A stretch of DNA of 64,000 nt, taken from positions 1,550,001-1,614,000 of the forward strand of contig NZ_CP093396.1 of assembly GCF_029027405.1 (NCBI RefSeq), in the 5' to 3' direction. This DNA comes from Sulfurimonas sp. (lineage in GTDB: Bacteria; Campylobacterota; Campylobacteria; Campylobacterales; Sulfurimonadaceae). Positions within the stretch are counted from its first letter, which is position 1. Every line of letters begins with the position of its first letter. Below the pieces are notes generated by a model, which had not been told where the DNA came from, searched no databases, and saw only the letters and a list, made by a program, of their open reading frames with translations. A program made the position numbers and the translations under genes. This document shows positions 1 through 64,000 of this stretch, piece after piece.

Positions 1-13
1 AGGAATAGCTACT

Positions 14-652
14 ATGACAAAGAAATTTCTTCTATTTGACAATGACGGCGTTTTAGTCGAGACTGAAAACTGGTATTACGAGGCAAATGTAATAGCTTTA
101 GCCGAAATAGACATAGAGCTTACTTTTGATGTATATATGGAGATCATGGCAAGGGGTGGAACTGCTTGGGAAATAGCTAAGGCACAGAATATATCTCAGT
201 CTGTTATAGATGTGCAAAGAACAAGAAGAGATGTCTACTATAGAGAGTTTATAAAAAATGAATACATTGAAATAGATGGTGTTATCGATACCCTCCAAGA
301 GCTAAAAAAAGAGTATAAAATGGGAATTATAACTACATCAAGAAGAGTAGATTTTGACCTTATCCACAACAACAGAGATATCATCAAGTTTATGGACTTC
401 TCTCTTTGTGTAGAAGAGTACCCCCGTGCAAAACCCTACCCTGATCCGTACCTAGCTGGTATGAAAAAGTTTTCTGCCACAAGAAATGAATGTCTAGTCA
501 TAGAGGACTCTCAAAGAGGTTTAAACTCTGCTGTAAATGCCAAAATAGAGTGTGCGATAGTTAAAAACAACTTTACTTTAACTCACGATTTCTCAAAAGC
601 AACTTATAAAATAGAGAAGTTTTCTGACTTGATAAGATTACTTAAAAACTAA
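14..652 (+). CDS. HAD-superfamily phosphatase, subfamily IA
   Basis: This is a probable small-metabolite phosphohydrolase or mutase of the HAD superfamily; the substrate cannot be told. Motif I is FDNDGVL (nucleophile D9, acid/base D11), motif II is the TTS stretch at 107-109, motif III is K140 in AKPYPDPYL and motif IV is E164-D165 in VIEDSQRG. The segment between D11 and residue 90 forms the helical cap typical of beta-phosphoglucomutase-like enzymes. The 212-residue length is normal for the family. An AGGA ribosome-binding site starts at base 1, so the start is well placed. The gene is followed by a separate promoter for flgA and so is probably not in that operon. Confidence 0.85.
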   Translation: MTKKFLLFDNDGVLVETENWYYEANVIALAEIDIELTFDVYMEIMARGGTAWEIAKAQNISQSVIDVQRTRRDVYYREFIKNEYIEIDGVIDTLQELKKEYKMGIITTSRRVDFDLIHNNRDIIKFMDFSLCVEEYPRAKPYPDPYLAGMKKFSATRNECLVIEDSQRGLNSAVNAKIECAIVKNNFTLTHDFSKATYKIEKFSDLIRLLKN

Positions 653-668
653 TTAATAGTTTTTTATA

Positions 669-674
669 TATAAT
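669..674 (+). promoter_or_regulatory. Predicted -10 box of the flgA operon
   Basis: A perfect TATAAT lies in the 51-base gap between the HAD gene and flgA, in a T-rich context typical of Campylobacterota sigma-70 promoters, which often lack a clear -35. It lies about 30 bases upstream of the flgA start, and an AGAGGGGA ribosome-binding site lies between. Confidence 0.55.
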
Positions 675-703
675 CACATTAAAAAGAGGGGAACTTTATA
701 TAG

Positions 704-1573
704 ATGCTAACTAAGTTTATTCTTTTCATTTTATTAATCTCTCAAGTTTATGCAAATCATATTTTAAAAAACACATACTATGTAAACTCAAACGACATAT
801 ATATTTCTACTTTAATTGAAAATTATTCAAAAGATGAAGTTCTTTATAAAATACCACCAAGCAGGCACACAAAAAAGGTCACTACAACAGAGTTGCTTAA
901 TAGATTAAAAAAACATGGCTACACTGATATAACTACCAAAGGTAAATATATTAAATTCATAATTAAAAGCCCTATTGACACTTCAAAAATTGCTTTATAT
1001 ATAAAAAATTATTATTTAGAAAAATATGACATTATAAACATAACAAAAGTGGAAGTTTTACCTAGAAGTTATATAGCATCTCTACCTAGCCAGTATAGCA
1101 TCTACATACAAGCAAAGAACTATCTCTCAAGAAGAGATATAGTAAGTATCAAAACACTAAAAAATAAAAAAATATTTTTTAATTACAATATTTATGCAAG
1201 GCTTCCAATATATGTATCAAAAGAGAAAATTAAAAAAAACAGTGAGCTATCAAGTGTAAATATCACAAAAAAGAGTATAATATTAGATAAATTTATGACA
1301 AAACCTTTACAAAACTTTAAAGCACACGCTTTTGAGAGTAAGTACAATATAAAAAAAGATAAGATAATAACCTTAAAAAATGTTCAAGAACTAAGCTTAG
1401 TAAAGAAAAATTCTTATATTACTATTAGTCTAAACAAAAATAATATGTCTATTAGTTTTAACGCATTAGCCTTGGATAACGGTAAGCTAAATAGTATTAT
1501 TAGAGTTCAAAAGACAAATGGAAAAAGATTAAAAGTTAAGGTTACTGGAAAAAATCAGGCGGAGATTAGATGA
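704..1573 (+). CDS. flgA: Flagellar basal body P-ring formation chaperone FlgA
   Basis: FlgA is the periplasmic chaperone that helps FlgI assemble into the P ring. The product is 289 residues with an N-terminal signal peptide (cleavage probably after VYA, about residue 17). The C-terminal half carries the SAF-type region, running from about residue 160 (NYNIYARLPIYVSKEKI) to the closing motif IIRVQKTNGKRLKVKVTG, which is the conserved FlgA ending. Its stop overlaps the ubiX start by four bases, indicating translational coupling. The same flgA-ubiX-coaD-tmk order occurs in other Campylobacterota. The N-terminal half is divergent and lysine-rich. Confidence 0.85.
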   Translation: MLTKFILFILLISQVYANHILKNTYYVNSNDIYISTLIENYSKDEVLYKIPPSRHTKKVTTTELLNRLKKHGYTDITTKGKYIKFIIKSPIDTSKIALYIKNYYLEKYDIINITKVEVLPRSYIASLPSQYSIYIQAKNYLSRRDIVSIKTLKNKKIFFNYNIYARLPIYVSKEKIKKNSELSSVNITKKSIILDKFMTKPLQNFKAHAFESKYNIKKDKIITLKNVQELSLVKKNSYITISLNKNNMSISFNALALDNGKLNSIIRVQKTNGKRLKVKVTGKNQAEIR

Positions 1574-2091
1574 AGAAAGTTGTTATTGCCATTAGTGGTG
1601 CAAGTGGAGTACACTTAGGCTTAAAAGCTTTAAGATTAATTCCAAAAAATATTAATAAGCACTTCATTATGACAAAAAATTCTAATATTGTTTTAGAAAA
1701 AGAAAATAATCTCACACTACATGAAAATGAAGATATTTCAGCAAGTATAGCATCTGGTTCTTTTGGTGTAGATGCCATGCTAATTGCACCTTGCAGTATG
1801 AATACACTTGCTAAAATTGCTTGTGGGATTTCTGATAATTTAGTTACTAGATGCGCTAGTGTGATGATAAAAGAGCAAAAGAAACTAATTATAGCTCCAA
1901 GAGAGATGCCCTTTTCTGCTATTGCCTTAGAAAACATGCAAAAATTAGCGCAACTAGGAGTTGTAATCGCTCCTCCTGTTATGGCTTACTATTCAGAACA
2001 ACAAACATTAGATGAAATGGAAAACTTCATCATTGGTAAGTGGTTTGACTTACTTGGCATAGAAAATAATTTATACAAACGATGGGAATAA
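1570..2091 (+). CDS. ubiX: Flavin prenyltransferase UbiX
   Basis: UbiX attaches a dimethylallyl group to FMN to make the prenylated cofactor used by UbiD-type decarboxylases, for example in quinone synthesis. The 173-residue protein begins with the FMN-binding AISGASGV motif. It contains the family hallmark APCSMNTLAKIACGISDNL near residues 74-92 and the PREMPFS motif near 117. Length and motifs are complete. It sits between flgA and coaD with a four-base overlap upstream and a one-base gap downstream, so it belongs to the flgA-led operon. No ubiD is present in the window. Confidence 0.93.
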   Translation: MKKVVIAISGASGVHLGLKALRLIPKNINKHFIMTKNSNIVLEKENNLTLHENEDISASIASGSFGVDAMLIAPCSMNTLAKIACGISDNLVTRCASVMIKEQKKLIIAPREMPFSAIALENMQKLAQLGVVIAPPVMAYYSEQQTLDEMENFIIGKWFDLLGIENNLYKRWE

Positions 2092-2092
2092 T

Positions 2093-2590
2093 ATGACAAC
2101 TCGTAAAATAGCCTTATATCCAGGAACTTTTGATCCTATTACAAATGGTCACTTCGACATAATAGAAAGAGCTTTGAAGCTTTTTGATGAAGTGATTATA
2201 GCTGTTGCTATATCAGTAGATAAAAAACCTATGTTTACTCTAGATGAACGAATAGAGATGACAAAAAAAGCGATAGAAGAGTTAGAAAATGTTAGCGTAG
2301 TTGGTTTTGACAACCTAACAGTTGAGTTAGCGAAAGAGCGTGGAGCAACTATACTTATTCGTGGATTAAGAGCAATAAGTGATTTTGAGTTTGAACTACA
2401 ACTTGGTTATCTTAACAACTCTTTAGATGATTCTATTGAAACTGTTTATCTTATGCCAAAACTAAAACATGCTTTCATAAGTTCATCAAGTGTACGAAAT
2501 CTTTTAAAATTTAATGCTAAAACAGAGCATTTGCTTCCAAGCAAAGTTCAAAAAATCATAGGGAGTATGGATTCATGTACATTGCAATAG
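2093..2590 (+). CDS. coaD: Phosphopantetheine adenylyltransferase
   Basis: CoaD transfers AMP from ATP to 4'-phosphopantetheine, the penultimate step of coenzyme A synthesis. The 165-residue protein has the nucleotidyltransferase motif YPGTFDPITNGH near its N terminus (TxGH). It also has the RGLRAISDFEFE substrate-binding segment near residue 90 and the ISSSSVR motif near 130, where ATP is bound. Length is standard. The gene follows ubiX by one base and overlaps the start of tmk by 16 bases, so it is tightly coupled. Confidence 0.95.
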   Translation: MTTRKIALYPGTFDPITNGHFDIIERALKLFDEVIIAVAISVDKKPMFTLDERIEMTKKAIEELENVSVVGFDNLTVELAKERGATILIRGLRAISDFEFELQLGYLNNSLDDSIETVYLMPKLKHAFISSSSVRNLLKFNAKTEHLLPSKVQKIIGSMDSCTLQ

Positions 2591-3153
2591 AAGGAATTGA
2601 CACATCTGGGAAAAGTACACAAATTCAAATGCTTACAAAACATTTTCCAAATGCCATCATTACCAAAGAACCAGGTGGAACAAAGGTTGGAGAAAAAATA
2701 AGAGATATAGTTTTAAGCGCAGAAACAAAAAGTAAAAAAGCAGAATTTCTACTTTTTTTAGCAGATAGAGCAGAACATATAAAGGAAGTAATAGAACCAA
2801 ATATAAAGAAAACAATCATCTCTGATAGAAGTGTTGTGAGTGGTGTTGCTTATGCTTTGATTCAAGATGAGATAAGTCAAACTGCAATATTGCATCTAAA
2901 TAGATTTGCAACAAATGGCATCTACCCTCAAAAGGTTTTTCTTTTAAAGCTAACAAAAGAAGAGTTAGAGTTTAGACTTTCACAAAAAGAGTTAGATGGC
3001 ATAGAACTAAGAGGTTCTGAGTATCTTTTAAAGATTCAAGATTCTATTGTAGAAGCTTCAATCCTCCTAAACTTGGACTTAGTAACAATAGATGCTACAA
3101 AAAGTATAGAAGAGATAACAAAAATAATATTAGAAAATATGAAGGACATATGA
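2575..3153 (+). CDS. tmk: Thymidylate kinase
   Basis: This enzyme phosphorylates dTMP to dTDP with ATP. The P-loop is GIDTSGKST at residues 7-15. The dTMP-binding EPGGT follows near 33, and SDRSVVSG near 83 carries the DRS motif. The product is 192 residues, slightly shorter than the roughly 205-210 residues common in other bacteria. The start lies inside the end of coaD and is the only one that keeps the P-loop at the usual distance from the N terminus. The stop overlaps the hisS start region. Confidence 0.93.
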   Translation: MYIAIEGIDTSGKSTQIQMLTKHFPNAIITKEPGGTKVGEKIRDIVLSAETKSKKAEFLLFLADRAEHIKEVIEPNIKKTIISDRSVVSGVAYALIQDEISQTAILHLNRFATNGIYPQKVFLLKLTKEELEFRLSQKELDGIELRGSEYLLKIQDSIVEASILLNLDLVTIDATKSIEEITKIILENMKDI

Positions 3154-4367
3154 TGATTAAATCATTAAGAGGGATGAATGATATTTTAAGTGAGGACTAT
3201 CAAAGATTTACTTATTTCATTGACACAGCAACTAAGATAGCTCAGAAATATGGTTATCACTTTATAGAGACTCCTCTGCTAGAAGAAACAGCACTTTTTA
3301 AGCGTTCTGTTGGTGAAAGTAGCGATATTGTTGGTAAAGAGATGTATCAGTTTATAGACAAAGGCGAAAATGATGTTTGTCTCCGTCCAGAAGGAACAGC
3401 TGGAGTTGTTCGTGCTTTTATACAAAAAAAGCTTGATAAAGCTGGTGGAACTCATAGATTTTTTTATCATGGACCTATGTTTCGTTATGAGCGACCTCAA
3501 AAAGGAAGACTAAGAGAGTTTCATCAGTTTGGTGTTGAGAGTTTTGGGGTAGATAGTGTTTATGAAGATGCTACTATGATAATGATGGTTGCCGACATCT
3601 TACAAACTCTTGGTATCGGCTATAAGCTTCAACTCAACTCCTTGGGTGATAACAACTGTATGCCTCAATATCGTGATTCTCTTGTTTCATTTCTAGACTC
3701 ATGTGAAAATAAGATATGTGAAGATTGTAAAAGAAGAAAAAAAACAAATCCTATTAGAGTTTTGGATTGCAAAAATGAAAAATGCCAAGAACTTTATAAA
3801 GAAGCTCCAAAACTTTTAAATAACCTTTGTCTAGGTTGTAAAGATGATTTTACTGCTCTAAAAAATATTTTAAAAAATAATAATATTGATTATGAAATAG
3901 ATACCAACTTAGTTAGAGGACTTGATTATTACTCTAAAACAGCCTTTGAGTTTGTTAGTGATGATATAGGAAGTCAAAGTGCAATTGCCGGCGGGGGACG
4001 ATACGATAGACTAGTAGAGTATCTTGATGGTCGCCCTACTCCTGCGGTTGGTTTTGCTATGGGAATAGAAAGATTAATGGAACTTATAGTTATGCCAAAA
4101 ACTAATAGAGAGGGTTATTATATTGGAGCAATGGATACTCAAGCCATTGATTTAGTTGTAAAACTTGCTCAAAGTAAAAGAAAAACAGAAAAAACCACTA
4201 TTGACTATAAAGCTAAAAACTTACAAAAACATTTAAAAGCAGCAGACAGAACAAATGCAAAATTTTGCTGTATAATAGGTTCAAACGAATTAAAAGACAA
4301 TACTATTTGGATAAAAAATTTAGAAGATAAAACAGAAAAGACAATTAACATAGGGGATTTAAAATGA
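3153..4367 (+). CDS. hisS: Histidyl-tRNA synthetase
   Basis: This class II synthetase charges tRNA-His. Motif 1 surroundings, motif 2 (FRYERPQKGRLREFHQFG) and motif 3 (ASP-type GFAMGIERL) are present. The histidine-binding segments RPEGTAG and LVRGLDYY are intact, as is the GGGRYD motif. Two ATG codons are adjacent at 3150 and 3153. The AAGGA site at 3142-3146 is three bases from the first and six from the second, so I chose 3153, giving 404 residues. A cysteine-rich stretch near residues 185-230 (CENKICEDC, CKNEKC, CLGCKDD) resembles a zinc-binding insertion seen in some hisS. Confidence 0.95.
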   Translation: MIKSLRGMNDILSEDYQRFTYFIDTATKIAQKYGYHFIETPLLEETALFKRSVGESSDIVGKEMYQFIDKGENDVCLRPEGTAGVVRAFIQKKLDKAGGTHRFFYHGPMFRYERPQKGRLREFHQFGVESFGVDSVYEDATMIMMVADILQTLGIGYKLQLNSLGDNNCMPQYRDSLVSFLDSCENKICEDCKRRKKTNPIRVLDCKNEKCQELYKEAPKLLNNLCLGCKDDFTALKNILKNNNIDYEIDTNLVRGLDYYSKTAFEFVSDDIGSQSAIAGGGRYDRLVEYLDGRPTPAVGFAMGIERLMELIVMPKTNREGYYIGAMDTQAIDLVVKLAQSKRKTEKTTIDYKAKNLQKHLKAADRTNAKFCCIIGSNELKDNTIWIKNLEDKTEKTINIGDLK

Positions 4368-6094
4368 TAGACACATTACATATTGTATGGTCAATTTTTA
4401 TTGACTTCATTGAGTTTTTCTTACTGCTTGGCTTTATAGGTTTAATTATGCTTTATGTATATGATAAACATGTTCAAAGAAGACATGCCTTGCTTATTAA
4501 TTATCCTGTAATTGGACGAATGAGGTACTTTTTTGAAGCATTAAGAGAACCTTTAAGACAATATTTTGCAGAAGAAACTTTTTATGATTCGAAAGATAAA
4601 GTTGACTGGGTATATACAGCAGCAAAAGACAAACCAAACTATAAATCATTTTCAGTAAATCAGCCATTTTCTGGCTCAAGGTTTATCATAAAACATGCCA
4701 CAAATGTCCTAAATGATGGTGAAGTAAGCGATGATACATCAGTTACTTTTGGTGAAAATAGAGAATTTCCTTTTGTTTCTCATACCCCAATTATACGCTC
4801 GGCAATGAGCGATGGAGCACTTAGCCCTGAAGCTGTTAGAGCATTTTCAATCGCTGGTGCTAATTCAAACTTAACAATAAATACAGGAGAAGGATCTCTA
4901 ACTTCAAACCATCTGTTCACTCATCAACCAGATGTAAAAAATGCAAAATATTTAGAAGTTGTAAAAAGCACCCCAAAAGCAGAACTAGTTTTTAAAATCG
5001 GAGAATTCTTTTTTAATCGTTCAAGCGCTTTGAAATGGTATAGGACTGCTCTACTAAATAAAAAAACCCAAAACACTTATATTTATGCTCCAAATTCACA
5101 TGTTTTATTTCGTGTAAACTGGAAAGCTCCTATCGAAGATTTTCCAAAAGAAGTCCCTAACGATATTCCAAATATGATTTTTCAAATGAGTTCAGGACTT
5201 TATGGAGTTAGAGATGAAAATGGTAAGTTTGATGATTTAAGATACCAAAAAGTTATGAAATTTTGTCGTATGACAGAGATAAAAATTGCTCAAGGGGCAA
5301 AACAGACTGGTGGGAAACTTGCTGCGGCTAAAGTTACTGCTGATGTTGCTTATTATAGAGGTGTTGAAGAAGGTAAAAATATATTTTCACCAAACAGATT
5401 TCCTTTTGCTGATACCACTAAGCATCTACTTGATTTTGTCCAAAGATTACAAAAACTATCAGGTAAACCAGTTGGTTTTAAAATCGTTATTTCAGATGCT
5501 ACTGCAGTTGACGAGTTAGCCCAAGAAATAGCAGCGAGAAAAGCTCAAGGCAAAAATATACCAGACTTTATATCTGTAGATAGTGGAGAAGGTGGAAGTG
5601 CAACGGCACCCTTAGAGCTTATGGAGTCAGTAGGATTAACTACAAACAATGCTCTTTATGTACTAGACACTATGCTTAAAAAACATAATATTCGTAGAGA
5701 TATAAAAATTATTGCAAGTGGAAAAATATTAACTCCAGATGATGCAATTATAACTCTTTCTATGGGTGCAGATGCCATAGGAATTGCTAGAGGTTTCATG
5801 ATGAGTGGTGGTTGTATTCGAGCACAGATGTGTTCTGGTTTTGGTTCTCATGTTTGTCCTGTTGGAATGGCAACTCAAGATAAGAAAAAAAGAGCTTCTT
5901 ATTTAGTTGTAAAAGAAGGTAAAGAAATCGGTAATTATCATACTAATCTCATCAAAGGGATGAAAGTAGTATGTGCTGTTATGGGTATTGAAAAAATGAG
6001 TAATTTACAAAAGTCAAACCTAACTTTTAAAAATCAAAATGGTGAAATTTATTTTGATATTGATAAATATTTTCACCATAAATTTCATATGTAA
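4364..6094 (+). CDS. Membrane-anchored glutamate-synthase-domain flavoprotein
   Basis: The 576-residue protein has one N-terminal membrane helix (about residues 12-34) and then a domain like the FMN/iron-sulfur part of the glutamate synthase large subunit. Visible hallmarks are VDSGEGGSATAP near 410, GADAIGIARGFM near 470, and the cysteine segment CIRAQMCSGFGSHVCPVG, which matches the 3Fe-4S ligands of GltB. The glutamine amidotransferase domain of true GltB is absent, so it is not a complete glutamate synthase. Such stand-alone proteins are annotated as FMN-binding glutamate synthase family and their substrate is unclear. It overlaps hisS by four bases and lies eight bases before speA. Confidence 0.8.
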   Translation: MIDTLHIVWSIFIDFIEFFLLLGFIGLIMLYVYDKHVQRRHALLINYPVIGRMRYFFEALREPLRQYFAEETFYDSKDKVDWVYTAAKDKPNYKSFSVNQPFSGSRFIIKHATNVLNDGEVSDDTSVTFGENREFPFVSHTPIIRSAMSDGALSPEAVRAFSIAGANSNLTINTGEGSLTSNHLFTHQPDVKNAKYLEVVKSTPKAELVFKIGEFFFNRSSALKWYRTALLNKKTQNTYIYAPNSHVLFRVNWKAPIEDFPKEVPNDIPNMIFQMSSGLYGVRDENGKFDDLRYQKVMKFCRMTEIKIAQGAKQTGGKLAAAKVTADVAYYRGVEEGKNIFSPNRFPFADTTKHLLDFVQRLQKLSGKPVGFKIVISDATAVDELAQEIAARKAQGKNIPDFISVDSGEGGSATAPLELMESVGLTTNNALYVLDTMLKKHNIRRDIKIIASGKILTPDDAIITLSMGADAIGIARGFMMSGGCIRAQMCSGFGSHVCPVGMATQDKKKRASYLVVKEGKEIGNYHTNLIKGMKVVCAVMGIEKMSNLQKSNLTFKNQNGEIYFDIDKYFHHKFHM

Positions 6095-6102
6095 GGCTAT
6101 AT

Positions 6103-7932
6103 TTGGAAAATTTTGGTTTAGATATATGGTCCAATAAAAACTATATTATTGAAAATTCGGAAATAAAACTAAATTATAAGAGTATGCCATCTTTACTAGA
6201 AATAGTGGAACAAATCCGTTCAAATGATGTAAGAGGTCCTATTCTATTGAGGTTCCCTCATCTTATAAAAAAACAGATAAAAAATTTATACTCTTATTTT
6301 CACAAAGCAATAGATGAAAACAACTATCAAGGTAGTTTTAATGCTGTCTTTCCTCTAAAAGTAAATCAATTCCCTGGTGCAGTAGATGCTATAATAAAAC
6401 AAGGTGCTGAATTTAACTATGGACTTGAAGCTGGTAGTAAAGCAGAGTTAGTTTTAGCCATGAGTCAATCACAATTAAAGTCAAACATAACAGTAAATGG
6501 CTTTAAAGATAAAGAGATGATTACACTTAGTTTTATTGCTGCACAAAGTGGACATAATATAACTATAACTATTGAAGGCTTAGGTGAACTAAAAACAATT
6601 TTAGAAGTAGCAAGAGAATCTTCTTTGCGTGTACCAAGTATAGGGATAAGAGTTAAACTTCACTCCAGCGGAAGTGGCATCTGGGCAAAAAGTGGCGGAA
6701 TGGACTCTAAGTTTGGTTTAACATCAACAGAAATCATAAAAGCTATTTCTTTGCTAAAAGAGTCAAGTTTATTAAACTATTTTACAATGCTTCATTTTCA
6801 TATTGGCTCACAAATGACAGATATAGCACCACTTAAAAAAGCATTAAGAGAAGCTGGAAATATCTATGCTGAACTTAAAAAAATGGGAGCGTCATCTCTA
6901 TGTAGTATAAATATTGGTGGTGGATTAGCCGTAGAGTATGACCAACACTCACATACAAAATCTCATAATTACTCCATAGAAGAATTTTCAAGCAGTGTGG
7001 TTTTTTTACTAAAAGAAATCATGGATGCTAAGAAGGTAACTCATCCAGATATTTTCACCGAATCTGGTAGATATATAGCTGCATCTCACGGCGTGTTAAT
7101 AGCTCCTGTTTTAGAACTTTTCACACAAGACTATCAAGAGAATCTATTAAGTTTAAAGGAAAACAACCCTCCTCTCATAGAAGAATTAGTAGATTTGAAC
7201 AAATCATTAAATAATAAAAATGCGATTGAATATCTTCACGATGCTCTTGATCATATAGAATCGCTCTTTACCCTTTTTGATTTAGGATACATAGACTTGC
7301 AAGATCGTTCAAATGCCGAAATACTAGTTCACAATATAATAAAAAAAGCACTTTATTTAACTCACACATATAAAAGTGATGAATTAAAACAATTACAAGT
7401 AAAACTACAAGAAAGATACCTTATAAATGCTTCAATATTTCAAAGTTTGCCTGATTATTGGGGATTACAACAACTCTTTCCAATAATGCCTATACATCAT
7501 TTAAACTCTGCTCCAAGAAGAGCAGCATCTTTATGGGATATAACTTGTGATAGTGATGGAGAAATTTGCTTCAACCCGCAAAAGCCTCTTTATCTTCATG
7601 ACATTAATCTTGATGAAGAAGATTATTTTTTAGCTTTTTTTAATGTTGGTGCTTATCAAGAGACTTTAGGAATGAATCATAATCTTTTTACACACCCAAG
7701 TGAATACACAATAGAAATAGATGATGAATCATACGAAGTTAAAAATAGTTCTGAATCCAAAAATATTTTACAAATATTAAAATCAATTGGTTACAACGAA
7801 GATAATATTTTACAGAAACTTAAACAAGACTTATTATCTAGCAATTTTATCACAAAAGAAGAAAAAGATGATACACTTGCAAAACTAGAAATTTTTACAA
7901 AACAAAATGGTTACCTACGAACAACAAATTAA
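6103..7932 (+). CDS. speA: Biosynthetic arginine decarboxylase
   Basis: SpeA is a PLP enzyme that converts arginine to agmatine at the start of polyamine synthesis. It is 609 residues long, standard for the fold III biosynthetic family. The PLP lysine is K86 in FPLKVNQF. The FHIGSQM and NIGGGLAVEYD phosphate-binding segments follow, and a C-terminal beta-barrel carries NVGAYQ near residue 520. The start codon is TTG, with AAGG six bases upstream. It lies directly after the flavoprotein gene and ends just before a strong hairpin, so speA is probably the last gene of the flgA-led operon. Confidence 0.93.
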   Translation: MENFGLDIWSNKNYIIENSEIKLNYKSMPSLLEIVEQIRSNDVRGPILLRFPHLIKKQIKNLYSYFHKAIDENNYQGSFNAVFPLKVNQFPGAVDAIIKQGAEFNYGLEAGSKAELVLAMSQSQLKSNITVNGFKDKEMITLSFIAAQSGHNITITIEGLGELKTILEVARESSLRVPSIGIRVKLHSSGSGIWAKSGGMDSKFGLTSTEIIKAISLLKESSLLNYFTMLHFHIGSQMTDIAPLKKALREAGNIYAELKKMGASSLCSINIGGGLAVEYDQHSHTKSHNYSIEEFSSSVVFLLKEIMDAKKVTHPDIFTESGRYIAASHGVLIAPVLELFTQDYQENLLSLKENNPPLIEELVDLNKSLNNKNAIEYLHDALDHIESLFTLFDLGYIDLQDRSNAEILVHNIIKKALYLTHTYKSDELKQLQVKLQERYLINASIFQSLPDYWGLQQLFPIMPIHHLNSAPRRAASLWDITCDSDGEICFNPQKPLYLHDINLDEEDYFLAFFNVGAYQETLGMNHNLFTHPSEYTIEIDDESYEVKNSSESKNILQILKSIGYNEDNILQKLKQDLLSSNFITKEEKDDTLAKLEIFTKQNGYLRTTN

Positions 7933-7933
7933 A

Positions 7934-7971
7934 AAGTAATGGAGTATGAAGTTATTTATGCTCCATTACTT
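7934..7971 (+). terminator. Long hairpin between speA and cysE
   Basis: AAGTAATGGAG (7934-7944) pairs perfectly with CTCCATTACTT (7961-7971). The intervening 16 bases can extend the stem further with A-T and G-T pairs down to a small GTTA loop. It begins two bases after the speA stop codon and is followed by TGACTTTTA, a modest T-run. It is probably an intrinsic terminator or a 3' stabilising hairpin for the speA transcript. It contains the first in-frame ATG upstream of cysE, arguing against that ATG as the cysE start. Confidence 0.7.
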
Positions 7972-7990
7972 GACTTTTAGGACATTCAAC

Positions 7991-8692
7991 TTGGGACTTT
8001 ACTCTGACATAAAAGAAGACTTTTCAAACGCTTACAAAAATGACCCTGCTTTAAACTCAAAAATAGACTTTCTTTTTAACTACCCTGGTGTTTGGGCTAT
8101 TGCGTGGTATAGAGTTGCACACAAACTTTATAATTCTGGCTTTACAAAAATCGCAAGAATTCTTATGGGTTTAACTCAAATATTTACACATATTGATATT
8201 CATCCTGCAGCACGCATTGGTAAAAGAGTTTTTATTGATCATGGTACAGGTGTTGTAATTGGTGAAACAACTATTATAAAAAATGATGTATTAATATACC
8301 AAGGGGTGACACTAGGTGGAGTATCTCTAGACCTAGGGAAAAGACACCCTACTATTAGACAAGGTGCTGTTTTAGGTGCTGGAGCTAAGATTCTTGGTAA
8401 TATTGTCATAGGAGAGTATGCCAAAATTGGTGCTAACTCTGTTGTAGTAAAAGAAGTACCAGATAATGCTACCGCTATTGGAATACCTGCTCATGTTATT
8501 CCTAAAGGTAGATGTAACGATCCATTTATGCACAATAAGCTTCCAGATATAAACAAAGAAATGTTTGAGTACCTTCTTAAAAGAGTTGCAATTCTTGAAC
8601 ATGTTATTGTTAAAGACAATACAGATGTACTAGAACAAGACTTAGAATTAGAATATATCTACGAATCTTTTATAAAAGCTATGAAAAGTTAA
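7991..8692 (+). CDS. cysE: Serine O-acetyltransferase
   Basis: CysE makes O-acetylserine for cysteine synthesis. The protein has an N-terminal helical region (KEDFSNAYKNDPA, FNYPGVWAI) followed by a left-handed beta-helix of hexapeptide repeats (IHPAARIGKRVFIDHGTGVVIGE, QGVTLGG) and a C-terminal tail. I place the start at the TTG at 7991 (233 residues). AGGA lies eight bases upstream, and family N termini begin near the SDIKEDF segment. The upstream ATG at 7946 would add 15 unrelated residues, sits inside a hairpin and has GGAG only one base away. The stretched C terminus after residue 190 is not conserved in pattern. Confidence 0.88.
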   Translation: MGLYSDIKEDFSNAYKNDPALNSKIDFLFNYPGVWAIAWYRVAHKLYNSGFTKIARILMGLTQIFTHIDIHPAARIGKRVFIDHGTGVVIGETTIIKNDVLIYQGVTLGGVSLDLGKRHPTIRQGAVLGAGAKILGNIVIGEYAKIGANSVVVKEVPDNATAIGIPAHVIPKGRCNDPFMHNKLPDINKEMFEYLLKRVAILEHVIVKDNTDVLEQDLELEYIYESFIKAMKS

Positions 8693-8704
8693 ACCATTTT
8701 TCAG

Positions 8705-8710
8705 TATAAT
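8705..8710 (+). promoter_or_regulatory. Predicted -10 box of the aminotransferase gene
   Basis: A perfect TATAAT lies in the 45-base gap after cysE, about 28 bases before the ATG at 8738. The ribosome-binding site GGAG at 8728-8731 lies between. No clear -35 is seen. Confidence 0.5.
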
Positions 8711-8737
8711 GTAGACATTAAAATAATGGAGATTTAC

Positions 8738-9907
8738 ATGCTAACTCAACGCGTAAACATACTATCTGAATCATCAACAATTGCTATTACAGCACTTTCC
8801 CAAGAGTTAAAAGCTCAAGGTAAAGATGTACTTAGTTTTTCTGCTGGTGAACCTGATTTTGGTACACCTCAAATTATAAAAGATGCTGCTATTGCGGCAA
8901 TTAATGATAACTTTACAAAATATACTGCTGTAGATGGAATCATAGAGCTAAGAGAAGCTATTGCAAATAAACTAAAAAGAGATAATGGCTTAGACTATGC
9001 GCCAAATCAAATTATTGTAAATAATGGGGCTAAACACTCATTATTTAATCTTTTTTCTGCAACAATTGAAGATGGTGCGGAAGTTATTATACCTGCACCG
9101 TACTGGGTTACATATCCTGAATTAGTGAATTACTGTGGTGGTAAAGTTATTGAAATTCAAACACATGATTATGATTTATTTAAAATAACGCCTGCTCAAC
9201 TTAGCAGTGCTATTACTCCAAGAACGAAGATGCTTATTCTAACTACTCCATCTAACCCAACTGGTTCTATCTATTCAAAAAAAGAGCTGATTGAACTTGG
9301 TAAAGTTTTAGAAGGTACAGATATTATAGTTGTAAGTGATGAGATATATGAAAAACTAACTTACGAAGGTGAATTTACTTCTGTAGCATCTGTAAGTGAA
9401 GATATGTTTAAAAGAACTGTAACTATTAATGGTCTAAGTAAATCAGTTGCAATGACTGGATGGAGATTTGGTTATATGGCTGCACATGATACAGCACTTA
9501 TTAAAGCAACTAAAAAACTACAATCTCAAAGTACATCAAACATCAACTCTATCACTCAAAAAGCAGCTATTGTTGGCTTAAATGGCAGTGCAGATGCTGA
9601 TATAGAAATGATGAGACAAGCATTTATTTCGAGAAGAGATGAGGCTATGAAGCTTATTAATGAGATTGATGGACTAAGTGTTATAAAACCAAATGGTGCA
9701 TTTTATCTGTTTGTAAATATAAAAGATGTTTCTTCTGATTCTTTAATCTTTGTAAAAGATTTACTTGATAAAAAATTGGTAGCTGTTGTTCCAGGTGTTG
9801 CTTTTGGTAGCGAGGGTTACTTCAGAATGAGTTTCGCGACTGATATAAATACAATTCGTGCAGGTATCGCTAGAATAGCAGAATTTGTACAAGACCTAAA
9901 GGCATAA
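8738..9907 (+). CDS. aspB: Class I PLP aminotransferase (aspartate aminotransferase type)
   Basis: This PLP enzyme transfers amino groups between aspartate and 2-oxoglutarate, or close analogues. Residues seen include FSAGEPDF near the N terminus, the TTPSNPTGS loop, SDEIYEKL, and the PLP lysine in NGLSKSVAMTGWRFGYM near residue 233. The C-terminal FRMSFA carries the substrate-carboxylate arginine. The start at 8738 has GGAG six bases upstream. The ATG at 8726 is upstream of that site and was rejected. The position after cysE matches the gene order in Campylobacter. It could also act on aromatic amino acids or prephenate, which sequence alone cannot decide. Confidence 0.88.
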   Translation: MLTQRVNILSESSTIAITALSQELKAQGKDVLSFSAGEPDFGTPQIIKDAAIAAINDNFTKYTAVDGIIELREAIANKLKRDNGLDYAPNQIIVNNGAKHSLFNLFSATIEDGAEVIIPAPYWVTYPELVNYCGGKVIEIQTHDYDLFKITPAQLSSAITPRTKMLILTTPSNPTGSIYSKKELIELGKVLEGTDIIVVSDEIYEKLTYEGEFTSVASVSEDMFKRTVTINGLSKSVAMTGWRFGYMAAHDTALIKATKKLQSQSTSNINSITQKAAIVGLNGSADADIEMMRQAFISRRDEAMKLINEIDGLSVIKPNGAFYLFVNIKDVSSDSLIFVKDLLDKKLVAVVPGVAFGSEGYFRMSFATDINTIRAGIARIAEFVQDLKA

Positions 9908-9910
9908 AAC

Positions 9911-9938
9911 TTTAAAGTAGGTAAAAACCTACTTTAAA
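9911..9938. terminator. Bidirectional hairpin between convergent genes
   Basis: TTTAAAGTAGGT (9911-9922) and ACCTACTTTAAA (9927-9938) form a perfect 12-bp stem with an AAAA loop. It sits between the aminotransferase gene (+) and the small gene (-), whose TAG stop lies within the right arm. The A/T flanks on both sides suit termination in both directions. Confidence 0.75.
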
Positions 9939-10132
9939 TCTTGTAAAGCTTCGATAACTTCATCTAAGTTATCAAGTGGAATATGAACTTTCCACTCAGG
10001 AGCATCCACTTTTCCAGATAAAGAAATACCTACACTAGCAACTGTATGACTATCTTTGCCATATGGTTCTTCTAGTTTAGCAACTGAGATAACACCTTTT
10101 TTAGTTCCACTTAATGCAATTATTTTTGACAT
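9929..10132 (-). CDS. Small conserved-looking protein, 67 residues
   Basis: I do not recognise this protein. It is 67 residues, soluble, with no signal or membrane segment. Its shape suggests beta strands (KIIALSGTKKGVISVAKL, HTVASVGISLSG) followed by EWKVHIPLDNLDEVIEAL, ending in a helix. A faint resemblance to small PC4-like single-strand-binding folds is a guess only. The AAGGAAG ribosome-binding site five bases upstream and its own terminator hairpin support a real gene. It lies downstream of lpxD after a 154-base structured gap and may be transcribed separately. Confidence 0.7.
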   Translation of the reverse strand: MSKIIALSGTKKGVISVAKLEEPYGKDSHTVASVGISLSGKVDAPEWKVHIPLDNLDEVIEALQDLK

Positions 10133-10191
10133 AATACTTCCTTAATTTTATTTTATAAAATGAAGAGAAACCTTCATATTATTTATTACGA

Positions 10192-10231
10192 TATCGGAAG
10201 TATACCCTCAATGGGTACCTCGATTCCGATA
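10192..10231. repeat. Nested two-tier inverted repeat in the lpxD downstream gap
   Basis: TATCGGAA (10192-10199) pairs with TTCCGATA (10224-10231). Inside it TACCC (10203-10207) pairs with GGGTA (10213-10217) around a TCAAT loop. The segment is richer in G and C than its surroundings and is not followed by a T-run, so it does not look like a simple terminator. It could be a dispersed palindromic element or a structured RNA; no second copy was seen in the window. Confidence 0.5.
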
Positions 10232-10268
10232 CCTACGCTAACGCTATGTTTTGTTCAGCACAAGGCTC

Positions 10269-10284
10269 ATTGCACTAGTGCAAT
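10269..10284. repeat. 16-bp perfect palindrome after lpxD
   Basis: ATTGCACTAGTGCAAT reads the same on both strands. It lies three bases beyond the lpxD stop codon. It could be a protein-binding operator-like site or the start of the same repeat element as the nested hairpin about 40 bases away. No function can be assigned from sequence. Confidence 0.55.
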
Positions 10285-10286
10285 TT

Positions 10287-11237
10287 CTATTTCAATAGTC
10301 TAGCAATTTTAACCTGAAGCTTTAGCCATAATTTATGTTCCATCAATGGAAAGCCAGAAAAAGTTAAGCCACTTTTCGTAATATTTTTAGTAATTCCACT
10401 TCTTGCCGCAAAGGTAGAAAATGGTGCTATTTCAAGATGTCCAGCAAATGCGGACTGTCCACCAACAACAACATTACGCCCTAGTTTTGTTGAACCTGCA
10501 CTTCCAGACTGTGCAACAAATACAGAATATTCACCTATTTCACAATTATGACCTATCTGAACAAGGTTATCAATACGAACACCTTTGTTTATACGGGTAG
10601 AACCAAAGACAGCTCTATCAACACTTACATTACTACCAATTTCAACATCATCTCCAATAACAACATTTCCATTTTGATATATCTTTTTATGTTCACCTTG
10701 AGCAGATGTTGCAAAACCAAAACCATCAGCACCAATAGCAGTGTTTGAATGGATAATACAATCACTCCCAATATGGCAATCTCTATAAACAGTTACATTG
10801 GGATAGATGATAGTATTATTCCCAATAACAGCCTCGCAACCAATATAAACATGAGCTAAAATCGTACAATTCTTACCAATCCTAGAACCATTTGCAATTT
10901 CGGCTTTAGAAGATATTTTACTACCCTCACCTATTAAAGCACCTGGAAGTTCTTCATTTTCAATAGGAGGTGCAAAGTATTTTGATAAAATTGCCATTGA
11001 CCAATATGAATCTTCTACTACTAAAGCCACACAATTATTTGGAATATGTTCCACCAAAGAAGCTGGAACTATAACAGCCCCAGCTTTTGTCGTTTGGATA
11101 TCTTTTATATACTTTGAGTTTGCAACAAAAGAAACTTCATTTACTTCAGCATCTTGAAGAGCATTCATTCCATTTATTTCAATATCTTTAAAATCATATT
11201 CACACTCTAATATAGAAGCAATGGCACTTAGTTTCAT
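10287..11237 (-). CDS. lpxD: UDP-3-O-acylglucosamine N-acyltransferase LpxD
   Basis: LpxD adds the N-linked hydroxyacyl chain in lipid A synthesis. The 316-residue protein has an N-terminal uridine-binding domain (about 1-100) and then a long left-handed beta-helix of hexapeptide repeats. The catalytic histidine lies in NLVQIGHNCEIG near residue 230. The C-terminal helices end in LQVKIARLLK. It follows ilvN by two bases, a gene pairing also known in Campylobacterota. Length is slightly below the roughly 340 of E. coli, as usual in this group. Confidence 0.93.
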   Translation of the reverse strand: MKLSAIASILECEYDFKDIEINGMNALQDAEVNEVSFVANSKYIKDIQTTKAGAVIVPASLVEHIPNNCVALVVEDSYWSMAILSKYFAPPIENEELPGALIGEGSKISSKAEIANGSRIGKNCTILAHVYIGCEAVIGNNTIIYPNVTVYRDCHIGSDCIIHSNTAIGADGFGFATSAQGEHKKIYQNGNVVIGDDVEIGSNVSVDRAVFGSTRINKGVRIDNLVQIGHNCEIGEYSVFVAQSGSAGSTKLGRNVVVGGQSAFAGHLEIAPFSTFAARSGITKNITKSGLTFSGFPLMEHKLWLKLQVKIARLLK

Positions 11238-11239
11238 CT

Positions 11240-11713
11240 TTATCTCTCTAGTGCAACAGCACCACCAACAACAATCTCTTTAGGATTGTATTTTTTGATG
11301 ATTTTTAGAAAGTTTTCAATTCTTTTTGGCTCATCTGCAACCATAGCAATAATTACATTATCTCCAACATTAACAATCTTTCCGTTATATGCTTCACATA
11401 GAGTATTTATATCTGTAATATTTTCACTTACAGGAAACTTAATTAGAGCCATCTCTTTTTCAACTAAATCAGCATGTTCATAAACTCTCAGAACTGGAAC
11501 AAGCTTATGTAATTGTTTTGTGATTTGCTCTATCACTCTAACCGATCCAGAAGTAACAATAGTCAACCTTGAATATTTACTCTCAGGAATAGGGGCAACA
11601 GTTAAAGATGTTATGTTATACCCACGACCAGAAAAAAGGTCTGTTATACGAGATAAAACACTCGCCTCATTAGCAACAATAACCGATATTACTCTTCTTT
11701 CATTATCAGCCAT
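11240..11713 (-). CDS. ilvN: Acetolactate synthase small (regulatory) subunit
   Basis: IlvN is the regulatory subunit that confers valine feedback control on acetolactate synthase. The 157-residue protein has an N-terminal ACT domain (VISVIVANEASVLSRITDLFSGRGYNI, positions 7-33) and a second C-terminal regulatory domain from about residue 80. Both are full length, so it is the long IlvH/N type. It overlaps the end of ilvB by one base, indicating coupled translation of the two subunits. Confidence 0.93.
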   Translation of the reverse strand: MADNERRVISVIVANEASVLSRITDLFSGRGYNITSLTVAPIPESKYSRLTIVTSGSVRVIEQITKQLHKLVPVLRVYEHADLVEKEMALIKFPVSENITDINTLCEAYNGKIVNVGDNVIIAMVADEPKRIENFLKIIKKYNPKEIVVGGAVALER

Positions 11714-13407
11714 TATTTCTCCTTTTTCTCTAGTAGCATCATATTAAACAAGCTTCCGCCTGATGGTACCATTGGCATGACATTTTCCATTCTGTGAACT
11801 ATTACTTCTATAAAAGCAACAATGTTTTTATCAATCGCATCTTTAAGTGCTGCATCAAACTCTTCTTTTGTATGAACTCTATAACCAAGTCCGCCAAAAG
11901 CTTCTGAAAGCTTTACAAAGTCTGGCTGAACACTTAAATCTGTCTCACTATGTCGTTTGTCATAAAAAAGTGTTTGCCATTGGCGAACCATACCAAGAAA
12001 GTTATTATTTAAAATAATATTTATTACTGGTAATTTTTGCTCAACTGCTGTCATTAATTCTTGACAGTTCATAAGAATTGAGCCATCTCCTGTAAAGTTT
12101 ATACTAACTTTATCTGGAGAAGCTGCTTTAACGCCTATCGCTGCCGGAAAACCAAAGCCCATAGTTCCAAGTCCGCCAGAACTTATAAACTGACGAGGAC
12201 GAGAAAATGGATAAAATTGACTTGTCCACATCTGATGCTGTCCAACATCTGTTGTAATATTTGCATCACCACCTAAAAGTTCTCCAACACGCTCTATGAC
12301 CCACTGAGGCTTAATACGCTCACTATCTTCATGATAAGTTAATGGATGCAGTTGTGCAAAATTCTCAACTGTTTCTCTCCAAGGCTCATACTTTTTTGAG
12401 TTTATTTTAGAAATTAAAGCTAACATGTCAAGAACAACATTTTTAACATCACCAACTATCGGATAATCTGCATTAATTAACTTGGATATAGATGCTGGGT
12501 CTATATCTACATGAATTACCCCAGCATTTTTAGCAAATTCTGATAATTTACCAGTTACACGGTCATCGAACCTTGCACCAAGAGCAATAACTAAATCTGT
12601 TTCACTCATCGCCATATTTGAAGCATACGAACCATGCATTCCTAACATTCCAACAAGCAAACTATCATCGTAACTTAAAACACCCCTAGCCATAAATGTT
12701 TCAACAGCAGGAATACCAGTTTTATGAACTAAATCTCTAACTTCATAAGCTGCATTTGCATTTATGATACCACCACCAAGATAAAAAAGAGGTCGCTTAG
12801 CATTTGCTATAGCATCTATAGCTTTTTTAATCTGACGCGGATTGCCTTTTGTGTGAGGCTTATAAGTTTCAAGATTAATATCAATAGAATAATCAAACTC
12901 TGCAATTTGAGCAGTAACATCTTTTGGGATATCAACATGTACAGGACCTGGCCTACCAGTTGCTGCGATGTGAAAAGCCTCTTTTAAAACTCTTGGTAAA
13001 TCTTTAGCATCTGTCACGAGATAATTATGTTTTGTACATGAACGACTAATTCCAACAGCATCTATCTCTTGAAAAGCATCTGTTCCAATTAAACTCATTG
13101 GGACTTGTCCACTTATTACAACTAAAGGAATAGAATCCATATAAGCATCTGCTAAACCCGTAACAGCATTAGTAAAACCTGGTCCACTAGTAATAAGAGC
13201 AACACCGACTTTACCACTTGCCTTTGAGTAGCCTTCCGCTGCGTGAACAGCTGCTTGCTCGTGTCTTGTCAAAATATGTTTAAAGTTATCTTGTTTGTAA
13301 ATCTCATCATAGACATTCATAATAGCTCCACCAGGGTAACCAAAAATGGTATCAACACCCTCTGCAACTAAAGCTTCAATGACCATCTGTGCGCCACTTA
13401 TTTGCAT
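11713..13407 (-). CDS. ilvB: Acetolactate synthase large (catalytic) subunit
   Basis: This thiamine-diphosphate enzyme condenses pyruvate units to acetolactate in branched-chain amino-acid synthesis. The N terminus has FGYPGGAIMNVYDEI and the TPP-activating glutamate in RHEQAAVHAAEGY. A central domain follows, and the TPP/Mg motif GDGSILMNCQELMTAVEQ to LNNN is near residues 440-465. The 564-residue length is normal. A GGAG site lies eight bases upstream, and a TATAAT sits about 30 bases upstream. ilvB heads the ilvB-ilvN-lpxD transcript. Confidence 0.95.
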   Translation of the reverse strand: MQISGAQMVIEALVAEGVDTIFGYPGGAIMNVYDEIYKQDNFKHILTRHEQAAVHAAEGYSKASGKVGVALITSGPGFTNAVTGLADAYMDSIPLVVISGQVPMSLIGTDAFQEIDAVGISRSCTKHNYLVTDAKDLPRVLKEAFHIAATGRPGPVHVDIPKDVTAQIAEFDYSIDINLETYKPHTKGNPRQIKKAIDAIANAKRPLFYLGGGIINANAAYEVRDLVHKTGIPAVETFMARGVLSYDDSLLVGMLGMHGSYASNMAMSETDLVIALGARFDDRVTGKLSEFAKNAGVIHVDIDPASISKLINADYPIVGDVKNVVLDMLALISKINSKKYEPWRETVENFAQLHPLTYHEDSERIKPQWVIERVGELLGGDANITTDVGQHQMWTSQFYPFSRPRQFISSGGLGTMGFGFPAAIGVKAASPDKVSINFTGDGSILMNCQELMTAVEQKLPVINIILNNNFLGMVRQWQTLFYDKRHSETDLSVQPDFVKLSEAFGGLGYRVHTKEEFDAALKDAIDKNIVAFIEVIVHRMENVMPMVPSGGSLFNMMLLEKKEK

Positions 13408-13435
13408 AAAAGTCTCCTATATTAAAAATTCGTTT

Positions 13436-13441
13436 ATTATA
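13436..13441 (-). promoter_or_regulatory. Predicted -10 box of ilvB-ilvN-lpxD
   Basis: On the minus strand a perfect TATAAT follows a T-run and lies about 30 bases before the ilvB ATG. The gap to the upstream gene is 88 bases. No leader peptide or attenuator was seen. Confidence 0.5.
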
Positions 13442-13495
13442 TAAAAAAAGAGCTATATTTGAGGTTAAAAGTAGTTGAAAAATTTATGCTTAAAG

Positions 13496-15622
13496 CTAGT
13501 CTAAGATGGACTTAACAATCATAGAGGTTCTCCACATACTGATAGAGCCCTTGGTTTGGAGACTTAAGTTAAGTTTTGAGCTTTTATACTCTCTTTTAAA
13601 AATAATAAAAAAGTTTTCAATTTGCTCTTGTAATCCGAAATATAATATATAATTTTTAATGCCATTTTCTATAATTAACTTGTTTTTTCTCTCTTTAACC
13701 GCTTTTTCCAATTGTGCCATATAGCACCAACCATAGATATTTGCTAAAGGTATATTTTTAGAACTTATTTTCATATATTTTTTAAAAATCATGTTTATTT
13801 CTAAAATATTTCCATCAACAACATATTCATTCGCACAAGCTACATCAACATTCCAATCTTCTTGAAGGCGTAATCCATCTTGGGTTTTTTGAAGTTCCTC
13901 ATTCTCAGACAGATAATTATATGCAGATGCTATATCTTCCTCTTCTAATGCATTAAAGAATTTTTGTTTTTCTTCAATTTCTTTCATAAGTTGTTTAACT
14001 TCAACAGAAAAATCACTGAAATCTAACAATATTCTAAGAATTTTTAAAGCAGCATGAGTTTCACCTTGCTCTAATAATTTATGACTTTTTATATACATAA
14101 AGTCTGCAAAATTAATAAGATTATCATACTCAACTAGTTCTTTTAAAAAAGGATGTTGCTTAACAAGCTCAAAAGAAACTTTATAGTCCTTTTGTCCAAC
14201 AGCAATTCTAAACCTCTTTTGAACTTCACTCTTATTTAAAAGTTCTTGTATCAACTTTGTTTTCTGTGCTGTTCCTCTGTATGGAGCAAGTATTTCTTTG
14301 GCAGTGTCAGCACCTTTAGGTTGTATTACACATTTTTGAGCCAAATTAAATGCTTTTTTCCAACCAGCTTCTAAGCCCCTATAAACTTTAGAATCCTTAT
14401 ACATTGGATGTTTTGTAATCATTGAATAAGCAAGAGCTAGTTTACCATTTTCAACTAAATATGCAAACTTGTCAAATTCTTCATATTCAATTATTACTTT
14501 TTGCATTATTGCATTTTTTGATGGAATGTTTTTAAATTGTCTAAAAAGGTTCAGTGCTCCTTGCTTATCTCCAGTTTCAAGTGCTTGTTTAGCTTTTTTA
14601 AGTGTTGTATCCCATAAGTTCATTACCAAATGATATATCTTTGTATATGCTAAAAGTGGGTTTTGTTCAACATAACGCTGTATTTCTTCATACTTTTTAT
14701 GTTGAAGTAACTCTCTTATATATATTTCTCCCTCATATATCGAGTAAAATAACAAGTCCCCTTCTTCCGTTCCAACTATCAACTCATCTCTTGTTTTATC
14801 AAACTCTAATGCTGTTATAGTTGACTTTAACTTTATATATTTTTTAGCTAATATTTTATAGCTTTCAAGTTCATAAACCAATACATAACCAAGTTGCGTA
14901 GCTAAAAATAAAAACTCATCATTTGCACTGCTTGTAATGTGAAGCACATCATCATGAATACCTTTCAGCCTTGTTATCACCTTACCTTTAAGATAATCCC
15001 AAATAATCCCATTATTACTATTATCTACACTAAAAAGCCTGTGTTCGCTTAAAAAGTAAACTTTCATAACAGGATTATTATGTCCTTTTAGTCTATGTTT
15101 TCTTGACATCATTGTCATGTTAAAAATATGAATTTTTTTATCATAAGAAGCAGTTGCTACCCATTGAGAATTATCACTAAATACAATATCATTTACTGTA
15201 TCTACATGAATAGGAAGATTAAAAGCAATTTTTTTAGTTTTTAAATCTAATGCATGAGATTTTCCATCATCACCTCCACTAAACATATACTTACCTTTAG
15301 GGTCAATAGACACGCATGTAGCTTCACCCTGATGTCTATCAATTTTTGCAATCATTTTTTTTGTTTTAGCATCATAAAGTCTAGCTTCACTACATGTTGC
15401 ATTTAAAATACCAAATAATGAAGCATCACTGCTAAAGTCTATAACACTATTCTTATATCTAAGATGCGTAATATTTAACTTAAAACCACTTTTAGTTTTT
15501 AATGTTTTAATGTCTAAAAATTTTACTACACTTTTTGCATTTACAACCAAAAGAGTTCCATCTGCAAGAATCTTTATCTTTACTAATGCTTCTTCAAATT
15601 TTTTTTCTTTTATGGTTTTCAT
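13496..15622 (-). CDS. WD40-like beta-propeller protein with helical-repeat C-terminal half
   Basis: The function is unknown. The 708-residue protein has no signal peptide. Residues 1 to about 310 form WD40-type repeats (HQGEATCVSIDPKGKYMFSG, HVDTVNDIVFSDNSQWVATAS, KGHNNPVMKVYF, IHDDVLHITSSANDEFLFLAT), enough for about one seven-bladed propeller. From about 310 to the end the sequence is almost all amphipathic helix in irregular repeats (LQHKKYEEIQRYVEQNP, TGDKQGALNLFRQF, QGETHAALKILRILLDF), like TPR-type or alpha-solenoid repeats. It is probably a cytoplasmic scaffold. It lies five bases downstream of ilvA. Confidence 0.75.
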   Translation of the reverse strand: MKTIKEKKFEEALVKIKILADGTLLVVNAKSVVKFLDIKTLKTKSGFKLNITHLRYKNSVIDFSSDASLFGILNATCSEARLYDAKTKKMIAKIDRHQGEATCVSIDPKGKYMFSGGDDGKSHALDLKTKKIAFNLPIHVDTVNDIVFSDNSQWVATASYDKKIHIFNMTMMSRKHRLKGHNNPVMKVYFLSEHRLFSVDNSNNGIIWDYLKGKVITRLKGIHDDVLHITSSANDEFLFLATQLGYVLVYELESYKILAKKYIKLKSTITALEFDKTRDELIVGTEEGDLLFYSIYEGEIYIRELLQHKKYEEIQRYVEQNPLLAYTKIYHLVMNLWDTTLKKAKQALETGDKQGALNLFRQFKNIPSKNAIMQKVIIEYEEFDKFAYLVENGKLALAYSMITKHPMYKDSKVYRGLEAGWKKAFNLAQKCVIQPKGADTAKEILAPYRGTAQKTKLIQELLNKSEVQKRFRIAVGQKDYKVSFELVKQHPFLKELVEYDNLINFADFMYIKSHKLLEQGETHAALKILRILLDFSDFSVEVKQLMKEIEEKQKFFNALEEEDIASAYNYLSENEELQKTQDGLRLQEDWNVDVACANEYVVDGNILEINMIFKKYMKISSKNIPLANIYGWCYMAQLEKAVKERKNKLIIENGIKNYILYFGLQEQIENFFIIFKREYKSSKLNLSLQTKGSISMWRTSMIVKSILD

Positions 15623-15627
15623 AATTT

Positions 15628-16830
15628 TTAATCTCTTAGATATCCCTCTTCTTTTAAAATATATCTAATTTTTTCTTGATGTTCTTCGCCTTTAGTTTCC
15701 ATATGAACAGTAACATTGGCATCTCCATAATCAAGAGAAACTTCTGTTCTATCATAAGCTATATGAACTATATTTGCATTAAGTTCTTCAAGTATCTCGG
15801 TAAACCTCATTAAAGAACCAGGTTTATCTATGAGAGTCACAGTTATTTTCATTTTTCTGCCAGACTTTAAAAGACCTTTTTCAATTATGACAGAGAGAAG
15901 AGTTACATCCATGTTCCCGCCACTAAGAACGAGAGCTACTTTTTTACCCTTTAAATGTGAAAGTTTATTGTGCAAGATTGTTGCAACTGAAGCTGCCCCT
16001 GCTCCTTCAACTACAAGTTTTTGTTTTTCTAGTAAAAAGAGGATTGCACTTGCTATCTCTTCATCATCAACACTAACAAACTTATCTACATTTTTAAGTG
16101 CATATTGAAGTGTTATGTTTGAAGTATCACGAACTGCTATACCATCTGCTATTGTTCTTACACTCGTACTATCAATAGGTTCTTTCAGTTCATAAGAATT
16201 TTTAAATGCTGGAGCACCTAAAGCACTAACACCTATTACTTCTATATTTGGATTTATACTTTTAAAAACAGTTGCCATTCCGGCTATAAGTCCACCACCA
16301 CCAACAGGAATAACCACAGCATCTAAAGACTTACAATCATCTAAAATATCTAAAGCTAAAGTACCCTGTCCACTAATCACTTCTTCATCTTCAAATGGAT
16401 GAACAAATGTAAGAGAATTTTCATCTCCATACTCTAAGGCATAAGCATAAGCTTCATCATAATTTGCGCCAGCTAAAATAACCTCTGCACCATAATGCTT
16501 TACGCCATTTACTTTTGTTAATGGTGTTGACTCTGGCATAACTATAACGGCTCTTATATTAAACTTTGAGGCAGAAAGAGCTACTCCTTGAGCATGATTT
16601 CCTGCACTAGCCGCCACAACTCCACACGCTCTTTGTTCATCGCTTAAAGATGCTATTTTATTATAAGCACCTCTAATTTTAAAAGCACCAGTCACCTGTA
16701 AATTCTCTTGTTTTATAAAAACTTCACAAGAAGAAATTTCACTCAAATGCGTAGCATATGAAAGAGGAGTTTTTACGACAATATTTTTTATACGCTCACG
16801 CGCTTCATAAACTTTTTCTATACTTAACAA
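15628..16830 (-). CDS. ilvA: Threonine ammonia-lyase (threonine deaminase)
   Basis: This PLP enzyme converts threonine to 2-oxobutyrate, the entry to isoleucine synthesis. The PLP lysine is in TGAFKIRGAYNK near residue 52. The SAGNHAQGVA loop follows near 80, and the phosphate-binding GGGGLIAG near 180. One C-terminal ACT domain (about 325-400, KITVTLIDKPGSLMRFTEIL) makes it the short, single-ACT form rather than the two-domain IlvA of E. coli. It is separated from ilvBN only by the WD40 gene, so the isoleucine genes are loosely grouped. Confidence 0.92.
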   Translation of the reverse strand: MLSIEKVYEARERIKNIVVKTPLSYATHLSEISSCEVFIKQENLQVTGAFKIRGAYNKIASLSDEQRACGVVAASAGNHAQGVALSASKFNIRAVIVMPESTPLTKVNGVKHYGAEVILAGANYDEAYAYALEYGDENSLTFVHPFEDEEVISGQGTLALDILDDCKSLDAVVIPVGGGGLIAGMATVFKSINPNIEVIGVSALGAPAFKNSYELKEPIDSTSVRTIADGIAVRDTSNITLQYALKNVDKFVSVDDEEIASAILFLLEKQKLVVEGAGAASVATILHNKLSHLKGKKVALVLSGGNMDVTLLSVIIEKGLLKSGRKMKITVTLIDKPGSLMRFTEILEELNANIVHIAYDRTEVSLDYGDANVTVHMETKGEEHQEKIRYILKEEGYLRD

Positions 16831-16837
16831 TTTTTTA

Positions 16838-17269
16838 CTAACCTACCATCTCTCTATGTTCTACCATCGTACACATATTTTGCACAACCTTCATTCCAGC
16901 TTCTTTTGCTTTTTGAGCAGCCACATTATTTACAATCTCTTTTTGAGCCCAAAACACTTTAATATCACCTCTTTGGATACAAGCATCTGCAACAGCATCT
17001 AAGGCATTTGGTTTTCTAAATATATCTACCATATCAACATTAAAAGGTATTTCTTTAAGTGAATGATAAACTTTTTCACCTAAAATAGTTTCACCTTTTG
17101 GGTAGATTGGAACTATTTTAAAGCCTTGTTCTTGTAGATACTTAGCAACTTTATGACTTGCCTTTGACTCATCAGGAGAAAGACCTAAAATAGCAATAGT
17201 TTTAGTTGTATTAAAAATTTCTTTTATTTCTTGTTTGTTTGAATTTACTGAGGGGAATTCACACTCCAT
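16838..17269 (-). CDS. CoA-binding protein, YccU type
   Basis: The 143-residue protein is a single Rossmann-like CoA-binding domain. Visible motifs are TIAILGLSPDESKASHKVA near residue 28, PIYPKGETILGEKVY near 58, VDIFRKP near 85 and the closing QNMCTMVEH segment. This matches the YccU/succinyl-CoA-ligase-like stand-alone family, whose cellular role is not settled. AAGGA eight bases upstream supports the ATG. It is seven bases upstream of ilvA and probably co-transcribed with it. Confidence 0.85.
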   Translation of the reverse strand: MECEFPSVNSNKQEIKEIFNTTKTIAILGLSPDESKASHKVAKYLQEQGFKIVPIYPKGETILGEKVYHSLKEIPFNVDMVDIFRKPNALDAVADACIQRGDIKVFWAQKEIVNNVAAQKAKEAGMKVVQNMCTMVEHREMVG

Positions 17270-17303
17270 TCTAGTTATCCTTATAAAAATTATTTATTTA
17301 TTT

Positions 17304-17309
17304 ATTATA
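17304..17309 (-). promoter_or_regulatory. Predicted -10 box upstream of the CoA-binding gene
   Basis: A minus-strand TATAAT lies about 35 bases before the ATG in the very AT-rich 89-base gap that separates this gene from the end of the signalling operon. It may drive the CoA-binding protein, ilvA and the WD40 gene together. Confidence 0.4.
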
Positions 17310-17358
17310 TCTAATATTTTTTCTTTTCTCTTATCATTTTTGGTAGTTGAGAAATAGA

Positions 17359-18741
17359 CTAATCAACTTTCACTTTACTTAAGGCAACTACTGCTGCTAC
17401 TACCACATCTGGATGAAACTGTATAGCACTTAGACTTTCAAGTTCTTTTAAAGCAACTTTTATACTCTTTTTCTCTTTATATACTCTATTTGTTGTCATT
17501 GCATCAAAGGCATCTGCAACAATCATAATCTGACTTAGAGGTTTAATCTCATTACCTTTTAGACCTCTAGGATAGCCACTTCCATCATATCTTTCATGGT
17601 GTTCTCTCATTACATCAGACAATACTTTATATTGATCAATCTGATATAACATTTCATAGCCAGAGTCTAGATGCTTTTTAATTAACTCATATTCAAAATC
17701 ATCAAATTGAGATTGTTTTAACAAAACGCTATCTGATGTTGATATTTTACCTATATCATGAAGCCATGCTGCATTTTTTATTAACTCTATATCTTTTTTA
17801 TTATATTTCATTTCTTTAGCAATAAGAACGCAGTATTTTGAAACTCTTTTGCTATGCCCAGCTGCATAAGAGTCTCTTGATTCAATCATATCAATCATTG
17901 AGTGAATCATCTGTTCTTGATTTTTAATTTTCTCTTCTTTTAATACATTTATTGTATTTTGATGAGTTTTATCTTTAAAAATAACTACTGAACCAACTAT
18001 GTTATTATCGGCATATAGTGGTGTCACTAGCATTGAAACATGTAGAAATAAACCATCTTTTTTTACTAAAACTTCATTTTCATTACTGTAAATTTCACCA
18101 TCATTCATACATTTATAGACACTACAATCATGAAATAACAATGGTTTATTTTCACTGTTTTTATAGTGTATGTAGTCATGAATTTTAACATTTAAAAGTT
18201 CTTTAGAGTCAAAACCTAAAAGTTTTAGTGCTTCATTATTTATAAAGCTCGTTTTTCCATCTATTGTTAAAGTATAGATGCCATCGCCTATACTTTGTGC
18301 TATATCATAAAAGTTTTTCTCACTTTGTTGTAATTGATTTTTTTGTTCAAATATCTTTAAATAAAGTGTTATTTTATTTAAAAGTTGATTATCATCTATT
18401 GGTTTTGTAAGATAGTCTACTGCTCCTAATTCAAAACCTTGAGCTATAAAATCATCACTTTTAAAAACAGCCGTTACAAAGATAATGGGTATATCTTTAG
18501 TCTTCTTATTTGACTTAATTAACTTTGCTAATTCAAATCCATTTATATCTGGCATCTGAACATCACATATTATAAGGTCAATATGTTGAGTAAGCAGTAT
18601 ATCAAGTGCTTCCTTCGCACCAACTGCTTCAATTGGAACAATATTTCCAACTGTACTCAAAAGAGCATTAAGAGTAAAAAGGTTATTTTTATTGTCATCT
18701 ATAGATAAAATTTTATATTTAAATATCTCTACTGTTGGCAT
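17359..18741 (-). CDS. Response regulator: REC-PAS-HD-GYP (c-di-GMP phosphodiesterase)
   Basis: The domain order is receiver (about 10-125, phosphoacceptor D60 in IICDVQMPD, KP at 113-114), PAS (about 140-255) and HD-GYP (about 270-450). The HD pair is H328-D329, followed by HH at 381-382 and an intact GYP at 389-391, so c-di-GMP hydrolysis is expected. The gene overlaps the end of the GGDEF regulator by 13 bases and is the last of the five-gene signalling operon. Phosphotransfer from the hybrid kinase encoded in the same operon is inferred, not shown. Confidence 0.88.
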   Translation of the reverse strand: MPTVEIFKYKILSIDDNKNNLFTLNALLSTVGNIVPIEAVGAKEALDILLTQHIDLIICDVQMPDINGFELAKLIKSNKKTKDIPIIFVTAVFKSDDFIAQGFELGAVDYLTKPIDDNQLLNKITLYLKIFEQKNQLQQSEKNFYDIAQSIGDGIYTLTIDGKTSFINNEALKLLGFDSKELLNVKIHDYIHYKNSENKPLLFHDCSVYKCMNDGEIYSNENEVLVKKDGLFLHVSMLVTPLYADNNIVGSVVIFKDKTHQNTINVLKEEKIKNQEQMIHSMIDMIESRDSYAAGHSKRVSKYCVLIAKEMKYNKKDIELIKNAAWLHDIGKISTSDSVLLKQSQFDDFEYELIKKHLDSGYEMLYQIDQYKVLSDVMREHHERYDGSGYPRGLKGNEIKPLSQIMIVADAFDAMTTNRVYKEKKSIKVALKELESLSAIQFHPDVVVAAVVALSKVKVD

Positions 18742-19991
18742 ACCCTATTTCGTCCTTTTTCTTTTGCTTCGTACAGCGCAGTGTCTGCTCTACCAATCAT
18801 TTCTTCAAGTGTATCATCTTCTTTATGCTCAGTTATACCAAAACTACAAGTAATGCTCTTAACCTCTTCAAACACCTCTAGTTCAATATGTTTTCTCAAA
18901 CTATTGGCGATTTCAATACCTTTTTCAAGTCCAACATCTAAAGCTAAAACAAACTCTTCTCCACCCCATCTAGCAAAGATGTCATTTGAGCGAATATGTT
19001 TGTGAATAAGTGCAGATAACCGCTGCAAAACTTTATCTCCAACTAAGTGTCCATAGTTATCATTTACATTTTTAAAAAAATCTATATCTAACAAAATAAA
19101 TATAAATGGTCTTTTATATTTCTTTGAATCTAACATTTTTGCATCAATTAGTTTATGAAACATATTTCTATTATATATTTTAGTTAGTGCATCGTAGTTT
19201 GCTTCATGCTTATACTCTAGTGAAATTTTTGTAAGTTGCGTAATATCTGTCAATGTAACTATATATTTATCAGTAAAAACATTTGCTTTTAAATTAAATA
19301 TATACTCAACTTCATTTTGAAGAATTTTAACCACAACATCTTCGTTCACAGATAGTTTCATAACTTCATATATCCACATAGATGGGATTTTTAAAAGAGC
19401 TAAACTAAAGTATCCATTTTCTTCAATAAAGCTAAAGGAAATACATTTGTGGGTATCTATAAAAGATTCTATAGAATCCATATCGTAAAAATCAAGAAGT
19501 GCGCTATTTACGCTTGTTGCTTTCTTTCCATCCGTAACCACTATGATATTTTCTTGAAAATCTAAAATTCCCTGAGCATAATTTTTTTCTTTTTTAAGTT
19601 CAACTTCTTTATTTTTTAATTCTAAATGAAAAGATATACGCGATAGAAGTTCTATATGATTAAAAGGCTTATTAATATAATCCACACCACCCAATTTATA
19701 ACATTCTTCTATGGTCTCATCATCTTTTTTAGCTGTTACAAAAATAATAGGTATCTCTTTTGTTCTTTTATTTGACCTTATCATTTTTGCGGCACTAAAA
19801 CCATCTATTTCTGGCATCATAATATCAAGTAAAATCAAATCAACTCTTTGTCTTAGAAGTATGTCTAACCCTTCATGTGCTGAGTTGCAAAGAATTAATT
19901 CATAATTATTACTTGCCACAGTATCTATAACACTTTTTATTGTAAAAAGATTTTCCTCTGTATCATCAATACATAATATAGTTTTTTTCAT
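18729..19991 (-). CDS. Response regulator with GGDEF diguanylate cyclase
   Basis: The 420-residue protein has a receiver (1-125, phosphoacceptor D56 in ILLDIMMPE). A divergent PAS-like middle region (about 140-255) follows, and then a GGDEF domain. The catalytic signature is intact as GGEEF at 343-347. An RxxD inhibitory site (RSND, 334-337) lies exactly five residues before it, so product feedback inhibition is expected. It starts on the last base of the CheB-CheR gene and overlaps the HD-GYP regulator gene, placing opposing c-di-GMP enzymes side by side in one transcript. Confidence 0.88.
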   Translation of the reverse strand: MKKTILCIDDTEENLFTIKSVIDTVASNNYELILCNSAHEGLDILLRQRVDLILLDIMMPEIDGFSAAKMIRSNKRTKEIPIIFVTAKKDDETIEECYKLGGVDYINKPFNHIELLSRISFHLELKNKEVELKKEKNYAQGILDFQENIIVVTDGKKATSVNSALLDFYDMDSIESFIDTHKCISFSFIEENGYFSLALLKIPSMWIYEVMKLSVNEDVVVKILQNEVEYIFNLKANVFTDKYIVTLTDITQLTKISLEYKHEANYDALTKIYNRNMFHKLIDAKMLDSKKYKRPFIFILLDIDFFKNVNDNYGHLVGDKVLQRLSALIHKHIRSNDIFARWGGEEFVLALDVGLEKGIEIANSLRKHIELEVFEEVKSITCSFGITEHKEDDTLEEMIGRADTALYEAKEKGRNRVCQQ

Positions 19992-21667
19992 TACGCCACT
20001 TTCCTAAATATTTTGTTATTAACTTCACATACTGCACATACTTCAAATTTATCTGCATATTTTTGTATGATACTCTCACTTTCACCCAAAATCAAATACC
20101 CTCCAAACTTTAAAGATTCATAAAACAATGCAAAAACTCTGTTTTGTAATTTCTGCTCAAAGTATATTATGACATTTTTACAAACTATCATATCAAACTC
20201 ATTAAAAGAACTGTCTTCAACAAGATTATGTTGGAAAAAATGTATTTTTTCTTTAATTTTATTATTTACAGATACAAAGTTATTATTTTGAACTAGATAA
20301 TTATTTAAAATTATCTCTATGTTAAACTTAGCTAAATTACTTAAAGCCAAGTAGTATGACTCTTTTGAATAAAGAGCATTTTTAGCTTCTTGCAATACAA
20401 CATCATTAAAATCTGTTGCGTAGATGATTGTTTTATCTAAGAGCTTTAAATAATCAAGCAAAATAGCAACAGAGAAAGCCTCCTCTCCACTACTACACCC
20501 TGCACTCCAGACCTTTAAACTATGATGTCCTTTGGCATAAACTTGTAAAATTTCGGCAACCTGTTTAAAAGAATTGGTATTTCTAAAAAATTCTGTAACA
20601 TTAATAGATATATCTAAAAAAAAAGCTTTAAAAGCACTTTTATTAAATATAATCATACTTATAGCATCTTTAATATTTCTAAGACTATTTTTTGTCATAA
20701 ATACACTTAATCTACGACTTATCATATCAACATGGTAAAGTTTAAAATTGTAATCATATTTTTTTTCTATCATATCTACAAGATACTCAACCCAGGCTTC
20801 TTTTGTCGTAATATTATCTACAATATTTATATAAATTACGATATCTTTAATAGAAAAAACATAATCATGTGCATTTACAGCTAAAGCATTTTTAACCATT
20901 GATTTGGCTTTACACTCTTCTACTTTTTGTATTATTAAAACTGAGTTATTACTTTTTAAATATCTAAGTTTATCTACTCCATCACTGGCAAAACCACACT
21001 CTTGTATGACAAGCAGTTTATCTTTATAGTATGAAGAAAAGGATTCATAACTAAGAGAAACAGATGGTTTAGCAAAGTTATACTTCTCACTATCACAAAG
21101 AGAAAAATGTCCATCTATAACTTTTAAATGCTTATTATTTGGAGCCAAATAGATTGAGGCTTTTTTTATTTTTTCTCCATCTTTGGCATAACTTACTTTG
21201 TATTTTGTATGTTTGTTAAGTATTTCATCAAAAAAATCAAGTTTATTTGGCTTTGTATGTTGAACAACTACAAGAGTTGAATTATCAAGTTTTACATTTT
21301 TGACTATTTCTAAAATCTTCGAAGAGGAATCAGTACTTCCTCCTATCAAAATAACCTCAATATTTTCAAGGTTTACAACATCTAACTTTATAAGAGACTC
21401 AAAAGTAGTTTTAAATCCAAGCTTATAAAAATATTTATTTAGTTTATATTGATGCGTAGTAATTGTAATTTTTTTTAAATTTTCAAATATCTCTCTATAT
21501 AGTATATTTAGTATTTCTATATCTACTGCATATATATAAGTAAACTCCAAATGCCATGAAAAATAATTTTTAGAGAAAACTAAAGATAATTGCTTTGTAT
21601 CAGAACTAGTTAATGGAGCTTCTAGTACGACATGACAATTTTCTTTATTGTTAAATAATTTAATCAT
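19991..21667 (-). CDS. STAS-CheB-CheR fusion (methylesterase/methyltransferase)
   Basis: The 558-residue protein has three parts. Residues 1-95 look like a STAS domain (TYIYAVDIEILNIL, KLNKYFYKLGFK). Residues 103-270 are a CheB methylesterase domain without a receiver; the catalytic triad appears as S111 in GGSTD, H137 in VVQH and D229 in SDG. Residues 285-555 are a CheR methyltransferase with the SAM motif AGCSSGEEAFS (389-399), the ATDFN segment and VCKNVIIYF. CheB and CheR normally demethylate and methylate chemoreceptor glutamates. Here the neighbour is a hybrid kinase, not a receptor, one base upstream. Confidence 0.85.
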   Translation of the reverse strand: MIKLFNNKENCHVVLEAPLTSSDTKQLSLVFSKNYFSWHLEFTYIYAVDIEILNILYREIFENLKKITITTHQYKLNKYFYKLGFKTTFESLIKLDVVNLENIEVILIGGSTDSSSKILEIVKNVKLDNSTLVVVQHTKPNKLDFFDEILNKHTKYKVSYAKDGEKIKKASIYLAPNNKHLKVIDGHFSLCDSEKYNFAKPSVSLSYESFSSYYKDKLLVIQECGFASDGVDKLRYLKSNNSVLIIQKVEECKAKSMVKNALAVNAHDYVFSIKDIVIYINIVDNITTKEAWVEYLVDMIEKKYDYNFKLYHVDMISRRLSVFMTKNSLRNIKDAISMIIFNKSAFKAFFLDISINVTEFFRNTNSFKQVAEILQVYAKGHHSLKVWSAGCSSGEEAFSVAILLDYLKLLDKTIIYATDFNDVVLQEAKNALYSKESYYLALSNLAKFNIEIILNNYLVQNNNFVSVNNKIKEKIHFFQHNLVEDSSFNEFDMIVCKNVIIYFEQKLQNRVFALFYESLKFGGYLILGESESIIQKYADKFEVCAVCEVNNKIFRKVA

Positions 21668-21668
21668 A

Positions 21669-24600
21669 CTACTTTATCCACGCTCTTATCATAGATACTA
21701 AAGCACTATGGTTTAATGGTTTTGCTAAATAGTCATCTGCTCCAGCATCTAAACATTTATTTCTATCTTCAGGCATGGTTTTTGCAGTAATTGCTATGAT
21801 TGGAATATGCTTAAATTTACCATCAGCTTTTATATTTTTTATAGCTGATAAACCATCCATGATTGGCATCATAATATCCATTAAAATCATGTCTATCTTC
21901 TCTTCTTCCACTAATATTTCTATAGCTTCTTTCCCATTAAAAGCACTAAAAACTTCTGCGTTCATACTCTCTAATGTCGATGTAAGAGTAAATATATTTC
22001 TGCTATCATCATCCACTATCAGTATATTTTTACCACTAAATTCATTTTCACAGTACTCATCATTATCATTATCTATAATAGATAAACTTTCCACTTCTGC
22101 AACTCTAAGAACTTCTTTTTTTTCTGATGTTTTAACTTTGATCTGAGTGTCTTTTTTAATAGGTAAAGAGAGTATAAATGAAGAACCTTCACCAAGTCGG
22201 CTAATAACAGAAATATCTCCTTTTAAAATATCCATAATATTTTTACTTATAGAAAGACCAAGTCCTGTTCCACCAAACTCTCTACTTATACTTCCATCAA
22301 CTTGCTTAAATGCTTCAAATATAGTTTCTAATTTATCTTCTGGTATTCCTATTCCACTATCTTTAACAACTACATTTAAGATATCATCTTTTATATATAT
22401 ATTTATACTTACGATGCCTTTTTTTGTAAACTTAAAAGCATTACTTAACAAGTTTTTCATGACTTGGGAAAGCTTTGTTATGTCAGTTAAAAATGTGGAA
22501 TTAAAGTTATCATTTATTATAAAATCAAGTTTTTTTTCTTTTGCTAAAGCACCGAAAAGTCCTTGCATATCACTTAATAAATCACTTGTTTGTAGCTTCT
22601 CATAAATTAATTCCATCTTCCCTGATTCTATCTTAGTTAAATCTAGTATATCATTTATAAGAAGCAGTAAGTCATTTCCTGCTTTATGAATAACTACTGA
22701 TTTTTTGATGTCTTTATCATCAAGAGTATCATTCTGATTTTGTGTCAAAAGTTTAGAAAGTAGTATTATAGAGTTTAAAGGTGTCCTTAATTCATGACTC
22801 ATATTTGCTAAAAATTCACTTTTATATTTTGAAGCTTTTTCTAAATCTTGTGCTCTTTGGTCAATCTCAGCTTTTGCTTCTGCTAAAGTATCGTTTTTAA
22901 ATTTCAATTCTTTAGACTGAATAGTAAGTTGTTGTTGTTGTTGTTCCATCTGAACATTTGATTCTTGAAGCTCTTCACTTTGAGTTTGTAACTCTTCAAA
23001 AGCTTTTTGTGATTTTTCAAAGAGAGATTTTATCTTTTCATTTTGAGCAGCTGAAAATATAGTTGTTGCAAAAATAGAAGCAGCTTTTGAAAGATAGTTT
23101 TTATGAATATTATTAAAACCTTCAAAACTCATCATTTGAGCAACACCAAAAAGTTTACCATCACGCAAAAGTGGAAAAGTATAAACTTCTTTTGGTTTTG
23201 AAAGAATCAGTCCACTATGTATGTCAAAATCTCCATCTTTAATATTTGTAAGCGAAATAGGCTTTTGTTCTAATCCAACTTGTCCAACTACTCCTTCTCC
23301 TAGTTTATACTTTTTTGAAAGAGATTCTGAAGTATGTGCAAAAGAAGCTACAAGGCTCAAAAGCTTTACTTCATTATCAAAAGTATATAAAACACCACTA
23401 ATAGCTCCAACATATCGACAAGCCATAGTAATAGCCTTTTTTGATAATTCCAAGGTGTCACTTATCCCTGCTAACTTGTCACTAAAATCCCCAATACCTT
23501 CACTGAAATAAATTTCATTTTTATTTTTTACACTTGAATTGCTAAGCATATTAGTCATCTTAACAATCGCTGTCCCCAGTTCATCATTTTTTGATTTTAT
23601 TTCTATTGACGAACTAAAATCTTCAACAGAGATTGCATTTGCCTGTTTTAAAATAGTTTTCAAATACTTAATCATTCTTAAAATTGCACGACCTAACCTA
23701 TCGTCAGCACTTTTAGCTTTATATTTGACATCTATATTTCCAAGAGCAATAGACTCTGTAAGTTCAGTTATCTTTTTAAGGTACTCAACCATATCAATAA
23801 GCGCCAAACCTAGTTTATCTTCTGAATTATTCGCTATTACTTTTACATCGTAATTTCCAAGAGAAAGACTTTGAGAAAGAGAAGTTATCTCTTTTAATCT
23901 TAAAGTCATTCTTGAGATAGCAAGACCAAGTTCATCATTTTTACCTAAAAGTTTTATATCTTTCGTAAAGTTTCCATCTGCTACTGCATTTGCCTGTTTT
24001 ATAGTAGTCTCTATTGCATCTACGAGTTTTGAAGTTGATTTTACTATCTCTCCAATTTCATCATTTGAATCATACTTTATATGCTCTCTTTGTATCTCTC
24101 CATCTGATAGTGCTTTTAACTGAGCTGTAACTTTTGTAAGTGGAGTTGTAATTTTTAAAACAAATATGCGAATTATTAGAATACCTACAAAAAGAACAAA
24201 AACAAAAAGAAGCATAAATATTAGTTTAAAATCATTAAGTTTTAAAAGTGCAACTGACTCCTCGGTGCTAGAGACTAAATACCAATAATTTTCACTAAAT
24301 AAATTAAGAGGGTAGATTTTATCAAATGAATATATTTTCCCATTTTTTGTAAAAGAACCATTTTCTGCATTTTTGAAGTTCTTTGCAATATCAAAGTTAT
24401 CTTTAAAAAAAGTTTCACCATTTTTCAACTGTCTATTCCATCTTTTAGATTTATCTTTATGGTATAAATAGTTAGAATCTTTATCTATTAAGAAATAAGA
24501 AATTCCATTTTCAACATCTTTTGTACTTTGTTCCTCTAAGATATCTAAAATATTTTTCGCATAAAAACTAATTATAAAAATAGCAACCATTTTATTATTT

Positions 24601-25187
24601 TTATTTACAATAGGAGTAGCATACCGAAGAACAGGTGTATATGGTTTTTGTATTACACCATCTTGTATATTCAGATTCATATCTGAAACATAAAACTCAC
24701 CTTTTTTAAATTTTTTTGTTTTTTCTACATAATCTCTGCTACTTTTATTTTCTAACTTTGCATCTGCAAATAACACTGTACGATTTATTTCTTTATTGTA
24801 CTCTACCTTTATTATTTCTTGTCCATCTAAAGCTATAACTCTTGCCTTAAAGTATGTTTTTTGCGTTTGCAAAAAATCAACTAAAGCATCTGAAAACACC
24901 TGCTTCCATACCTTAGTTTTTTTATCTTCTCCCATAGAATTCCAAATAAGGAATTTCTTTAGCGCATAAAAATTAGCTTTATAAAGTACATCTTTTGGTA
25001 CGCGTTCTAACTCTTTTTTTATCGCTATATTTAATAGTTTTACACTATGTTGTGAAATCCTATAAGCTGCATCTAGGTAAGCGTCCGAGGTACTCTTCAT
25101 ACCATACCAACCAATTAAACCAATAGAGAGCATGACAGTAGTGACAAATACTAAAAAGATCTTGTTGTAAAGTGAAATATTTTTCAT
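21669..25187 (-). CDS. Hybrid sensor histidine kinase with five HAMP-like units, GAF and receiver
   Basis: This is a 1172-residue membrane kinase. Helices at 9-27 and 322-344 flank a periplasmic double-Cache-like sensor. A HAMP (about 345-398) is followed by four more HAMP-like units of about 38 residues, each ending in a DELG/DKLG/DRLG-type motif (to about 553). Next come a GAF domain (565-715), a glutamine-rich coiled coil (720-795), HisKA with H798 in SHELRTP, an ATPase domain (DSGIGIP, GGTGLGLSIS) and a C-terminal receiver with D1104. All catalytic motifs are intact. It probably drives the downstream regulators; the ligand is unknown. Confidence 0.9.
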   Translation of the reverse strand: MKNISLYNKIFLVFVTTVMLSIGLIGWYGMKSTSDAYLDAAYRISQHSVKLLNIAIKKELERVPKDVLYKANFYALKKFLIWNSMGEDKKTKVWKQVFSDALVDFLQTQKTYFKARVIALDGQEIIKVEYNKEINRTVLFADAKLENKSSRDYVEKTKKFKKGEFYVSDMNLNIQDGVIQKPYTPVLRYATPIVNKNNKMVAIFIISFYAKNILDILEEQSTKDVENGISYFLIDKDSNYLYHKDKSKRWNRQLKNGETFFKDNFDIAKNFKNAENGSFTKNGKIYSFDKIYPLNLFSENYWYLVSSTEESVALLKLNDFKLIFMLLFVFVLFVGILIIRIFVLKITTPLTKVTAQLKALSDGEIQREHIKYDSNDEIGEIVKSTSKLVDAIETTIKQANAVADGNFTKDIKLLGKNDELGLAISRMTLRLKEITSLSQSLSLGNYDVKVIANNSEDKLGLALIDMVEYLKKITELTESIALGNIDVKYKAKSADDRLGRAILRMIKYLKTILKQANAISVEDFSSSIEIKSKNDELGTAIVKMTNMLSNSSVKNKNEIYFSEGIGDFSDKLAGISDTLELSKKAITMACRYVGAISGVLYTFDNEVKLLSLVASFAHTSESLSKKYKLGEGVVGQVGLEQKPISLTNIKDGDFDIHSGLILSKPKEVYTFPLLRDGKLFGVAQMMSFEGFNNIHKNYLSKAASIFATTIFSAAQNEKIKSLFEKSQKAFEELQTQSEELQESNVQMEQQQQQLTIQSKELKFKNDTLAEAKAEIDQRAQDLEKASKYKSEFLANMSHELRTPLNSIILLSKLLTQNQNDTLDDKDIKKSVVIHKAGNDLLLLINDILDLTKIESGKMELIYEKLQTSDLLSDMQGLFGALAKEKKLDFIINDNFNSTFLTDITKLSQVMKNLLSNAFKFTKKGIVSINIYIKDDILNVVVKDSGIGIPEDKLETIFEAFKQVDGSISREFGGTGLGLSISKNIMDILKGDISVISRLGEGSSFILSLPIKKDTQIKVKTSEKKEVLRVAEVESLSIIDNDNDEYCENEFSGKNILIVDDDSRNIFTLTSTLESMNAEVFSAFNGKEAIEILVEEEKIDMILMDIMMPIMDGLSAIKNIKADGKFKHIPIIAITAKTMPEDRNKCLDAGADDYLAKPLNHSALVSMIRAWIK

Positions 25188-25189
25188 TA

Positions 25190-26095
25190 TTATCTTCTAT
25201 CCAAAGTTTTTATAAGTAAGAGTTTTCTCAAGTTCCATCCCATCAATTGCTCAATATCAGCTGGAACTTTTTTAGAATACGATAAGGCAGGAGGAGTAAC
25301 ACTTGAGATTAAACCGATATACGCTTTTATAGGCTGAATCTCAGCTATAATCATTCCTGTTATTGTATAAACATCACTTGAACTTGAATCCTTTTTAAAA
25401 GCTCTAAAATCAATAATTTTTATACCAACACTTCGTTGAAGTTTTTGAAGTTTTTCTAAAATCTTCATAGATACCACAATAGAATCCGTATGTTTAGTTT
25501 TTTCAAGTCTAACTGTTGGAATAGTTTCATCTTTAATATTTAAATGCGCTAAAATAATAGTCAAATCATCATAAATTCTCATAGTTTCAGCAAAAATATA
25601 AGATGGAGATAATTCAAAACGATTTAACTCATCAAAAGCCGCACTTATCTGTGAGAAACTATTGTAAACATCAAGCATATTTTTGTGTGTATATGATTTT
25701 AACTTGAAATCTGGAACTTCTATAAACATTCTAACTTCAAAAATTTTAATCTCTGTTAATACTCTCTGTGTTTGACCATATACCACATCAGGATTCAACT
25801 GCTCAACAGGTTCCATACCAACAGGCTCTATACGAGAAAGATTATTTAAAGTTCTTAGTATATTTATCTTTACAAGTATCTCATAAGATTTTTGCCAGAT
25901 ATTTCTAGGTCTTAGCTTAGTTGAAAATGTATTTTTCTTGAGTATGCCTTTGTGGTCATGTTTCACACCATAATGTTTTAATAAAAAATGCATATGTTCT
26001 TGAATTAGCATAGACTGAGCATAAGAATCATTTGGAGTTATTGTTTTAGCAGATAGACCAAGCATAAGAAAAAGTATAAGAACTATATATTTCAT
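25190..26095 (-). CDS. Secreted protein of unknown function heading the signalling operon
   Basis: I do not recognise this 301-residue protein. It has a clear signal peptide (hydrophobic residues 3-15, cleavage after GLSA) and no further membrane segment, so it is likely periplasmic. The mature part is mostly amphipathic helix with few cysteines. A good AAAGGA site precedes the ATG. The kinase gene begins two bases after its stop, so it is co-transcribed with the kinase. A role as a periplasmic sensor partner is inference from position only. Confidence 0.75.
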   Translation of the reverse strand: MKYIVLILFLMLGLSAKTITPNDSYAQSMLIQEHMHFLLKHYGVKHDHKGILKKNTFSTKLRPRNIWQKSYEILVKINILRTLNNLSRIEPVGMEPVEQLNPDVVYGQTQRVLTEIKIFEVRMFIEVPDFKLKSYTHKNMLDVYNSFSQISAAFDELNRFELSPSYIFAETMRIYDDLTIILAHLNIKDETIPTVRLEKTKHTDSIVVSMKILEKLQKLQRSVGIKIIDFRAFKKDSSSSDVYTITGMIIAEIQPIKAYIGLISSVTPPALSYSKKVPADIEQLMGWNLRKLLLIKTLDRR

Positions 26096-26146
26096 AAATA
26101 TCCTTTAAATATATGGTACAAACATAATAACAAAGAATCGTTTAAT

Positions 26147-26896
26147 TTATACTATTTTCTCTTGTCCTATACGATAAAGTGCAAAATCATACTTTAGAGG
26201 GTCTTTTTTATCAAACTTTTTAAGTGTTTTTGTCAACTCAATTGCAGATTGCAAGTCATAAGTTCTTCTCTTTAAAAGTCCTAATTTCAAGGAGACATTA
26301 AATGTGTGTGTATCAAGTGGCATTATTAAATCAGCTTTATCTATACCTTTCCATAAACCCATATCTATGTTATCTTTTCTAACCATCCAGCGAAGAAACA
26401 TCATCCATCGTTTTAACGCACCTGAACCTTTTGTCTTTATACTGATTTTACCTATTAAAAAATTATAGCCTTGGGAAGTGTGCGGATATAATGAGTATAT
26501 TTTTTGTATTAAAGCGTGAATACCTTCTATGACATTTTTATTTTTATTATAAGCATCTTTAAAAATATCTTCTAAAGTATCTTTCTTCTTTAGTCGTTTT
26601 AGAGCGATAAAAAGTGCTATAACATCTTTTGATTTTTGAAATCTATAATAGTGATTTTGCAGTGATTTCTCTATCTCTGCATCACTTTTTTTTAATAAAG
26701 CAAAATCAAGAGAATCTAAAAATTTAACTATTTGTTTTACATTTCCATAAGCAAACAATGCACAAACAAGGGAAATTGTAGGGTCTTTATATCTATGTGC
26801 AACTAAAATAGGATCCAAGTTACTTTCCGATACTTCATCACTTGTATTTCTTTTTTTAACTTCTAAATCAAGCCTTTGTTTTAGTAAAGATGGTAT
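26147..26896 (-). CDS. TIGR02757/DUF2400 family protein, apparent AUA start
   Basis: This belongs to a conserved family of unknown function, recognisable by DPILVAHRYKDPTISLVCAL, FALFAYGN-type segments and PLDTHTFNVSLKLGL. The first standard start in frame is a TTG at 26818. Upstream of it the frame stays open and encodes a family-like N terminus (RLDLEVKKRNTSDEVSESN). The only well-placed start is an ATA at 26896, seven bases after AAAGGA, giving 249 residues, the expected family length. It would overlap the end of rpoN by 16 bases. The AUA start is inference; if false, the protein begins at TTG with 223 residues. Confidence 0.75.
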   Translation of the reverse strand: MPSLLKQRLDLEVKKRNTSDEVSESNLDPILVAHRYKDPTISLVCALFAYGNVKQIVKFLDSLDFALLKKSDAEIEKSLQNHYYRFQKSKDVIALFIALKRLKKKDTLEDIFKDAYNKNKNVIEGIHALIQKIYSLYPHTSQGYNFLIGKISIKTKGSGALKRWMMFLRWMVRKDNIDMGLWKGIDKADLIMPLDTHTFNVSLKLGLLKRRTYDLQSAIELTKTLKKFDKKDPLKYDFALYRIGQEKIV

Positions 26897-28149
26897 AGTT
26901 TTTTCCTTTCACTAGAACCTGCAATGTTCAGCTGTTTTCTATATTTTGCAATAGTCCTTCGAACCATTTTTACTTTAAATTTATCTTGTATAAGGTCTAA
27001 AAGTTTCATATCACTAAGTGGCTTTTCACGATTTTCTTGCTTTACTAAACCTACTAAAAACTCTTTTATTGCTGCGTTGGAGACATCTTCATCTATTGCT
27101 GTTGTGAAGAACTCTTTCATGGCGAACACACCTCTATCGCAAGCTATATATTTATTAGCAATTGCTCTTGAAATAGTAGATGGGTTATGTCCAAATTCAT
27201 CTGCTAAAGTTTTTAAAGTTAATGGCATAATCTGACCACCTGTAAAAAATTCATACTGATATTCAATTATCATAAGTCCAACTTTATAAAGCGTTGCACG
27301 TCTCATATCTAGCGCATCTACTAAACTTTTTGCTTCTTTTATTTTTTGAGTTATAAACTCATGTTTTACCGCATAATTTGTATCTATATTTATAATCGGA
27401 TAGTAAGCATCGTTTAGTTTTATTTCTATTGAATCCTCATCATTAAAGAAAATCATCAGATCAGGTATAACTTGAGCGGATTCTTCTTGGTACTCTATGG
27501 AAGGAGGGTTTTTAAATGTTGATAACACCCTCATTACTTCGCCAAAATACTTTTGATTTGAATAACTATGTATAACTTGCATATCTTTTATAACTTCTAC
27601 GCATAAAGAGTAAGCTTCATCACTAATATCTGAACTATCTAACTGAAACAAAAATGATTCTGATAAATCTTTAGCTCCGATGCCAACTGGCTCAATATGT
27701 GCAAATCTTAAGCGTACTTTTTCAAAATCTTCAATATATATATTATTTAAAGAACAAAAATCTTTACTATTACCTTCATAATAACCGTCTTCATCTAGAT
27801 TTGCGACTACAAAGTAAGCTATGTCTTGTGATAAAGGAGTAGGAAACAGTGGTTTTCCTATCTGTTCATCTAAAACTTCATAGAGTGATTTTTTCTGTAT
27901 TGTTAAGGCTTCTATTTGTTCTGTTCTTGAGTTACTTATCTGTCCACTAATTACTTTTTTAGGAATTTTTTTCTCGAAATCTTCTTCATAACCAGATTCT
28001 ACTTCAATAACAGGATTTGACTCAACAAAAGGAGCCATTGCTGCACCTAAATCACCTAAACTAGAGTGTAAGATGGGCAACCAATTTCGTAGAGTATTTG
28101 ATAGTTTATGTTTTGTTTCTACGCCTTGTGTTTGCCTTAATGCTCCCAT
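26881..28149 (-). CDS. rpoN: RNA polymerase sigma-54 factor RpoN
   Basis: RpoN directs transcription of middle flagellar genes in Campylobacterota and needs an NtrC-type activator. The 422-residue protein has region I (LSNTLRNWLPILHSSL), a core-binding central region, the helix-turn-helix (PLTLKTLADEFGHNPSTISRAIANK) near residue 325 and the RpoN box RRTIAKYRKQLNI near the C terminus. It lies downstream of lptB, as in Campylobacter. The ribosome-binding site is weak, and a 7-bp hairpin overlaps the lptB stop just upstream, so translation may be coupled or limited. Confidence 0.94.
   Translation of the reverse strand: MGALRQTQGVETKHKLSNTLRNWLPILHSSLGDLGAAMAPFVESNPVIEVESGYEEDFEKKIPKKVISGQISNSRTEQIEALTIQKKSLYEVLDEQIGKPLFPTPLSQDIAYFVVANLDEDGYYEGNSKDFCSLNNIYIEDFEKVRLRFAHIEPVGIGAKDLSESFLFQLDSSDISDEAYSLCVEVIKDMQVIHSYSNQKYFGEVMRVLSTFKNPPSIEYQEESAQVIPDLMIFFNDEDSIEIKLNDAYYPIINIDTNYAVKHEFITQKIKEAKSLVDALDMRRATLYKVGLMIIEYQYEFFTGGQIMPLTLKTLADEFGHNPSTISRAIANKYIACDRGVFAMKEFFTTAIDEDVSNAAIKEFLVGLVKQENREKPLSDMKLLDLIQDKFKVKMVRRTIAKYRKQLNIAGSSERKKLYHLY
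26897..26909 (-). promoter_or_regulatory. Ribosome-binding site before an AUA start (DUF2400 gene)
   Basis: AAAGGA at 26909-26904 (minus strand), inside the last codons of rpoN, is separated by seven bases from an ATA codon at 26896. No ATG, GTG or TTG lies in frame between the upstream stop and the TTG 78 bases further on. Confidence 0.5.
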
Positions 28150-28164
28150 GATTAATTAAGCTTT

Positions 28165-28887
28165 TTACAGCTTAAAGTCCTCCCCTAAATAATACTTTCG
28201 AACATCTGGATTTTTTCCTATTTCATCACTTGTTCCACTGGCTAACAACTCACCTGCTTTAATAACATAAGCTCTATCACAAACAGCTAAGGTTTCACGA
28301 ACATTATGGTCAGTTATTAATACACCGATATCATAAGAAACTAATTGTTTTATAACCTTTTGTATATCCATAACAGCGATTGGATCAACTCCAGCAAAAG
28401 GTTCATCTAAAAGTAAAAATTTTGGTTTATTTACTAAAGCTCTTGCTATTTCTACCCTTCTCCTTTCTCCACCACTCAGACTGATGCCTTTACGATAACG
28501 AATAGGTTCTATATTAAACATGTCAAGAAGTTCTAAAATTCTCTCTTCTTGTCTTGCTTTATCTTTTATATTTACTTGAGCAGCAACCATTAAGTTATCT
28601 TCAACCGACAAGTCTTTAAAAATAGAAGCTTCTTGAGGCAAATAACCTATACCTTTAATAGCTCTTTGATGAAGTGGCATCTTAGATAAATTTTCTCCAT
28701 CAAAAAAAACTTCACCATCACTAGCCTCTACAAGTCCGCAAATCATATAAAATGTTGTTGTCTTACCAGCTCCATTTGGTCCAAGGAGTCCAACAACTTC
28801 ACCACTACTTATTTCAAGGCTCATTCCTTTTACTATTTCTAAATCTTTTATTCTTTTTACTAAGTCAACTGCTTTAAGCGTGTGCAT
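28165..28887 (-). CDS. lptB: LPS export ABC transporter ATPase LptB
   Basis: LptB is the cytoplasmic ATPase that powers LPS extraction by LptFG. The 240-residue protein has Walker A (GPNGAGKTTTFYMI), the signature LSGGERRRVEIARAL, Walker B LLLDEPFAGVDP, and the switch histidine in ITDHNVRETL. Length and the tail KYYLGEDF are typical of LptB. It overlaps tsaE by 14 bases. No other lpt gene is in the window. Confidence 0.93.
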   Translation of the reverse strand: MHTLKAVDLVKRIKDLEIVKGMSLEISSGEVVGLLGPNGAGKTTTFYMICGLVEASDGEVFFDGENLSKMPLHQRAIKGIGYLPQEASIFKDLSVEDNLMVAAQVNIKDKARQEERILELLDMFNIEPIRYRKGISLSGGERRRVEIARALVNKPKFLLLDEPFAGVDPIAVMDIQKVIKQLVSYDIGVLITDHNVRETLAVCDRAYVIKAGELLASGTSDEIGKNPDVRKYYLGEDFKL

Positions 28888-29293
28888 AATCTACCTTATA
28901 GTTTCTACTATTGTTTTCATTTGCATCTATTATAATTGTTAAGTTGTTTATACTAGCAGAGTTTAATATATCTACTAGTTTTTCATCACCCCACTCCACG
29001 AAATGGAGACCATCTCTATCTAATTCTTCAAGCATCCCTAAGGATATAAAATGATCCAACCCATGATTGTAAATATCATAATGAAAAACTCTATCTCCAT
29101 AACATTGTTGAAGTGAAAAAGTAGGTGAAGTAACATCTTCACTAACACCTAGATGCAAAGCAAAAGCTTTTGTTAATGTTGTCTTACCAGATGCTAAGTC
29201 TCCTCGTAAAACAATCACTCCATTTTTAAACTTTTCACTAATTTCTTCCACTATTACATGAAGCTCATCTAATTTAAGTTGATAATTTATCAT
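28874..29293 (-). CDS. tsaE: tRNA t6A biosynthesis ATPase TsaE
   Basis: TsaE is the ATPase partner of TsaB/TsaD in making N6-threonylcarbamoyl adenosine at position 37 of ANN-decoding tRNAs. The 139-residue protein has the P-loop RGDLASGKTTLTKA near residue 30, TSPTFSLQQ near 55, YDIYNHG near 73 and FVEWGDE near 99, all family hallmarks. It overlaps trpD upstream by four bases and lptB downstream by 14 bases. Confidence 0.92.
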   Translation of the reverse strand: MINYQLKLDELHVIVEEISEKFKNGVIVLRGDLASGKTTLTKAFALHLGVSEDVTSPTFSLQQCYGDRVFHYDIYNHGLDHFISLGMLEELDRDGLHFVEWGDEKLVDILNSASINNLTIIIDANENNSRNYKVDYAHA

Positions 29294-30276
29294 AATTTAT
29301 TTGAAATCTCTATGATTTGTTTCAACTTTTCTTTGGCTTTTCCTGTTTTTATCATTTTTTGTGCAATTTCTAGTCCGTCTTGCATATCTCTTGCATATCC
29401 ATCCACCATAAATGCTGCAGCAGCATTAATACAAACAATATCTCTTTGTGCATCTGTTGCCTGTGAGTTAAAAATATTGTGTAATATACCAGCATTAAAA
29501 GATGCATCTCCACCAACTATTGCTTTAAGAGGGACTAGTCTTATTCCGTACTCTTGTGGGTCAATTTCAAATTCGTGAACTTTCCCTTCACAAAGTCTAG
29601 ACACATAAGTTATGTCACTTATACTTATCTCATCCATGCCTTCTTTTGAACTTACAACCATTGCTGAAGTAGAACCATTAATCTTTAGAGCTTCATTTAT
29701 TTTTGGTACAAAAGCTTTATCAAAAACTCCCAAAAGTGATTTGTTTACACCAGCAGGATTTGTCAATGGACCAAGAATATTAAATATTGTTTTTTCACTA
29801 ATAGTTTTTCTAACTGGCATTATAAATCTCATAGCAGGATGATGATTTTGTGCAAACATAAAAGTAAAACCTGACTCTTCTAATAGTTTAGCACTATTGT
29901 TTAAACACAAGTCAAGTCTAACCCCTAATTTTTCAAACATATCAGCACTTCCTGATTTTGAAGTAACAGAACGACTTCCATGTTTCGCAACACTAACTCC
30001 TGCAGATGCTACCAATACAGAGACTGTTGAAGATATATTGAAAGAACCTATTTTATCTCCACCAGTTCCAACTATATCCATTGATTTAAGACAAAGTTCT
30101 TCACTTATTGGCAAAGGAATTGAAAATTCTCTCATAACTTCAGCAGCAGCAGCAATTTCTTCAACGCATGTGTTTTTATCTAATGTTATTCCAACTAAAA
30201 AATTTCTCATTTGTACTTCTGACATCTCTTGTTTAAAAAGAGAGTTAAATTGTTTTTTTGCTTCATCATAAATCAT
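29290..30276 (-). CDS. trpD: Anthranilate phosphoribosyltransferase
   Basis: TrpD joins anthranilate and PRPP in tryptophan synthesis. The 328-residue enzyme has the PRPP loop GTGGDKIGSFNISST near residue 70. It also has KHGSRSVTSKSGSAD near 98, the anthranilate-binding segment NHHPAMRFI, and GPLTNPAG near 170. No other trp gene is adjacent, so it is a detached trpD in a housekeeping run. It overlaps the S4-protein gene by four bases and tsaE by four. Confidence 0.92.
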   Translation of the reverse strand: MIYDEAKKQFNSLFKQEMSEVQMRNFLVGITLDKNTCVEEIAAAAEVMREFSIPLPISEELCLKSMDIVGTGGDKIGSFNISSTVSVLVASAGVSVAKHGSRSVTSKSGSADMFEKLGVRLDLCLNNSAKLLEESGFTFMFAQNHHPAMRFIMPVRKTISEKTIFNILGPLTNPAGVNKSLLGVFDKAFVPKINEALKINGSTSAMVVSSKEGMDEISISDITYVSRLCEGKVHEFEIDPQEYGIRLVPLKAIVGGDASFNAGILHNIFNSQATDAQRDIVCINAAAAFMVDGYARDMQDGLEIAQKMIKTGKAKEKLKQIIEISNKL

Positions 30277-30521
30277 AACAGTTCCTTTATATATTCACTT
30301 TGAAGTGATTTTGGAGTTGATTTTGTTGATGGAATCTTTAAAACTAAATATTTTTTTATTTCATTTAAATAGTTTATATTTATAATATCTCCAACTTCAA
30401 TATTTTTACTTGCTTTAACTACTTTTTCATTTATAAAAACAACCTTATTAGCAATCATATCCTGTGATATAGAGCGTCTTTTTGTTATGTTTACTGAATT
30501 TAAAAATTTATCTATTCTCAT
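30273..30521 (-). CDS. S4-domain RNA-binding protein, RqcP/HslR type
   Basis: This small S4-fold protein starts MRIDKFLNSVNITKRRSI and continues with MIANKVVFINEKVVKASKNIEVGD, the classic S4 pattern. Such proteins bind rRNA or tRNA on stalled ribosomes. A longer frame reaches 30608, but its extra 29 residues are hydrophobic and unrelated, so I chose the internal ATG at 30521 (82 residues), the normal HslR/RqcP length. The ribosome-binding site is weak. It overlaps trpD by four bases. Confidence 0.8.
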   Translation of the reverse strand: MRIDKFLNSVNITKRRSISQDMIANKVVFINEKVVKASKNIEVGDIININYLNEIKKYLVLKIPSTKSTPKSLQSEYIKELL

Positions 30522-30678
30522 TATCTTATTCTTTTTTATTGTATTGTAGAGTAATAAAACTAAAAAGAATCTAATAGTTGGAACAATTTTTGCATTAGTT
30601 AGTGGCAATTTTATTTTTTAGTAAATATTAATTTTTATGCTATACAAGAATACAACTAGTTATAAGAAGGTGTTTTAT

Positions 30679-30735
30679 ATGATATTTAGCTCAGATTTAA
30701 AAGGTATTATCAGATATTCAAACTGTAATATCTAG
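30679..30735 (+). pseudogene. 18-codon ORF resembling the start of a PAS domain
   Basis: The 232-base gap between the S4 gene and the YgiQ gene (both minus strand) holds a plus-strand ORF of 18 residues. It has a perfect AAGAAGG ribosome-binding site eight bases upstream. The peptide SSDLKGIIRYSN looks like the beginning of a PAS domain (DLKGxIxYxN pattern), after which the frame closes. It may be the remnant of a lost sensor gene. A 7-bp hairpin (AGATATT/AATATCT) overlaps its end. The match is short and could be chance. Confidence 0.3.
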
Positions 30736-30753
30736 AATTAAAAAATTTTAACC

Positions 30754-32529
30754 TTACGAAGCAAATCCACTAGAAAAGCTGTCTTTTTTAACAACAATCT
30801 GTTTTTGTTTTTCTTTTCTTTTTGTGTCTTTTTCTACAAATATCTTTTTACGAGTTTTGGGATCTAACTCTGTGTAGTACATAACTGCCGAGTATGTACC
30901 AGGAGTTGGTGTAAAAACCTGAGCTTGTTCAGGATTCATCTTTAACTCATCAGTTGTAAAACGCTTTAACTCATGCATATCTTTTTCTTCACAGCCCGGA
31001 TGAGCGGCAATAAGGTAGTAAGTTAAAAATTGATTTTTACCCTCTTCTTTGTTTAGTTTGTCATACATCTTTTTAAAATCAACCAGCGTTTCTTTACCAG
31101 GTTTTCCCATTAGTTCTAAAACATGTTGTTGAGTGTGTTCGGGTGCGACTTTCATCTGTCCAGATATATGATGCTGAACCATCTCTTTTAAATACGAGTA
31201 ACCATGTTTTTTATCTGCCGTAATCAAGTCATAACGGACTCCAGATGCTACAAAAGCTTTTCTCACACCTTCTACTTCTCGAACCTTTCTTAAAAGGTTT
31301 ATATTTCTTCCATGGTCAACATGCATAACTTTACAAAGTCTATCAGCATCTACACATCGTATATCATCACATGTACCTTTTTTAAGCTTTTTACCACACT
31401 CATAGCCATACATATTTGCAGTAGGACCACCAACATCACTTATGATGCCTTTGTAATCTTTGTATTTGTTAAAGTCTTTAGCTTCTTGGAGTATATTTCC
31501 CTCTGTACGAGTACGAATAGTTCTTCCTTGATGAACACCAATAGCACAAAAATTACACTCTCCCCAGCATCCATGATGTGTCATGATAGAAAATTTTATT
31601 GTTTCTAAACATTTTACTTTTCCCATTTTTGCGTAGTATGGGTGGAGTTCTCTAGTAAAAGGCAAGTTAGAATTTGCATCCATTTCCTGCTCATCTAAGT
31701 AATCACAAGGAGGGTTTTGAATAAGAAAACGACTATCAACACTCTGACAAAGTCCTGTTGCACTAATAGGGTCATTGTTATCATAAAAATAATCAAATAA
31801 GTCTATATACTTCTCTTTATCATCTAAACATTCTTGATGCGATGGAAGTTGTATATATTCATGTTTAGGCTCTTTTGAAATATAACTAACACCCCTTATA
31901 TCTCTATAATCTTCCCCTAAGGAAATTGCACGAGTTAGTTCTTCTAGAGCTATTTCACCCATCCCATAAATCAAAATATCAGCTTTTGAATCAAATAAAA
32001 TAGGTTTTTTTAGTTTATTGACCCAATAGTCATAGTGAGTTACTCTTCTTAGAGATGCTTCTATCCCTCCAAGGACTATAGGAACAGAACCTTTAAAATA
32101 TCTTCTAATTAAGTTACAGTAAACACTTAAGGCTCTATCTGGACGCTTATCATTTTTTCCACCAGGCGTATAATCATCTGAATTTCTAAACTTTCTTGTT
32201 GCAGTATAGTTAGACACCATACTATCAACACTTCCACCACTAACACCCCAGTATAGTTTAGGCTCACCTAGTCTCATAATATCATCAGGACTTTTTATAT
32301 CAGGCTGACCTATCATTCCAACTTTATAGCCTAATTTCTCAAGCATCCGTCCAACCATAGCAACACCTATAAATGGGCTGTCTATATATGCATCTCCACT
32401 AACAAGAATTACATCACAATAATCCCAACCTCTAGCATCCATTTCAACTCTAGTTGTTGGTAAAAAATCTTTTTCTTTAAAAACAATAGTATCTCGCTTT
32501 AATTGTTTAGTTTTACTTCTTCTGCTCAA
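30754..32529 (-). CDS. YgiQ family radical SAM protein
   Basis: This is a 591-residue radical SAM enzyme of the UPF0313/YgiQ family; the reaction is unknown. The 4Fe-4S cluster motif is CWGECNFC (CxxxCxxC) near residue 322. An N-terminal cobalamin-binding-like region has DVILVSGDAYIDSP and IGQPDIKSP. The C terminus ends in a lysine-rich tail, KRKEKQKQIVVKK. The start is TTG with AAAGG seven bases upstream. Length is somewhat below that of E. coli YgiQ, which carries a longer tail. It is divergently transcribed from the acyl-CoA synthetase. Confidence 0.9.
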   Translation of the reverse strand: MSRRSKTKQLKRDTIVFKEKDFLPTTRVEMDARGWDYCDVILVSGDAYIDSPFIGVAMVGRMLEKLGYKVGMIGQPDIKSPDDIMRLGEPKLYWGVSGGSVDSMVSNYTATRKFRNSDDYTPGGKNDKRPDRALSVYCNLIRRYFKGSVPIVLGGIEASLRRVTHYDYWVNKLKKPILFDSKADILIYGMGEIALEELTRAISLGEDYRDIRGVSYISKEPKHEYIQLPSHQECLDDKEKYIDLFDYFYDNNDPISATGLCQSVDSRFLIQNPPCDYLDEQEMDANSNLPFTRELHPYYAKMGKVKCLETIKFSIMTHHGCWGECNFCAIGVHQGRTIRTRTEGNILQEAKDFNKYKDYKGIISDVGGPTANMYGYECGKKLKKGTCDDIRCVDADRLCKVMHVDHGRNINLLRKVREVEGVRKAFVASGVRYDLITADKKHGYSYLKEMVQHHISGQMKVAPEHTQQHVLELMGKPGKETLVDFKKMYDKLNKEEGKNQFLTYYLIAAHPGCEEKDMHELKRFTTDELKMNPEQAQVFTPTPGTYSAVMYYTELDPKTRKKIFVEKDTKRKEKQKQIVVKKDSFSSGFAS

Positions 32530-32546
32530 TATTAAACCTTTATGTG

Positions 32547-32553
32547 TATAATA
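32547..32553. promoter_or_regulatory. Overlapping divergent -10 boxes
   Basis: A plus-strand TATAAT (32547-32552) points to the acyl-CoA synthetase. A minus-strand TATTAT (32553-32548) points to the YgiQ gene. The two share five base pairs, so only one polymerase could bind at a time. Confidence 0.4.
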
Positions 32554-32585
32554 TTACTAAATACTTCCAAAATAAGAGATTATAT

Positions 32586-34253
32586 ATGAATTACCCCTAT
32601 AAAAATTTAGATAACTTAACCCTAAGAGCAATGCTTGATAGAACGATAGAACTATACTCTGACTCAGATGCATTTGGTAATGTTGGAGAAGACGCTTTTA
32701 AATATTCAGAATTTGATAAAAGAGTAAAAGAAACCATAAATTTACTTCGTGAAAATGGTATATCAAAAGGTGATAAAGTAGTTTTGCTTAGTGAAAACAT
32801 GCCAAACTGGTCAGTTGCTTACTTTGCAGTTACATATTTTGGGGGAGTTATTGTCCCAATTTTACCAGACTTTCATCCTTCTGATATACATCATATTATT
32901 AAACACTCAGAATCAAAAGCGATTTTTGTATCAGATAAGTTTTTAGCAACAATAGAAGAAGCAAATGAGGATAGTTTAAAACTTGTCATCAGCCTAGAAA
33001 ATTTAACTATTATTGATGAGTTAAGTAGTCATAGTTACCTCTCTCAAATTAAACAAAAAATGTCATCTAGCAAACTTATGAAACCTCTTGAAGATGATAT
33101 GGCAGCACTTATATATACATCGGGAACAACAGGACACTCAAAAGGTGTAATGCTCTCACATAAAAATCTCGTAACAAATGCCTTATCTTCTTTTTGCAAA
33201 GTTACTATTACAAAAGATGATGTATTTCTATCCATCTTACCATTGGCACATACTTTAGAGTGTACAGTTGGTCTTATAGTACCTTTACTTCATGGAGCTA
33301 GTATTTTTTATATAGATAAAGCACCTACACCCAGTGTGTTGCTAAAGGCTTTTAGTGTTATAAAACCTACAATGATGGTAAGTGTACCTCTCATTATGGA
33401 AAAAATTTATAAGAATAAAATTTTAGCAAAATTTAATGGCTCATTTATTTTAAAAAATTTATACAAAATTGGATTCTTTAGAAAAAAATTAAATAAAGTT
33501 GCTGGACAAAAACTCATAAAAACTTTTGGTGGACGAATTAGATTTTTTGGTATAGGAGGGGCTTCTCTTTCCCCTTTTGTTGAACAATTTTTAATCGAAG
33601 CAGAATTTCCATATATAATAGGTTATGGGCTAACAGAGACATCCCCCTTAATTGCAGGTGGCTCAGTTTTAGATGGAAAAATAAAAGTAAAATCAACAGG
33701 AACAGCTTTTTATGGTGTTGATATTAAAATTAAAGATAAAAATCCACAAACAGGTACTGGAGAGATAATTGTTAAATCACCTAGTATTATGCTAGGTTAC
33801 TATAAAGATGAAGAACAAACGAAAGAAGTTATGGATGGAGAATGGTTTTTAACAGGTGATTTAGGATACATAGACAGTGAAGGTTTTTTATTTATTAGTG
33901 GACGAAGTAAAAATGTTATTATCGGTTCTGGTGGAGAAAATATATATCCAGAACAAATAGAAGCTAATATTAATCAAAATGAAGCTGTATTAGACTCACT
34001 AGTTATGGAACAGGACTCAAAAATTATAGCTAGAATTCATCTAGATTATGAATTCATAGATACTATGTTTAAAGCGGACAAAGTAACAGATGCTAAAGTC
34101 AGGAAAGATATAGAAAACTTCTTAGAAGAGATGCGAATTGATGTAAATTCAAGAATCTCATCATTTTCAAGAATGACTAAATTTGTTGAACAAATCGAAC
34201 CATTCGTTAAAACACCGACTAAAAAAATAAAAAGATACTTATATACACAATAG
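32586..34253 (+). CDS. AMP-binding acyl-CoA synthetase
   Basis: This adenylate-forming ligase probably activates long-chain fatty acids to acyl-CoA. The P-loop-like motif is YTSGTTGHSKGVMLSH near residue 174. GYGLTETSP near 347, TGDLGYID near 425 and GRSKNVIIGSGGENIYP near 440 complete the family pattern, and the catalytic lysine lies in TPTKKIKRY at the C terminus. A frame continues upstream to a GTG at 32544, but that codon sits on the promoter. The ATG at 32586 follows an AAGAGA site and is preferred (555 residues). Substrate chain length is unknown. Confidence 0.88.
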   Translation: MNYPYKNLDNLTLRAMLDRTIELYSDSDAFGNVGEDAFKYSEFDKRVKETINLLRENGISKGDKVVLLSENMPNWSVAYFAVTYFGGVIVPILPDFHPSDIHHIIKHSESKAIFVSDKFLATIEEANEDSLKLVISLENLTIIDELSSHSYLSQIKQKMSSSKLMKPLEDDMAALIYTSGTTGHSKGVMLSHKNLVTNALSSFCKVTITKDDVFLSILPLAHTLECTVGLIVPLLHGASIFYIDKAPTPSVLLKAFSVIKPTMMVSVPLIMEKIYKNKILAKFNGSFILKNLYKIGFFRKKLNKVAGQKLIKTFGGRIRFFGIGGASLSPFVEQFLIEAEFPYIIGYGLTETSPLIAGGSVLDGKIKVKSTGTAFYGVDIKIKDKNPQTGTGEIIVKSPSIMLGYYKDEEQTKEVMDGEWFLTGDLGYIDSEGFLFISGRSKNVIIGSGGENIYPEQIEANINQNEAVLDSLVMEQDSKIIARIHLDYEFIDTMFKADKVTDAKVRKDIENFLEEMRIDVNSRISSFSRMTKFVEQIEPFVKTPTKKIKRYLYTQ

Positions 34254-34261
34254 GAACAATT

Positions 34262-34786
34262 ATGTTAAAGAAATCAATTAAAATACTTATCTATTTAGTT
34301 TCTGGAGCAATAACATTACTTTTACTTGCCTACGGAGTATCACAATCAGATTTTTCTAAAATTAGAAAATATGATGAAATAGATAGTAGTACTCCAAGAG
34401 CAAGAATCAATACACATTCTGATTTAAAAGATAAAATTGCAAAAGAAAGGCGTTATTCAACAAGGGTTAAAATTAAAAATGGGAGTATGGTCACTCTAGG
34501 AGATTTTAGTATTAATATATCTAGAGGTAAAATACTTACAACAAACATATCGTTAAAATATAAAAATAACAAATCAAATAATTTTTTAAATACAAACAAT
34601 GTTGAAAATGAGATAATAGAAAAAGGTGCTATTTTAAGAAGTAGCGTAATTAATATTATTTCTCATAATAAAAATGCTACCGTATCTAATAACAAAATGA
34701 AGAATAAAATAGTAGAAGATATAAACAACTACCTCTCAGATGGAGAGGTAGAAGATATTTATTTTAATAAGTTTATCATAAACTAA
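34262..34786 (+). CDS. FliL-like flagellar basal-body associated protein
   Basis: The 174-residue protein has one N-terminal membrane helix (about 7-24), a charged linker and a periplasmic domain. In that domain the family pattern can be followed: MVTLGDFSINIS, LTTNISLKYK, IEKGAILRSSVINIIS, KNKIVEDINNYL and the closing VEDIYFNKFII. This matches FliL, which surrounds stators near the motor. It lies nine bases after the acyl-CoA synthetase rather than in a flagellar operon. The sequence is divergent and could be a paralogue of a canonical FliL elsewhere. Its stop shares bases with the stop of the convergent ppaC. Confidence 0.7.
   Translation: MLKKSIKILIYLVSGAITLLLLAYGVSQSDFSKIRKYDEIDSSTPRARINTHSDLKDKIAKERRYSTRVKIKNGSMVTLGDFSINISRGKILTTNISLKYKNNKSNNFLNTNNVENEIIEKGAILRSSVINIISHNKNATVSNNKMKNKIVEDINNYLSDGEVEDIYFNKFIIN
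34729..34751. terminator. Perfect 9-bp hairpin inside the 3' end of the FliL-like gene
   Basis: CTACCTCTC (34729-34737) pairs perfectly with GAGAGGTAG (34743-34751) around AGATG. The two convergent genes overlap by four bases with no intergenic space. On the minus strand the stem is followed by TTGTTTAT, so it may terminate ppaC transcription within the neighbour's coding region. Confidence 0.45.
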
Positions 34787-35700
34787 AATAGAGGTTGCAA
34801 AAATGGTATAACTTGTTTTTTACGACTAAGTACTCCATCTAACCAAACTTGGGAGTATTCTAGTTTTGTATTAAATGCTGACTCAATTTTACTCTCATCA
34901 TCACTAACAACTAAAAGCTGAGAACCTTCTTTAATGATATCTGTTAAAAGAAGTATTACACTATGAAGTTTACCTTCATTTTTTAACTTTTTCATATCAT
35001 CAAAAAGATCATCTTTTATTTTATCAAAAACGCTTAAATCTACTACTTCAAGTTGTCCTACCCCTAGTTTTGAGCTTCCCATATTAAACTCTTTATAATC
35101 ACGAGTTATTAGTTCTCTTGGGCTTGTACCGCCTACTGCAGATTTTACTATAAACATCTCCATTCCAAGTGCTTTATAGTCTTTTATTTCAGCAATCTCA
35201 GCCAATTCTTTAACAATTTTTGTATCAATCTTTGTACAAGTTGGTGATTTGAAAATTACAGTATCACTTAAAATAGCACACATCATCATACCTGCAATAT
35301 TTTTTGGAATTTTAACTCCATGATAATCATATGCTTCTTTTATAACTGTATTTGAACAGCCGATAGGTCTTATCCAACACTCTAATGGAGCTGAAGTTGT
35401 TAAATCACCTAGTTTATGATGATCATAGATACCAAGAATTGTAGCGTCTTGTATATCTTTTGGAGCTTGTGCTAAATCTGAAAAATCTACTATATAAACT
35501 TCTTCACCAGCATACGATGTTTTTAACTCTGGAACATCTGCCCCAAACTTATTTAATATAAATTCAGTTTCAGGAGAGATTTCACCTTGACGAGTTGCAA
35601 CACAATCTTCACCTAGTTTATTTTTAAGATAAGCTAATGATATAGCTCCTACAATAGAGTCTGAATCTGGATTTGTATGACCGAAAACATATGTTGACAT
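34783..35700 (-). CDS. ppaC: Manganese-dependent inorganic pyrophosphatase
   Basis: This family II soluble pyrophosphatase of the DHH superfamily hydrolyses PPi. The N-terminal metal site is seen as FGHTNPDSDS (residues 6-15), DFSDLAQ near 72 and the DHH motif IYDHHKLGD near 90. The C-terminal DHHA2 domain spans about 190-305 and closes with SRKKQVIPFL. Length (305) is standard. It is monocistronic on the minus strand, downstream of the second kinase/HD-GYP region, and convergent with the FliL-like gene. Confidence 0.94.
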   Translation of the reverse strand: MSTYVFGHTNPDSDSIVGAISLAYLKNKLGEDCVATRQGEISPETEFILNKFGADVPELKTSYAGEEVYIVDFSDLAQAPKDIQDATILGIYDHHKLGDLTTSAPLECWIRPIGCSNTVIKEAYDYHGVKIPKNIAGMMMCAILSDTVIFKSPTCTKIDTKIVKELAEIAEIKDYKALGMEMFIVKSAVGGTSPRELITRDYKEFNMGSSKLGVGQLEVVDLSVFDKIKDDLFDDMKKLKNEGKLHSVILLLTDIIKEGSQLLVVSDDESKIESAFNTKLEYSQVWLDGVLSRKKQVIPFLQPLF

Positions 35701-35734
35701 ATTTGTTACCTTATAATTTTTTTGCTATTATACT

Positions 35735-37477
35735 TTATTTTTCTATCATTAACTCATATTCTTTTATTTTTTCTTCATAATTAGGTAACATCTTATTTAT
35801 TGTATCTATCTCAAACAAATCAACCTTATTTAACAATAACTCACTATAAATTATCAAATCTTTTAATTTATGTTTAATAGAAAGCTCTAAAAGCTCTGTT
35901 GCAAAACTATTAATAGTATTTAAATCATTTGTACTAATCGCTTCTTCATATATCTCTTGTAAGGCTATTTTTTGTACATGTAAAAATATCTTTAATTGTA
36001 TTAAATTTATATTATCAGGATGTTCATGCACATTTTTTATAGATAAACTTCCATTTTCCTCTAGTACTGAAGCATGTGAGTTTAATACTTTTAAAGTAAC
36101 TTTAAATAATTCTATTTTTGTAAGTGGCTTTTTTAAATGTCCTATTGGACGGATTCCCCCAACTTGAAATACTATATCTTTAAGTCTTGTATTTGTCAAA
36201 GTAATTACAGGGGCAGTCGTTACTTTTTTCATCACTTTTGACACAGCACCTTCATCATTACTAAGCATGTCTACATCTATTAAAATTAAATCTACCTCTT
36301 GTCTCTTTAGAGACTCTATAGCACTCCTTGCATTATTAAAAGTTAAAACCTTACTATTTGTATCAACAAAACTCTCTTTTGCTAAATCCAAATCTAACTC
36401 AGAATTACAAACTACAAGAATTTTTGCCCCTTCTGGTTTTATAAGAGAAAAATCAATTTTTGATTCATCGACCCCCTTTTTTGAGTTAAAAAGAACAATT
36501 TCAATATTTCTAAGACTTAAAATAAAAGTTGAACCAACCGACAACTCACTTTTTACGCTTAAGTCACCACCCATTATTTTAGATAATTTTCTATTTATTG
36601 AAAGTCCTAGACCTGTTCCTTGGTACTCAATATCATCACAATTACTTTTCGTTTCAAATATCTCAAAAATTTTGTTTTGATTTTTAGATGCTATCCCTAT
36701 TCCACTATCTTTAATAGATATAAATAAATCTACAACATTGTTTACTTCATCTACATTATCAATACTCACTAAAACTTTTACAAAGCCTTTGTGCGTAAAC
36801 TTAATAGCATTTGATAGTAAATTGTTTAAAATATCCTCTACTCTTAATGAGTCTATCATTAAAGAAATTGGTACATTTTCATCTATTTCTATACTTAACT
36901 TCAAATCTTTTTTATCTGCTTGATTTCTAAATTCTTCTACACTATTTAAAAAAAGACTTCTTATATCAACTGCACTTTCAATAATTTCAAAAGTACCAGA
37001 TTCAATTTTTGAAAGTTCTATAATATCTGTTAAAAGGGTTAACAGCTTATTGCCAGAATAAAAAATATTTTTTGCAAAGCCATTAAGTCTTTTATCTTGA
37101 GTCTCCTTTTCAATAAGTTCGGCAAAAACCAAAATGGAATTCATAGGTGTTCTTACTTCATGCCTAACATTTGCCAAAAAATCAGATTTTATCATACTGG
37201 CATTTTGTGCTATATTTTTTGTATCTTCTATAATCTGATATAATCTTTGAATCTTTTTTTCTAAATATTCTATTTTACTTGTTCCAGAACTCGTATCTTG
37301 TTGACCAACAAGTCCTTCAACTCCTAATTGCTTATCTATTAAAAGTTTTATATCTGCTTGTAATTTTTCTACTATTTTAGTATTTTTTTTTTGCTTATAT
37401 CTATAAAAAAACAAAAATATGACAGGTATTAAAATTACTTCCATTATGTATATATATAAATTATTATCTAAGTTCAT
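35735..37477 (-). CDS. Hybrid histidine kinase with degenerate receiver
   Basis: The 580-residue protein has one membrane helix (about 10-27), a short coiled region and no obvious sensor domain. It then has HisKA with H106 in NVRHEVRTP, and an ATPase domain with NLLSNAIKF, DSGIGIA and GTGLGLSIN. A receiver-like domain (about 350-460) keeps D401 and KKPL, but the usual acidic pair is replaced by CNSE, so Mg binding may be lost. The C-terminal 100 residues are helical and may be a dimerisation or Hpt-like bundle, although no H-box histidine is obvious. It starts on the last base of the HD-GYP regulator gene. Confidence 0.85.
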   Translation of the reverse strand: MNLDNNLYIYIMEVILIPVIFLFFYRYKQKKNTKIVEKLQADIKLLIDKQLGVEGLVGQQDTSSGTSKIEYLEKKIQRLYQIIEDTKNIAQNASMIKSDFLANVRHEVRTPMNSILVFAELIEKETQDKRLNGFAKNIFYSGNKLLTLLTDIIELSKIESGTFEIIESAVDIRSLFLNSVEEFRNQADKKDLKLSIEIDENVPISLMIDSLRVEDILNNLLSNAIKFTHKGFVKVLVSIDNVDEVNNVVDLFISIKDSGIGIASKNQNKIFEIFETKSNCDDIEYQGTGLGLSINRKLSKIMGGDLSVKSELSVGSTFILSLRNIEIVLFNSKKGVDESKIDFSLIKPEGAKILVVCNSELDLDLAKESFVDTNSKVLTFNNARSAIESLKRQEVDLILIDVDMLSNDEGAVSKVMKKVTTAPVITLTNTRLKDIVFQVGGIRPIGHLKKPLTKIELFKVTLKVLNSHASVLEENGSLSIKNVHEHPDNINLIQLKIFLHVQKIALQEIYEEAISTNDLNTINSFATELLELSIKHKLKDLIIYSELLLNKVDLFEIDTINKMLPNYEEKIKEYELMIEK

Positions 37478-38538
37478 TAATTTTCTTTAAAATGCTCAAT
37501 AATTTTCTTAAAATCTGCTAAATTGTCCCTAAAACAGACTATAAGTTTAGGATCAAACTTTGTACCACTTAACTCTATAATATGGCTTGCTGCTTTATCA
37601 AAACTCCAAGCCTTTTTATAAACTCTTTCATGTGTTAAAGCGTCTAAGACATCTGCAATAGCTACTATTCTTCCATAAAGATGAATATTGTCTCCAAACA
37701 AGCCATTTGGATAACCACTTCCATCATAATTTTCATGATGTTCATGCGCAATAATACTTCCAGCTTTTATAAGTTTTGTTTTTGATTTAGCAAGTATTTT
37801 ATATCCATGTGCGGAATGCTCTTTCATTATGTTAAATTCGTTTTCATCAAGTTTACCTGCTTTATGAAGTATCTTTGAATCTATAATAATCTTGCCTATA
37901 TCATGCAGTGGAGTTGCTAAAAAAACAATATTTATTTCATCTTTGCTAAGACTTCCATCTAACTGGGCAAGTCGTTTTGCAATATGAGCCACACGCTTCA
38001 CATGGCTAGCAGTTTCTGAACTACCTGTTTCCATAATATCTGAGAGTATATATACAATCTCTTTTTGAGCAAGTTCTACCTCTGTAAAATGCTTTTCTTT
38101 GTTGTCTTGCATCTTATTAAAAAGAGTGATATTATTAGCTTTTAATTGCTGTTTAGCTCTGTAAAGTTCTAAATGATTTTTAACTCTTGATTTTAGCTCA
38201 ATAGAATGAAATGGTTTTGTTACATAATCTACCGCTCCAAGAGTGAAACCTTTTTCAATAGATTCTATATCAACTTTTGCAGTTAAAAAAATAATAGGTA
38301 CATCTCTCAAATTACGTGTTTTTTTTAGAATTTTACATACTTCAAATCCATCAATTCCAGGCATCATAATATCTAAAAGTATCAAGTCAAATTTTTTAGT
38401 TTTTAGCACTTCTAAAGCCTGCTCTCCAGTTAAAGCAAAAGAAAACCTATACTCTTTAGATTGAAGAATATTAATAGCAACTTTTATATTTTCACTTACA
38501 TCATCTACAATTAAAATATTATACTCTGCGTCCATCAT
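37477..38538 (-). CDS. Response regulator with HD-GYP c-di-GMP phosphodiesterase
   Basis: The 353-residue protein has a receiver (5-125, phosphoacceptor D56 in ILLDIMMPG, KP in VTKPF). After a helical linker comes an HD-GYP domain (about 155-345) with LHDIGK, HEHHENYDGSGYP and the downstream DALTHERVYK motif. All catalytic residues look intact, so it should degrade c-di-GMP. It is followed directly by the hybrid kinase and forms a two-gene unit with it, under a separate promoter. It is the second HD-GYP regulator in the window. Confidence 0.9.
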   Translation of the reverse strand: MMDAEYNILIVDDVSENIKVAINILQSKEYRFSFALTGEQALEVLKTKKFDLILLDIMMPGIDGFEVCKILKKTRNLRDVPIIFLTAKVDIESIEKGFTLGAVDYVTKPFHSIELKSRVKNHLELYRAKQQLKANNITLFNKMQDNKEKHFTEVELAQKEIVYILSDIMETGSSETASHVKRVAHIAKRLAQLDGSLSKDEINIVFLATPLHDIGKIIIDSKILHKAGKLDENEFNIMKEHSAHGYKILAKSKTKLIKAGSIIAHEHHENYDGSGYPNGLFGDNIHLYGRIVAIADVLDALTHERVYKKAWSFDKAASHIIELSGTKFDPKLIVCFRDNLADFKKIIEHFKEN

Positions 38539-38570
38539 TGTAATCCATTTAATGAGTTTAATTATTTATG

Positions 38571-38576
38571 ATTATA
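38571..38576 (-). promoter_or_regulatory. Predicted -10 box of the HD-GYP/kinase pair
   Basis: A minus-strand TATAAT lies 32 bases before the first ATG of the HD-GYP regulator, in the 67-base gap after the nitroreductase gene. GGA five bases upstream of the ATG serves as the ribosome-binding site. Confidence 0.45.
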
Positions 38577-38605
38577 ACTAAAAGAAACACAAATTGTATA
38601 CCTTA

Positions 38606-39235
38606 TTAGCTGATAAATTCTATTACCTCTGCAAATGGAAGTCTAAGTTGTGCAGATTGTTCATTAAGTCTATATCCTACAGGTAGAATTATGGATAGTC
38701 CATATTTGCTTTTATCAATGTTTAAAATATCTTCAACCTGATTTTTATTGAAACCTTCTATAGGACAAGAGTCTATACCTCTAACTGCTGCAGCACTCAT
38801 CATATTTGAAGTGGCAAAGGCAGTTTGTTTAGATGTCCAAGCATATATATTAGCATCGCTACTCAAAGTTTCTGATAGATGATCTGCATATAGTTTTAGA
38901 TAAAAGTCTAATCTCTCTTGTGGCATATCTCGTCTCGCAAATCGTTTTTCAGGAATGCCTGATTCTGGTTTTACAGACTCTATTCCCGCCAATATAATGA
39001 TTAAATAAGAGCATGAAGTAATCTGAACTTGATCCCAACAAGCAGGTCTAAGTTTAGCTTTTAGTTCTTCATTGGATATTACTAAAAACTTCCAAGCTTC
39101 CATACCAAATGATGATGGAGACCTTCTTCCTGCTTCCATAATATACTTTATATTCTCATCAGATATTTTTTTATTATCATCAAATACTTTACACGCATGT
39201 CTAAATCCTAATGATTCTTCAAATGTTTTTTCTAT
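38606..39235 (-). CDS. Nitroreductase family flavoprotein, apparent AUA start
   Basis: This is an FMN enzyme of the NfnB/nitroreductase family using NAD(P)H; the substrate is unknown. The first ATG in frame (39139) begins MEAGRRSPSSFGMEAW, which is already inside the conserved core. Upstream the frame encodes the rest of the family N terminus (SLGFRHACKVFDDNKKIS), including the FMN-phosphate arginine. The only well-spaced start is ATA at 39235, seven bases after AAAGGA, giving 209 residues. The C terminus has SCPIEGF and LPVGYRL, typical of the family. It lies 33 bases after uvrA and is probably co-transcribed. Confidence 0.78.
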   Translation of the reverse strand: MEKTFEESLGFRHACKVFDDNKKISDENIKYIMEAGRRSPSSFGMEAWKFLVISNEELKAKLRPACWDQVQITSCSYLIIILAGIESVKPESGIPEKRFARRDMPQERLDFYLKLYADHLSETLSSDANIYAWTSKQTAFATSNMMSAAAVRGIDSCPIEGFNKNQVEDILNIDKSKYGLSIILPVGYRLNEQSAQLRLPFAEVIEFIS

Positions 39236-39248
39236 AATATTTTCCTTT
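39236..39248 (-). promoter_or_regulatory. Ribosome-binding site before an AUA start (nitroreductase gene)
   Basis: AAAGGA at 39248-39243 (minus strand) is seven bases before the ATA codon at 39235. An in-frame TAG lies upstream, and no ATG, GTG or TTG occurs in frame until 39139. An ATT at 39238 is the alternative, at four bases. Confidence 0.5.
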
Positions 39249-39268
39249 GAATTTATATTCTATATCTT

Positions 39269-42097
39269 TTAGTCCTTGTGTAAAGCTAGCTCTTTTTCCA
39301 AATATGCTCCTGTATAGCTTCCATTTTTTTTATAAGAGTTTGCTAAGTCTTCAGGTGAACCCTCAGCGATAATAAGACCACCACCAGAGCCACCTTCTGG
39401 ACCCATATCTATTACCCAGTCAGCATTTTTAATCATATCTAAGTTATGCTCGATTATTAGCACAGAATTTCCAAGTTCCACAAAATGGTGAAGAACTTTT
39501 GTAAGTCTATCAACATCTGCAAAATGAAGTCCTGTAGTTGGTTCATCTAAAATATACAGTGTTTTACCTGTATCCTTTCGACTCAACTCTTTACCTAATT
39601 TAATTCTCTGAGCCTCTCCACCAGAAAGAGTAACGGCATTTTGACCAAGAGTTATGTAACCTAAACCAACATCAACAAGTGTTTTCATTTTAAGATTTAT
39701 TTTTGGTATTGGTCCAAAAAATTCGTAAGCTTCATCTACACTCATAGCTAAAACATCAGCTATTGTTTTACCTTTATAGTTTACTTCTAAAGTCTGCTGA
39801 TTGTACCTTTTTCCATGACAAGTATCACACTTAACCATTATATCTGGTAAAAAGTGCATCTCTATTTTTATCTCACCTTCTCCTTGGCATTTCTCACAGC
39901 GTCCACCTTTTACATTAAAACTAAACCTTGAAGTTGTATAGCCTCTTATTTGTGACTCTTTTGTTTGAGAAAAAAGATTCCTTATCTCATCCATTACACC
40001 AGTATAAGTTGCTGGATTACTCCTTGGCGTTCTTCCAATCGGGCTTTGATCAAGATAAATCACCTTGTCAACATGCTCTAAACCTGTAATCTCTACTCCT
40101 GCAACCTTATTTACTTTTCTTGCATGATTTAGTAACTCTCTTGCAGTTGGTAAAAGAGTTTGAAGCATAAGAGAACTTTTCCCACTTCCGCTAACTCCAG
40201 TTATACAAACAAAATTGTTTAATGGTATTTTAACACTTAGATTTTCAATATTATTCAATGTTACATTTTTGATTTCTATATATTTTTCTTGTTCTCTTCT
40301 ATAGAAATATTCTATTTGTTTTCTTCCATAAAGATAATCAGCCGTCAAAGTTTTAGCTTTTTTAAGCTTATCAAGAGTTCCAGCAAAAACAACCTCACCA
40401 CCAAATCTACCAGCACCTGGACCAATATCTACAATAAAATCTGCATTTTCTATTGTTTCTTTATCATGCTCGACAACTATAACACTATTACCTTTTTCTT
40501 GAAGACTTCTAAGAGTGCGAATAAGCTTTTTTGTATCTCTTTCATGAAGCCCAATACTAGGTTCATCTAAGACATATAATACACCTGTTAAACCACTACC
40601 AATCTGAGATGCTATACGAATTCTTTGAGCCTCGCCACCACTTATTGTTCTAGCATCTCGACCTAAAGTTATATAACCAAGACCAACATCAAATAAGAAG
40701 TAAAGTCTTTCTCTAATCTCATTTAATATAGGTTGTGCTACTTGAGTGTTTTGCGAATCTAGGTATTTAAAATTATCTTCATTTGCAAACCATTCATAAG
40801 TTTTTTCTATTGGCATTTCTAAAAGTTCTGATATACCTTTTTGCCCTACTCTAACAGCTAATGATTCAAGTTTTAATCTATTTGAGTTACAGATGCTACA
40901 AATTTTTTCACTCATATAATCTGCTAACTCTTTTTCGTCTTTAAACATGTCGTAAGCTATACGAATAATCCCAGGGAAAATTCTTTTTACTTCATGCTTT
41001 TTCCAAAGAAATTTTATTTCTTCTGGATTACCATGTAAGATAGCCTTTTTTTGATGCTCCTCAAGCTCTGAATATGGGATAGTTATATCTATATCGTTAT
41101 GAGCACAAAAACCTTTTAAAAATGTAAAATAATAACCTTTATTAAATCCATATACTATTTTAACTCCACCTTTTTCTATCGGCAAGTCAATATCTATAAT
41201 TTTTTCATGGTCAAGTGCATAACGAAGGCCAAGTCCATCACACTCACTACAAGCACCTTTAGGAGAGTTAAAAGAAAAAGAAAGAGGTTCTAGCGGGTCA
41301 AAGCTTATTTTACAGTCAAAACAAGCATTATGTTCACTATAATGAATACTAGACACTTTTATATCCATCTCTTTATGATTTAATATATCTATCTCAAGTT
41401 CACCATAACTCTCTTTTAGAGCCTTTTCAACATCAGATGCTATGCGTTCTTTATTTTCTTCTTTTACAACAACTCTATCTACAACAACTTTAATGGTATG
41501 CTTTTTAGTTTTACTTAACTCTATTTCTTCATCAAGTCTAACCATTACTCCATCTATCATAGCCCTTACATAACCCTTGTGAACAAGAGATTCTAACAAG
41601 TCCGCATAAGAACCTTTTTTCTCCCTTACAAGTGGAGCTAAAAGAACAAGCTTTGAACCCTCAGGTAGTTTAGCAACCTCACCTATAATATCAGATGCAG
41701 ACATTTGAGAAATAACTTTTTTACACCTATGACAATGCTGAACACCTACACGAGCATATAGAAGTCTAAAGTAATCATATATTTCTGTAATAGTCCCAAC
41801 TGTTGAGCGAGGATTTTTAGAAGTTGTTTTTTGATCTATAGCGATAGCAGGAGTCAATCCTTCTATTTTATCTACATCAGGTTTTCCAACTCTATCTAAA
41901 AATTGACGAGCATATGATGACAAAGATTCCATATATCGTCTCTGCCCTTCAGCATAAAGCGTATCAAAAGCTAAAGTAGATTTACCACTTCCACTAATTC
42001 CTGTCATTACAACTAACTCATTTTTAGGAATAGATAAATTTATATTTTTTAAATTATTTTCTCTAGCACCTGTAATTTTTATAACATCTTTTTTCAC
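39269..42097 (-). CDS. uvrA: Excinuclease ABC subunit A
   Basis: UvrA is the damage-recognition ATPase of nucleotide excision repair. The 942-residue protein has two ABC modules: Walker A TGISGSGKSTLAFDTLYAEG near residue 32 and TGVSGSGKSSLML near 625. The signatures ISGGEAQRIRIA and LSGGEAQRIKL are present. Zinc-finger cysteine pairs are seen at CHRCKK, CFDC/CSEC, CSIC and CEKCQGEG/CDTCHG. It is full length. It follows the TSUP transporter by ten bases. Confidence 0.96.
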   Translation of the reverse strand: MKKDVIKITGARENNLKNINLSIPKNELVVMTGISGSGKSTLAFDTLYAEGQRRYMESLSSYARQFLDRVGKPDVDKIEGLTPAIAIDQKTTSKNPRSTVGTITEIYDYFRLLYARVGVQHCHRCKKVISQMSASDIIGEVAKLPEGSKLVLLAPLVREKKGSYADLLESLVHKGYVRAMIDGVMVRLDEEIELSKTKKHTIKVVVDRVVVKEENKERIASDVEKALKESYGELEIDILNHKEMDIKVSSIHYSEHNACFDCKISFDPLEPLSFSFNSPKGACSECDGLGLRYALDHEKIIDIDLPIEKGGVKIVYGFNKGYYFTFLKGFCAHNDIDITIPYSELEEHQKKAILHGNPEEIKFLWKKHEVKRIFPGIIRIAYDMFKDEKELADYMSEKICSICNSNRLKLESLAVRVGQKGISELLEMPIEKTYEWFANEDNFKYLDSQNTQVAQPILNEIRERLYFLFDVGLGYITLGRDARTISGGEAQRIRIASQIGSGLTGVLYVLDEPSIGLHERDTKKLIRTLRSLQEKGNSVIVVEHDKETIENADFIVDIGPGAGRFGGEVVFAGTLDKLKKAKTLTADYLYGRKQIEYFYRREQEKYIEIKNVTLNNIENLSVKIPLNNFVCITGVSGSGKSSLMLQTLLPTARELLNHARKVNKVAGVEITGLEHVDKVIYLDQSPIGRTPRSNPATYTGVMDEIRNLFSQTKESQIRGYTTSRFSFNVKGGRCEKCQGEGEIKIEMHFLPDIMVKCDTCHGKRYNQQTLEVNYKGKTIADVLAMSVDEAYEFFGPIPKINLKMKTLVDVGLGYITLGQNAVTLSGGEAQRIKLGKELSRKDTGKTLYILDEPTTGLHFADVDRLTKVLHHFVELGNSVLIIEHNLDMIKNADWVIDMGPEGGSGGGLIIAEGSPEDLANSYKKNGSYTGAYLEKELALHKD

Positions 42098-42107
42098 TTA
42101 TAACCTT

Positions 42108-42839
42108 TTAAAAAAATATTCTTACTATTAAATATAAAACAACTAACATATAAAAAACTACTAAAAGCTTTTTTTGTAAAATGGCATCTACTCTATCTTT
42201 AAAATATACACCTACATAAACACCAAACATAGATGCTAAACCGATTATAATACCACTGTGAAAATCTACATGCCCACTTAATGAATGAGAAATCAGTCCT
42301 GAAACAGATGAAAAAACCACAAAAAACAGACCAGCAGAAATAGCTTTTTTGAGTGGTACATGTAAAAAGCCAACCAAAATAGGCACTAAAATTATACTTC
42401 CACCAACTCCAATACTCATACTCATGGCACCCAAAAGAATACCAACAACAAATAGAACTACTTTACTACCTTCTCTTTGTTTCAAAGCTTCTTTTGGAGT
42501 GAAAAAAAGTCTTACAAGTGCAAAAGTAGAAAAAAGTAAAAAAACTATTTCTAAAGTACTTGATGAAAATATCAAAACAATAAACCCGCTAAAAAGAGCA
42601 CCAATAAAACCACCAATACCAACAGTAGTTATCATAGCAACATCAAGTGTTCCTTTTTTATAGTTTAAATAACTCCCATAAACCGAACTAAATACCATTT
42701 GAACAACTGTTATACCAATGGCTACTTTTGTTTCATATCCAAGTATTAAGAGAAGAGGTACAAGTATTGTCCCTCCTCCAATTCCAAAAAAACCAGAAAT
42801 TACTCCAACAATAGCACCAAGAAATATCAATTCTATCAT
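42108..42839 (-). CDS. TSUP family transporter (TauE/SafE-like)
   Basis: The 243-residue protein has about seven to eight membrane helices in two related halves. Each half carries a GxGGG-type motif: FFGIGGGTILVPLLL near the N terminus and SIGVGGSIILVPILVG near residue 145. This is the TSUP/TauE-SafE pattern. Such proteins export or import small anions such as sulfite or sulfoacetate; the substrate here is unknown. A strong TATAAT promoter lies just upstream, and uvrA follows ten bases downstream. Confidence 0.88.
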   Translation of the reverse strand: MIELIFLGAIVGVISGFFGIGGGTILVPLLLILGYETKVAIGITVVQMVFSSVYGSYLNYKKGTLDVAMITTVGIGGFIGALFSGFIVLIFSSSTLEIVFLLFSTFALVRLFFTPKEALKQREGSKVVLFVVGILLGAMSMSIGVGGSIILVPILVGFLHVPLKKAISAGLFFVVFSSVSGLISHSLSGHVDFHSGIIIGLASMFGVYVGVYFKDRVDAILQKKLLVVFYMLVVLYLIVRIFF

Positions 42840-42864
42840 CTAAAATTCTCTTAAATTTTTCCGA

Positions 42865-42870
42865 ATTATA
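42865..42870 (-). promoter_or_regulatory. Predicted -10 box of the TSUP-uvrA operon
   Basis: A minus-strand GGGTATAAT lies 25 bases upstream of the TSUP start. It is back to back with the plus-strand flagellar promoter 66 bases away. Confidence 0.5.
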
Positions 42871-42935
42871 CCCGCATAAGGCTTTAAGATAGTTTTACAA
42901 ACTTTGATTTAATTTTAATTTGAGATTCAATAAAG

Positions 42936-42941
42936 TATAAT
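42936..42941 (+). promoter_or_regulatory. Predicted -10 box of the cheX-like/fliN/fliO operon
   Basis: A plus-strand TATAAT in AAAGTATAATG lies 28 bases before the ATG at 42970. No GGCAC/TTGC sigma-54 pattern was seen, so this flagellar unit looks sigma-70 dependent. Confidence 0.5.
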
Positions 42942-42969
42942 GAAACTATGAAACTATAAAAGGATGAAA

Positions 42970-43392
42970 ATGATAAATACTATAATTAAAGCTTCTCAAA
43001 ACTTCTGTATTCATCAGATTCGTATGCCATATACTGTAAGTAATGGCATAAGTGAAAAGAGAACGCTTATTGCTTATATTGACATAGAAGAACAAAGTGG
43101 TAAAAAGCATAGAGTATATGTAGCATCTGACATAAATTTTATGCAACGGATATCTACACTATTTTTAGATGAAGTTGATAGCGATGAGGAAACATTAATA
43201 GATATGGCATTGGAAACTGTGAATCTAATTGTTGGAAGTGCTAAAGTTATCGCTGAAGAAACACAAGACAATCCTTATACAATCCAAACACCACATTTTT
43301 TAAAAATTGATAATTTTGATTTTATATATGATGAGTCAAGAGTTATAAAAATTGAAAATGATGAAATGATTATTGCGATAAAGGAATTATAA
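42970..43392 (+). CDS. CheX-like chemotaxis phosphatase domain protein
   Basis: The 140-residue protein matches the single-domain CheX/CheC-like fold in outline. An N-terminal helix (MINTIIKASQNF) precedes a beta-sheet region and the helix DMALETVNLIVGSAKVIAE, where E and N sit in the active-site ExxN pattern of CheX. If active, it would dephosphorylate CheY-P. Two in-frame ATGs are six bases apart. AAAAGGA is adjacent to the first, leaving no spacing, and five bases from the second, so I chose 42970. It directly precedes fliN, which fits a motor-linked role. Confidence 0.65.
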   Translation: MINTIIKASQNFCIHQIRMPYTVSNGISEKRTLIAYIDIEEQSGKKHRVYVASDINFMQRISTLFLDEVDSDEETLIDMALETVNLIVGSAKVIAEETQDNPYTIQTPHFLKIDNFDFIYDESRVIKIENDEMIIAIKEL

Positions 43393-43727
43393 TGGCAAAA
43401 GTAAGAAGATATAAACCTCAAAGAGTCCCTTATGATGAAGAAAAAGAGTTGGCTTGGATGAATTATTCTGGTCTTTTAGACATGGAGGTAGAATTTGTTT
43501 CTGATTTAGGTGAAACAGAGGCAACAATTGCTGAAATTTTAAAATATGAAAAAGGTTCTATTATTGATTTAAAAAAACCAGCAGGAGAAAGTGTAGAGTC
43601 TTATGTAAATGGACGGATATTAGGTAAAGGCGAAGTTATGGTTTATGAAAAAAATCTTGCAATTCGTATTAATGAAATTTTAGACTCTAGTGCCGTTTTA
43701 TATCATCTGGCAAAAGAGCGTTTATGA
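43392..43727 (+). CDS. fliN: Flagellar motor switch protein FliN
   Basis: The 111-residue protein is a FliN/SpoA domain of the C ring. The SpoA pattern is visible in LLDMEVEFVSDLGETEATIAEIL, KGSIIDLKKPAGESVESYVNGRILGKGEVMVYEKNLAIRI in sequence order, and ends in a short helix. Its start overlaps the CheX-like stop by one base. The following gene is the FliO candidate, an arrangement also known in Campylobacter and Helicobacter. It may be one of two FliN/FliY-type proteins in the genome. Confidence 0.88.
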   Translation: MAKVRRYKPQRVPYDEEKELAWMNYSGLLDMEVEFVSDLGETEATIAEILKYEKGSIIDLKKPAGESVESYVNGRILGKGEVMVYEKNLAIRINEILDSSAVLYHLAKERL

Positions 43728-44596
43728 TTAGAATCTTACTAATATTTTTTCTTCCTCTTCTTCTTAATGCCTCAAAAATTTTAAGTTACAACATTTACGA
43801 CAGAACAGATAGAGCAGATGTAATGATAACTTTTGATACTCCTTATGAAGGCGTAATTAAGCAAAGCATTACTAAATCAAAAATTATTATTAAACTTCAA
43901 GATGCGAAAATAGAGTCTTCAAAATTAAAAAAATTATCATCACAATATTTATACTCAATTAGCATTACTCCTATGTCTGGATATACTCAAATAATCGCTT
44001 CTGTACCTAGTACCGTAAAATTAATAGCTTCTAAAACATCAGATGCTTATGGATTAAGACTTAGATTTGCTTCTAAAGCTTCCTCTAAAATAACAACTCA
44101 AGAGCAAATCAGAACAAGTAAAAATTTCATATCAACACTACCAACAAAAAAGAGCATAGAAATTAGTAATGCCTACTACGGTGTGATTGCTCTTCTTGTA
44201 CTAGGTATTATTGTTCTACTTTTTATAAAAAAGAAAGCAACTGTCAAAAAAGTTAATCCTAGTTCCAACAAATGGCTATTTAAAGAGAACGAACAAAATC
44301 AAGAAGCAACAGCGCAGTCAGATAATGTTTCAATTAGATTTCAAAAAAACTTAGATAATACCAATAATGTTGTTATGCTTGATTTTGCAGATCAAAGCTA
44401 TCTACTTTTAATGGGGAATAGTAATATACTGCTAGATAAATTTTCAGATAATAAACCAGTAACACAAGAAGATTTTGAATCTATTTTACAAAATAGGCAT
44501 AAAGAACTAGATAATTTTTTATCCCTTAATGAAGAGGTAAAAGAGCCACTCCAAGCATACAAAGAAAAAGCAGCTTCTATCTCTTACGAGGGTTAA
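43724..44596 (+). CDS. Probable FliO-like flagellar export protein
   Basis: The 290-residue protein has a signal-like N terminus (residues 1-16), a periplasmic beta-rich domain (about 20-115), one membrane helix (151-168) and a cytoplasmic tail. In the tail the segment VVMLDFADQSYLLLMGNSNILLDKF resembles the FliO core, a membrane protein that helps assemble FliP in the flagellar export gate. Its position right after fliN (four-base overlap) matches the Helicobacter and Campylobacter FliO, which also have a large periplasmic N-terminal part. The assignment rests on context and this short resemblance. Confidence 0.6.
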   Translation: MIRILLIFFLPLLLNASKILSYNIYDRTDRADVMITFDTPYEGVIKQSITKSKIIIKLQDAKIESSKLKKLSSQYLYSISITPMSGYTQIIASVPSTVKLIASKTSDAYGLRLRFASKASSKITTQEQIRTSKNFISTLPTKKSIEISNAYYGVIALLVLGIIVLLFIKKKATVKKVNPSSNKWLFKENEQNQEATAQSDNVSIRFQKNLDNTNNVVMLDFADQSYLLLMGNSNILLDKFSDNKPVTQEDFESILQNRHKELDNFLSLNEEVKEPLQAYKEKAASISYEG

Positions 44597-45738
44597 GAAG
44601 CTTTGCTCTTCTCTCTTAAGTGACGCTCTTTTAAAAGCTTTTTTATAATCTTAATATTTTGCATACTCAACTCATAACTATCATCCATCATTTTAGAGCT
44701 ATGAAAAACTTCAGTTACTGTAATGCCGTACGGGTCTTTTTTTTCTTTAGATAATTTTTCATTATCAAAAGAGTATAAATATAAGTTTTTGCGTGCTCTT
44801 TGTATATAGTAAGTTAAAACTATTTCATCACTATATTTTTTCTCGATAGCAATAACAACTCTTTGATTTTTATCATACTCTTCATCCAATTTCAAAAAGT
44901 CTCTAGCATTTTCTATACTTAAGTACCCTATATAAAATTTATTATATAAGTCATGATATCTTTGAATCGAATCCTTCATTAAAAAATTAATATCTAATAT
45001 ATGTTTTTTATGCGCCCTTATTGTTCTAGTTATCCAACTCATAGTATTGTAATATCTAAACTGATATATTTTTAGATTGTGTGCTTCTATCATTTTTGGA
45101 GATTTTACTTTTTCGATAGGTAGTAATTTTTTAGAATTTTTATCTTTTATATATTTTAGTACATTTTTTGCAGAAAACTCTTGTGTAAACCATACTTTAC
45201 AAAATGATGGAAACTGTCTTGTTCCCGTTGCACCTTCATTTAAAATTATAAGAGCCTTTATCTCATAATCTGGAAATATTATTTCTAATAGAGCCCTTTT
45301 CTTTCTTAATCGTTTTCTTAATTTCAATACTGACTTAACTAAAGTCATTTCTACAAAATACAACTCTTTATCTTTGGTTACAAACATCGCGTCAAATTCA
45401 CTAATCTCTCTACTCTTGGTTCTATAAACTATTTGCTGTTTTTCACTGATAGAAAGAGTATTTGCATATGCTTTTTGCTTGTTTTGATGAAAACCTTTCA
45501 AGATAAACTTATCTATACTTTCATTATCTCTAGCATATCTTAAAAGTTTTTCATATATAAAGTTTTCGTAAACTTCACCCTCGAAAGAGCGGTATGAACT
45601 TAAAAATAGTGTATCTTCTTCATCTATACCTTTTTTTATTAAAGAGAGTAGATGCTTAGTATTGTAATCATAGTGAAAAATATTATCTACGATGTCACTA
45701 TCATTTAAAGTTTTGATTGATTTTGAAATTTCTAGCAT
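44593..45738 (-). CDS. Unknown protein with possible nuclease-like motif
   Basis: I do not recognise this 381-residue soluble protein. Residues 52-62 (FEGEVYENFIY) and 114-135 (EFDAMFV followed by LYFVEMTLVK) could form the E, D and ExT...K pattern of a degenerate PD-(D/E)xK nuclease fold. A lysine/arginine-rich stretch (KLRKRLRKKRALLE) follows. The C-terminal half is basic with no known motif. It lies ten bases downstream of dus and ends in a stop shared with the convergent FliO-like gene. Function is open. Confidence 0.55.
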   Translation of the reverse strand: MLEISKSIKTLNDSDIVDNIFHYDYNTKHLLSLIKKGIDEEDTLFLSSYRSFEGEVYENFIYEKLLRYARDNESIDKFILKGFHQNKQKAYANTLSISEKQQIVYRTKSREISEFDAMFVTKDKELYFVEMTLVKSVLKLRKRLRKKRALLEIIFPDYEIKALIILNEGATGTRQFPSFCKVWFTQEFSAKNVLKYIKDKNSKKLLPIEKVKSPKMIEAHNLKIYQFRYYNTMSWITRTIRAHKKHILDINFLMKDSIQRYHDLYNKFYIGYLSIENARDFLKLDEEYDKNQRVVIAIEKKYSDEIVLTYYIQRARKNLYLYSFDNEKLSKEKKDPYGITVTEVFHSSKMMDDSYELSMQNIKIIKKLLKERHLREKSKAS

Positions 45739-45748
45739 TTTTTATCCA

Positions 45749-46702
45749 TTATGACACCAACTCATTGTTTTGAAAAAAATCGTCTATTACACCTCGATAT
45801 TCTGCTATATCTGAGATAGTATTGACACTATTTCTAAGAACAGAAGCACCATGATAACCTTTTGAATAAGTGTGAGTATGTTTTCTAAACATTGCTACAC
45901 CATGAGAGCCATAAAACTCTATCATCTTATCAAAATGTTCCATAATTATTTCATGCTTTAAAGCATTGTCAATATTCGTAATTCCTTCTCTTAGTTGATG
46001 GAAAATCCAAGGAGCACCAACTGCTCCTCTTCCTATCATAACTCCATCACTACCTGTATGTTCTAGTACCCATTTAGCTTTTTCGTATGAGTCTATGTCA
46101 CCATTTGCAATAACAGGTATAGATATAGCTTCTTTTATCTCTTTTATAGCGTCATAATCAACAGCTGCTTTAAATTTACCAGCACGAGTTCTACCATGAA
46201 CTGCTAAAAAATCAGCTCCACTATCTTCTACCATCTTTGCTATATCTATATGATTTTTTTTCTCAAATCCAAGTCTTATTTTAACACTTGTTAAAGATTT
46301 ATTAGAGGTATCTTTAATTGTTTTAATAATATTACCCATGAGAGGTAAGTTTAGTAAAAGTGAACTACCACTGCCATGCCCAACAACTTTTGGAACAGGA
46401 CAACCACAGTTCAAATCGATTATATCTATGCCATCTTGTTCATTTAAAATTTCTACTGCACTTTTAATTATTCCAGTATCTGCGCCAGCTATCTGAACAG
46501 AATAAGGGTCTTCTAATGGAGATTTTTGCAACATGTGAAAAGTTTTTTTTGAACCGTGAACAAGAGCATTGGAACTGAGCATTTCGCTAACAGTCAAATC
46601 TGCTCCAAATTTTTTCACAACACTTCTAAAAGGCAAATCTGTGAACCCAGCAAGAGGTGCTAGGACATAGATTGGTTTATCAAAAGAGAGGTTTTTAATC
46701 AT
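45749..46702 (-). CDS. dusB: tRNA-dihydrouridine synthase
   Basis: This FMN enzyme reduces uridine to dihydrouridine in tRNA. The 317-residue protein has APLAGFTDLPFR at the N terminus, the catalytic-cysteine loop LNCGCPVPKVVGHGSGSSLL near residue 96, VHGRTRAG near 170, NGDIDS and GVMIGRGAVGAPW near 220. The overall form is DusB-like. The start overlaps the stop of the upstream gene by one base and has no strong ribosome-binding site, so it is probably coupled. Confidence 0.92.
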   Translation of the reverse strand: MIKNLSFDKPIYVLAPLAGFTDLPFRSVVKKFGADLTVSEMLSSNALVHGSKKTFHMLQKSPLEDPYSVQIAGADTGIIKSAVEILNEQDGIDIIDLNCGCPVPKVVGHGSGSSLLLNLPLMGNIIKTIKDTSNKSLTSVKIRLGFEKKNHIDIAKMVEDSGADFLAVHGRTRAGKFKAAVDYDAIKEIKEAISIPVIANGDIDSYEKAKWVLEHTGSDGVMIGRGAVGAPWIFHQLREGITNIDNALKHEIIMEHFDKMIEFYGSHGVAMFRKHTHTYSKGYHGASVLRNSVNTISDIAEYRGVIDDFFQNNELVS

Positions 46703-47718
46703 TAAATAAATAGATTAATACTAAAGTTTTTACCAGACTCTTTTAACTCGCTATAAGCTTTAAATCTTAAGTATTCATCATTTTGTGAATTTCTCAATAT
46801 TTCATTTCCAAGAGAATTCATCTCTAAATCAAATAGCGTATATAGTCTGGCTTCTAGGGCTAATTCATTATCTTCACTTAAAGATTCAAAAAGTTTCATT
46901 CTATTTTCAGGAAGCATTCCAGCTGATAAAACTGAAGAAACTTTTATAAAGTCTTTAGCATCTAGATCTAATGTACTCAAAAGTGAGATTAAAGATTCAT
47001 TTGAAATACTTAAAGAATGTTCACCAACATTCACTCTATCAAGTACAGTATATATAGTTTCTTTATCTAATAGATTTTTATGATTTTCTATAGTACTTAA
47101 TGCACAACCTTTAATGTATTCACTATAAACTTCTTTAACTAACACTGAAGAATAATTTTCTTCATTTTTTAAGATGTTCCCAGCAGTTATATCGCCTTTA
47201 GCATATCTATTTCTTTCATTTTTGATAACTATAGGATTGTCAATTTTAAGTGCATACTTTTTTAAATCAACAACTTCACCATCATTTATTTTTTCTATTA
47301 AAGTTATTACAGCATCTAACTTTTTATTATCAGTAGTTGCTTTCAATTCTTGTGTTGGAGAGAGAGTTGTATGGTCTATTATAGTTCCAAGAAGATTATA
47401 TCTTGGTGTTTTATACACATGTCTTCTATCATCTTTTGATAAATAAGAATCAGCAATGGCATCTATAATATTTTCAAAATCTTTATCATATTTTCTAAGT
47501 CTAATATTTTCAAGCATTGCATAAAACAACATATGAAGAACACTAGCAACATAAAGAAGTAAAAGTGCGGTTGCTACCCAAAATGCTATTGGCATTGTTG
47601 GCAAAACTATACCAAAGAACTCTAGCCCTATAGTTTCTTGTGTTACATATGTGAAAATATAAGCCACAATTAGCCCAATTAATAATAATGACGCTAATGT
47701 ATATCTTTTAATTTGCAT
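46702..47718 (-). CDS. Membrane protein of unknown function
   Basis: I do not recognise this 338-residue protein. Two membrane helices lie at the N terminus (about 8-27 and 41-68), with a short loop between. A long soluble and mostly helical C-terminal part follows (about 75-338), probably cytoplasmic. A membrane protein at this place between dksA and dus is also found in Campylobacter, so it is likely conserved in the group. No catalytic motif is visible. Confidence 0.75.
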   Translation of the reverse strand: MQIKRYTLASLLLIGLIVAYIFTYVTQETIGLEFFGIVLPTMPIAFWVATALLLLYVASVLHMLFYAMLENIRLRKYDKDFENIIDAIADSYLSKDDRRHVYKTPRYNLLGTIIDHTTLSPTQELKATTDNKKLDAVITLIEKINDGEVVDLKKYALKIDNPIVIKNERNRYAKGDITAGNILKNEENYSSVLVKEVYSEYIKGCALSTIENHKNLLDKETIYTVLDRVNVGEHSLSISNESLISLLSTLDLDAKDFIKVSSVLSAGMLPENRMKLFESLSEDNELALEARLYTLFDLEMNSLGNEILRNSQNDEYLRFKAYSELKESGKNFSINLFI

Positions 47719-47731
47719 ATCTATTCCTTAA

Positions 47732-48088
47732 TTAATTTGATTTTTCTACAATCTCTCTACAATCAATACAATATATTGCATGAGGTTTTACTTTTAAACG
47801 CTGAAAACCAATAGGGTCTTCACACATTTCACAAATTCCATATTCGCCAGAAGAAATTTTTCCTAATGTAACTTTAATCTCTGCTAATTCTTTTGTTTGC
47901 TGAAAAACAATCGCACTCTCAACCATAGAATTATTATTTACAGCTGCATGGTCACCTTCATCATTTAACTCTAATGCATTAAGTTGACTTAACTCATCAT
48001 TAACACCTGAAATATTCTTTTGTATCTGTACTTCTCTACTTTCTAAAATCTCTTTAAAGTAACTTAATTCACTTGCTTGCACTAACAA
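47732..48088 (-). CDS. dksA: DksA/TraR family zinc-finger protein
   Basis: The 118-residue protein has a coiled-coil-like N-terminal part (ELSYFKEILESREVQIQKNI) with an acidic centre, and a four-cysteine zinc finger CEMCEDPIGFQRLKVKP...CIDC at about 91-113. DksA-type proteins bind RNA polymerase in the secondary channel and work with ppGpp. It is shorter than E. coli DksA (151) but fits the Campylobacterota form. It lies three bases after rlmH. Confidence 0.85.
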   Translation of the reverse strand: MLVQASELSYFKEILESREVQIQKNISGVNDELSQLNALELNDEGDHAAVNNNSMVESAIVFQQTKELAEIKVTLGKISSGEYGICEMCEDPIGFQRLKVKPHAIYCIDCREIVEKSN

Positions 48089-48091
48089 TCC

Positions 48092-48550
48092 TTATTTATG
48101 ATATGGGTGATTATTCAATATAGAAAAACCTCTATAAATTTGTTCTAGCAAAACTGCTTTTGCTATTTTATGACTCATTGTAATATTTCCTAAACTTATA
48201 ACAGCATCACTGCTTTTTAAAAAATCTTCTTCAAGTCCATAAGCTCCACCTATGAAAAATTTAATGGTTATTTTATCATTTAATAGCTTACTAAATTCAA
48301 AACTATCAATTAATTTTCCTTTTGGGTGCAAACTTATAGAAAAACCCTTATTTTTATGTCCATTAAAAGCTCTACTATAAGCCTGTTTTGAGGCATTTGA
48401 TGAAATAGTGTGTGATTTTGCTACATCTTTTGGAAAAAGTTCAATATCTTGCACTTTTGCGAAGCGACTTATCATTTTTGTGAGTTCTTTGTACAAAGGG
48501 TCATAAATAGAATGATCTTTTTTTGCAATACTTACTATGTCAATATTCAT
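48092..48550 (-). CDS. rlmH: 23S rRNA pseudouridine-1915 N3-methyltransferase RlmH
   Basis: RlmH methylates pseudouridine 1915 in helix 69 of 23S rRNA. The 152-residue SPOUT-fold protein has the SAM-binding knot segment [12 protein letters not shown] near residue 105, [13 protein letters not shown] near 125, and the C-terminal [16 protein letters not shown], which is the RlmH signature. It overlaps thiE by four bases. Length is standard. Confidence 0.94.
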
Positions 48551-49110
48551 TTTATTAGTCCACTACCAATAACATTATAAGTAATATTATCAAATTTATC
48601 ATCTAATTTAACACCACCAATAGCAGCTACTAAATGCTTTGACTTTGTTGCAATAGCGTCTATACTATTACCAAGTATATTACTTATATCTTTTTTTGTT
48701 GTTGTATCTCTATATGCACCTAAACCTATATAGTTTAAGTCCATTTTATTTGCTTCAAGAATTTCTTTTTCATTATGAGTTGATATGCCAAGAAGTTTTT
48801 CACTTCCTATAACTTTTCTAACAATTTTTACTGCTTTAAAAATATCGGCATCTATACTTTTTAAATCTTCTTGTCCAAGATGAACTCCATCGCAATACTC
48901 GATAAGTTCATAGGCATCATTAACAATCAAAAAACCATCATATTTTTTTCGCAATTGAATAAGTTGTTGTTTTATAAAAGTGACATCAGCATTTTTATTT
49001 CTATATTGGATTATTACAGCATTGTGTCTCTTAGCAAAGTCTACAAACTTTTCTAAAGATAGTTTGTGTCTATCTAATAAATCTTGATCACAAAGTGCAT
49101 AAAGCTGCAT
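48547..49110 (-). CDS. Thiamine phosphate synthase-like protein
   Basis: The 187-residue TIM-barrel protein resembles ThiE/TenI. It begins MQLYALCD, has [10 protein letters not shown] near residue 35, [22 protein letters not shown] near 62-83, and a phosphate-loop-like end (VAAIGGV). True ThiE joins the pyrimidine and thiazole units of thiamine; TenI-like relatives act in thiazole formation. The protein is shorter than E. coli ThiE (211), as in other Campylobacterota. It shares one base with accD. Confidence 0.78.
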
Positions 49111-49955
49111 TAAGCAGCTTTAAAAAGGGTCAGAAGGTCTGAAAGGGTCTTTTTAAGTTCATTTCTATTTACAATCATATCAATTGCACCTTTTTCAAGT
49201 AAAAACTCTGCTCTTTGAAACCCATCTGGAAGGGCTTCCCCAATAGTTTGCTCTATAACTCTTTGTCCAGCAAAGCCAACAAGTGCACCTGGTTCAGCAA
49301 TAATAATATCTCCAAGAGTTGCAAAAGAAGCACTTACTCCACCCATAGTTGGATCAGTTAAAACTGAAATATAGGGAAGGTTACTCTTGGCCAATTTAGC
49401 AAGTGCTGCAGAAGTTTTACTCATTTGTAGGAGAGAGAATGTACTCTCTTGCATTCTAGCTCCACCGCTTGCACTAAAGATTATTAAACCTTGTTTTTTT
49501 TCTATTGCTCTATGAACCGCTCTTACAATTTTCTCACCCTCAACAGAACCAAGAGAACCGCCCATAAAAGAAAAGTCAAAAATAACTATTTGTGTATCAA
49601 CACCATTTATTTTTACTTCTCCACTAACAACTGATGATTTTCTACCAGTTTTAGCTTCACCTTCTTCTATACGCTTTTTATAAGATTTTTTATCAGTAAA
49701 TTTAAGTGGGTCAACAGGTGCAAGAGTTGAATCATATTCTACAAAACTATCTTCATCGGCTAAAAGTTCTAGACGCTCCTTAACACCAATACGAAGATGA
49801 TAGTCACATTTAGGACAAACATAGTTTTGGTTTTCTACTTCTTTATAATACATTAATGATTGGCAAGATTTACATTTTACCCAGTGAGTAGATGAATCAG
49901 TATTTGTTATTTGTTTTTTATCAGAGTTAAAAGAAAAAATGCTAAGTAGGTTCAA
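49110..49955 (-). CDS. accD: Acetyl-CoA carboxylase carboxyltransferase subunit beta
   Basis: AccD is the zinc-containing subunit of the carboxyltransferase that makes malonyl-CoA. The four-cysteine finger is CKSCQS...CPKCDYH at residues 28-53. The crotonase-like core follows ([33 protein letters not shown]). The start is TTG with AAGGA six to seven bases upstream and a TATAAT further up. It heads the accD-thiE-rlmH-dksA-unknown-dus run. The neighbouring upstream side is the insertion-sequence scar. Confidence 0.93.
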
Positions 49956-49986
49956 AAAATATCCTTAAATATAAAAAATTATCGCG

Positions 49987-49992
49987 ATTATA
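49987..49992 (-). promoter_or_regulatory. Predicted -10 box of the accD operon
   Basis: A minus-strand GATATAATC lies about 32 bases before the accD TTG. It remains intact although the region just upstream has been rearranged. Bases 49993-50060 hold nothing else recognisable. Confidence 0.5.
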
Positions 49993-50060
49993 TCAAATTT
50001 ATACTTTTTCATTGCTTTAAAACTAGATTATTTTCTAAATTTTCATTAACATTTAAGCGT

Positions 50061-50192
50061 CTAAACTACTTCTGTATTTTTTTTATAAAATAAAGATAAA
50101 TATATGCCAAAAGCAATCAAAATAGCACCTATAAAATAATAGATTTTTAAAGTTTCACTTAAAATTATTGTAGCTAAAACAATACTGAATAT
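50061..50192 (-). pseudogene. C-terminal fragment of an EamA/DMT transporter
   Basis: The minus strand encodes 43 residues, starting IFSIVLATIILSETL and ending IGAILIAFGIYLSLFY plus a short basic tail. This is the last two membrane helices of an EamA (drug/metabolite transporter) protein. An in-frame stop lies immediately upstream of the first codon, so the rest of the gene is missing. The fragment begins eight bases after the stop of the broken ligase gene, which marks a rearrangement junction near 50195. Confidence 0.75.
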
Positions 50193-50200
50193 TTAACTTT

Positions 50201-50980
50201 TTATGGTATTACATTTTTAATTGACTCCTTTTTTCCAATCGAAGAATAATTAATTTTTTCAATATATTCTATGTTAAATGGAATTGATAAAATACCAAAA
50301 CTCTGATTAATAAGATCTCTAATTTCTTTTTTTGAAATACTTCTTGTAGCTTCCAAACTAATAGTAATTTGTTCGTTTTTAAGTGTATTTTCTTTATAAA
50401 TAGGAGTAATTATTACTCCTTTTATACCATCAATAGTTTCAATAATTGATTCAATTTGAGCCGTTGCAATTCTTTTTCCAGCAATTTTAATAATTCTACC
50501 ACTTCTTCCAAGTAATTTAAACTTATTACCTTTAAATGAGACAATGTCTTCAGTGTTAAATGTTTTTGGAAGTTTTTTGATTTTATCTTGAATTATATAG
50601 TTTGATATGTATGGTGATGAAATACTTAATTGATTATTTAATTCACTAAGAATAACAGAGTCTAATGCTGACCATAACTCAGTTGAACTTTTTTTATATG
50701 CTATGCCACCAGTTTCAGTTGATCCAAAAAGTTGAAATATTTGTGTATTAAACTTATTTTCAAATTCATATACTTCTGCTATTGATAGCGGAGCCGTAGA
50801 TGAGACAAAAGTACAATTATTAAGATTATTAGTGTCTTGTACTTTACTCAATGCTTTTATAAATACGGGAGTAGTAATAAAAAGAGTTTTATCTATACTG
50901 TTAGCCTCTTTAATCAAATCATAAGGTAAGAAATCATCTTTTATAATTGAACCCTCTGAACAATCAAGCAATTTAACTTA
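50201..50980 (-). pseudogene. 3' part of an adenylate-forming ligase gene
   Basis: About 256 residues of an AMP-binding (ANL) enzyme remain, from the middle of the protein to its natural C terminus. The segment FGSTETGGIAY, TEDIVSFKGNKFKLLGRSGRI and KIAGKRIATAQIE match the A5-A8 region of acyl-CoA/acyl-ACP synthetases. The first half, with the P-loop, is absent. The frame is closed by a stop at 50976-50978 where the IS5-type element begins. It is almost certainly non-functional. The substrate and original operon are unknown. Confidence 0.8.
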
Positions 50981-51300
50981 ACCTCCCTCAAACCAAGAAT
51001 TAGCTAAAATAAATATACTAAGAAGCCAAGTTTGAGGGATAAATATGCAACTAAGTTTTTTTGACCATGCCATGAAATACCAAGGTGGTAAGAAGAGTAT
51101 GAAGTTTTTAAATGAGATGAAAGAGATTATTCCATTTGAAGCTATTGAGAAGATACTTATAGAGAAAAATGTATACAAACCCAACAAAGGTAAGACAGGA
51201 AGACCATCTATTCCATCAAAGATATTAGTAGGCTCACTTTTTTTACAAAACTGGTATGGATTATACTACCCCAATATGTCAAGACAACTTTTTCAAAAAT
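50981..51300 (+). mobile_element. 5' fragment of an IS5-type insertion sequence
   Basis: The fragment begins at about 50981 after TTAA, which fits the YTAR target used by some IS5 elements. CCCTCAAAC (50985-50993) and GTTTGAGGG (51030-51038) form an inverted repeat in front of the transposase gene. The fragment is cut at about 51300 by the IS3-type element, and its 3' part with the remaining DDE residues and right end is missing. Confidence 0.65.
51045..51300 (+). pseudogene. Truncated IS5-family transposase (first 85 residues)
   Basis: The reading frame begins MQLSFFDHAMKYQGG and includes TGRPSIPSKILVGSLFLQNWYGL, the N-terminal signature of IS5/IS1182-like transposases. After about residue 85 the frame runs into the end of the IS3-type element and closes 15 codons later. 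All DDE residues are absent, so it cannot be active. Confidence 0.8.
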
Positions 51301-52557
51301 CTAATTCCCTAAATACCTGTTACCCTATGCTACATTTTCACTAGATTTAGTGTAATTCTCATCATTGATTTTTAAACTATCATAATAAACATTCATAGGT
51401 TTTTTATATTTCAATGTCTCATGAAATCTTCTATGATTATAAAATTCTATATAATCCTTAACATCACTTTTGAGAATTGATACTCTCTCATATTCATTGA
51501 GGTATATTTTTTCAACTTTAGCACTTCTCCAGAACCTCTCAATACAAATATTATCTGTTGCTCTACCTTTACCATCCATAGAGATAATTATGTCATTATC
51601 TTTTAATGTTTGAGTGTGGATACAGCTTGTATATTGTGACCCTTGATCAGTATTAAATATCTCAGGCTTACCATAGAGTGCGAGTGCTTCATCTAGTACA
51701 CCCATGACTAAATCTGTATCCATTGTGTTGGATATTCGCCAAGATAATATTGCTTTAGAATACCAATCAATTATGGCAGCCATATAGACCATACCACCTT
51801 TAATTTTAATATAGGTTATATCTGTTGACCATACTTGGTTTGCTCTTACGATATCTAATCCTCTTATTTTGTAAGAGTATTTATGATGTTGCTTGTCCGC
51901 CCATGTATTTAGTGGTCTTACAGCTAAAACAGCCTGTAATCCTAACTCTCTACGGTATGCCAGCACTGTGTTGGGACTGACACGAAAACCATCCTCTAGT
52001 AGTTGATAATACACTTTCATATAGCCATAGCTTGGTATCTCTTCAAATACTTTTTCTATATGTTTTTTAATTACATTTTTAGCAAGATTTACCATTGGTG
52101 CATAGAACAAATTACTTCTGTTATAGTTAATAAGATTACATTGTTTTACAACTGATAATGCCTTATTTTCATCTCTATCAATCAACTCCTTTTTATAGCT
52201 AGAGTCCAAGCTGCTTAACTTTCCCACCGCCCAGTCCTTCTCTACTGTTAGTTGACCTACAACCTTTGCATATTCATCAAGTTTAGCTTGTAATCTTACA
52301 TTCTCTTCTTTGTACTCTTTAATTACTTTTGCAGGTTCCATCGCAACTTCTGCATTTTCCAAAAATATCTTCTTCCAATTTTGTAAGTTTTTTGGTGTGA
52401 TATTATTTACACTTGCTATTTCATTTAGTGTCTTATCTTCTTTTAAAACTTCTAAAACTAACTTTGTCTTGAATTCTGCTGTATATGTTGTTCTTTTTCG
52501 ACTCATAAGATTACCTTCTATTTTTATTGTTTAATTTTACTCTTTTAAGAATTAAAC
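51300..52557 (-). mobile_element. IS3-family insertion sequence, apparently intact
   Basis: About 1.26 kb. Imperfect ends can be aligned: CTAATTCCCTAAA at 51301-51313 and, on the other strand, TTTAATTCTTAAAA at 52556-52543 (about 11 of 14 matching). The element contains a single uninterrupted transposase gene. Its left side abuts the truncated IS5 transposase and its right side the truncated RHS-like gene. No target duplication can be recognised, because the flanks come from different genes. Exact ends are uncertain by several bases. Confidence 0.7.
51325..52506 (-). CDS. IS3-family transposase, single fused OrfAB
   Basis: The 393-residue protein combines an N-terminal helix-turn-helix of the HTH_Tnp type (RTTYTAEFKTKLVLEVLKE, 6-24), a leucine-zipper-like helix (about 60-90), and an HTH_21-like region (about 145-190). 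The catalytic rve domain follows. The catalytic triad is D229 (WSTDITYI), D287 (NTDQGSQY) and E323 (ERFWRS), with the classic 35-residue D-E spacing. In most IS3 elements orfA and orfB are joined by a programmed frameshift; here they are one open frame. The element looks capable of transposition. Confidence 0.9.
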   Translation of the reverse strand: MSRKRTTYTAEFKTKLVLEVLKEDKTLNEIASVNNITPKNLQNWKKIFLENAEVAMEPAKVIKEYKEENVRLQAKLDEYAKVVGQLTVEKDWAVGKLSSLDSSYKKELIDRDENKALSVVKQCNLINYNRSNLFYAPMVNLAKNVIKKHIEKVFEEIPSYGYMKVYYQLLEDGFRVSPNTVLAYRRELGLQAVLAVRPLNTWADKQHHKYSYKIRGLDIVRANQVWSTDITYIKIKGGMVYMAAIIDWYSKAILSWRISNTMDTDLVMGVLDEALALYGKPEIFNTDQGSQYTSCIHTQTLKDNDIIISMDGKGRATDNICIERFWRSAKVEKIYLNEYERVSILKSDVKDYIEFYNHRRFHETLKYKKPMNVYYDSLKINDENYTKSSENVA

Positions 52558-54254
52558 TTTAGAAATAGTTGTTTGATTTTCTTGGGGTAGTATATAGTCT
52601 CATTTGATAAGTTATAGTCTCTTATACTTGTTGTAGTTGCACCGTTAGTCTCAATTGTATTTTTTTGTTTCATTAGTATATCTGTATCAAATGTATATGT
52701 TTGAGAGTAGTTTGTAGTTTTACTTAGTCCACTTGGCATCTGAGTTGTTATACTACTTGGAACTCTTTTCTTAGTTACTTGGTCTTTTTGGGTTTGGTAG
52801 TTTATAGTTTTTACTACTTCACACTTATTTAAAGTAGTGCTTAAGCCATCTATACTTGAAGAGCTATTAAATATATCTCCGCTTGCTATGATTGTTTTAC
52901 TAACTAGAGAACCATCAGCTAAGAAGTAGTCTCTGTAAGTTACAACATCTCCGCTAGCTTTATTTACTATAGTTTCATTATAGGTATCATTTGCACTGTT
53001 TGAAAAGCTCCAGATTCCTTGCTGGGCATCTGTAACTTTTATGACCTTACCATTTGCATCAAACTCATGTATAAACTCATTACCGTTTGGTTCTGTCTCA
53101 CTTATCATAAGATGTTCTTCATAAGTGAACTTGTAGTCTGAGTTATCTTCATAGCTTACATTTATGAGGTCTTTGTTTGCATCTATAGATATACTATTTA
53201 TTTGTCCATGAGGTGTTGTAATAGAAGTAACTATATTATTAGCATCTCTGTTTATGGTAGTTGTATTTGAAAAGGCATCTGAGATGGAGGTAAGAGAGTT
53301 ATTTGAGTTGTAAGCAAATGAATAGAGAGTTTTATCTGTATAGTTATCTTTAGTAAGTGTATGATTATTATTTGAGTCAAAGATATAGCTTTTATCTCCT
53401 AAGGTAACTATAGTACTATTGTTCTTTTGTGATTTATAATCTTTGATGTTTAGAGAAGTTCCACTTCCTAGATAAATATAGTCTGCATCTAGAGTATGAT
53501 GTAGGTTTAGGCTCCATCCATGGGCTATTGTCTTGTTGTTTAGATATTCACTTTGGTAATGGAGGTTTATCTCACTTCCTATTAGTTCTATATCTTCATG
53601 GAATATTCCTGAGGTTGGAGAAACGAAGGAGCCTACTGGTATATTTCTACATCTCTTTGTATCTTCATCTTCTACTTTTATGCATCTGTACTCTTTTTTA
53701 CAATCTTGGGTTCTTTCTTGTATAGATGCTGATAGATTTGTACATTCATCTGCACGATTATTGTCTTCTTGATAGTTGAAGAGGACTTGTTCGTTATTTG
53801 CTAATGGTTGGAAAGTTGTGTTTGGGAGTTTGCAGGTTGGGGTTGGAACTCTACAAGAAATTGTACCTGAATCCCATACCTCTGGACTTACACATGCTGG
53901 ATTGATTCCATAAATATCAGGAAATCTACAACCTACTGGTGATGTATTTAAATAAGCTGTATCTTGAACCCATCCTGCTGTACAAGTAAAATCACCGTAA
54001 ATAATATATCTTGAAGTCCAACCATAATTAAAAGTTACAGTTGCTCCTCTACAGGTAAGATTAGAAAGATTTACATTAGTAGGTGGAGTAAAACTTTGTA
54101 TTCCATTTAAGCAACCTTCATGGTCACCAAAACTATAGCTCCCTATATATGTTTTTCCAGTTATAAAAGCCGTTCCAGATTTTACTTTTACAGCAAAAAT
54201 AGGACTTGTAAATAACAAACCAGCTAATATAAAAAACATCTTAAATAACTTCAT
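52545..54254 (-). pseudogene. RHS/YD-repeat-like secreted protein gene truncated by the IS3 element
   Basis: The remaining 569 residues start with a signal peptide (1-21, cleavage after IFA). A cysteine-rich region (about 45-215) follows, and then an RHS-type start (PVGSFVSPTSGIFHEDIELIG, GWSLNLHHTL). Strand-rich YD-like repeats come next (FDSNNNHTL, FAYNSNNSLTSISDAF, EFDANGKVIKVTD). The last few codons and the TAA stop come from the end of the IS3 element, so the C-terminal shell and any tip domain are missing. AAAAGG seven bases before the ATG supports the start. It lies 62 bases after the last type II secretion gene. Confidence 0.75.
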
Positions 54255-54316
54255 AACAAAACCTTTTGTGAAAAATTATTTATTAATGTATCTTAAAAAC
54301 TCTTATACTATTCTTT

Positions 54317-54823
54317 TTAGTTTAAAATATTAACCTTTAATAAAATATCCTTATCTTCTTTAAAATCAATATGCACAAGATAGGATTCTTTTTCTTTATT
54401 ATCTGATTTATAAACTCTAAAGCTTTTAGCTTCTCCAAAATACTCCACACTAAACTCAGCATCAGCATTTAATGGGTACTCTTTAAACGGTTTTAGTGAT
54501 TCTAGTCTATATAGCTTCTGTTCTTTAAATATATATGCAATATACGGATTGTATCTGTTATGCATAGAGTTTGAGCTTTGCAAAAAGACTATATCTTCTT
54601 TTATATCCTGATTTATAATTTTTATACTTTTATTTTTAGCTAAAGAAAAGTCTAAAAAGAGCACCCTCTTCTTTAATTGTTCACTCTTTATTTTAAATAG
54701 TTCTTTTTTGTAAAAATGGTTAGATTTATTTAAAGAGGCGTAACTTTTGTATAAAAAAATCATAATAATAGATAATATAGTAATAGAGACCATCAGTTCT
54801 ATGAGAGTAAACGCCTTTCTCAT
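54317..54823 (-). CDS. Type II secretion minor pseudopilin, GspJ-like
   Basis: The 168-residue protein has a prepilin leader, MRKA then FTLIELMVSITILS, with the conserved glutamate at +5 and a hydrophobic helix. The -1 residue is Ala rather than the usual Gly. The globular part is short and divergent. The position as last gene of the operon after a GspI-like pseudopilin suggests the GspJ role at the pseudopilus tip. It overlaps the preceding gene by four bases. Subunit identity rests on order rather than sequence. Confidence 0.7.
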   Translation of the reverse strand: MRKAFTLIELMVSITILSIIMIFLYKSYASLNKSNHFYKKELFKIKSEQLKKRVLFLDFSLAKNKSIKIINQDIKEDIVFLQSSNSMHNRYNPYIAYIFKEQKLYRLESLKPFKEYPLNADAEFSVEYFGEAKSFRVYKSDNKEKESYLVHIDFKEDKDILLKVNILN

Positions 54824-55239
54824 GGGACTCTAAACCTTATAAACGATGCGGAGGAATCATTGGCTTTTAAAATTGTCTTTCCTATTTCAAAAATCATTTC
54901 TGAACTGACATCTTCATCATCATTTTCACTCATATCAAGTTGTCTAAGTTTTTTGTATTGCACTTCAACTTTTATTTTTTTTAACTCTCGTCTTAAATCG
55001 TCTTCAACTATAAAATCACTTAACACATCATCTAAATCAACACTATTTTTCTCAAATCCATAATCTGCGTTTGAAATAAAGAAAGATGTGTACTGATTTA
55101 CTTTTAATTTATCTTTTAATCTTGAAAACATATGATTACTGTTTCCTTGCATCTGTAAAAGAGCCATAATAACTACTGATATAATCATTACAGCAACCAT
55201 CACTTCTACAAGAGTAAAAGCATTCTTAGATTTAGACAT
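54820..55239 (-). CDS. Type II secretion minor pseudopilin, GspI-like
   Basis: The 139-residue protein has a leader MSKSKNA followed by FTLVEVMVAVMIIS, the EVMVA pattern typical of GspI, with Glu at +5 and Ala at -1. The C-terminal part is small, acidic and charged. It overlaps gspE by eight bases and the GspJ-like gene by four, so the three are co-translated. The glutamate at +5 predicts processing and methylation by the prepilin peptidase, whose gene is not in the window. Confidence 0.75.
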   Translation of the reverse strand: MSKSKNAFTLVEVMVAVMIISVVIMALLQMQGNSNHMFSRLKDKLKVNQYTSFFISNADYGFEKNSVDLDDVLSDFIVEDDLRRELKKIKVEVQYKKLRQLDMSENDDEDVSSEMIFEIGKTILKANDSSASFIRFRVP

Positions 55240-56749
55240 GTTCCAAACCTACACGAATCGCTTCATCTAAAGATGTCTCACCTTTTAAAAGCATAAGTGT
55301 TAGTTGTGAAGATATAGTTTTAAGACCTTTACTCTCTAGCTCAACTTTGATAGTATGCTCATCTGTTGTACTTTTTAGCAAATCTTTGATACTATCACTC
55401 ATAACTAAAAGCTCGCCTATAGAGCGACGACCGATATACCCACTATAGTTGCATTTTTTACATCCTAATGCTTTATATATCTTAGCACTTTTTGCTAGAT
55501 TATAGTCTTGAGCAAAGTCTTCAGCTATAGAGTCTTCTTCTTTACATTCATCACATAAAACACGGGTAAGCCTTTGAGCCAAGATGCCAAGAAGTGAAGA
55601 TGAGATAAGAAACGGTTCTATCCCCATATCTGCAAGTCTAGATATCGTAGCAGCTGCTGAGTTTGTATGAAGAGTTGAGAAGACCAAGTGACCAGTAAGT
55701 GCTGCACGAACGGCTATAGATGCTGTTTCTTCATCACGAATTTCTCCTATCATTATAACATCAGGATCTTGTCTTAAAATAGAGCGAAGAGCAGATGCAA
55801 AAGTTAGCCCTACCTTTTCATTAACTTGTATCTGAGCTATATTATCAGACTTATACTCAACTGGGTCTTCAACCGTTATAAGATTTTTTTCAGGCTCCTC
55901 AACCTCTCTTAAAAATGAGTGAAGGGATGTTGTCTTACCACTTCCTGTCGGTCCTGTGACTAAGATGATACCATGGGAGCTGCGAAGAAGTTTTCTCATT
56001 TCATCTATAAGCTCGTCATCAAATCCTAGCTCATTTATTTGCGGTATCTGAGAGCTTTGCATCAAAAGTCTCATAACAACCCTCTCCCCATAAAATGTAG
56101 GTAAGATAGATACACGAACATCAAGTGTTTCTCCAGATATTTTTATTTGTGTTCGTCCATCTTGCGGGATTCTTTTTTCTGAAATATCAAGGTTTGAGAT
56201 TACTTTTATACGGCTGATAATAAGATTTACTACCTTCTTATCCAAGTCTGCATTTTTACTCAGCATCCCATCTACACGAAAGCGTACTTCACCTCGTTTT
56301 TCTTGCACTTCTATATGAATATCTGAAGCTCTTTTTTTGATAGCCTGATAAAACAGAGCATTTACAAACTTGATAATAGGAGCGGACTCTTCACTTGATA
56401 AGATATCAGAAGAAGTTCTGAGAAAATCTGTTAAAGATAAATCTTGTTCATCACTTTCATTTTCTGTATCTTCTTGCATCGTCTCCATAGCTCTGTCTGT
56501 ACGAAGTTCTAAAAAACGATTGTAGAGTCTGTCATAAGAGTCTTCATCTAACATATGAAGTGGATATTTTTGCTCTATCTTAGTGTAAAAGTTACTAGAT
56601 TCAACTAAGTACCTTTCACACATAAATGCACAAATCTCTTCATCTAAAATACTAAAAAGAAGATAGTTTTTTAGACTAAGATCAGTAAAAATATCAGATG
56701 GCTCATAAGCTTCAAGTTTTAAATTATGAATAGGTTCTAGCTTAAGCAT
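55232..56749 (-). CDS. gspE: Type II secretion ATPase GspE
   Basis: GspE is the cytoplasmic hexameric ATPase that drives pseudopilus assembly. The 505-residue protein has an N-terminal domain (1-130) and the Asp-box-like RASDIHIEVQ near 148. Walker A is GPTGSGKTTS near 265, with DPDVIMIGEIRDEETA (Walker B), TGHLVFSTLHTNSAA (His box), and a zinc-binding pair CDECKEE...CKKC near 405-445. The motifs are complete. It starts one base after gspD. Confidence 0.93.
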   Translation of the reverse strand: MLKLEPIHNLKLEAYEPSDIFTDLSLKNYLLFSILDEEICAFMCERYLVESSNFYTKIEQKYPLHMLDEDSYDRLYNRFLELRTDRAMETMQEDTENESDEQDLSLTDFLRTSSDILSSEESAPIIKFVNALFYQAIKKRASDIHIEVQEKRGEVRFRVDGMLSKNADLDKKVVNLIISRIKVISNLDISEKRIPQDGRTQIKISGETLDVRVSILPTFYGERVVMRLLMQSSQIPQINELGFDDELIDEMRKLLRSSHGIILVTGPTGSGKTTSLHSFLREVEEPEKNLITVEDPVEYKSDNIAQIQVNEKVGLTFASALRSILRQDPDVIMIGEIRDEETASIAVRAALTGHLVFSTLHTNSAAATISRLADMGIEPFLISSSLLGILAQRLTRVLCDECKEEDSIAEDFAQDYNLAKSAKIYKALGCKKCNYSGYIGRRSIGELLVMSDSIKDLLKSTTDEHTIKVELESKGLKTISSQLTLMLLKGETSLDEAIRVGLEHV

Positions 56750-56750
56750 T

Positions 56751-58634
56751 TTAAAAGTCCTCTATTTCATCAACTTTTAAATCATCCAAATAGTTTACCT
56801 CTTGCACTCCATTTATTTTACTTTTTTCTTCAATTTTTTTAAAAACCTTGATATTATACTCTCTTTGAATTTCCGCAAGCATTCCCAAATCTCTCTGCAA
56901 TTGTGATAATTTTTCACTCTTATCAATTATGTATGGAGTTAAAATCACAACTAAGTTATCTTGTTCAGAGTTAACAGATGTAGATGAAAATAGATAATCA
57001 CCAATAAAAGGAATATCACCTAAAAGAGGTACTTTAGTCTTAGATTCACTATCATAACTTTTTACAAGTCCACCAATAATTATACTCTCTCCATGACGGA
57101 GAATAGCTTGAGTTTTCACCTCTTGTTTTGAGGTTACAGGTTGACCTGATGTAGTGTTTTTCCCATCATCTAAAATATTTTCTAAGATTGCCTCAATATC
57201 TAGCGTTACTTTGTCACTAGATGAGACTCTAGGCTTAATTTTAAGAGTTAAACCAACATCTTCTCTTTTGTAAGAACTTGTCAATCCTGCTCCTAGATTA
57301 ACACTTGAGATAGTTCCAGTTGAGACAGATATAGTTTTACCTACATAAATAGATGATTCTTTGTTGTTAACACAGAGAATAGATGGATTTGAAATAGATT
57401 TTGAAGCACCATTTGTTTGTAAAAAATCTATAGTAGCGCCTAAAGCAAATGCTGTTTTAGCCCCAGAACCAATAGAACCTAAAAAACCTATAACACTTTT
57501 TGATGCTGCCTCTGTTAATTTTGAATCACCAAAATTTGTACTCATCGCATATAATCCAGAAGAAGAGACATCTCCACCGGCAAAGCCATATTTTATACCT
57601 AAAGATTCAGAGTTCTTTTTATTTATTTCTATGATTCTTGCTTGAATATAAACCTGATACTTTTCTTTATCCAATTCATCAATAATAAGTTTAATACCTT
57701 TAATAATAACAGGAACACCTATCACAATAATTGCATTTATTTCTTCACTTGCAGAGATATTTGGCTTCATGTTAGGATCTGAGAATTTTTGTTTTGACAC
57801 TATGTTATTTAATGAAGTTAGTACAGATTTTGCATCAGAATTTTTAAGATTAAAAATCTTAATAGTATTTCTTACATTTGATTCTACATCTAGTTGTTTT
57901 ACTAGAACTTGCATTTTTTTAACATTTGCTTTATTTCCTATAAGGATAACTCCATTTGTATTTTCATCTAAAATAATTTTTACTTTTTGAGAAACCACTT
58001 TTTCATTAAAAAGTGATTTAGATATGTTTACCAAACGCATTTGTAATTTTTTTAATTCCGCATGTTCTATAGGAACTAATTTAACTATATTTTCATTGTT
58101 TGTATCTATATCTCTTATGACTTGTTTTATAGTCTCAATATTTTTTGGATAATCTGTAATCAAAAGAATATTGCTCTCCTTCATAGTCATAAGCTTTGCT
58201 GTTTTAGAGATAAGATAACGAATTTTTGCAGCTATAACATCAACATTTTCGCCTTTGATTTTTATGGACTGTGTAACCATAAAAGAACCATGAAGCCTTT
58301 TACCCTGTTTTATAACTCTTGCATTATGTTTTGAAGCTTCAGTTGAGCGAACAACCTCATAAATTGAACCATTTTGTATAATAGTAAAACCTTTTGATTC
58401 CAATACCGAAACCAAGATACCCATTAATTCATCATCGTAAATAGGTGTAGAACTGATAAAATTTACACTGCCTTTTACCTTATGATTTATTAAAATATTT
58501 TTATTGGTAATTTTTGATATTAATGTTATAAAATCTTTTATCTCTAAATTTGAAAAGTTTACATTAATTCTCTCTCTTGCCGATAAAACCAATACTAAAC
58601 TAAGTATTAAAAAAACTGTTCTAATTAATCTCAT
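56751..58634 (-). CDS. gspD: Type II secretion outer-membrane secretin GspD
   Basis: GspD forms the outer-membrane channel of the type II system. The 627-residue protein has a signal peptide (about 1-20), an N0 domain (INVNFSNLEIKDFITLISKIT) and N1-N3-type domains. The C-terminal secretin domain (about 330-590) has SISNPSILCVNNKES, VGLTLKIKPRV and ILRHGESIIIGGLV followed by KVPLLGDIPFIGDYLF, the secretin signature. It overlaps the GspC-like gene by 14 bases. A separate pilotin is not seen in the window. Confidence 0.93.
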   Translation of the reverse strand: MRLIRTVFLILSLVLVLSARERINVNFSNLEIKDFITLISKITNKNILINHKVKGSVNFISSTPIYDDELMGILVSVLESKGFTIIQNGSIYEVVRSTEASKHNARVIKQGKRLHGSFMVTQSIKIKGENVDVIAAKIRYLISKTAKLMTMKESNILLITDYPKNIETIKQVIRDIDTNNENIVKLVPIEHAELKKLQMRLVNISKSLFNEKVVSQKVKIILDENTNGVILIGNKANVKKMQVLVKQLDVESNVRNTIKIFNLKNSDAKSVLTSLNNIVSKQKFSDPNMKPNISASEEINAIIVIGVPVIIKGIKLIIDELDKEKYQVYIQARIIEINKKNSESLGIKYGFAGGDVSSSGLYAMSTNFGDSKLTEAASKSVIGFLGSIGSGAKTAFALGATIDFLQTNGASKSISNPSILCVNNKESSIYVGKTISVSTGTISSVNLGAGLTSSYKREDVGLTLKIKPRVSSSDKVTLDIEAILENILDDGKNTTSGQPVTSKQEVKTQAILRHGESIIIGGLVKSYDSESKTKVPLLGDIPFIGDYLFSSTSVNSEQDNLVVILTPYIIDKSEKLSQLQRDLGMLAEIQREYNIKVFKKIEEKSKINGVQEVNYLDDLKVDEIEDF

Positions 58635-59424
58635 ATACTAACTCCACTTCATGATTATCTCTTATGACTACGATTTGAACCGCATCTAAGTTATCAATAT
58701 TTTTATAAATTTGTATTGCATCTCTGTATGACTTAAGTCTTATATTGTTTACTTTTATGATGATATCACCACGCTTTAGACCCAAACTCGCAAACTTTGA
58801 GTTAGAGTCTATTTTAGTGACTTTAAAACCATTTAGTTCTTCCCCTCTCTTAACTTCTTGTAGAGATATATCTTTCCAGATGCGGTCAGGATTTTTAGCA
58901 TAGTAAGATATATCTTTACGAGATACTTCTAAAGAATTTTTCTGTGATTTAGCTACTTTTGTAATAGCAGAAGAGTTTTTTATCTTCTCCAGACTCAGTA
59001 TAAAATCTGAACCATTTTTATTAAAAATAGCACTTCTAAGAGATATGGACTTAAGCTCATAACCCTGATAGCTTTCACCTATACCAACTATAGAAGTCTT
59101 TTTAGGTGATGATTTCATCGTAACTATTACAAAGCCTTTATGCTTCGTACCATAGAGTCCTTTTAAAATCATATTTGTGATGCTTATACCGCTATTTGAC
59201 TGTTTAACACTGCTTACTTTTTTGCTTACATTCTTCGCTATCATATTTTTAAAATCAACTCTTTGATACCGAGGCTGATAATTCTCTTTAACCATAAGCT
59301 CAATGCCTTCACTTGGTAAATACCACAGAACAAAAAGAGAAATAGTCTTAGCAATAACCAAAAGTATAAGAAGTTTTGTAAGAACTAAAATAAATTTTGA
59401 GTTAGAAAGTTTTATCATAAACAA
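58621..59424 (-). CDS. Type II secretion GspC-like inner-membrane protein with PDZ domain
   Basis: The 267-residue protein has one N-terminal membrane helix (about 14-35). A periplasmic homology-region-like part follows (about 85-160; SIVGIGESYQGYELKSI), and then a C-terminal PDZ domain (about 195-267; GFKVTKIDSNSKFASLGLKRGDIIIKVN). This is the GspC layout, which links the inner-membrane platform to GspD. The immediate position before gspD agrees. It overlaps the GspN-like gene by 23 bases. Confidence 0.8.
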   Translation of the reverse strand: MFMIKLSNSKFILVLTKLLILLVIAKTISLFVLWYLPSEGIELMVKENYQPRYQRVDFKNMIAKNVSKKVSSVKQSNSGISITNMILKGLYGTKHKGFVIVTMKSSPKKTSIVGIGESYQGYELKSISLRSAIFNKNGSDFILSLEKIKNSSAITKVAKSQKNSLEVSRKDISYYAKNPDRIWKDISLQEVKRGEELNGFKVTKIDSNSKFASLGLKRGDIIIKVNNIRLKSYRDAIQIYKNIDNLDAVQIVVIRDNHEVELVYEIN

Positions 59425-59935
59425 ACTCCCCGTTCTCAGTTTTATTTAGCTTTCTCAAACTGCTTTGATAATTTTTAAGCATCTCTTGTGATGGTTTTAG
59501 TTCCAGATGCAAAGTGCTGTTTACTATGTTAAACTCACCCTCTAGTTCACCAAACTCACCTACTGCCTCTATGCTTACATTTAATGGGTTAAAGATTGAG
59601 TAGATTACTTTAGCCTTGTGTATATTTAAGGGAGCAAAGGATTTTGCCGTAGTTGAAAGAGTGATGCCTTTTAAACTCACAGAGTTATAAATAGCAAAAA
59701 CAATTATAGATGCTTCATTAATTTTTGCACTTGAAATAGATTTAAAAGAAATATCTGCATCTACTATATTTAGAAAAAAACCTTTATCCTCTACTTGCTC
59801 AAAGCTAATAACAATATCTGATTGCTTTAGCTTCTCTTCTAAAAGAAAATAAATACTGTCTTTTGGAGTGAAGTACATAAGTGCTAACATAAAAAAGATA
59901 GTGTATGCAAAAAAGATAGATATTTTTTTTACCAT
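59402..59935 (-). CDS. Type II secretion GspN-like protein
   Basis: The 177-residue protein has a single N-terminal membrane helix (about 6-24) and a periplasmic, strand-rich part (SIEAVGEFGELEGEF, STLHLELKPS) that fits the GspN group. GspN is present only in some type II systems, and its exact role is not settled. The call rests on position between GspM-like and GspC-like genes plus this outline. It overlaps both neighbours (7 and 23 bases). Confidence 0.55.
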   Translation of the reverse strand: MVKKISIFFAYTIFFMLALMYFTPKDSIYFLLEEKLKQSDIVISFEQVEDKGFFLNIVDADISFKSISSAKINEASIIVFAIYNSVSLKGITLSTTAKSFAPLNIHKAKVIYSIFNPLNVSIEAVGEFGELEGEFNIVNSTLHLELKPSQEMLKNYQSSLRKLNKTENGEFVYDKTF

Positions 59936-60306
59936 TTTATCTCCAGATACAAGCTGACTTTTGTAGCACTAAGTTTTTTAATCTTTAGTCCTGTTATGTT
60001 GTATGCACCATTCAAAATTCTTGACATAAGTGAATTTAACTCTTTGAAACTCATACTTACAGAGCTTAATGTTGCTCCTGTTTCAGTTCTCTTTTGTACA
60101 ACAGATACAGACCTTAAAGATGCCAAGTTGACTTTTTTAGTATAGACTTTTTTAAGAGAGCTTAGCTCAGTTGAGAGCTTTAAACTCTCTTTATAAGCCT
60201 CTTTAAGTTCGGTAAGTTCACTCTTAGAACTGCTTAGTTTAAATGAGATAAATATAATCAGTACTATGAAAAAAAGTCCTAAATAAAGTGGATTTATACG
60301 ATTCAT
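59929..60306 (-). CDS. Type II secretion GspM-like protein
   Basis: The 125-residue protein has one N-terminal membrane helix (about 8-23), a short coiled region rich in Leu, Lys and Glu (KSELTELKEAYKESLKL), and a small ferredoxin-like C-terminal part ending VSLYLEIKW. This is the shape of GspM, the inner-membrane partner of GspL. The order L-M in overlapping genes supports the call. Sequence identity to known GspM is not apparent by eye. Confidence 0.6.
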   Translation of the reverse strand: MNRINPLYLGLFFIVLIIFISFKLSSSKSELTELKEAYKESLKLSTELSSLKKVYTKKVNLASLRSVSVVQKRTETGATLSSVSMSFKELNSLMSRILNGAYNITGLKIKKLSATKVSLYLEIKW

Positions 60307-61241
60307 AGTAGCATCTCCAGATGCAGAGTATTATTTTTTATCTCAGTTGTAAATTTAACTTTTTTAGACTTTAGAGTGTTTTGAATACGAGAGAGAGTCA
60401 CTTCAGATGCACCGCTGAACTCAGCATCTAGAGTTTTATCTTTTAAAGTAAGTTTTGATAACTTTTCACTACCTTGAAGTCTAAGTGACAAAAGATAAGA
60501 TGTATATTCTCTCAGTTTTGTCTGCTTCTCATGGATAGTTTTATACTTTTTTAACATCGACTTGTTTTGAAGCATCGTTGGTTTCAACTTATTCTTCGTA
60601 AAAAGCTCATCTTTAAGCTCCCTAACTTCTGATGTCTTTTGCAGAGTTATCAGATACTCTCCAAAAACAAGCAATAACAAAACCACTAAAACTGCACCTA
60701 TTTTATAAAGGCTCGAATTCTCTACAATATGTGCATATTGCTGTAAAACAACCTTGTGTTTAGATAAAGTCAACTCAGACATATCCAAGTTTCCACTCTC
60801 CTCTATCCAACAGCATGGTACTAAGATAAGCATATCATCTTTTACATAGATGCTTTGAGATTCGTTTATCTTTACAGCACCTTCAATACCCTGCATCTCA
60901 CTTTGAGCGAAGTGAACACTAGATACATTTGAAAGTGAGATACCAACTTTACTCATAGCATCTAGTATTATCTTGTCTTCATAGGCAAATATGAAAAACT
61001 CATCTTCTTTTTTATAAACACTATAACTGTAATTTCCCTCTGGTAGAGTGTCTTCAAAGAGAGATGGAAGAAGTTTTTTAGCATCTCTTGCATACTTTAC
61101 AGGCAGTGATATTTTTTTAACCCAGTAAAGAGATGGAGAAAGTACTATATTTACTCGCTCACCATCAGAGATGCTGTAATACTGCGTAGAAATTGGATCT
61201 AAAAACAGTGTTAGCAATTTAGTATTAAATCTCATAAACAA
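60303..61241 (-). CDS. Type II secretion GspL-like protein
   Basis: The 312-residue protein has a cytoplasmic actin-like-fold N-terminal part (about 1-180), one membrane helix (about 186-204), a coiled linker and a small periplasmic ferredoxin-like domain (about 245-312). GspL anchors GspE to the inner membrane. The cytoplasmic segment is shorter than in E. coli or Vibrio and lacks an obvious ATP-binding motif. It overlaps the GspK-like gene by 17 bases and the GspM-like gene by four. Confidence 0.65.
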   Translation of the reverse strand: MFMRFNTKLLTLFLDPISTQYYSISDGERVNIVLSPSLYWVKKISLPVKYARDAKKLLPSLFEDTLPEGNYSYSVYKKEDEFFIFAYEDKIILDAMSKVGISLSNVSSVHFAQSEMQGIEGAVKINESQSIYVKDDMLILVPCCWIEESGNLDMSELTLSKHKVVLQQYAHIVENSSLYKIGAVLVVLLLLVFGEYLITLQKTSEVRELKDELFTKNKLKPTMLQNKSMLKKYKTIHEKQTKLREYTSYLLSLRLQGSEKLSKLTLKDKTLDAEFSGASEVTLSRIQNTLKSKKVKFTTEIKNNTLHLEMLL

Positions 61242-62115
61242 AGTTAGACCCCTTCTTATTTTCTATATCATACTCAAACCTTATATTTGCACTTTGATTG
61301 TCTTGTATGATTCTCAACTGAACATATATATAGGCTTCAAATATACTTGTATTAAACTTTGTTAGTATTTCTGTTTCTTTTTCACTCAAATCTATATCAG
61401 CTTCACTTTCGTAAATATCAGAACTAAGGTCTATCGCTCTTTGCTTATCGCATCCAAGCATCATCTCCCATACTTCCACTGTTGCATAACTCAAATCAAC
61501 TCTATATGAGTCATTATTACTGTAGTAAAAAAGCTTCTCAAAGTCTATATTTTTTAGACTATCTTCATGGTAATAGTTAGTGTAATATTCATTTAACTCA
61601 CGAAGATGTTTATATGAAGTTATATAGTCCCTAAAAAGATATGGTTTTTTATTAAAAATATCACTATTATAAGACATGTCTTCTTTAATACCGCTCATAG
61701 AGTCTAGTAAAACATCTACATATGTAGTGATAACCATATTATTACTCACATACTGTTTAAGAGATTCTACTCTTTTCTCATTTTGCTTATTGCCTGTTAC
61801 TAAATTATTGACATTAAACCTTGATCTTGCACTCGACATCTCTATAACAACATTAATTCCCTGCGCTTCAAAAGGGATAATAGAACTCTCAGATAAGAAG
61901 ACACTTAACTCTGAACTGGAATTAATATCTTGTAATTCTTGCGAATTTTTTAAAATATTTAAGACATCATCTAAAATCACACTACTTTGATACAAAAACT
62001 TCTCACCGTTAACATAAGCAGATGCTTGATTTACTTGTTTTAATCCAATGCCAATGCTAATAGTTATAAGCATTACAAACATCAAGGTAATTAATAGTGC
62101 AATACCTTTTCTCAT
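61225..62115 (-). CDS. Type II secretion minor pseudopilin, GspK-like
   Basis: The 296-residue protein starts MRKG followed by IALLITLMFVMLITISI, a pseudopilin leader without the +5 glutamate, as is characteristic of GspK. It has the large globular domain expected of GspK, with the helical segment MLGCDKQRAIDLSSDIYES near the middle. GspK forms the pseudopilus tip with GspI and GspJ. It lies two bases after gspF and overlaps the GspL-like gene. Confidence 0.75.
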   Translation of the reverse strand: MRKGIALLITLMFVMLITISIGIGLKQVNQASAYVNGEKFLYQSSVILDDVLNILKNSQELQDINSSSELSVFLSESSIIPFEAQGINVVIEMSSARSRFNVNNLVTGNKQNEKRVESLKQYVSNNMVITTYVDVLLDSMSGIKEDMSYNSDIFNKKPYLFRDYITSYKHLRELNEYYTNYYHEDSLKNIDFEKLFYYSNNDSYRVDLSYATVEVWEMMLGCDKQRAIDLSSDIYESEADIDLSEKETEILTKFNTSIFEAYIYVQLRIIQDNQSANIRFEYDIENKKGSNFVYEI

Positions 62116-62117
62116 GA

Positions 62118-63332
62118 TTATCCTATACTCATAGAGAATATTGGTAGTAGCATCGCAGCAACTATAAAGCCTATACTTCCACCTACAAATAGCATCAAAG
62201 AAGGTTCTAAAAGAGTCAGTAGCATACTTATCTTGTCTCTGTTTTCTTCAAAGTAAAGCTCTGAAATATTTGTAAGTACATTTTGTACTTGGGAAGTTTC
62301 TTCACCCAAAGCTATTGACTGTATGAAAGCGTAGTCAATCTTTGTTTTTGAATCGTTTAAAGCATTTGAGAGTAGTTTTCCCTCAACCACTTTTTTTGCA
62401 GATGCAGTAAAAAGCTCTTTTAAAACAAGATTATTTAATATATTTGCACTTAGGTTTATAGTCTCAACAAAAGGTACTCCTGAGCGAGTAAGCAAAGATG
62501 CAATATATGAGAACCTAGCAAGTTCACTCTTTTGTGCGATTTTACCAAAAAGAGGAAGTTTCAAAATAAACTTATGAACTCCATATGCAAACATATAACT
62601 CTTTTTCATCAAAAATAAGAACAGTGATATAATAGAAAAAATAACTATAAGTATAGTTGTAAAATTATTATTAAAAAAGTCACCCATTGCTATAACAACC
62701 TTTGTAGAGGTTGGAAGTTCTTGATCCATACTCTCGAAAATACCTGTGATTTGAGGAACAACAAAGGCTAACATAAAGGAAATCATAAGAAGTGATATAA
62801 CTATCATAAATGTTGGATAAGCAAAGGCACTTTTTATCTCTTTATTTATGGCATCTTGTTCTTTTAAAAACCTTGATAACTCCATCAACACTTCATCAAG
62901 AATACCGCCATTTTCGCTAACTTTAATGGATTGTTTAAAAAATTCTGGTAAAACAATCACTTGCTGAGATTCTAAGGCACTGTAGAAATTATTTCCCTCA
63001 TCAAGATGTGTACTAACTGTACTTAAAAATAGTTTCATCTTCTTATTTTTCTCATAATGAGTTTGGATTATTTTAAGAGCAGAGACTATAGTAATGCCAG
63101 AGCGAATATACATAGAAAGTTCTCTTGAGAGTCCTGCTAACTCTTTTGGAGAAATTTTATACTTCCTTGAGAAGTTGATATTTTCATAAAAAGCAGGTTT
63201 GTCTTCATTTATAGTTTGATAGATAATTTTTTTAACTCGTAGTTTGGTTTTTGCTTCATTTAAAGAGACGGCTTCTATCTTCTCACTGACTCTTTTTCCA
63301 TCTGAGTTGATGCCTTTGTACTTAAAAATCAT
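62118..63332 (-). CDS. gspF: Type II secretion inner-membrane platform protein GspF
   Basis: GspF is the polytopic platform protein contacted by GspE. The 404-residue protein has two cytoplasmic T2SSF domains (about 65-185 and 265-385), with LSRELSMYIRSGITIVSALKI and FSYIASLLTRSGVPFVETI as the paired motifs. Three membrane helices lie at about 170-190, 222-242 and 375-400. It overlaps the GspH-like gene by four bases. The motifs are complete. Confidence 0.93.
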   Translation of the reverse strand: MIFKYKGINSDGKRVSEKIEAVSLNEAKTKLRVKKIIYQTINEDKPAFYENINFSRKYKISPKELAGLSRELSMYIRSGITIVSALKIIQTHYEKNKKMKLFLSTVSTHLDEGNNFYSALESQQVIVLPEFFKQSIKVSENGGILDEVLMELSRFLKEQDAINKEIKSAFAYPTFMIVISLLMISFMLAFVVPQITGIFESMDQELPTSTKVVIAMGDFFNNNFTTILIVIFSIISLFLFLMKKSYMFAYGVHKFILKLPLFGKIAQKSELARFSYIASLLTRSGVPFVETINLSANILNNLVLKELFTASAKKVVEGKLLSNALNDSKTKIDYAFIQSIALGEETSQVQNVLTNISELYFEENRDKISMLLTLLEPSLMLFVGGSIGFIVAAMLLPIFSMSIG

Positions 63333-63817
63333 CTAATTACTTCTTGTATCAAATTTTCTTTAACCTCAGTTGCTTCGTGAAGTGAGTCATAAATATATAT
63401 CTGGCTAAGGTATGAAGAAAAGTCATACACTTTTGTCTTAAACTCAACAAACACTTGTTCTCCCACCCCTTGTTTATTTATGATATATGAAAAACAAATA
63501 TCATCTTTTTTTTCTAACTGGGTCATTCCATAAGAAAAATCATATCTATAAACTATCACACTTTTATCTAAAAAGCTCTCTACCTCTCTAAACTTTTTGC
63601 CATCTACAAAAACCTCACACTCAGAGCATTCATCCAAACATAAAAACTCTATATTTTTTTCATGCGGAATCTTTTGTAAATACTCCTTTAAGTTTTGTAA
63701 AGAAAGCTTTTGACTTTCATCTTTCATCTTCTTAAAATTACCCACAGAAATAGTATAAACCACTCCGATAATTACAATAACTATAAGTAACTCTATGAGT
63801 GAAAAAGCTTTTTTCAA
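63329..63817 (-). CDS. Type II secretion pseudopilin, GspH-like
   Basis: The 162-residue protein has a leader MKKA then FSLIELLIVIVIIGVV, with Glu at +5 and Ala at -1. The globular part contains a CLDECSEC cluster around residue 60 that could form a disulfide or bind metal, unusual for a pseudopilin. The start is a TTG two bases after the gspG stop, with no convincing ribosome-binding site, so it depends on coupling. GspH identity is from position between G and F. Confidence 0.7.
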   Translation of the reverse strand: MKKAFSLIELLIVIVIIGVVYTISVGNFKKMKDESQKLSLQNLKEYLQKIPHEKNIEFLCLDECSECEVFVDGKKFREVESFLDKSVIVYRYDFSYGMTQLEKKDDICFSYIINKQGVGEQVFVEFKTKVYDFSSYLSQIYIYDSLHEATEVKENLIQEVIR

Positions 63818-63819
63818 AT

Positions 63820-64000
63820 TTAGTTACATTCACTCATTTTAATGTCACTTGCAGAATCTTCCCCACCCTCTTTTTTATCAGCACCAAGAGAGACAAGTTC
63901 AACAGAACCACTATTGTTTAAATATATAAAAGGATTTCCCCAAGAGTCTTTTGGAAGTTTTTTGTCTTTAAAATAATCTTTTTCAGCTAAAAGTTCCAAT
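63820..64000 (-). CDS. gspG: Major pseudopilin GspG, C-terminal part only
   Basis: The last 59 residues of a GspG-type protein run off the window edge. The segment LPKDSWGNPFIYLNNSG, then VSLGADKKEGGE and the acidic end match the conserved GspG C terminus, where acidic residues bind calcium. The N terminus and leader lie outside the window. It precedes the GspH-like gene by two bases, so the operon continues beyond 64,000. Confidence 0.8.
   Translation of the reverse strand, partial: LELLAEKDYFKDKKLPKDSWGNPFIYLNNSGSVELVSLGADKKEGGEDSASDIKMSECN

Follow-up and report, generated by a model that had tools for sequence, protein, structure and literature searches.

Protein architectures in which a beta-propeller is followed by an alpha-solenoid are usually discussed for the coats and pores of eukaryotes and for bacteria of the PVC group. 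In the WD40-solenoid scaffolds of eukaryotes, such as IFT-A subunits, COPI and nucleoporins, the domains come in the same order as in the protein described here. The membrane-coat architecture has been set out as an N-terminal propeller joined to C-terminal stacked helices in a protein of 500-1500 aa (Santarella-Mellwig 2010, PMC2799638). That paper covers 162 complete and 13 incomplete bacterial proteomes; among prokaryotes it reports the layout only in PVC members, and it calls convergence possible.

We analysed a stretch of 64,000 nucleotides from a Sulfurimonas genome (NZ_CP093396.1, positions 1,550,001 to 1,614,000; hereafter the window) that encodes a protein of this kind in the Campylobacterota. 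We denote the protein and its family of about 710 aa WDS, and the copy in the window WDS-A. With 708 aa and its AlphaFold model, WDS-A fits the architectural criterion of PMC2799638. The PVC membrane-coat-like proteins and WDS share the layout and the presence of several paralogs per genome; they differ in phylum, the modelled PVC members measure 1039-1287 aa, and the likeness is one of architecture alone. Unlike for the PVC proteins, no link to internal membranes was seen for WDS.

The WDS-A gene lies on the reverse strand (13496..15622), where a single open reading frame with an ATG start codon fills the whole interval. This frame aligns nearly end to end, with four gap residues, to homologs that are 68, 58 and 45% identical, and WDS-A is therefore a real gene. 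Its product is predicted to be a two-part protein, a seven-bladed propeller joined to a regular helical rod. The AlphaFold model, built from a four-sequence alignment (mean pLDDT 81.9, pTM 0.52), has 27 strands through residue 294 and helices alone from 299 to 707, and a separate model of residues 296-708 repeated the helix pattern (pLDDT 83.6, pTM 0.43). Because both pTM values are low, the shape and interfaces in these models are unreliable: the helices are credible, the overall curve is not.

The first part, residues 1-296 (14735..15622, reverse strand), is assigned as a seven-bladed WD40 beta-propeller from Pfam, phmmer comparison to the PDB, the AlphaFold strands and VIA. Pfam WD40 (PF00400) matches with E=1.7e-15 and 57.2 bits against a cut-off of 27, and VIA aligns these residues to solved WD40/G-beta propellers with Z 28.5-29.5 over 280-288 residues at rmsd 2.8-3.3. 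The predicted model is a closed seven-bladed fold with one weak strand stretch at 139-143. The propeller resembles that of PkwA (PDB 5yzv; TM 0.82 by target length), whose solved chain is the WD40 domain alone, with no solenoid for comparison.

We were not able to match WDS-A to an enzyme family in Pfam or NCBIfam, nor eight C-terminal halves of the family in Pfam; the NCBIfam scan of WDS-A gave nothing meaningful, and no Pfam or NCBIfam family spans WDS. No transmembrane stretch was found in WDS-A (the peak 19-residue hydropathy is 1.38), and reading of its N-terminus gave no signal peptide. A preliminary description, made from the sequence of the window, had pictured a soluble protein with a propeller-solenoid layout and no enzymatic motif. 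The Pfam, NCBIfam and hydropathy results agree with this picture, and the layout is borne out by PF00400, by VIA and by the AlphaFold helices at 299-707.

The helical repeats, which the same description had called irregular, turned out to be regular. The alpha-solenoid comprises residues 297-708 (13499..14734, reverse strand), as read from the AlphaFold helices, with no Pfam family above cut-off. A profile of 46 WDS C-terminal halves, drawn from all three clades of the family (see below), was compared with itself and gave peaks at offsets 169, 253 and 84 (robust z 8.0, 7.1 and 7.1), with lesser peaks at 85 (z 4.1) and 42 (z 3.5); the 34-residue period of TPR is absent from this profile (z -0.7 at offset 34). 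The top three-harmonic score was -5.7, at 84, against a best of -22.6 in 500 plain shuffles and -21.6 in 500 block shuffles that preserved blocks of seven columns. Four units follow one another on the reverse strand: R1 (residues 311-394, 14441..14692), R2 (395-479, 14186..14440), R3 (480-563, 13934..14185) and R4 (564-647, 13682..13933). All six pairs of their sub-alignments match mutually, with hhalign probabilities of 97.3-99.5% (98.5-99.5% for R1 with the others, 98.1-99.5% for R2, 97.3-98.6% for R3 and 97.3-98.7% for R4). The 84-residue peaks and the matching units therefore describe the rod as four 84-residue units and a C-terminal part, and each unit probably consists of two 42-residue hairpins.

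Pfam found no family at cut-off in the eight C-terminal halves; the sole TPR model seen, TPR_6, reached 11.3-11.4 bits against a cut-off of 26.3 in two of them. Against PDB sequences the solenoid profile gave five matches at E<=1, namely repeat proteins, either designed or of the kinesin-light-chain type, together with a designed cage and one small protein. There was no coat or pore protein among the five. The preliminary description, too, had not implied common ancestry with the eukaryotic scaffolds. The best of these matches were of the kinesin-light-chain type (PDB 4y6c and 4y6w, E=0.0036 and 0.02), which presumably consist of 42-residue TPR-like repeats; the match is weak and spans about 140 residues, and in WDS two such sub-units form an 84-residue super-repeat. 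A profile of the 84-residue unit gave chance-level matches to the PDB (best E=0.0056). Foldseek on the solenoid returned nothing at E<=0.001; the nearest structures were TPR co-chaperones, and IFT-A chains came further down as weak matches of the solenoid alone (E>0.001, TM by query length <=0.20). With VIA, the solenoid model (pTM 0.43) gave a best Z of 8.6 at rmsd 28.5, and many of the matches were TPR proteins, with no coat family at high Z among the matches listed.

The solenoid is thus likely to be of a divergent long-TPR-like class. As a formal call, ordinary TPR was rejected because the TPR models fall below cut-off and there is no 34-residue period; the fold class is kept as likely. 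The preliminary description had named ordinary TPR, or disorder without solenoid continuity, in the C-terminal half as the finding that would speak against it. Neither was found: the helices run on without a break, the repeat length is 84 residues (2 x 42), and TPR_6 stays below cut-off. As for the eukaryotic scaffolds, no sequence match was seen, though a remote kinship is possible, and WDS differs from them by its 84-residue repeat and its single propeller. We saw no support for a membrane-coating function of WDS or for a descent from eukaryotic proteins.

WDS matches are present in the genomes of 84 of 99 relatives. Among the 60 same-genus genomes in that table, 55 have a clade A copy, whole or partial, and none was seen in the other five (G003, G012, G023, G034 and G047). 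Across the phylum, the C-terminal profile matched 99 of 298 Campylobacterota genomes, in 27 of 58 genera; this survey scored the best few candidates per genome, so that its copy numbers are minimum values. Within the genome of the window, WDS-A has one paralog, which is 21% identical along almost its entire length. A single-protein scan of genome contigs gave three Sulfurimonas loci and one propeller-only match in Chloroflexota, and the solenoid was not found in one Chloroflexota genome. We considered a mobile element and rejected it, the C-terminal half having no match in plasmid or phage collections. A text search of the literature, covering few subscription journals, found no description of the family, which is apparently undescribed.

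We collected 141 distinct WDS proteins of at least 520 aa, 113 of which are 700-719 aa long. In their tree, clade A (73 proteins, support 0.993) takes in all 57 proteins with an ilv neighbour in the arrangement of the window, clade B (19 proteins, support 1.0) all 17 with fliI directly downstream, and clade C (45 proteins, support 0.99) all 14 linked to a domain that we denote X. Two cases stand out by copy number: a tandem pair of WDS genes lies at L090:3819-8118, and a genome of the same order (G066) has 13 matches to WDS against one to five elsewhere, some of them perhaps not full family members.

In the window, WDS-A sits within a conserved run of reverse-strand genes. A CoA-binding-domain protein (16838..17269, PF13380) is followed by ilvA, encoding threonine ammonia-lyase (15628..16830, TIGR01127), which ends 5 nt before WDS-A and is kept in relatives; ilvA and WDS-A are probably co-translated. 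After a measured gap of 88 nt (13408..13495) come ilvB directly downstream (acetolactate synthase large subunit, 11713..13407, NF006319/TIGR00118), ilvN (small subunit, 11240..11713, TIGR00119) and lpxD (10287..11237, TIGR01853), which closes the run. Among the 30 same-genus clade A loci first fetched, ilvB is directly downstream in all 30 and ilvA directly upstream in 29, with no ilvA found within the remaining locus (L013). The ilvA-WDS gap measures -7 to +7 nt in 28 of 29 measured same-genus loci, and the WDS-ilvB gap 77-120 nt in 27 of 29. The linkage to ilvA persists in other families, where WDS identity has fallen to about 30% (L039, L041, L045).

WDS diverges far faster than these neighbours, with about 50% identity within the genus against about 88% for ilvB. 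One complete genome of the same genus (G012) keeps ilvA-ilvB-ilvN-lpxD with WDS absent and an ilvA-ilvB gap of 115 nt; since this relative is cleanly without it, WDS-A is an accessory part of the run. In other genera a Ppx/GppA gene can come after WDS in the same run (L141, L144), so the site takes varied guests. The clade A WDS gene has therefore long belonged to the ilv run but can be dispensed with.

Several further observations concern clade A. One homolog (L008, G025:C176:5917-7971) contains three TAG and one TAA codons within the matched stretch, which points to gene decay or to poor assembly. At L067:5992-7656 and L068:4412-6070 there are second copies of clade A type, 552-554 aa long, without about 150 C-terminal residues and with unrelated neighbours. 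Upstream of the run, positions 17359-25187 of the window hold signalling genes that we labelled by reading their translations as REC-PAS-HD-GYP-like, REC-GGDEF-like and CheB/CheR-like, together with a 1172-aa ORF. As a partner of WDS-A this cluster is treated as chance, because the other loci of the genus that we read do not have it next to WDS-A.

Clade B genes adjoin recJ and fliI. At L036:1452-7356 (G000, about 2.79 Mb), the genome's clade B paralog lies behind an operon for a molybdopterin oxidoreductase of the polysulfide/thiosulfate-reductase type, together with small cytochrome-like genes, all named from reading of the sequences. The sulfur-type genes at clade B sites vary, being a psr-like operon in the genome of the window and a Pyr_redox_2 or metallo-beta-lactamase gene elsewhere. 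We did not accept a functional tie of clade B to sulfur metabolism, because recJ and fliI are constant and the sulfur-type genes variable.

The most interesting part of the family is the signalling-linked clade C with its X domain. In a Pfam scan of the neighbours, many clade C WDS genes proved to have a REC and/or PAS gene next to them; the sensor gene is usually directly upstream of WDS, sometimes overlapping it, and ends in X, a C-terminal region of about 130 residues after REC/PAS that lies outside Pfam coverage. At two loci (L145, L150) the cluster has a histidine kinase besides the REC-X gene. X is homologous in 10 of the 11 REC/PAS proteins compared, as the copies match each other in phmmer. 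A REC gene at L163 that was at first grouped with X has an unrelated C-terminus and was rejected. Identification of X as a plain PAS domain is unsupported (hhalign 6.1% over 25 columns), and a weak resemblance remains.

We built an X profile from the 10 rows and ran it on the 99 relatives and on the 298 phylum genomes, counting rows of at least 40 bits and leaving out 36 weaker rows in the first run and three in the second. In the relatives, all 14 such rows lie within two genes of WDS, eight of them being rows of the model; in the phylum genomes 18 of 20 adjoin WDS or lie one gene further, five of them being model rows. The remaining two stand in tandem at the end of a contig in G362, and another contig of that genome begins within a WDS gene. 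With model rows taken out and duplicates counted once, 17 of 19 new distinct X rows lie within two genes of WDS; many of these come from one genus (g20) and are thus not independent. In the phylum draw, X matches at E<=1e-8 occur in eight genera. One X frame just before WDS lacks a called ORF (G077). In genomes of f20/g20 the reading frames of X and WDS share about 25 nt, which suggests that their translation may be coupled. In the fetched loci 31 of the 45 clade C proteins are without an X gene, and no X partner was found for WDS-A in its own genome, where the best X-like match is weak (23.5 bits). At a further fixed clade C site, WDS is preceded by a divergent polysaccharide deacetylase gene and followed by a DprA gene (L095, L096, L161; identified by Pfam at L095, and by size and order at the other two).

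Other members of the family stand beside genes for environmental sensors, and WDS-A is therefore probably a protein-binding adaptor. On balance, we lean towards a role for WDS-A as a non-enzymatic adaptor or scaffold that binds proteins in the cytoplasm. The scaffold or organiser role of the preliminary description gains new support from the linkage of clade C to REC/PAS-X genes, and it is still a role that we infer. The WD40 propeller would be a first binding platform and the TPR-like solenoid of 84-residue units a second, so that two or more partners could be held together. In clade C, the input to a REC and/or PAS-X protein would be phosphorylation or a PAS signal, and the protein would engage the co-encoded WDS, a non-transcriptional effector, through its X domain; judged from gene linkage, clade C WDS is probably the effector of REC/PAS-X proteins. 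WDS-A, made with threonine deaminase from one gene run, may do like work on a different partner. For a soluble protein with no catalytic family, two surfaces and, in one clade, a co-encoded REC/PAS partner, the simplest reading is an adaptor that assembles under the control of a sensor; against it, gene order can be inherited without functional coupling. More tentatively, WDS might be the output arm of an undescribed module that runs from REC/PAS through X to a propeller-solenoid effector, with clades A and B standing alone in housekeeping runs.

Since ilvA nearly touches WDS-A, IlvA is a candidate partner, and WDS-A could instead be an accessory factor of branched-chain amino-acid synthesis that binds or organises IlvA and/or IlvBN and tunes flux or holds the enzymes together. 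Such a role fits the ilvA-WDS-ilvB order, which 29 of 30 loci of the genus show, as well as the near-zero ilvA-WDS gaps and the persistence of the ilvA linkage in other families. We nevertheless consider it unlikely: G012 lacks the gene cleanly, and clade B (beside recJ/fliI) and clade C (in signalling) employ the same fold elsewhere; both facts argue against a purely metabolic role, as do the fast divergence of WDS relative to ilvB and the Ppx/GppA gene in the same run of other genera. It is also conceivable, if rather improbable, that WDS is an ordinary WD40-TPR protein kept by operon inheritance, with the X pairing of clade C as one local use. TPR proteins are indeed the best Foldseek match of the solenoid and figure often among its VIA matches, and the 42-residue sub-period fits long TPR-like hairpins; however, no TPR model reaches cut-off, the 34-residue period is absent, length is tightly constrained, and the 84-residue super-repeat appears in a profile from all three clades. 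That WDS shapes or lines internal membranes as a membrane-coat-like protein, as proposed for Planctomycetes and Verrucomicrobia, seems very improbable to us. It fits the architectural definition of PMC2799638, but the likeness is of architecture alone, WDS-A has no transmembrane stretch, coat proteins in the PDB have no sequence match to the solenoid profile, and the linkage is to sensor and housekeeping genes rather than to membrane biogenesis.

At the clade C loci, response-regulator and PAS proteins that lack any other recognised output domain are seen to end in a shared, unannotated domain, X. If the proposed pairing of X with WDS is true, it would represent a bacterial scaffold controlled by phosphorylation or a PAS signal, without a DNA-binding or c-di-GMP output. 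A compact family of Campylobacterota carries the propeller-solenoid layout with a distinct regular repeat, and one of its branches is tied to sensor proteins; the role of such a scaffold in a bacterium can therefore be put to the test.
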